Source: Alphaproteobacteria bacterium
Lineage (GTDB): Bacteria; Pseudomonadota; Alphaproteobacteria; Micavibrionales; UBA2020
Direction of reading: 5' to 3'
DNA: 11,502 bases
NCBI GenBank assembly: GCA_018971405.1
Contig: JAGXAX010000022.1
Coordinates: 1-11,502 of the forward strand
The notes beneath the pieces are model-generated. The model was not told where the DNA came from. It did no database searches and saw only the letters and a program-made list of their open reading frames with translations. The position numbers and the translations under genes are program-made. Shown in pieces: positions 1 through 11,502 of this stretch; the first letter of the stretch is position 1, and each line of letters opens with the position of its first letter.

Positions 1-1605
1 CAATACGATTTCGCGGTCGGTGCGGTGGCGGCCAACGCGGCGCGCATGCGCGCGCTGGCCGTCGAGGCGCACGGGCGCTGGGGCGCGGCGCTGGTCGCGT
101 TTCCGGAGCTCGCGCTCTGCGGCTATCCGCCGGAGGATCTGCTGCTGCGCCCGAGCTTTCTCGAAGCCTGCGCCCACGAACTGGACGCGCTGGCGGCCGG
201 GCTTGCCGGCGTCGCGGCGGTGGTCGGGCATCCGCATGCGCTGGGCGAGGTGTACAACGCGCTCAGCCTGCTCGATGGCGGTCGCGTTTCCAGCACTTAC
301 CACAAGCAGGCCCTGCCCAATTACACGGTGTTCGACGAGAAGCGCTACTTCCGCCCCGGCCACGGTACGCTCGTGGTGTCGATCCGGGGCGTGCGCATCG
401 GCCTGCTGATTTGCGAGGACATCTGGCAGCCGGAGCCCGCCGCGCATGCGGCCCGCGCCGGCGCCGAACTGCTGCTGGTGATCAATGCCTCGCCGTATGA
501 CGTGTTGCAGGCGGCGGCACGCGAGCAGGTTCTGGCTCAGCGTGCGCGCGAGAACGGTATCGCCATTGCCTATGTCAATCTGGTCGCGGGTCAGGATGAC
601 CTGCTGTTCGACGGCGGCTCGCTGCTGGTGCAGTCCGACGGCAGCATCGCGGCGCGCGCACCGGCTTTCGTCGAGACGCTGCTCGACTGCGCGTACGACA
701 CCGACACGCGGCGCCTCAGCGCGCTCGAATGGCCGGCGCCAGACGCGACCGGCACCGCGGCCACGCTTTATGCCGGGCTGGTGCGTGGCGTGCGCGACTA
801 CGTGCGCAAGAACGGCTTTCGCAGCGTGCTGCTGGGGCTTTCCGGCGGCATCGATTCGGCGCTGACGCTGGCGATCGCGGTCGATGCGCTGGGTGCCGAT
901 TGCGTCCACGCGGTGATGCTGCCCTCGCGCCACACCTCCGCGCTGTCGCTGCGCGAGGCCGAGGCGCAGGCGCGAGGACTGGGTGTCGATTATCAGGAGC
1001 TGCCGATCGAGCCGGCCTACCGTGCGTTCAGCGGCGCGCTGGCGCCGGCGTTCGCGGGTCGCGCGCCCGATGCGACCGAGGAGAATCTGCAGTCGCGCTG
1101 CCGAGGCGTGATGCTGATGGCGCTCAGCAACAAGTTCGGACACCTGTTGCTGAGCACCGGCAACAAGAGCGAGATGGCGGTCGGCTACGCCACGCTCTAC
1201 GGCGACATGTGCGGCGGCTACAACGTGCTGAAGGACGTCTACAAGATGACGGTATTCGGGCTCGCCCGCTGGCGCAACGGACAATCGCCTGTCATCCCCG
1301 AACGCATCATCACCAAACCGCCCTCGGCGGAGCTGCGCCCGGACCAGAAGGACGAAGACAGCCTCCCGCCCTACAAAGACCTCGACGATATCCTCCATTG
1401 CATGATCGAGGAGGAAATGAACGTCAGCGACATCACCGCGCGCGGGCACAGCCTCGAAACCGTCAACCGCGTGTGGAAACTGCTCGACCGCGCGGAATAC
1501 AAGCGCCGCCAGGCCTGCCCCGGCGTAAAGATCAGCCGCAAGGCTTTCGGCCGCGACCGGCGCTACCCGATCGTCAACAAGTTCACCGACATCGCGACGA
1601 AATGA
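1..1605 (+). CDS. nadE: Glutamine-dependent NAD+ synthetase, 5'-truncated by the window edge
   Basis: NadE catalyses the last step of NAD+ synthesis: it amidates deamido-NAD+ in the cytoplasm using ATP and glutamine-derived ammonia. The frame is open from base 1, where it reads QYDFAVGAVAANAARM. This matches the start of the family after its first few residues, so only about 10 residues are missing; the GTG at 25 is internal. 534 residues are present. The N-terminal nitrilase-type glutaminase domain has its triad as Glu36 (FPELALCGYPPEDLL), Lys102 (YHKQALPNY) and Cys138 (LLICEDIW). The C-terminal synthetase domain has the ATP-binding SGGIDS at 281-286 and NKSEMAVGYATLYGDM further on. It ends with the family's usual RRYPIVNKF. 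Its TGA abuts the stop codon of the convergent gene with no gap. Codon use and protein style change near base 1190 (see findings). Function is certain; integrity as a single lineage is not. Confidence 0.96.
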   Translation, partial: QYDFAVGAVAANAARMRALAVEAHGRWGAALVAFPELALCGYPPEDLLLRPSFLEACAHELDALAAGLAGVAAVVGHPHALGEVYNALSLLDGGRVSSTYHKQALPNYTVFDEKRYFRPGHGTLVVSIRGVRIGLLICEDIWQPEPAAHAARAGAELLLVINASPYDVLQAAAREQVLAQRARENGIAIAYVNLVAGQDDLLFDGGSLLVQSDGSIAARAPAFVETLLDCAYDTDTRRLSALEWPAPDATGTAATLYAGLVRGVRDYVRKNGFRSVLLGLSGGIDSALTLAIAVDALGADCVHAVMLPSRHTSALSLREAEAQARGLGVDYQELPIEPAYRAFSGALAPAFAGRAPDATEENLQSRCRGVMLMALSNKFGHLLLSTGNKSEMAVGYATLYGDMCGGYNVLKDVYKMTVFGLARWRNGQSPVIPERIITKPPSAELRPDQKDEDSLPPYKDLDDILHCMIEEEMNVSDITARGHSLETVNRVWKLLDRAEYKRRQACPGVKISRKAFGRDRRYPIVNKFTDIATK

Positions 1606-2103
1606 TCAGCCCTGCCGCGGCAGCCTGAGCATCGGCTCCGGCGCGGGCTGCGGCGCGGGCTTTTTGTACTGGTCCGGAAAAGTGTCCTCCAGATAGTGTT
1701 CCACCGCTTCCGGGCGCTTTTGCACGTAAGAGAAAACATGATTGCGCGGGAATTTGCCGTTTTTGATGTGTTCGCGCAAGTCGACGGACGTGAACTTGCC
1801 GTTGTAGCCGCCGTACTCGCGCATGACGCGCACCTGTTCGCTGATCAGGGCGTTCAGCGCCTGACGCTGCGACAGGTGCTGCCCGAGCTTGTCCTTCAGG
1901 CCGCCTTTTATATGGCGCACAATGTCGTAGCTGCCGTATTTGTTGCCTTTTATCACGATATGGAGCGGGTGTTCCGTCGTGACATAGTTGTAATAGTCGC
2001 CGAAATCGTCCCAGCCGGAATGCCTGATGCGCCCGTCGGGAACAGTAGTCGTTCTCAGGCCATTGACTGTATCCGCGCGGCGGTTGAAAATATTCTTCAG
2101 CAT
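1606..2103 (-). CDS. Unrecognised hydrophilic protein, 165 aa
   Basis: I do not recognise the family. The start is secure: AAGGAG lies a few bases upstream of the ATG. The predicted protein is soluble, with no signal peptide or membrane segment. It opens with MLKNIFNRRADTVNGLR, has an aromatic-rich stretch at 31-60 (GWDDFGDYYNYVTTEHPLHI, then KGNKYGSYDI), a basic middle with probable helices (60-96), and ends in a proline-rich tail PAPQPAPEP (149-157). It lies 18 nt behind the gene at 2122-2454 on the same strand, so the two are probably co-transcribed. Its TGA overlaps nothing but touches the nadE stop, giving TGATCA. The absence of a recognisable domain, the accessory-looking content and the AT-rich promoter suggest a lineage-restricted gene. 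No function is proposed. Confidence 0.75.
   Translation of the reverse strand: MLKNIFNRRADTVNGLRTTTVPDGRIRHSGWDDFGDYYNYVTTEHPLHIVIKGNKYGSYDIVRHIKGGLKDKLGQHLSQRQALNALISEQVRVMREYGGYNGKFTSVDLREHIKNGKFPRNHVFSYVQKRPEAVEHYLEDTFPDQYKKPAPQPAPEPMLRLPRQG
1608..1665 (+). terminator. Possible intrinsic terminator of nadE inside the convergent gene
   Basis: Just after the nadE stop, AGCCC-T-GCCGC (1608-1618) can pair with GCGGC-GC-GGGCT (1650-1661). This gives two 5-bp helices with a small internal loop, followed directly by TTTTT (1661-1665, the first T shared with the stem). The enclosed loop is long, about 31 nt, but contains the palindrome CTGCCGCGGCAG (1612-1623) and could fold further. The opposite strand here encodes the Pro-rich tail of the leftward gene, so the repeated GC-rich pattern may only reflect PAPQPAPEP coding. 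Weak call. Confidence 0.3.
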
Positions 2104-2121
2104 GTCTTTCTCCTTCAGTTG

Positions 2122-2454
2122 TCAGCGCAAGCCGAACCTTTGCGCGAGGCTCTTTTTCTCCTTCGGCGGACGGGGCGGCTCCGGCGGCGGCAGCGGAATG
2201 CCGGAAATGTCGCGCCAGTCGAGCTCCCTCACCCGTTTGGCCTGCGCCGCGGCCAGCATCTCCTCGACTTCAGCCAGCGGCTTGTTGACGGTGACCATGG
2301 AATGGGTCGATTGGCCGGCATAATGCAGGATCGTCGATCTGCCCTTGCGCCACTCCTCCACGCCGGTGACCGCGTCGAAATAAACGCCGCCATCCACATC
2401 GCGCGGTATCGCGCCCAGAGTATGGGTGATTTTCAGCTTGATATAGGTACGCAT
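2122..2454 (-). CDS. Unrecognised small protein with proline-rich linker, 110 aa
   Basis: Family not recognised. The ATG is preceded by GGGAG at a normal distance. Residues 1-70 look like a small beta-rich fold with a closing helix: MRTYIKLKITHTLG, a middle segment YFDAVTGVEEWRKGRSTILH, then MVTVNKPLAEVEEMLAAAQ. That last pattern, a short beta strand then PL.EVE..L, resembles small single-domain proteins that sit near flagellar or phage genes, but the likeness is too weak to name. Residues 86-98 are a proline-rich linker (IPLPPPEPPRPPK) ending in a basic tail KEKKSLAQRFGLR. It is the first gene of a leftward two-gene unit and faces gltX across an AT-rich spacer. Both members of the pair end in Pro-rich, charged tails. 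Confidence 0.72.
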   Translation of the reverse strand: MRTYIKLKITHTLGAIPRDVDGGVYFDAVTGVEEWRKGRSTILHYAGQSTHSMVTVNKPLAEVEEMLAAAQAKRVRELDWRDISGIPLPPPEPPRPPKEKKSLAQRFGLR

Positions 2455-2629
2455 CGTTTTTTCTCCCTGTTTTTATAGAAAATTATCATATTTTTATGAA
2501 ATAGCAATCCGGAAATATTGACCCGGCCTCTGTCCACAGATAATTTTACATAAATCTTTATGTAAAATAGACTGTTATTGCCCCCCGAAACCGGATATAG
2601 TGGCACGCTTAAAACAAGGATTTACCGTC
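2455..2629. promoter_or_regulatory. AT-rich divergent spacer with candidate gltX promoter
   Basis: This spacer separates the leftward unknown pair from gltX and is far richer in A+T than its surroundings. Rightward, TTGACC (2518-2523) can act as a -35, with -10 candidates GATAAT (2539-2544, 15-nt spacing) or TAATTT (2541-2546, 17-nt spacing); TAAAAT at 2563-2568 is a third -10 candidate without a good -35. Leftward, the region 2466-2500 holds several TATAAT-like hexamers upstream of the gene at 2454, none with a convincing -35. The ribosome binding site AAGGA (2616-2620) lies 9 nt before the gltX ATG. Exact start points are inferred. Confidence 0.5.
2544..2567. repeat. Perfect inverted repeat, 11-bp arms, candidate operator
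   Basis: TTTTACATAAA (2544-2554) and TTTATGTAAAA (2557-2567) are exact reverse complements separated by TC. The repeat lies against the likely gltX -10 region, between two divergent transcription units. A dimeric repressor site is the simplest reading. The 2-nt spacer makes an RNA hairpin less natural, and there is no U-tract suited to a terminator. Confidence 0.8.
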
Positions 2630-3967
2630 ATGACCGTCGCTGTCCGTTTCGCCCCCAGCCCCACCGGCATATTGCACGTCGGCAGCGCCCGCACGGCGCT
2701 GATCGTCTGGCTGTTCGCGCGCAAGCACAAGGGCACGTTCCTGCTGCGCATCGACGACACCGACCTCGCCCGCTCGACGGAGGAAAACGTCGAGGACATC
2801 AAGTCCGGCCTCACGTGGCTCGGGCTCGACTGGGACGCCTTCGCCCGCCAGCGCGACCGCAACGCGATTTACGACCGCAACATCCAGAAGCTCAAGGACA
2901 TCGGCCGCCTCTACCCCTGCTACGAGACGGAGGAAGAACTGGCGCTGATGCGCAAGACCCTCCTGCAGCAAAAACGCCCGCCGATCTACGACCGCGCGGC
3001 GCTTCATCTCACCGACACGCAGAAGGCGGCATTCGAGGCGCAGGGCCGCAAGCCGCACTGGCGCTTCAAGCTCGAGCACAAGCCGATCGTCTGGGACGAC
3101 CTCGTGCGCGGGCGCGTGGAATTCCACGGCGAAACAATGTCAGACCCCGTGCTGGTGCGCGAGGACGGCCGCCCGCTCTACCACATCTGCTCGGTGATCG
3201 ACGACATCGACTTTAAAATCACCCACATCGTGCGCGGCGAAGACCATGTGAGCAATTCCGCTTCCCACATCCAGATGTTCGAAGCACTGGGCGCGAAGCC
3301 GCCGCAACTCGCGCACGTCACGCTGCTCGGCGACATGGCGGGCGGCAAGCTTTCCAAGCGCAAAGGCTCGCTGGGCATCAAATCGCTGGCAGAAGAAGTC
3401 GGCATCGAGAAGATGGCGCTCATCAGCCTCATCGCCCGCATCGGCACCTCCGATCCGATTGAACCTCTGATGACGATGGACGAAGTGATCGGAAGTTTCG
3501 ATTTCTCCAAATATTCGCGCAACCTGCCGAAATTCGACGAGGAAGAGCTTTATCGCCTGAACGCGAAAATTTTGCACAGGACGGAATTCAAGGACGTGAA
3601 GGAGCGCCTTGAAAAAATGGGCCTCGTCGGCATCGACGAGGATTTCTGGAACATCGTCCGCCCGAATCTCGAACTGCTGCCGGACGTGAAAGACTGGTGG
3701 CACGTCGCCAAGGGCCCCGTCGAGCCCGTGATCGAAGACGCGGACTTCGCGAAAGCCGCCGCCGCGCTGCTGCCCGCCGACCCGTGGGACAACACCACGT
3801 GGGACAAATGGGTGAACGCCGTCAAAACCGAAACCGGCCGCAAGGGCAAGAACCTCTTCATGCCGCTGCGCCAGGCCATCACGGGGCAGGATCACGGGCC
3901 GGAACTGAAGGAACTGCTGCCGCTCATCGGCCGCCAGCGCGTGCTGGAACGGCTGAAAGCGGCTTAA
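2630..3967 (+). CDS. gltX: Glutamyl-tRNA synthetase
   Basis: GltX charges tRNA(Glu) with glutamate using ATP, in the cytoplasm. The class I catalytic core is complete: RFAPSPTGILHVGSART near the N-terminus carries the HIGH-type motif as HVGS (16-19), LLRIDDTD follows, and KLSKRKGS (from residue 240) is the KMSKS-type loop. The C-terminal anticodon-binding region ends in GRKGKNLFMPLRQAITGQDHG. At 445 aa it is of the shorter type common in alphaproteobacteria, many of which carry two GltX copies, one of which may charge tRNA(Gln) for later amidation; I cannot tell which this is. I chose ATG 2630 because AAGGA (2616-2620) lies 9 nt upstream and the protein then starts MTVAVRFAPSPTG as usual. An in-frame GTG at 2600 lacks a ribosome binding site. 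trmJ follows after 7 nt. Confidence 0.97.
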   Translation: MTVAVRFAPSPTGILHVGSARTALIVWLFARKHKGTFLLRIDDTDLARSTEENVEDIKSGLTWLGLDWDAFARQRDRNAIYDRNIQKLKDIGRLYPCYETEEELALMRKTLLQQKRPPIYDRAALHLTDTQKAAFEAQGRKPHWRFKLEHKPIVWDDLVRGRVEFHGETMSDPVLVREDGRPLYHICSVIDDIDFKITHIVRGEDHVSNSASHIQMFEALGAKPPQLAHVTLLGDMAGGKLSKRKGSLGIKSLAEEVGIEKMALISLIARIGTSDPIEPLMTMDEVIGSFDFSKYSRNLPKFDEEELYRLNAKILHRTEFKDVKERLEKMGLVGIDEDFWNIVRPNLELLPDVKDWWHVAKGPVEPVIEDADFAKAAAALLPADPWDNTTWDKWVNAVKTETGRKGKNLFMPLRQAITGQDHGPELKELLPLIGRQRVLERLKAA

Positions 3968-3974
3968 AAAGCCG
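3960..3974 (+). repeat. Hairpin bridging the gltX stop and trmJ start
   Basis: CGGCTT-AAA-AAGCCG (3960-3974) is a perfect 6-bp inverted repeat with an AAA loop. It contains the gltX TAA and ends at the base before the trmJ ATG. No Shine-Dalgarno sequence is visible for trmJ. The hairpin has no following T-run, so it is not a terminator; it may couple trmJ translation to that of gltX. Confidence 0.6.
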
Positions 3975-4778
3975 ATGGCCGGAACGGACTCCACCGCAAA
4001 AAAGACCGGCGCCGCGGCGATCAACGCCCCCGCGGTCATCCTCGTCAAGCCGCAACTGGGCGAGAACATCGGCATGTGCGCCCGCGCGATGCTCAACTGC
4101 GCGGTGACGGACTTGCGCCTCGTCGCGCCGCGCGACGGCTGGCCGAACCCTGCCGCCGCGGCCGCAGCCTCGGGCGCAACGGAACTCCTCGACAACGCGA
4201 AAGTCTTTGACACGACGCAGGAGGCCGTCGCCGACCTCACGTACGTTCTGGCAACGACGGCGCGTGGACGCGGCATGGTCAAGGACATTCTCGACCCGCA
4301 CGCGGCGGCGCGGGAAATTCACAAACACAACAGCGCGAACGCGGAACAAAAATGCGGCATCCTTTTCGGCTGCGAGCGCGCGGGGCTGGACAACGACGAC
4401 ATCGCGCTCGCCAACGCCATTTTGAGCATCCCGCTCAATCCCGGCTTCACCTCGCTCAACCTCGCGCAGGCGGTGCTGCTGGTGTGTTTTTCGTGGCTGT
4501 CGGCGGAAAACCCCTTCAAGCCCGCCGCCGCGCCCGAAGCGCCCGCCGCGGCGGAACAGCAAAACGACGCCCCCGCGTCACAAGCGGAAATCGAAACGCT
4601 CCTCAAACACTTGGAAAGCCAGCTGGAACTGAACAATTTCTTCCGCAGCGCGGAGCAGAAGCCCACTTTGCTGCGCAATATCCGCAATTTCTTCTTCCGC
4701 TCTGCGCCCACGCGTCAGGACGTGCGCACGCTGCACGGCATCTTCAAGTGCCTGACCGGCAACCGCGACTGGAAATGA
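3975..4778 (+). CDS. trmJ: tRNA (cytidine/uridine-2'-O-)-methyltransferase, TrmJ type
   Basis: A SPOUT-class RNA methyltransferase of the TrmH/TrmJ group. The family transfers a methyl group from S-adenosylmethionine to the 2'-OH of a tRNA nucleotide; TrmJ does so at position 32. The three knot motifs are present: motif 1 PQLGENIGMCARAM (26-39, with Asn31 and Arg37), motif 2 ILFGCERAGLDNDD (129-142), and motif 3 PLNPGFTSLNLAQAV (153-167). A linker rich in Ala and Pro (about 180-205) leads to the alpha-helical C-terminal extension LLKHLESQLELNNFF...LHGIFKCL typical of TrmJ. E. coli TrmJ has Arg where this protein has Cys133 in motif 2. The ATG at 3975 is the only possible start, since the frame is closed by TGA at 3954. 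Operon with gltX, 7-nt gap, no visible ribosome binding site. The exact modified position is inferred. Confidence 0.9.
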   Translation: MAGTDSTAKKTGAAAINAPAVILVKPQLGENIGMCARAMLNCAVTDLRLVAPRDGWPNPAAAAAASGATELLDNAKVFDTTQEAVADLTYVLATTARGRGMVKDILDPHAAAREIHKHNSANAEQKCGILFGCERAGLDNDDIALANAILSIPLNPGFTSLNLAQAVLLVCFSWLSAENPFKPAAAPEAPAAAEQQNDAPASQAEIETLLKHLESQLELNNFFRSAEQKPTLLRNIRNFFFRSAPTRQDVRTLHGIFKCLTGNRDWK

Positions 4779-4781
4779 CCC

Positions 4782-5540
4782 TTACGGCGCGCCCGGCTTC
4801 GGGCCGCCTTTTTTGGCGCTGTCCCTGGCCTTTTCTTCCGGCGTTTTCAGCACATCGACCAGCTTCTTATATTCTTTTTTCTTCGTATCCGTCCTGCCGG
4901 CCGTTTCTTCCGCGGCGGCGGCGGCTTCCTGCGCCTTTTTCAGGGCGGCGGCTTCTTCCTCCTGCGCCACGACGTGCTTCGCCGCGGCATCGGCGAACAC
5001 CCGCGCAAGGCTGATGTCCTTCATGATCTCGCCGTGCAGCGGCGATTTGGAGATTTCCGGCACATGCGCCGCCACGGTCTCCTCCATCAGGAGCCTGACG
5101 GCCACGCCCTTGCCGGCCAGATAGAGGATATGGCTTTTGGCGTCTTGCGCGAGCCTCTCGCTGACGGATTTCCGGCGCGCATGCTTTACGATGTCGCCCG
5201 CGATATCGCCGCCGAAGAAGATCGCAAGGCCTGCCCAGGCGATGGGCCCGTGAAGCGCCACCAGCGCGGCCAATCCCGCGCCCTCGATCGGCGACGACAC
5301 GAAGGAGCCCGCGCGGGAGCCTTTTTTGGCCGCCTCTTTCGAGATGGCCCGCTGCTCGGCCCGTATCATGTCGTTGAGCGCGTCGCCGATCTGCCGCAAG
5401 GCAATGATTTTTTCCGCCGGATCGGTCACGGCCTCCGCGGCCTTGACAAGCGCCTCGACGCGCTGCTCGTCCACGGCCCAGTCGGCTTCGCGCTTTTTCT
5501 TTTCCGCGTCGCCTTTCTTTTTGAACGGGTTGAGGTTCAC
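4782..5540 (-). CDS. Unrecognised protein with a central hydrophobic segment, paralogue A of a tandem pair
   Basis: A 252-aa protein of no family I recognise, clearly paralogous to its upstream neighbour. Both share the N-terminus NLNPFKK, a helical block (here DEQRVEALVKAAEAVTDPAE, then KIIALRQIGDA), a hydrophobic segment around 88-116 containing GPIAWAGLAIFFGG, the block SPLHGEIMKDISLARVFADAAAKH, and a C-terminal GPKP. Copy A carries an extra charged, alanine-rich, probably coiled-coil stretch (192-242) absent from copy B. The start is GTG at 5540: AAGGA lies just upstream, and the paralogue begins at the same point with ATG. The frame remains open further upstream, but that extension is a run of Arg and Pro codons read from the neighbour's 3' end. 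No signal peptide is seen. Likely membrane-associated with helical cytoplasmic flanks. The gap to copy B is 13 nt, so they form one operon. Confidence 0.8.
   Translation of the reverse strand: MNLNPFKKKGDAEKKKREADWAVDEQRVEALVKAAEAVTDPAEKIIALRQIGDALNDMIRAEQRAISKEAAKKGSRAGSFVSSPIEGAGLAALVALHGPIAWAGLAIFFGGDIAGDIVKHARRKSVSERLAQDAKSHILYLAGKGVAVRLLMEETVAAHVPEISKSPLHGEIMKDISLARVFADAAAKHVVAQEEEAAALKKAQEAAAAAEETAGRTDTKKKEYKKLVDVLKTPEEKARDSAKKGGPKPGAP
4786..4814 (+). terminator. Intrinsic terminator of gltX-trmJ
   Basis: GGCG(C)GCCCG (4786-4795) pairs with CGGGCCGCC (4800-4808) across the loop GCTT, giving 9 bp with one bulged C, followed by six T (4809-4814). It begins 8 nt after the trmJ stop. It lies entirely within the 3' coding end of the convergent gene (4782-5540), where the other strand encodes the GGPKPGA tail. 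Confidence 0.8.
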
Positions 5541-5553
5541 GATCTTTTCCTTT

Positions 5554-6177
5554 TTATTGCGCGGCAGGCTTCGGCCCCGACTTCGCCTGCGCCGCGGGAG
5601 CGGGAGCGGCGTCTTTCTCCGTCTTCGCCGCGGCTGCGGCGAACGCCGCCGCAAGGCCCGCGTCCTTCATGATCTCGCCGCGGAGCGGGGATTGCGCGAT
5701 CTCCGTCGCATGCCGCGCCACGATGTCTTTCATCATGCCATCGACGGCGTTTGCCCTGCCGCGCAGATATTGGAGATGGCTTGCACAAACCTTCTCCAGG
5801 TTCTTTTGCTCACGCCGCGTCTGCACCTTCTCGACAAGAAATCCTAAGATAATCCCGCCATACGCAAGCCCCGCGCCCGCAAAGGCCAGCGGGCCCGAAG
5901 CCACCATCAGCGCCACGGCGCCGACCGCGATCGTGGACAGCGCGACGGCGAAGGCGGCTTCATCCCCGCGTCTTCCCGCCTCGTCCATGACGGCCTTCCG
6001 GCTACTGCCGATCATGCCGCCGAACGCATCGCGCGCCCGCCGCAGGGCGATGATCTTTTCCGCCGGATCGGCCACGGTCTCTGCGGCCCTGACAAGTTCA
6101 TCGGCGCGCTGCCTGTCGGCGGCAAAGTCAAAGGCCGTTTCCTGTTTTTGCTCTTTCTTGAACGGATTGAGATTCAT
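5554..6177 (-). CDS. Unrecognised protein with a central hydrophobic segment, paralogue B of a tandem pair
   Basis: A 207-aa protein of unknown family, first gene of the tandem pair. It starts MNLNPFKKEQKQE, and the ATG is preceded by AAAGGA. A helical block with DPAEKIIALRRARDAFGGMI (38-56) is nearly shared with copy A. A long hydrophobic stretch (about 75-115: AFAVALSTIAVGAVALMVASG, then GPLAFAGAGLAYGGIILGF) could cross the membrane twice as a hairpin. The block SPLRGEIMKDAGLAAAFAAAAAK (163-185) and the tail SGPKPAAQ close the protein. Compared with copy A the hydrophobic region is longer and the C-terminal extension shorter. It has its own promoter and sits downstream of the rpsD terminator, so it is not simply in the rpsD operon. 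The role is unknown; a membrane-anchored helical protein is all that the sequence supports. Confidence 0.82.
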   Translation of the reverse strand: MNLNPFKKEQKQETAFDFAADRQRADELVRAAETVADPAEKIIALRRARDAFGGMIGSSRKAVMDEAGRRGDEAAFAVALSTIAVGAVALMVASGPLAFAGAGLAYGGIILGFLVEKVQTRREQKNLEKVCASHLQYLRGRANAVDGMMKDIVARHATEIAQSPLRGEIMKDAGLAAAFAAAAAKTEKDAAPAPAAQAKSGPKPAAQ

Positions 6178-6206
6178 GGCTGTATCCTTTCATCAGCTGG
6201 TTATCC

Positions 6207-6225
6207 GGAAAATTTAAATTTTTCC
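6207..6225. repeat. AT-rich near-palindrome at the predicted transcription start
   Basis: Bases 6207-6225 form GGAAAATTT-AAATTTTTCC, an inverted repeat perfect apart from one extra T. It starts one base past the -10 element of the paralogue pair's promoter, exactly where transcription should begin. It could be a repressor site or simply an easily melted AT tract. Confidence 0.5.
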
Positions 6226-6226
6226 T

Positions 6227-6254
6227 AATCTACAACTCTGCCCGCGGAAGTCAA
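6227..6254 (-). promoter_or_regulatory. Candidate sigma-70-type promoter of the paralogue pair
   Basis: On the minus strand TTGACT (6249-6254) is followed after 16 nt by TAGATT (6227-6232), 42 nt or so upstream of the ATG once the start site is allowed for. The -35 lies at the edge of the rpsD terminator T-run. The -35 matches the consensus at 5 of 6 bases and the -10 at 4 of 6. Confidence 0.5.
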
Positions 6255-6256
6255 AC

Positions 6257-6280
6257 AAAAAACCGCCCCTTTCGGGGCGG
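6257..6280 (-). terminator. Intrinsic terminator of rpsD
   Basis: On the minus strand CCGCCCC-GAAA-GGGGCGG (7-bp perfect GC stem, GAAA tetraloop) is followed directly by TTTTTT (6257-6262). It lies about 30 nt after the rpsD stop. On the plus strand the flanking bases do not give a good T-run, so it is directional. Confidence 0.93.
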
Positions 6281-6311
6281 CTTCCTGTTTATATCGGTAT
6301 GCGGCCTGAAA

Positions 6312-6926
6312 TCAGCGCGAATAGAATTCGATGATCAGGTTCGGCTCCATTTGCGCCGGATAGGGCACTTCCTCGAACTTGGGCGCGCGGATGAACTTGC
6401 CCGTGCCCTTGTCGTGGTCGGCTTCGAGATAGCCCGGAACGTCGCGGCCGGCTTCCGTCGAACCCTGAATGTAGATCGGGATCTGGCGGGCCTTTTCGGT
6501 GACTTCGATCACGTCGCCGTCACGCACGGAATAGGAGGAGATCGTCACGCGCTTGCCGTTCACTTTAACGTGGCCGTGGCTGACGAACTGGCGCGCCGCG
6601 AAAACGGTCGGCACGAACTTCAAACGGTAGATGACGGCGTCGAGGCGGCGTTCAAGCAGCTCGATCAGGTTGAGGCCGGAGTCGCCGCGGCGGCGAATGG
6701 CTTCCTGATAATAACGGTAAAAGCGGCGCTCGCCGATGTTGGCGTAGTAGCCGCGCAGCTTCTGCTTGGCATGGAGCTGGACGCCGTAATCGGTCGGCTT
6801 CTTGCGGTTCTGGCCGTGCTGGCCGGGGCCGTATTCGCGCTTGTTGAAGGGGGATTTGGCGCGGCCCCAGAGGTTCACGCCAAGGCGGCGGTCAATCTTG
6901 TGCTTTGCTTGCGTTCTTTTAGCCAT
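6312..6926 (-). CDS. rpsD: 30S ribosomal protein S4
   Basis: S4 is a primary 16S rRNA-binding protein that nucleates assembly of the 30S body; in several bacteria it also represses its own mRNA. The 204-aa sequence is full length: [22 protein letters not shown] at the start, the typical [13 protein letters not shown] (33-45), the S4 RNA-binding domain around 93-155 ([25 protein letters not shown]), and the C-terminal [10 protein letters not shown]. No N-terminal cysteines are present, so this is the zinc-independent form. It is a single-gene unit with its own promoter, a long structured leader and a strong terminator. The only Shine-Dalgarno candidate, GTGAG 8 nt before the ATG, is weak, so access to the start may depend on the leader fold. 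Confidence 0.98.
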
Positions 6927-7045
6927 TGATATTACTCACTTTTATATGCACGTCCCGCGGACGTGCGGATTGTCCCGCTAGTTCAAACTCCTCATGAGCC
7001 TGAAGGGGAACAGGCATGGTTAGCCTGCCCCGCTTTCACGGGAAT
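6927..7045 (-). promoter_or_regulatory. Structured 5' leader of rpsD with competing hairpins
   Basis: From the inferred transcription start near 7045 to the rpsD ATG is about 120 nt with several strong stems (minus-strand sense). GGGGCAGGC (7031-7023) pairs with GCCTG-TT-CCCC (7015-7005) across the loop TAACCAT. The same GCCTG can instead pair with a second CAGGC (7002-6998), giving GCCTG-TTCCCCTT-CAGGC, so the two hairpins exclude each other. A separate 8-bp stem GCACGTCC-GCG-GGACGTGC (6966-6948) sits just upstream of the weak ribosome binding site. CCCG-TGAAAG-CGGG (7042-7029) competes with the first stem. S4 autoregulates in E. coli and B. subtilis through unrelated leaders; that this one binds S4 is inference. 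Confidence 0.6.
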
Positions 7046-7051
7046 GTGCGG

Positions 7052-7079
7052 AATATAAGGATTCCAGCGTATTTGTCAA
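7052..7079 (-). promoter_or_regulatory. Sigma-70-type promoter of rpsD
   Basis: On the minus strand a perfect -35 TTGACA (7074-7079) is followed after 16 nt by TATATT (7052-7057), matching the -10 consensus at 5 of 6 bases. It begins 17 bp after the stop of the upstream gene. No terminator separates it from that gene, so some read-through into rpsD is possible. Confidence 0.85.
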
Positions 7080-7095
7080 GCGTCGAGATTATGGC

Positions 7096-7638
7096 TTATT
7101 GGCGTTTTTCCGCCACCGGACCCCTGCGCCGCGGCGCGCCGCCGAAGAAAAACAGGCCCAGGAAATAGAACACCGGCACAAGGATCATCCCCATATATGT
7201 ATGCAGCATGACATTGTCGCCCTGCGCGAGAACGGCGGCAGGGTTGGAGAGCGTCTTGCCGCTGGCCAGAACAATTCCGTAGGCGAGCATTGCCGGCGGC
7301 AAGCCCTGCCGTCCCGCCTTGAGCATGGCCGCGTCTTTTTGGCTGAGGTAGACGTCCGCCGCCTGACCGGCCAGCGCGGCCGTATCGACGGCCTCCGCCG
7401 CAGCGGGCGCATTGGCGACGACGAATTTAGTGAAATACTGGCGCGGCGCCAGCACCTGCGCTCCCGAAACGCCCGCCGGCTGCAGGGATATGGATTTTAT
7501 GGTGACCCTGACGATGCCAAGATCGTCGAGGCTATGCGGCCGCATCTTTTGCGAAGCCACGCTGGTGGATACCAGAGACAGCCCCGACATCAGCACGAAG
7601 GCCATCGCAATCCCGATAATCCACTTAAGAACTTTCAT
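7096..7638 (-). CDS. Unrecognised protein with a hydrophobic segment at each end, 180 aa
   Basis: Family not recognised. The ATG is preceded by GGAG in TTGGAGATTTTTA. An N-terminal hydrophobic segment (about 5-28, WIIGIAMAFVLMSGLSLVST) is either an uncleaved anchor or a signal peptide, and a second one lies near the C-terminus (about 147-167, YMGMILVPVFYFLGLFFFGG), followed by a basic tail GAPRRRGPVAEKRQ. The roughly 115 residues between would then face the periplasm, with both ends in the cytoplasm; they are Ala-rich with few charged residues. The gene starts 24 nt after fliX and has no promoter of its own that I can see, so it is probably co-transcribed with fliX. That placement suggests a link to flagellar assembly or the envelope, but nothing in the protein proves it. 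Confidence 0.82.
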   Translation of the reverse strand: MKVLKWIIGIAMAFVLMSGLSLVSTSVASQKMRPHSLDDLGIVRVTIKSISLQPAGVSGAQVLAPRQYFTKFVVANAPAAAEAVDTAALAGQAADVYLSQKDAAMLKAGRQGLPPAMLAYGIVLASGKTLSNPAAVLAQGDNVMLHTYMGMILVPVFYFLGLFFFGGAPRRRGPVAEKRQ

Positions 7639-7662
7639 TAAAAATCTCCAATAAATATTGGT

Positions 7663-8088
7663 TTAATAACTAAGTTTTGCAAGTTCAACTTGCGCACGCA
7701 GATCGATGTCGTCAAGAATTTCGGCCAGTTTCGGGTCAATCACCTGATCGCGGTGGCTGGCGACCGTCTGCGCCAGTTGCTCCAGTTCGCTTTTCTGTAA
7801 TTCTCCGGTCAGCAGGCCGATCTTAATTTTATCAAGGTGATCGAGCAGGTCGTTGGCGCGCTTGCGGGCCTTTTTCGCCGCCTCCTCGGAGGTGCCGCTT
7901 TCGGCGGCCTGAAGGGTCAGAAGCATATCGAGCGCGCCGATCGAGGCCGGACGCCCCGTTGCCGCCTGCGGGGGGGCTTCGGCGGTCTCGCCCATCATGG
8001 TGTCGAAAGTGCCGTCGCCGGTCTTTTTGGCGTCGGCTTTGGAAGCGCCTTTCGTGGTCGATGTTTTATTCGGGCCCTCGATCTTCAT
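7663..8088 (-). CDS. fliX: Flagellar assembly regulator FliX
   Basis: FliX is an alphaproteobacterial trans-acting factor. In Caulobacter it works with the activator FlbD to link completion of early flagellar structures to sigma-54-dependent late flagellar transcription. The 141-aa protein has the family layout: MKIEGPN start, a flexible Ser/Thr/Ala/Pro-rich N-terminal part (5-45), a helical segment IGALDMLLTLQAAE, and the well-conserved C-terminal half with RANDLLDHLDKIKIGLLTGEL (76-96) and DPKLAEILDDIDLRAQVELAKL (118-139). It is divergent from flgI, a known arrangement for this gene. No Shine-Dalgarno sequence is present. On the minus strand a TAATAT hexamer lies 6 nt before the ATG, with TTGGTT 17 nt further up, which would put the transcript start at the ATG itself. 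The start codon is supported by the conserved N-terminus. Confidence 0.9.
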   Translation of the reverse strand: MKIEGPNKTSTTKGASKADAKKTGDGTFDTMMGETAEAPPQAATGRPASIGALDMLLTLQAAESGTSEEAAKKARKRANDLLDHLDKIKIGLLTGELQKSELEQLAQTVASHRDQVIDPKLAEILDDIDLRAQVELAKLSY

Positions 8089-8123
8089 GATTCAATATTA
8101 AACACCATAAACCTCCAAACCAA

Positions 8124-8140
8124 GCGGCAATATTTGCCGC
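8124..8140. promoter_or_regulatory. GC-rich palindrome, candidate FlbD (ftr-like) site
   Basis: GCGGCAA-TAT-TTGCCGC is a perfect 7-bp inverted repeat. It lies about 70 bp upstream of the flgI -24 element and 36 bp upstream of the fliX start, a fitting place for an enhancer that activates flgI and touches fliX. Caulobacter FlbD binds GC-rich elements at comparable distances from flagellar sigma-54 promoters. No FlbD gene is in the window, so the assignment is inferred. Confidence 0.55.
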
Positions 8141-8180
8141 CCTGCGCCGCTGCCACCTGCCCCGTCTGCCAGGGAAATAA

Positions 8181-8193
8181 TAAATTGTTGATA
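8181..8193 (-). promoter_or_regulatory. IHF binding-site match
   Basis: The minus strand reads TATCAACAATTTA, an exact match to the IHF consensus WATCAANNNNTTR. It sits in an AT-rich tract between the palindrome at 8124-8140 and the sigma-54 element at 8210-8225. IHF bending between enhancer and promoter is standard for sigma-54 flagellar promoters. Confidence 0.7.
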
Positions 8194-8209
8194 AATAAAG
8201 ATATTTATC

Positions 8210-8225
8210 TGGCACGGCTCTCGCA
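8210..8225 (+). promoter_or_regulatory. Sigma-54 promoter of flgI
   Basis: TGGCACG-GCTC-TCGCA matches the RpoN consensus TGGCACG-N4-TTGCW at all but one base, including the invariant GG and GC at the usual spacing. Transcription should start near 8236, about 50 nt before the flgI start. This marks flgI and the genes behind it as part of the sigma-54 flagellar class. Confidence 0.88.
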
Positions 8226-8288
8226 TCTCCTGACTTGGGAAAATACGACAGCCGTTAAAAAACGCGGCGGGATTGGATGGGTGTTAAA

Positions 8289-9443
8289 ATGAAGACATAT
8301 ATATACAAAACTCTTTCAAGATTGTTCCTGACTGTGACGCTGGCCGTGCTGACGGCCGGCGTCACCCTCCAGGCTGCGCCGGCCCATGCCGACGTCAAGG
8401 CGCGGATCAAGGACATCGTCCAGTTCGAAGGCGTGCGCGACAACCTCCTGATCGGCTATGGCCTCGCGGTCGGCCTCAATGGCACCGGCGACACGCTGAA
8501 CAACGCGCCCTTCACGCAACAAAGTTTGATCGGCATGCTGGAACGCCTCGGCGTCAACATCCGCGACCTTTCCATGACCACCAAGAACGTCGCGGCGGTG
8601 ATGGTGACGGCGACGCTGCCGCCCTTCACCAATGAAGGCGCGCGCATCGACGTGACGGTCTCGACGCTCGGCGACGCCAAGAGCCTCGAAGGCGGCACGC
8701 TGCTCGTGACGCCGCTGCTCGGCGCGGACGGAAAAGTCTACGCCGTGGCGCAAGGCTCCGTTTCCGTCGGCGGCTTTACGGCGAGCGGCTCTTCCGGCTC
8801 CTCGGTCACGCAGAACATCCCGACGACGGGGCGCATCTCCGGCGGCGCGATCGTCGAGCGCGAAGTGCCCTTCCGCCTCAACAGCATGAAGACGACGCGC
8901 CTCTCTTTGCGCAACCCCGACTTCACGACGGCGCACCGCATCGCCGACACGATCAACGCCTTCGAAAAGGCCGACATCGCCCACGCGCAAAACCCCGCCT
9001 CGGTCGAGCTGAGCCTGCCGCCGGGCTACAAGGGCGGCATGGTCAGCCTGCTGACCGACATCGAGCCGCTTGAAGTGCAGCCCGACCAGATCGCCCGCGT
9101 CGTCATCGACGAGCGCTCCGGCGTGATCGTGATGGGCGCCCACGTCCACATCTCCACCGTCGCGCTGGCGCAGGGCAACCTGACCATCCGCATCAGCGAA
9201 ACGCCGCAGGTCTCGCAGCCCACCCCGTTCTCGCAGGGCGGCACGACGACGACCGTTCCGCGCACCAGCATCTCGGTCGACAGCGGCAGCGACAAGAAGG
9301 TCGCCTTGCTCAAGGGCGGCGTGAGCCTGCAGGACCTCGTCACCAGCCTGAACGCCCTCGGCGTCGGCCCGCGCGACATCATCACCATCCTGCAATCGAT
9401 CAAGGCGGCGGGCGCGCTCCAGGCCCAGCTGAAGGTGATGTGA
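8289..9443 (+). CDS. flgI: Flagellar P-ring protein precursor
   Basis: FlgI is secreted to the periplasm and polymerises into the P-ring, the bushing around the flagellar rod in the peptidoglycan layer. From ATG 8289 the protein has 384 residues. A Sec signal peptide (1-34) has the basic start MKTYIYKTLSRL, a hydrophobic core and an AHA cleavage site before DVKARIKDI. The mature protein is typical throughout: GVRDNLLIGYGLAVGLNGTGD, KNVAAVMVTATLPPF, GTLLVTPLLGADGKVYAVAQG, RVVIDERSGVIVMGAHV, and the C-terminal LNALGVGPRDIITILQSIKAAGALQAQL. An in-frame ATG at 8277 would add four residues (MGVK). I prefer 8289 because the N-terminus is then more usual, though GGATGG suits either poorly. First gene of the sigma-54-driven unit. 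flgJ begins 2 nt after its stop. Confidence 0.97.
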   Translation: MKTYIYKTLSRLFLTVTLAVLTAGVTLQAAPAHADVKARIKDIVQFEGVRDNLLIGYGLAVGLNGTGDTLNNAPFTQQSLIGMLERLGVNIRDLSMTTKNVAAVMVTATLPPFTNEGARIDVTVSTLGDAKSLEGGTLLVTPLLGADGKVYAVAQGSVSVGGFTASGSSGSSVTQNIPTTGRISGGAIVEREVPFRLNSMKTTRLSLRNPDFTTAHRIADTINAFEKADIAHAQNPASVELSLPPGYKGGMVSLLTDIEPLEVQPDQIARVVIDERSGVIVMGAHVHISTVALAQGNLTIRISETPQVSQPTPFSQGGTTTTVPRTSISVDSGSDKKVALLKGGVSLQDLVTSLNALGVGPRDIITILQSIKAAGALQAQLKVM

Positions 9444-9445
9444 TC

Positions 9446-9754
9446 ATGTACAGCGCCTACGTCAGCACCGCCCCGCAGGTTCCAACCCTCTCTCCGCAGC
9501 AGCTCGCGAAGGACGACAAGGCCTCCCGCCAGTTCGAAGGCGTATTCCTCGGCGAAATGATGTCGCAGATGTTCAACGGCGTCGGCACCGACCCTTTGTT
9601 CGGCGGCGGTCAGGGCGAAAAGATGTTCAACGACCTGCTCGTGCGCCAGTACGGGCAGAAAATGGCCAACACCGGCCAGGGCGTCGGGGTCGCCTCCGCG
9701 CTCAAAAAGATGATGATCCAGATGCAGGAAAACATTCCCGCGCAACATTCTTAA
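9446..9754 (+). CDS. flgJ: Rod-capping protein FlgJ/CheL, single domain
   Basis: This is the N-terminal rod-binding domain of FlgJ alone, 102 aa, without the C-terminal muramidase domain found in enterobacteria. That short form is usual in alphaproteobacteria, where it is often called CheL. It acts as the scaffold or cap for rod assembly in the periplasm. Diagnostic stretches are ASRQFEGVFLGEMMSQMF (30-47), GGGQGEKMFNDLLVRQYGQKMA (55-76) and GQGVGVASALKKMMIQMQ. The ATG at 9446 is preceded by AAGGTG at 9432-9437. An alternative GTG at 9440, overlapping the flgI stop, is too close to that site. Translation is likely coupled to flgI. Without a muramidase domain, a separate lytic enzyme must open the cell wall for the rod; none is in the window. 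Confidence 0.93.
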   Translation: MYSAYVSTAPQVPTLSPQQLAKDDKASRQFEGVFLGEMMSQMFNGVGTDPLFGGGQGEKMFNDLLVRQYGQKMANTGQGVGVASALKKMMIQMQENIPAQHS

Positions 9755-9769
9755 GAAAGGACGAAAACC

Positions 9770-10255
9770 ATGCAACGCGAACAAACCAGAACCGCCCCCC
9801 AAAAAGAAGCCCCCCGCCTTTCGGTGAAAGCGCAGGTGCAGGAGATCATCGCCGTGATGCTGGCCTTCTCCAACCTGCTGATCCGCGAGACGGCAGCGCT
9901 CAAAAAAGCCGATTTCAAGGCCGTCGACGCGCTGCAAGCCGACAAGAAGCTCTTTGCGAAGCAATACGAGGCGAAGATATCCCGCCTCGCCGACTACCGC
10001 GCCGAGCTGCCGAACCTCGATCCGGCGTTGTCCACCAAGATGCGGCAGGAGCGCCTGCGCTTCAACGGCCTGCTCGACGAGAACATGCGCGCGCTCGATC
10101 TCGCGCAAAACAGCACCAAGCGCCTGATCAACCGGATTCTGGAAGCCGCCTGCCAGTCCGTCACCGAACAGAAGCAGACCAATTACAGCAACACCGGCCG
10201 GGCGATGGCCTACAAATCCGCGACGCTCTCCACCAGCGTCGACCGGACTTTGTAA
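9770..10255 (+). CDS. flgN: FlgN-like flagellar export chaperone
   Basis: A 161-aa, mostly helical protein that fits the FlgN family: cytoplasmic chaperones that keep the hook-filament junction proteins FlgK and FlgL ready for type III export. After a polar N-terminus (1-20) come long amphipathic helices with coiled-coil character: VQEIIAVMLAFSNLLIRETAALKKADFKAV (23-52), LQADKKLFAKQYEAKISRLADYR, and KMRQERLRFNGLLDENMRALDLAQNSTKRLINRILEAA. It closes with a glycine turn and a Ser/Leu-rich end (NTGRAMAYKSATLSTSVDRTL) of the kind seen in alphaproteobacterial FlgN proteins. AAAGGA precedes the ATG, and flgJ ends 15 nt upstream, so it shares that operon. The family is poorly conserved, and the call rests on length, helix pattern, C-terminus and context. 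A different export chaperone such as a FliT- or FliJ-like protein is less likely. Confidence 0.75.
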   Translation: MQREQTRTAPQKEAPRLSVKAQVQEIIAVMLAFSNLLIRETAALKKADFKAVDALQADKKLFAKQYEAKISRLADYRAELPNLDPALSTKMRQERLRFNGLLDENMRALDLAQNSTKRLINRILEAACQSVTEQKQTNYSNTGRAMAYKSATLSTSVDRTL

Positions 10256-10267
10256 AAGCCCGCCTTC

Positions 10268-10283
10268 TGGCACGATCCCTGCA
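10268..10283 (+). promoter_or_regulatory. Sigma-54 promoter before the FliK-like gene
   Basis: TGGCACG-ATCC-CTGCA matches the RpoN consensus TGGCACG-N4-TTGCW except for one base. It begins 12 nt after the flgN stop and ends 34 nt before the next start codon, which puts the transcript start near 10294. Two such near-perfect elements within 2.1 kb and on the same strand make chance unlikely. Confidence 0.88.
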
Positions 10284-10317
10284 AGGATAGCCGCAGGATA
10301 ATTTCAAGAGGTTCATT

Positions 10318-11502
10318 GTGACCACGCCGAGCAACATGACAACCGTACAGGGAGCCGCCGCCGCAAACCAGCCGAAAGGCAAGGCGGGCGGCGCTTCTTC
10401 CGCGGGATTGCTCGGCTTTTTCGACGCGATCCTCCAGCAGATCAACGCGACGCTGCAAACGAACGGGCAGCTTACGGCGGCACAAAATGCCTCCGCGACG
10501 GCGCCGGATCTCAAGGGCTTCACGGAAAAAATTGCCGCCCTGCTCAAGAAGGACGGCGTCACTTCGGCGGACATCGCGAAAATGTCGCCGCAGGATCTCG
10601 CGACGAAAGTCAGCCAGCTTCTGCAAAGCCAGAACGTCGCCCTGCCAGCCACGCTGCAAAACATTCCGACACAAGACCTTTCGACGCAGCTCGCCACGCT
10701 TCTGCAAAACAGCAATGGCGCAACGCTCGCCGCCGCCGTCAAGCCCGCGCTGACCAGCGACCTGACCGCGCAATCGTCGGCGAATGTGCAGTCCGCGCCG
10801 CAAACGCCGCCGACCAAAAACGACATCGCGCAAAAAATATCCGGTTTTCTCGAAAAACACCAGAAAACGGCCGATGCCGCGCCCGTCACGCCCGCGCAGC
10901 TGGCCACGCTGAAGGGCGAGATCGCGCAACTGCAATCCGCGCCCGGCACGGTCGATCCCGCCACGATGACGCGGCTGACGAGCGACCTCGGCCGGTTCCT
11001 GACCAGCCACGGCGTCGCTTCTTCCGACGTCAGCGGGTTCGTCGCCGGCCTCGAACAGACGCTGCAAAAAAAGACAACCGCCGCCGCAGGCCAGCCGCCA
11101 GCCGCGCCCGTCCAGACGCCCGCGCCGCAACAGCCGCAAACCGATACGACGGCCGCCGCCAACGGCCAGCCGGCGCAAAAAGATCCGTTCGCGCAAGCCG
11201 CCGCCAATATGGATCCAAGGCAATCGCAGCAACAACCGCGGAACGCGCCGGACGCAACCAGCCAGAATGCCAACACGGAGAACGCGGCCAAACCAGCCCC
11301 ATATAAAGGCATCGGCACGGCCGCCGCGACAGCCGCGAAAACCGCCGCCGCAAAAACGGACATGCAAACCGCGCAGACCGCGCCGCAAACCGCCGCGGCG
11401 CAAACGCAAGTTCCCGCGCAAAACATCACGGCAAGGATTTCCGGCCTGCACGGCGCGACGGCGGCGGCGTTGAGCGCCCTCACCGCCGCGGAGTCCGGCG
11501 AT
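10318..11502 (+). CDS. fliK: Probable flagellar hook-length control protein FliK, N-terminal part, runs off the window
   Basis: The frame from GTG 10318 is open for 395 codons to the last base, so the gene is truncated at its 3' end. The start is supported by AGAGG (10307-10311) 6 nt upstream and by the sigma-54 element just before it. The next in-frame ATG is codon 7. The protein is rich in Ala, Gln, Thr and Pro, with no cysteine or tryptophan and one tyrosine (Tyr308). FliK N-terminal halves are like this: secreted, extended and poorly conserved, acting as a molecular ruler for hook length. An internal repeat is visible: PQDLATKVSQLLQSQN (91-106) and TQDLSTQLATLLQNSN (118-133), 27 residues apart. 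The conserved FliK C-terminal domain, which would settle the call, lies beyond the window. Alternatives are another secreted hook or rod protein. Confidence 0.65.
   Translation, partial: MTTPSNMTTVQGAAAANQPKGKAGGASSAGLLGFFDAILQQINATLQTNGQLTAAQNASATAPDLKGFTEKIAALLKKDGVTSADIAKMSPQDLATKVSQLLQSQNVALPATLQNIPTQDLSTQLATLLQNSNGATLAAAVKPALTSDLTAQSSANVQSAPQTPPTKNDIAQKISGFLEKHQKTADAAPVTPAQLATLKGEIAQLQSAPGTVDPATMTRLTSDLGRFLTSHGVASSDVSGFVAGLEQTLQKKTTAAAGQPPAAPVQTPAPQQPQTDTTAAANGQPAQKDPFAQAAANMDPRQSQQQPRNAPDATSQNANTENAAKPAPYKGIGTAAATAAKTAAAKTDMQTAQTAPQTAAAQTQVPAQNITARISGLHGATAAALSALTAAESGD

Follow-up and report, generated by a model that had tools for sequence, protein, structure and literature searches.

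Chimeric-contig misassembly is described, in the GUNC paper's account of MAG errors, as known and relatively rare (PMC8201837). For Illumina reads, the figures given in one benchmark are 22.15 chimeric contigs per genome for megahit and 2.63 for SPAdes (PMC11261854). The contig described here, C325, agrees with chimeric contigs as defined in GUNC's account (PMC8201837) in holding sequence from two sources, but differs in that its break lies within a single gene, whose frame stays open and encodes a plausible hybrid protein. We conclude that this hybrid nadE is in all likelihood a chimeric join at a contig end, made in assembly or in library preparation.

The window, that is, the whole stretch of DNA analysed, is the complete contig C325 (11,502 bases). 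It belongs to an assembly totalling 1,829,189 bases over 364 contigs, with an estimated completeness of 88.63% and an estimated contamination of 1.59%. From base 1 the contig lies within the open nadE frame, which stops at 1605, a single frame of 534 amino acids in which both domains expected of NadE, CN_hydrolase and NAD_synthase, are present. Other genes of the contig include gltX, a SpoU-family methylase gene, rpsD, fliX and flgI. Ten of the 120 GltX relatives listed carry names, namely 8 Alphaproteobacteria, 1 Micavibrio and 1 Patescibacteria. From the raw sequence, the earlier note had proposed that nadE is a mosaic with a junction near 1140-1260, gammaproteobacterial in its 5' part and alphaproteobacterial in its 3' part.

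One genome per species was scanned. In this set, residues 1-396 were 100% identical to a gene product of the MAG "Lysobacteraceae bacterium isolate REEB27" (JAGWPB010000024.1, locus L073, 38,519 bases). A literature search on REEB27 did not identify the originating study; the naming of its contigs looks like that of the IDBA assembler. The features on which the argument turns are as follows.

1..1177, + strand: foreign segment, nadE of Lysobacteraceae (Gammaproteobacteria), starting 27 bases into the intact REEB27 gene
1178..1196, + strand: junction interval, between the last REEB27-specific site (1177) and the first relative-specific site (1197)
1197..1605, + strand: native 3' part, alphaproteobacterial nadE through the stop codon, assigned by amino acid identity to relatives
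2630..4778, + strand: gltX and a trmJ-like gene (SpoU methylase family), native downstream neighbours, in the same order after nadE in 6/6 relatives examined
C197:2788-3534: native-type nadE 5' half of 249 codons, running off the contig end, behind a class II DAHP synthase-family gene

At the DNA level, window 1-1196 aligned to JAGWPB010000024.1 with 2 mismatches (252 and 441). Past 1196 the alignment showed 20 mismatches within 83 bases and then ended. Residues 1-398 were identical to REEB27 NadE at 398/398 positions, and were 38-42% identical to the proteins of G002, G003, G004, G005, G006 and G008. The same residues show the likeness to Lysobacteraceae and Rhodanobacteraceae more widely, with 69-75% identity to Luteibacter, Mizugakiibacter, Dyella and Rhodanobacter (L077, L080, L089, L107), whereas residues 399-534 reach only 51-55% to REEB27 and these four. 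The nadE of REEB27 is intact and complete (551 amino acids), and the C-terminal part of its product, judged by eye, resembles the related proteins P0002-P0007. For these two reasons REEB27 is not the chimera, and one part of C325 is near-identical to an organism whose own locus is intact. A query of 10.9 kb around the REEB27 nadE (40 of 285 candidates scored) showed no further REEB27 sequence in the bin. The other 10 of the 11 bin matches listed for this query were 65-83% identical, the one at 83% being 42 bases of the C197 nadE.

The 3' part has other closest relatives. Residues 399-534 were 92% identical to the same-genus genome G003, 82% to G004, 85% to G005 and 76-78% to G001, G002, G006 and G008, vs. 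51% to REEB27 and 51-61% across ten gammaproteobacterial loci. A second program, which counts gaps differently, gave 80-92% to the relatives and 81-92% to G001-G006, with G004 aligned in two pieces. Compared with NadE of its own genus (G001-G006), the window is thus alike in residues 399-534 (76-92%) and in the gltX that follows nadE in the five loci examined (G002-G006), but differs in residues 1-398 (38-44%, with G001 compared over residues 142-398 only). The suggestion that the rest of the window resembles the 3' part held for the downstream genes compared with same-genus genomes: gltX was 84-95% identical in amino acids (five genomes), the trmJ-like gene 66-90% (five) and rpsD 85-93% (three). 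Of the results that the earlier note said would refute its reading, neither turned up: the two halves have different closest relatives, and the hybrid is listed only once, its 90% cluster having one member, from one contig.

Downstream of nadE, two small ORFs without a Pfam match (165 and 110 amino acids; 1606-2454, - strand) lie between nadE and gltX; for the first, G003 carries a relative at 53% (L065 6245-6703). The nadE-gltX interval is about 1.0 kb long in the window, whereas G004 has 4.2 kb there. Two adjoining genes for related proteins (4782-6177, - strand), 43% identical, are found between the trmJ-like gene and rpsD. G003 has four tandem ORFs at the corresponding place (L065 9073-12035, - strand), each 27-41% identical to the window pair, and together they look like a lineage-specific tandem family to which no function is assigned.

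The junction was located with informative sites, defined as sites at which the relatives G003, G004 and G005 agree with one another and REEB27 differs (n = 510); 5 further sites that matched neither type were excluded from the counts. Up to 1177 the window was REEB27-type at 395/395 sites. After 1177 it was relative-type at 109/115 and REEB27-type at the remaining 6. The maximum chi-squared value was 476, with the best split between 1177 and 1197, and none of 2000 permutations reached it (largest value 21.4). In steps of 50 residues, identity to REEB27 was 50/50 in all eight steps to residue 400, then 30/50, 23/50 and 17/29; identity to G003 was 15-30 of 48-50 in the first eight, then 44/48, 45/50 and 34/34. 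Position 1177 is T in all six aligned relatives and G in the window and REEB27. Since G005 equals the window over 1178-1223, the run common to G005 and REEB27 is 1178-1196. Should the native sequence resemble G005, the real shared run would be 19 nt long.

By homology, then, the two origins and the junction interval are established. The gene is a mosaic, as the earlier note had claimed, and that reader had both the taxonomy of the two parts (by protein identities) and the position of the break right: the switch at 1178-1196 falls inside the proposed range and in the most conserved stretch of the gene. Compared separately, the two halves have different closest relatives, and the change between them is sharp, as in a chimeric contig.

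The codon argument that had led to this proposal fared less evenly. Nearly all of its counts were right: leucine in 829-1182 is CTG 15, CTC 1, other 2; from 1195 to the stop leucine is CTC 7, CTG 3 and glutamate GAG 3, GAA 5; and AAA lysine codons are confined to the last part (1315, 1375, 1477 and 1600). For glutamate in 829-1182 the absence of GAA stood, but we counted GAG 7, not 8. The choice of segment was selective, however, and the argument weakens over the full 5' part. The 53 leucine codons in 1-1194 are CTG 38, CTC 10 and other 5, and 9 of the 10 CTC codons lie in 1-828. Three Fisher tests of the 5' vs. the 3' part, unadjusted, gave p = 0.004 for CTG/CTC, p = 0.067 for GAG/GAA and p = 0.24 for AAG/AAA; CTG/CTC alone is clearly significant. 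GC3 did not shift (0.857 in the 5' part, 0.869 in the 3' part) and was uninformative. Codon usage was dropped as the main proof, being too weak across the entire 5' part.

A 483-amino-acid reverse open frame lies over nadE (1-1449, - strand). Long reverse frames likewise lie over the nadE of C197 and of G003, and the frame therefore probably comes about as a side effect of GC-rich coding sequence.

NadE matches in the bin numbered three, and a long NadE-like stretch was present in the window and in C197 only. The match on C340 (26% over residues 81-229, E = 7e-5) was taken as another nitrilase-family protein. On C197 (3534 bp) the nadE fragment has the CN_hydrolase domain. Its amino acid identity is 83% with each of G003, G004 and G005; four other relatives reach 67-74%, and the ten gammaproteobacterial loci 34-39%. 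In five of the six relatives examined (G002, G004, G005, G006 and G008), a single contig carries DAHP synthase followed by nadE, gltX and then the trmJ-like gene, with nadE whole and 1.6-4.2 kb before gltX; G001 was left out of this count because its nadE is split over two contigs. In the sixth, G003 (L065 1016-3514), glnD stands upstream of nadE, where G004 and G005 (L066 and L068 compared) have DAHP synthase. This difference is a local rearrangement within the genus.

Bases 1-3533 of C197 aligned to G004 at 83.2% nucleotide identity, reaching the middle of the G004 nadE, and C325 1685-4778 aligned further downstream in that stretch of G004, with 82.4% identity. The two contigs occupy different, non-overlapping parts of that locus. 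The longest blocks against G005 were 82.8% (C197) and 81.9% (C325) identical. Shorter blocks varied more (66-84%). In G004 coordinates, 474 bases separate the end of C197 from window base 1195, and some 460-475 bases of native nadE are missing; this middle part was not found. C197 and C325 look like the left and right parts of a single ordinary locus, C325 carrying a foreign extension, and the organism's own version of the displaced part lies elsewhere in the bin beside its usual neighbour. An intact nadE of the same species was absent among the 240 NadE proteins listed, where the best match to the C197 fragment was 83%. A GltX cluster (8 members, 2 contigs) was considered as proof that the species had been assembled elsewhere without the hybrid. 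We set this aside, as the GltX proteins of G003, G004 and parts of G005 are themselves more than 90% identical and may account for the cluster.

We favour a mis-join, as one of the two explanations named beforehand, because the foreign part sits at a contig end (the window being all of C325) and the organism's own nadE 5' half, with its usual upstream neighbour, sits at the end of another contig. The gene order shared by most relatives and the hybrid's standing alone in its 90% cluster point the same way. The last part of nadE, from 1197 or perhaps 1178, and everything downstream would be native, and about 1.2 kb of a Lysobacteraceae nadE would have been joined onto the native gene in a conserved stretch. 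The near identity to REEB27 suggests that both organisms were present in one sample. The assembler, or PCR in library preparation, may then have joined them via a short common stretch, of 19 nt if the native gene is like G005. Some observations run counter to this reading. Upstream order is not invariant, G003 having glnD and not DAHP synthase; the 240 listed NadE proteins include no intact one from this species; and a 19-nt run, as suggested by G005, is short for an assembler. The frame stays open over the junction, as a working hybrid would require; an open frame is expected in any case, because joining aligned homologues in a conserved stretch preserves it.

The kept frame would equally suit a real recombinant, in which Lysobacteraceae DNA was taken up very recently and recombined into nadE, as a replacement or as an extra copy. 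Homologues could well recombine in such a conserved stretch, and a recent event would fit the near identity with the donor. Against this, the native-type 5' half and its upstream neighbour are still in the bin, and the foreign tract has no second native border within the contig, which begins inside the tract at base 1. We regard real recombination as very improbable and a mis-join as far more likely. A genuine recent hybrid carried as an extra copy beside the organism's own nadE, with DNA from a co-resident Lysobacteraceae, is just as hard to credit.

The weight given to C197 depends on its belonging to this genome. Were it a contaminant, binned here from a different species of this genus, the hybrid would be the genome's sole nadE. 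C197 is short and is not physically linked to C325 in these data, and its nadE fragment is at most 83% identical in amino acids to the relatives compared, where the 3' part reaches 92%. The longest blocks of C197 and C325 are, however, equally diverged from G004 (83.2 and 82.4%) and from G005 (82.8 and 81.9%), the two contigs cover separate parts of the G004 locus without overlap, and estimated contamination of the bin is 1.59%. Contamination of this kind has only a slight chance of being correct, and even so the place at the contig end and the near identity to a foreign gene would favour a mis-join. Simple replacement of the native gene does not fit, because its 5' half remains in the bin on C197.

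A chimeric join thus remains our explanation, and the hybrid is very probably not a real feature of this organism's biology. It is a clean case of an intragenic chimera spotted from raw sequence. Joining two species within one conserved gene can produce an open, domain-complete protein in a public assembly, and entries of this kind can lead phylogenies, transfer surveys and codon-usage studies astray. The hybrid is not a new kind of thing and calls for no new function: the enzyme that the organism really has is presumably a normal glutamine-dependent NAD synthetase, as in its relatives.
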